A stretch of DNA of 6,543 nt from a bacterium (GTDB lineage Bacteria; NPL-UPA2; JAGMAN01): assembly GCA_023130215.1 (NCBI GenBank), contig JAGMAN010000133.1:1-6543 (forward strand), read 5' to 3'. The position numbers and the translations under genes are program-made. This document shows, piece after piece, positions 1 to 6,543 of this stretch (the first letter of the stretch is position 1; the number at the start of each line of letters is the position of its first letter). The notes under the pieces were generated by a model. It had not been told where the DNA came from and made no database searches. It saw only the letters and a list, made by a program, of their open reading frames with translations.

Positions 1-1560
1 ACCTGGTTTTCTTTATCTCTGAAGAGTGCCTTTGCATTGATAGGTATGGCGGCTTTCACATCTCTCATTACCAATATTGACATACGCATAATTGCGCTAT
101 TATTATGCCTTATTTTTATCGTTATTAATCTTCTTGGGATAAAGGGGGCAGGGAGAACACAGGTGGTTTTGGTGTTTGGCCTATTGGCTGTTTTGATTCT
201 TTACATAATCCGTGGTCTGCCGGCCATTAATATCCAAAACTTTGAGCCCTTTGCACCCAAGGGTCTGGCCGCCATTTTCTCTACTGCTGGTTTTGTCTTT
301 GTTTCCTACGGAGGTCTGCTAAAGGTTGCCGCTGTGGCCGAAGAAGTAAAAAATCCCGGGCGGACCATACCTTTAGGAATGATTTTATCCCTCCTGGTGG
401 TAAGCGTTTTTTACATTTTGGTTGTGTTTGTGACAACGGGTGTGCTTGGGGCGGCAGAACTTGACCATTCTCTTACCCCAATTTCTGATGGAGCAGGTGC
501 TTTCATGGGTTCATTTGGCAGGATTGCTTTGGGTATTGCCGCTATTTTAGCATTTGTTTCAACCGCCAATGCCGGCATTATGGCTGCCTCCAGATATCCT
601 TTAGCCTTAAGCCGGGATAATCTATTGCCGGAGCATTTGCGAAGAATCAACGCTAAGTTCAAAACGCCGCATGTCTCTATCCTGATTACTGGTCTGTTTA
701 TGATTGTGGCTTTGTTTTTGAAATTGGATATTCTGGTAAAAGTAGCTTCCACTGTTCTCATCCTTACCTACATGTTTTCATGCTTGTCCATTATCATCCT
801 GAGGGAGAGCCGTCTGCAAAACTATCAACCACGTTTCCGCGCCCCCTTGTATCCCTGGATACAAATTATGGGAATTATCGGCTTTTCTATTTTATTGTTT
901 AAAATGGGCAAGGAATCGCTCCTGGCAAGTTCTATCCTTATTGCCAGCGGACTCTTTGTGTACTGGTTTTATGGACGGATCAGGACGGAGAGGGAGTACG
1001 CATTACTGCATCTCATTGAAAGAATTACGGCAAAAGAACTTACAACCCGGTCGCTGGAAACAGAGTTAAAAGAAATCATTAGAGAAAGAGATGATATTAT
1101 TAAAGACCGGTTTGACCATGTAATTGAGGCAAGTACTATCCTGGATATAGACAATGCCATACCAGTAGAGGAATTCTTTAAATTGGTGGCGGGTGCAATG
1201 GCTGAGAATCTAAAAGTAAAGCCGGACGTTCTTTTGAAATTACTCATGGATAGGGAGAAAGATAGTAGCACCGTTTTAAATCCAGCCCTTGCCATACCTC
1301 ATATAATTATCGAAGGAGAACATAGCTTCAATATTCTGCTTGCCCGTTGCCGGGAAGGAGTTGTATTTTCGCCGGTGGCGCCGAGAGTTCACGCTATCTT
1401 TGTCCTCATGGGGACAAGGGATGAGCGCAACTTCCATCTTCGCGCCCTTTCGGCAATTGCCCAGATTGTCCAGGACCCTCATTTTGAAAAGAAATGGATG
1501 GCCGCTAAAAGTAAGGAGGCCTTGCGGGATATTGTTCTCCTGGGAGAACGAAAGCGGTAA
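1..1560 (+). CDS. APC-family permease with C-terminal PTS EIIA-like domain (5' end missing)
   Basis: This is an inner-membrane secondary transporter of the amino acid-polyamine-organocation superfamily; the substrate cannot be told from sequence. The frame is open from base 1, and the TTG at 37 falls inside a hydrophobic segment, so the real start is upstream. About ten membrane segments are visible between residues 5 and 325 (counted from base 1). The fourth is followed by the family signature EEVKNP-R-IP (residues 114-124), normally just after helix 6, so roughly helices 1-2 are missing. A charged, probably helical linker (330-375) leads to a cytoplasmic domain (about 385-519) like PTS EIIA type 2. 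It has AIPH with the expected phospho-acceptor histidine (H434) and a second histidine in [14 protein letters not shown] (H479). The domain may sense phosphorylation state or regulate transport; that is inference. TAA at 1558-1560 overlaps the mnmG start by one base. Confidence 0.88.
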
Positions 1561-3428
1561 TGATGAGTGATAGCCGGTATGATGTCGTTGTGGTAGGAGG
1601 GGGCCACGGGGGATGTGAGGCCGCTCTTGCTTCAGCCCGCTTAGGGCGTAGAGCCCTACTTCTCACCATGAACCTGGATACCATTGCCTTCATGTCCTGC
1701 AATCCAGCCATTGGTGGTCTGGCCAAGGGACAGTTAGTCAAAGAGGTGGATGCCCTGGGTGGGGAGATGGGAAAAGCCATTGACTCTACCGGCGTCCAGT
1801 TTCGCCTTTTAAATACGGGAAAGGGTCCAGCCGTCCGCTCTTCCCGAGCCCAGGCGGATAGACAGGCCTACCGGCTTTATATGAAATCGGCATTAGAGAA
1901 CCAGTCCAATTTAGACCTGAAGCAAGCTCTGGTAGAAGAGGTGTTAGTGGAGGAGGGAACCGCTCAAGGAGTGGAGACTAACCTCGGGGAGAGATTTCTC
2001 TCTAAAACGGTAATCATAACTCCCGGAACTTTCCTGAATGGATTGATTCATATCGGCCTCCGTAACTTCCCCGGGGGAAGAATAGGAGATTTCTCCTCGG
2101 TTAATCTTCCTCTTTCCCTTAACCTGCTTGGATTTCGGATGGGAAGGTTTAAGACGGGAACCTGTCCTCGCCTGGATGGTAGAACAATAGATTTCTCAAG
2201 ACTAACTGCGCAGGAGGGAGACAGCCACCCTATTCCCTTCTCCTTTTCCAGTCCAAAGCTAAATGGGAGACAAATCCCCTGTTATATTACCTACACCAAT
2301 CCTGACACGCATCGGATAATCAGGGATAATTTAGACCGCTCCCCTCTCTATACCGGAGTAATTAAAGGTACGGGGGTCCGATATTGTCCCTCCGTTGAGG
2401 ATAAAGTGATGAAGTTTCCGGATAAGGAGCGCCATCAGATATTCCTTGAACCAGAGGGGCGGGATACCAAAGAATTCTATCCCAATGGTCTGGCTACCAG
2501 CCTACCCTTAGATGTTCAACTGCGGATGCTAAGGACAATTGAGGGTCTGGAAAGTGTAGAGATAACTCGCCCGGGATACGGTATCGAACATGACTATGTT
2601 GATCCAACCCAGCTAAGAGGAACCCTGGAGACAAAGCCGGTCAGGAATCTCTATTTAGCCGGGCAGATAAATGGGACGACCGGGTACGAGGAAGCCGCCG
2701 CCCAGGGGCTTATAGCCGGGATAAATGCGAGTCTGAGAATAGATGGCAGGGAACCCTTTATCTTAGATCGCTCGGAAGCCTACATTGGAGTTTTGATTGA
2801 CGATTTAGTGACTAAGGGGACCAATGAGCCGTACCGCATGTTCACTTCACGGGCTGAGTATAGACTTCTGTTGAGGGAAGATAATGCTGACCTCAGGCTC
2901 AGCGAGAAAGGATATAGTCTGGGACTGATTAGTAAAGGGCAATATGAGAGAGTAAGGAAGAGGAAAAGGGAAATAGAAGAGGAAATAACTAAATTGAAAA
3001 GCGTGAAAATCACTCCTAATAATGATAACAATGGGAAACTCAAGGGGTTGGGAACTTCCCCCATTAAGACGGTCATTAGCCTGGCCCAATTACTCCGCCG
3101 ACCGGAGCTCTCCTATCGGGATTTAGCTCACTTTGATGATAATGGGAAAATTCCTCCGGAAGTAGTCCAGCAGGTGGAAATAGAGATTAAATATGAGAAT
3201 TACATGGAGAGGCAGATGGAGGAGGTGGAAAGATTTAAAAAGATGGAGCAAGTTAGGATTCCAACACAACTAAATTTTAACGAGCTCTCCGGTCTCTCCA
3301 ACGAGGTTAAGGAGAAGTTGTCTAAGATAAGGCCGGTCTCTTTGGGCCAGGCCTCCCGCATCTCAGGAGTTACCCCGGCCGCCATCTCCATCCTCATGGT
3401 CCACCTAAAGAAGCGGGGGATAATATAG
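1560..3428 (+). CDS. mnmG: tRNA uridine-5-carboxymethylaminomethyl modification enzyme MnmG (GidA)
   Basis: This FAD enzyme acts with the GTPase MnmE to install the (carboxymethyl)aminomethyl group on U34 of tRNAs reading split codon boxes, using methylene-tetrahydrofolate and glycine or ammonium. The 622 residues match the usual 620-630. The N-terminal FAD-binding motif [12 protein letters not shown] is at about residues 11-22. [16 protein letters not shown] follows at 47-62 and includes Cys47. [12 protein letters not shown] includes Cys276, matching the second conserved catalytic cysteine. [16 protein letters not shown] lies at 375-390, and the C-terminal helical MnmE/tRNA-binding region ends in the typical [17 protein letters not shown]. 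No key residue is missing. Two ATG codons are adjacent (1560 and 1563); the first overlaps the previous TAA as TAATG, and a weak GGGAG (1542-1546) lies upstream, so translation is probably coupled. mnmE is not in the window. The next gene begins directly after the TAG. Confidence 0.97.
3415..3420 (+). promoter_or_regulatory. Ribosome binding site for the TTG-started helicase gene
   Basis: A GGGGGA run within the last codons of mnmG lies 8 nt before the TTG at 3429. TAG immediately precedes that TTG, so no earlier in-frame start exists. The next ATG (residue 30) would remove the conserved RPQQ segment before Walker A. This supports TTG as the real start. Confidence 0.6.
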
Positions 3429-5402
3429 TTGAGGATAGATGAGATTTTTGAGGCGGATGGGCCTATCGGCAAGAGTCTCCCCCATTATGAACTTCGGCCC
3501 CAGCAGGTAGAGATGGCTAAGGCGGTTGAGGAAGCTACTGGGAAGGAAAGACATCTCATCGTCGAGGCTGGCACCGGGGTGGGTAAGAGCTTAGCCTATT
3601 TAATTCCATTCATTTACTGGACAACTGATGAGGACAGGAAGGTAGTGGTCTCCACTTACACCAAGGCTTTACAGGAGCAGTTGTTTAAGAAGGATATTCC
3701 TTTTCTGAGGGAGACACTGGGAATTGATTTCAGGTTTGCCCTTTGCCTTGGAGGAGAGAATTACCTTTGTTTGCGCCGGCTCAATCAGGTCTGGCAACAT
3801 GGTCTTCTCCAGACTGGAGGGGGATCAGCGGAGCTTGAGAAGATCAGCCATTGGAAGGAGGAGACTGACACAGGGCTTCGCTTAGAACTTAGCTTTGAGC
3901 CTTCGGAGAAGGTCTGGTCACTCATTTGCCGGGAACCGGATTTGTGTCTGGGGAAGAGATGCCCTTTCCGAGATAATTGCTACTATGCTAAGGCCCGGGC
4001 CATTCAGGCCAAAGCTCACATCCTTGTGGTCAATCATCACCTCTTCTTTGCTAATTTGGCTTTGGGTGGGAAAATTCTCCCTGATTATCAAGCAGTTGTC
4101 TTTGACGAAGCACAGAATTTAGAAGAAGTAGCGGCCAGCTACTTAGGTCTTCAGGTATCCAACTCCCAGGTCAAATTCCTATTGGATACTATCTATAATC
4201 CTAAGACGGAGAAAGGGCTCATCAGTCGTTTAGGAGAGGTGGGAAATAAGTCAAGAGAAGACTTAATTGAGAAGGTAGATAAAGCAAGAAAGGCGAGCGA
4301 TATCTTCTTCTCTGATATATTAGAGCAGTTTGGCTACGATACTATGAGCAGAAGGATGAGAAAGGCAAATCTGTTAGACAATCTTCTCTCTGGTCCACTC
4401 TCTACCTTAAGCAAAGCTCTCAAGGAACTTCTCGACACGGTAAGCGATGAGGAAGATCGGCAGGAGATCAAGGGATATGCCCAGCGCTGTCACGCTCTCG
4501 GACAGGGATTAGAAAATATCATTGAACAGAAATTAGATGATTATGTCTATTGGCTGGAGATAATACCAAAGAGGAGATATACCCGCACTGCCCTTTACGG
4601 CTCCCCCCTAAATGTGGCTCCACTTCTCAAGAAATATGTTTTTGACATCACCCGGCCAGCCGTTCTCACCTCCGCTACCCTATCTGTAAACAAATCCTTC
4701 CAGTTTATTGAAGAGAGATTGGGTTTGGAAGAATCGCGGGAACTTCTCCTGGATTCCCCTTTTGATTATAGAAATCAGGTTCTTCTCTATATCTCGGATG
4801 ATCTTCCCGACCCATCTCATGAATTAGAAGCCTATCAGGAAGAGGTCATAGCGCGCATCAGCAAGATAGTGAAGATTACCTCAGGGCGAGCATTTGTGCT
4901 CTTCACCAGTTACCGGATGCTAAATAAGGCTTATGCAGGGCTACAAGGCAGTCTTAATGAGGTAAACCTACTCAGGCAAGGAGACCTTCCTCGCTGGAAG
5001 CTCTTAGAGAGTTTCAAAAAGGAAGAGAAGGCAGTGCTGTTAGGAACGAACACATTCTGGCAGGGAATCGATGTCCCGGGAAGGGCCTTAGAATGTGTGG
5101 TTATTTCCAAGCTTCCCTTTGCCGTTCCCGACAATCCCCTGGTGGAAGCTCGTTTAGAGTATTTAGCCTCTGAGGGGAAGGACCCGTTTATCAGTTACCA
5201 GGTTCCTCAAGCCATCATCATGTTCAAGCAGGGGTTCGGACGACTGATTCGCCATCGTCGTGACCTGGGAATAGTGGCCATTCTGGACCCCCGGGTGAGA
5301 AGTAGAGGTTATGGGAGAACATTTCTTAACTCTCTGCCACCCTGTCGGGAGGTAAGGAATGTAGAAGAATTGGCTCGATTGTATAGGAAGTGGAGAGGAT
5401 GA
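3429..5402 (+). CDS. dinG: DinG/XPD-family ATP-dependent DNA helicase with 4Fe-4S domain
   Basis: This superfamily 2 helicase is probably a 5'-3' DNA helicase acting on forked, R-loop or damaged DNA, as DinG does. It has 657 residues. RPQQ (about 23-26) forms the Q-like motif, and Walker A is EAGTGVGKS (46-54). Cysteines C114, C173, C178 and C184 match the iron-sulphur ligands of DinG; the x4 and x5 spacings between the last three are those of E. coli DinG. C167 is an additional nearby cysteine. VVNHHLFF (200-207) follows, and motif II reads DEAQ (226-229) where DEAH is usual. TSATL is at 414-418, FWQGIDVPG at 543-551 and QGFGRLIR at 601-608. There is no N-terminal exonuclease domain, unlike some Firmicutes DinG. 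The gene starts with TTG directly after the mnmG stop and ends with TGA overlapping the next ATG. Distinguishing DinG from YoaA-like paralogues is not possible from one sequence. Confidence 0.93.
   Translation: MRIDEIFEADGPIGKSLPHYELRPQQVEMAKAVEEATGKERHLIVEAGTGVGKSLAYLIPFIYWTTDEDRKVVVSTYTKALQEQLFKKDIPFLRETLGIDFRFALCLGGENYLCLRRLNQVWQHGLLQTGGGSAELEKISHWKEETDTGLRLELSFEPSEKVWSLICREPDLCLGKRCPFRDNCYYAKARAIQAKAHILVVNHHLFFANLALGGKILPDYQAVVFDEAQNLEEVAASYLGLQVSNSQVKFLLDTIYNPKTEKGLISRLGEVGNKSREDLIEKVDKARKASDIFFSDILEQFGYDTMSRRMRKANLLDNLLSGPLSTLSKALKELLDTVSDEEDRQEIKGYAQRCHALGQGLENIIEQKLDDYVYWLEIIPKRRYTRTALYGSPLNVAPLLKKYVFDITRPAVLTSATLSVNKSFQFIEERLGLEESRELLLDSPFDYRNQVLLYISDDLPDPSHELEAYQEEVIARISKIVKITSGRAFVLFTSYRMLNKAYAGLQGSLNEVNLLRQGDLPRWKLLESFKKEEKAVLLGTNTFWQGIDVPGRALECVVISKLPFAVPDNPLVEARLEYLASEGKDPFISYQVPQAIIMFKQGFGRLIRHRRDLGIVAILDPRVRSRGYGRTFLNSLPPCREVRNVEELARLYRKWRG
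5385..5395 (+). promoter_or_regulatory. Ribosome binding site region deciding the start of the QueG-like gene
   Basis: Purine-rich AGGAAG (5385-5390) and GGAG (5392-5395) precede ATG at 5399; AGGAAG sits 8 nt upstream. The alternative in-frame GTG at 5390 has only CGATTGTATA before it, with no Shine-Dalgarno match. ATG 5399 is therefore preferred. Confidence 0.55.
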
Positions 5403-6088
5403 AAGATGCCGAGCGAAACTATGCCCGGCTGCGAGATTTTGCCTTAAGCCAGGGGGCTTGCCTCTTTGGAGTGGCTGATGTGCGTCAGTCAAAGAAAGAT
5501 TTTCTTGACTTATCTCAAGCGGCTCTAAAGAGTCTTGATTATGGAATCTCCCTGGCCGTCAGGCTCTCGGATCCGATAATTGAGGATATTGTAGATAGAC
5601 CAACCAAACTGTATTTCTATCACTATCGGCGACTTAACGCTCTCCTTGATGAGATAGCTCTTAAGATAACGGGATTCATCCAGAAGGAAGGAGCTTATGC
5701 CTTACCTATTCCTTCTTCTCAGGTCATAGATTGGGAAAGACAGAGGGGACACCTCAGCCACAGGAAGATAGCCTTAGAGGCCGGCTTAGGATGGATGGGA
5801 AGGAATAACCTCCTGGTTAACTCAGAATTTGGCTCCCGGTTGAGGTTGGTTACTGTCCTAACCAACTTCCCTTTGATAACTGATAGCCAGAAGGAATTTG
5901 ACTGTGGAGATTGCAGGGACTGCATTCCCCTCTGTCCGGCTGGAGCAATTAAGGAGAGAAGGGAAGACTTCCAACATTTAGCTTGTTACCGAAAGCTTGA
6001 CTTCTTCAGGAAGCAATGTAACATTGGCCACCACATCTGTGGGATATGCGTCAAAGCCTGCCCGGGGAGAGTAACTCGTCTAAATTAA
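5399..6088 (+). CDS. QueG-like double 4Fe-4S cluster protein (short form)
   Basis: This is a 229-residue cytoplasmic iron-sulphur protein related to the core of epoxyqueuosine reductase QueG. Evidence is the segment AGLGWMGRNNLLV followed by FGSRLRL and TVLTNFPL (about 128-159), which parallels the QueG core AGLGWIGKNTLL. Two cysteine clusters follow: CGDCRDCIPLCP (C169, C172, C175, C179), and C196/C207 with CGICVKACP (C214, C217, C221). True QueG is over 300 residues and often carries a C-terminal HEAT-like tRNA-binding part; this protein stops 8 residues after the last cluster cysteine. The clear QueG DTAP-type catalytic aspartate context is not evident; the equivalent region reads VIDWERQRGHLSHRKIA. 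Short homologues of this type are common in anaerobes and are frequently annotated as QueG without proof. ATG 5399 overlaps the helicase TGA (ATGA), giving coupled translation. The function is unassigned: an electron-transfer or cobalamin-linked reductase is plausible. Confidence 0.85.
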   Translation: MKDAERNYARLRDFALSQGACLFGVADVRQSKKDFLDLSQAALKSLDYGISLAVRLSDPIIEDIVDRPTKLYFYHYRRLNALLDEIALKITGFIQKEGAYALPIPSSQVIDWERQRGHLSHRKIALEAGLGWMGRNNLLVNSEFGSRLRLVTVLTNFPLITDSQKEFDCGDCRDCIPLCPAGAIKERREDFQHLACYRKLDFFRKQCNIGHHICGICVKACPGRVTRLN

Positions 6089-6094
6089 ATTTAG
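6080..6094. repeat. AT-rich 15-nt palindrome over the stop codon
   Basis: CTAAATT (6080-6086) and AATTTAG (6088-6094) are exact reverse complements around a single A and include the TAA of the QueG-like gene. It is too AT-rich and loop-poor, and has no following T tract, to be a convincing terminator. Confidence 0.4.
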
Positions 6095-6131
6095 CCAATT
6101 GTCTCCCACAACTATTCTACATTTTTCCCGT

Positions 6132-6149
6132 TTTCCTGTTTCCTGTTTC
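6132..6149 (+). repeat. Short tandem TTTCCTG repeat in a pyrimidine tract
   Basis: TTTCCTG occurs twice in tandem (6132-6138 and 6139-6145) and is followed by a partial third unit TTTC (6146-6149). It sits in a C/T-rich stretch beginning at about 6121. It is a low-complexity repeat with no function that can be read from sequence, though such a tract is a hotspot for slippage. Confidence 0.6.
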
Positions 6150-6206
6150 TCCATCTCAAGAGGAGAGCTCTACCCTGGACTACACTTTTTTTTGGATTTT
6201 TTTTCT

Positions 6207-6235
6207 TTGACAGTGCACGTAGAATGTGATATAAA
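6207..6235 (+). promoter_or_regulatory. Near-consensus sigma70-type promoter
   Basis: TTGACA (6207-6212) is an exact -35 consensus. A 17-nt spacer leads to TATAAA (6230-6235), one mismatch from the -10 consensus, and TGA immediately upstream (6227-6229) gives a TGn extended -10. The expected transcription start is about 6242. The T8 runs just upstream could act as an UP-like or curved element. The first strong gene start downstream is at 6457, so the leader would be about 215 nt and would cross both dyads. The match is read directly; activity is inferred. Confidence 0.72.
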
Positions 6236-6350
6236 TCGGGATGATGTGAAAGAAGCAGAATCACTGGATAAGCTGTGGTCGGAGGAAAAGGTGTGCTTAG
6301 TCCAGCAGACAGAATTTGAACGTTTAGGACAATATGGCACAAATCAGGTT

Positions 6351-6371
6351 ATACTGCAAAATTTGCAGTAT
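6351..6371. promoter_or_regulatory. Perfect 21-bp palindrome, candidate operator
   Basis: The arm ATACTGCAAA (6351-6360) and its exact reverse complement TTTGCAGTAT (6362-6371) flank a single A at 6361. A 10-bp arm with a 1-nt centre cannot fold into an efficient RNA hairpin, but it is the expected form for a homodimeric DNA-binding protein site. Its right edge touches the position where a -35 box would sit for the TATAAT at 6392, and its left edge overlaps a TATACT hexamer (6350-6355), so binding could repress or activate the downstream gene. The binding protein is unknown. Confidence 0.7.
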
Positions 6372-6390
6372 TTCTCCAAATATTTAGGCC

Positions 6391-6409
6391 GTATAATACG
6401 TGTTATACT
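6391..6409 (+). promoter_or_regulatory. Imperfect dyad containing two possible -10 boxes
   Basis: GTATAA (6391-6396) pairs with TTATAC (6403-6408), and the centre contains the palindrome ACGT (6398-6401); only the 6397/6402 pair is mismatched, so 8 of 9 positions are symmetric. The dyad holds TATAAT (6392-6397), an exact -10 consensus, and TATACT (6404-6409) preceded by TGT, an extended -10. No good -35 lies 16-18 nt upstream of either. A proximal promoter here would start transcription about 40-55 nt before the ATG at 6457, possibly with help from a protein at the 21-bp palindrome. Confidence 0.45.
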
Positions 6410-6442
6410 TAATGGAATGAAAATAACTTTTCGTATGTCATT

Positions 6443-6449
6443 AGGAGGT
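6443..6449 (+). promoter_or_regulatory. Strong ribosome binding site
   Basis: AGGAGGT is an ideal Shine-Dalgarno sequence with a 7-nt spacer to ATG 6457. It is much the best ribosome binding site in the window and is the main reason for calling a new gene at 6457. Confidence 0.88.
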
Positions 6450-6456
6450 CTACAAA

Positions 6457-6543
6457 ATGAAAATGATTAAATTTGAAAAAATATTCGTAAATCCTAGTGC
6501 ACGAGCCCGCAACATAAAGATTATTGAACGATTATTTAGTCAA
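6457..6543 (+). CDS. Start of an AT-rich gene, possibly a SAM-dependent methyltransferase (3' end missing)
   Basis: ATG 6457 follows an ideal AGGAGGT site and opens a frame that reaches the window end (29 codons). The peptide begins MKMIKFEKIFVNPSARAR and continues with NIKIIERLFSQ. A basic N-terminus with FEK-FVN and then a helix resembles the lead-in helix of some class I SAM-dependent methyltransferases, but the diagnostic glycine-rich motif would lie beyond the window, so this is a weak guess. A second in-frame ATG is at 6463, less well spaced from the ribosome binding site. The visible part has 25 G or C in 87 bases, clearly lower than the operon before it, which could reflect a different origin. 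It has its own promoter region and palindromic candidate operator, so it is probably controlled separately from the upstream genes. Confidence 0.75.
   Translation, partial: MKMIKFEKIFVNPSARARNIKIIERLFSQ

Follow-up and report, generated by a model that had tools for sequence, protein, structure and literature searches.

A perfect 21-bp palindrome ahead of an AT-rich gene in an NPL-UPA2 genome: a candidate operator of one local accessory gene

Does a perfect palindrome ahead of a truncated, AT-rich gene mark the operator of a regulon, the switch of a single gene, or no regulatory site at all? The question is raised by the window analyzed here, one complete contig of 6,543 bp (G000:C39) from an NPL-UPA2 genome of 1.01 Mb (G000; 136 contigs, 90% completeness). 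A sequence-only reading had described the palindrome as shaped like the operator of a dimeric regulator, lying between two sets of promoter-like boxes, and had proposed a regulon should the site recur in the genome. The features are collected in Table 1.

Table 1. Features around the palindrome (window coordinates)
Feature	Position	Strand	Basis or remark
Sigma-70-like promoter, TTGACA (6207-6212)-17-TATAAA (6230-6235)	6207-6235	+	Good pair, read by eye
Promoter-like pair AGGACA-18-TATACT, weak	6326-6355	+	-10 box (6350-6355) overlaps palindrome; not above chance
Left flank AAATCAGGTT	6341-6350	+	8/10 positions shared with the flank AAATCGGATT of the G002 site
Perfect palindrome ATACTGCAAA-A-TTTGCAGTAT, putative operator core	6351-6371	.	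Sequence
Ribosome-binding site AGGAGG, 8 bp upstream of ATG	6443-6448	+	Sequence
AT-rich ORF, first 29 codons, ended by contig end	6457-6543	+	Sequence; 29% GC; no family or relative

The palindrome is exact, as the sequence-only reading had it, with 10-bp arms ATACTGCAAA (6351-6360) and TTTGCAGTAT (6362-6371) around a 1-bp centre, A at 6361. No other palindrome in the window reaches arms of 9 bp (loop up to 4), the runner-up having arms of 8. Among 20,000 first-order Markov versions generated from the 368-bp spacer, 24 (0.12%) had an arm of at least 10 bp and a centre no longer than 1, which makes the palindrome an improbable chance product of its spacer; for the whole window, the corresponding count was 27 of 1,500 versions. 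A scan for arms of at least 10 bp with loops of at most 3, over 80 kb of DNA from the phylum and the window, returned only the site at 6351-6371 and a near-copy in G002.

Upstream of the spacer lie four collinear genes, encoding an amino-acid permease with a PTS EIIA domain, MnmG, a DinG-type helicase and a short QueG-like iron-sulphur protein. The permease (1-1560) carries its EIIA (PtsN-like) domain as a C-terminal fusion, hinting at a transporter under phosphorylation control. The QueG-like gene (5390-6088, stop at 6088) encodes a 4Fe-4S protein of 232 residues that scores 65.6 bits, far under the QueG cut-off of 200. A QueG-like protein is present in seven of the nine phylum genomes, and an ORF resembling its gene lies on the Nitrospirae contig considered below (L146 3204-3902).

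Past the QueG-like gene, gene order is not conserved in G002 or G003, and the base composition changes, from 44-49% GC in the four upstream genes to 30% in 6351-6456 and 29% in the ORF that begins 85 bp after the palindrome. Given this GC drop and the differing gene order in the two relatives, the ORF fits an acquired gene, and we regard it as probably an accessory gene of horizontal origin. Its 29-residue translation (MKMIKFEKIFVNPSARARNIKIIERLFSQ) had no match in Pfam, NCBIfam, PDB or plasmids and gave chance-level matches only against phages and relatives. The fragment may resemble the N-termini of class I methyltransferases. The possibility that the palindrome sits in a coding remnant (frame 6099-6470 is open) was rejected, the frame having no homologs.

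The placement between two sets of promoter boxes stands in part. The upstream sigma-70-like pair is good, but the pair that overlaps the palindrome is at chance level (one such pair found versus 1.7 in shuffles), and a TATAAT at 6392-6397 is without a good -35 box. A block of about 50 bp around the upstream promoter (6201-6251; TTGACA-17-TATAAA with the conserved spacer TAGAATGTGATATAAAT) recurs beside unrelated genes in relatives (G002:C87:261-311, G002:C128:1335-1366 and G003:C20:576-613), the first of these copies being 92% identical over 51 bp and lying upstream of what reads as a Thi4-like gene. It may be a promoter, strong or regulated, that the group has conserved.

Within its own genome the palindrome stands alone. 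No second copy of the 21-mer was found in G000 (90% complete) at up to three mismatches, and the 19-mer core, at the same tolerance, gave six matches versus six for a reversed-pattern control. With one copy, and weaker core matches equal to the control, a genome-wide regulon in G000 is rejected, and the earlier regulon idea is not borne out.

The relatives present a different picture from the genome itself with respect to recurrence, which the sequence-only reading had set as its test: no further copy exists in G000, but copies do occur in relatives, between genes and upstream of them. The 17-bp core ACTGCAANNNTTGCAGT (ACTGCAA-N3-TTGCAGT) is exact in three of the nine phylum genomes, once each in G000, in G002, which belongs to the same genus, and in G008, of the same phylum; its reversed control has no match in the same nine. 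In the eight phylum genomes other than G000, 0.04 core sites were expected by chance and two were found (P ~8e-4). The G002 site follows a gene that reads as trpC-like and lies ~40 bp before an ATG with GGAGG. The G008 site has a PemK-like gene on one side and, on the other, a 1,037-residue gene whose longest ORF begins ~85 bp downstream of the site. Weaker core matches that we inspected were mostly in coding DNA. The operator reading is thus supported for a palindromic site before a gene, recurring in relatives at like positions, but not for a regulon.

The 1,037-residue protein of G008 (L027 10113-13226) combines SIR2_2, nSTAND_NTPase5, TPR and cold-shock-like domains, a defence-type architecture adjoining the PemK-like gene. 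The contigs of the two same-genus genomes end soon after the palindrome, by 172 bp in G000:C39 and 55 bp in G002:C28 (chance ~2% and ~1%). Because these ends cut the downstream genes, the link with accessory genes rests on G008 and on a Nitrospirae metagenome-assembled genome (MAG).

The Nitrospirae case was selected from a search through bacterial and archaeal genomes totalling 257 Gb with the 18-base pattern ATACTGCAANNNTTGCAGTAT, which returned 11 matches versus ~7 expected; the pattern is therefore not widespread, and several of the 11 are terminator-like hairpins or lie inside coding DNA. The MAG contains exactly two copies in 2 Mb (at most one mismatch). They share an orientation and are separated by 363 bp; one precedes a DUF2442 gene by ~30-40 bp, the other a TIR-like gene (weak TIR-effector match) by ~72 bp. 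Their surroundings are rich in toxin-antitoxin genes, with a zeta-toxin-like gene and BrnT/BrnA. DUF2442 was considered as a general partner, with the site as operator of its module, and rejected: the site is absent from 30 DUF2442 loci of relatives, and DUF2442 was not found in G000 or G002. Indeed, the genes behind the sites have no family in common.

Where matches in viruses, plasmids and E. coli were inspected, they proved to be terminator-like hairpins, parts of coding sequence or chance occurrences. A variant palindrome, ATACCGCAA-CAA-TTGCGGTAT, is kept between two same-strand ORFs in four related viral contigs (L134 5633, L135 11998, L136 4117 and L137 5412); the variant arms (ATACCGCAA-N3-TTGCGGTAT) belong to one virus family and have no clear relation to the site. 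Among the matches listed for the arm sequence in the literature, all were unrelated.

A flank on the left of the palindrome is shared as well. Read in one orientation, the sequence is AAATCAGGTT-ATACTGC in G000 and AAATCGGATT-ATACTGC in G002; in the same orientation, Nitrospirae copy 1 reads AAATCGGCTT-ATACTGC, agreeing with the G002 flank at 9 of 10 positions, and copy 2 reads GAATCGATAC-ATACTGC. The G008 flank, GAATTGCCAA-ACACTGC, shows a weaker likeness and points away from the downstream gene. The motif AATCR stands at a fixed distance on one side in four of the five sites, the Nitrospirae copies included, and the flank is directed at the downstream gene in four of five. A match to the G002 flank at 8 of 10 positions has a chance of ~6e-4 per orientation and one at 9 of 10 a chance of ~4e-5, values that serve as guides because the flank was spotted after the fact. 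The extended element of flank plus palindrome had no occurrence in viral contigs, plasmids, phages or E. coli. There is a small likelihood, in our view, that AATCR-N4-ATACTGCAA-N3-TTGCAGTAT is an asymmetric cis-element of mobile defence or toxin-antitoxin genes across NPL-UPA2 and Nitrospirae, read by an undescribed regulator.

How, then, might the palindrome work? We hold it about evenly balanced that it serves a dimeric regulator as the operator for one local accessory gene. As is general for operators, it is a symmetric inverted repeat upstream of a gene, and relatives keep it ahead of genes. Direct observations are the site, its single occurrence in G000 and, in relatives, its recurrence with a common flank before genes. 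Since copies precede genes in two relatives, and toxin-antitoxin or defence-type genes in a distant genome, the palindrome looks like a local switch of a single gene. A dimeric DNA-binding regulator would bind it in the promoter or leader region of the gene starting at 6457, and would either mask the -10 box at 6350-6355 or obstruct RNA polymerase arriving from 6207-6235. Given either event, the gene would be kept low until release. The site would then be a single-target switch travelling with its accessory gene, rather than the box of a genome-wide regulon. No regulator gene was seen in the window, and none could be linked to the palindrome.

A documented model for this mode of action is BrxR, a WYL-domain dimeric repressor of phage-defence islands whose R-BOX operators lie between promoter and gene (PMC9122601); membership of our site in that system is not claimed. 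The likeness is one of layout: in both, promoter and gene are separated by an inverted repeat whose arms measure ~10-11 bp. The sites are likewise few and local to an island, the two R-BOXes that are all the pEFER island has (PMC9122601) resembling the two Nitrospirae copies, and defence-type genes adjoin the site in two of the cases here. The systems differ in that R-BOX arms are imperfect with 5-bp spacers, whereas the palindrome here has perfect arms and a 1-bp centre, and in that our sites were not seen to adjoin a WYL gene, the region downstream in the window being truncated where the contig stops. A second comparison is offered by the autoregulatory operators of type II toxin-antitoxin modules. 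They too are palindromes shortly upstream of small or accessory genes, and here BrnT/BrnA and a zeta-like toxin share an island with the Nitrospirae pair, and a PemK-like gene stands beside the G008 site; however, no antitoxin gene lies directly behind the sites.

The palindrome could instead act in RNA, folding within the 5' leader of a transcript from 6207-6235 into a 9-bp hairpin that affects mRNA stability or translation. Such a leader would be ~215 nt long, a 41-nt segment folds with an energy of -11.4 kcal/mol (z -4.3), and both changes in the G008 copy preserve the stem via G-U pairs. Folding is, however, expected of any perfect palindrome, and the arm sequence itself, beyond its pairing, is conserved in five of five sites. 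The palindrome is also 70 bp from the ribosome-binding site, and the lack of any Rfam, riboswitch or known RNA match for the region counts further against an RNA element, which we consider unlikely. A specific form of RNA hairpin, the intrinsic terminator, was rejected: no terminator-like site was found in 6080-6543, and the stem is followed by TTTCTCC, so that the U tract is absent.

Alternatively, the element might mark the boundary or recombination point of a mobile cassette, sitting at the edge of inserted accessory genes without controlling them. This would suit the DUF2442 gene of the Nitrospirae MAG, which is framed by two direct copies, the non-synteny in relatives of the gene after the site, and the ends of both same-genus contigs 172 and 55 bp past the site, as at variable or mobile DNA. 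Yet no integrase or transposase was seen beside any site, a second copy is absent after the SIR2 gene in G008, and the NPL-UPA2 genomes carry single copies, which together leave a boundary mark a doubtful explanation.

That the palindrome arose by chance and is without function seems quite unlikely. Such a palindrome is expected somewhere in a 6.5-kb window with a chance of ~1.8%, many windows were presumably read, and G000 has a single copy; against this, G002 repeats the arms and shares the flank, and G008 has the same core. Least probable by far is a LexA-type SOS box, whose E. coli consensus is CTG-N10-CAG: the palindrome shares the operator symmetry and has resembling outer CTG-N9-CAG triplets as half-sites, but its spacing is one base shorter, a second site is absent from the genome, and the LexA DNA-binding domain (PF01726) had no match in G000 (90% complete) or G002.

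Should the cross-phylum element be real, acquired genes would bring their own silencing switch. If the reading as a local operator is correct, the sequence offers a bait for the protein that regulates genes acquired by a little-known uncultured phylum, possibly of defence type, and a perfect palindrome need not imply a regulon; otherwise the site is an ordinary single operator.
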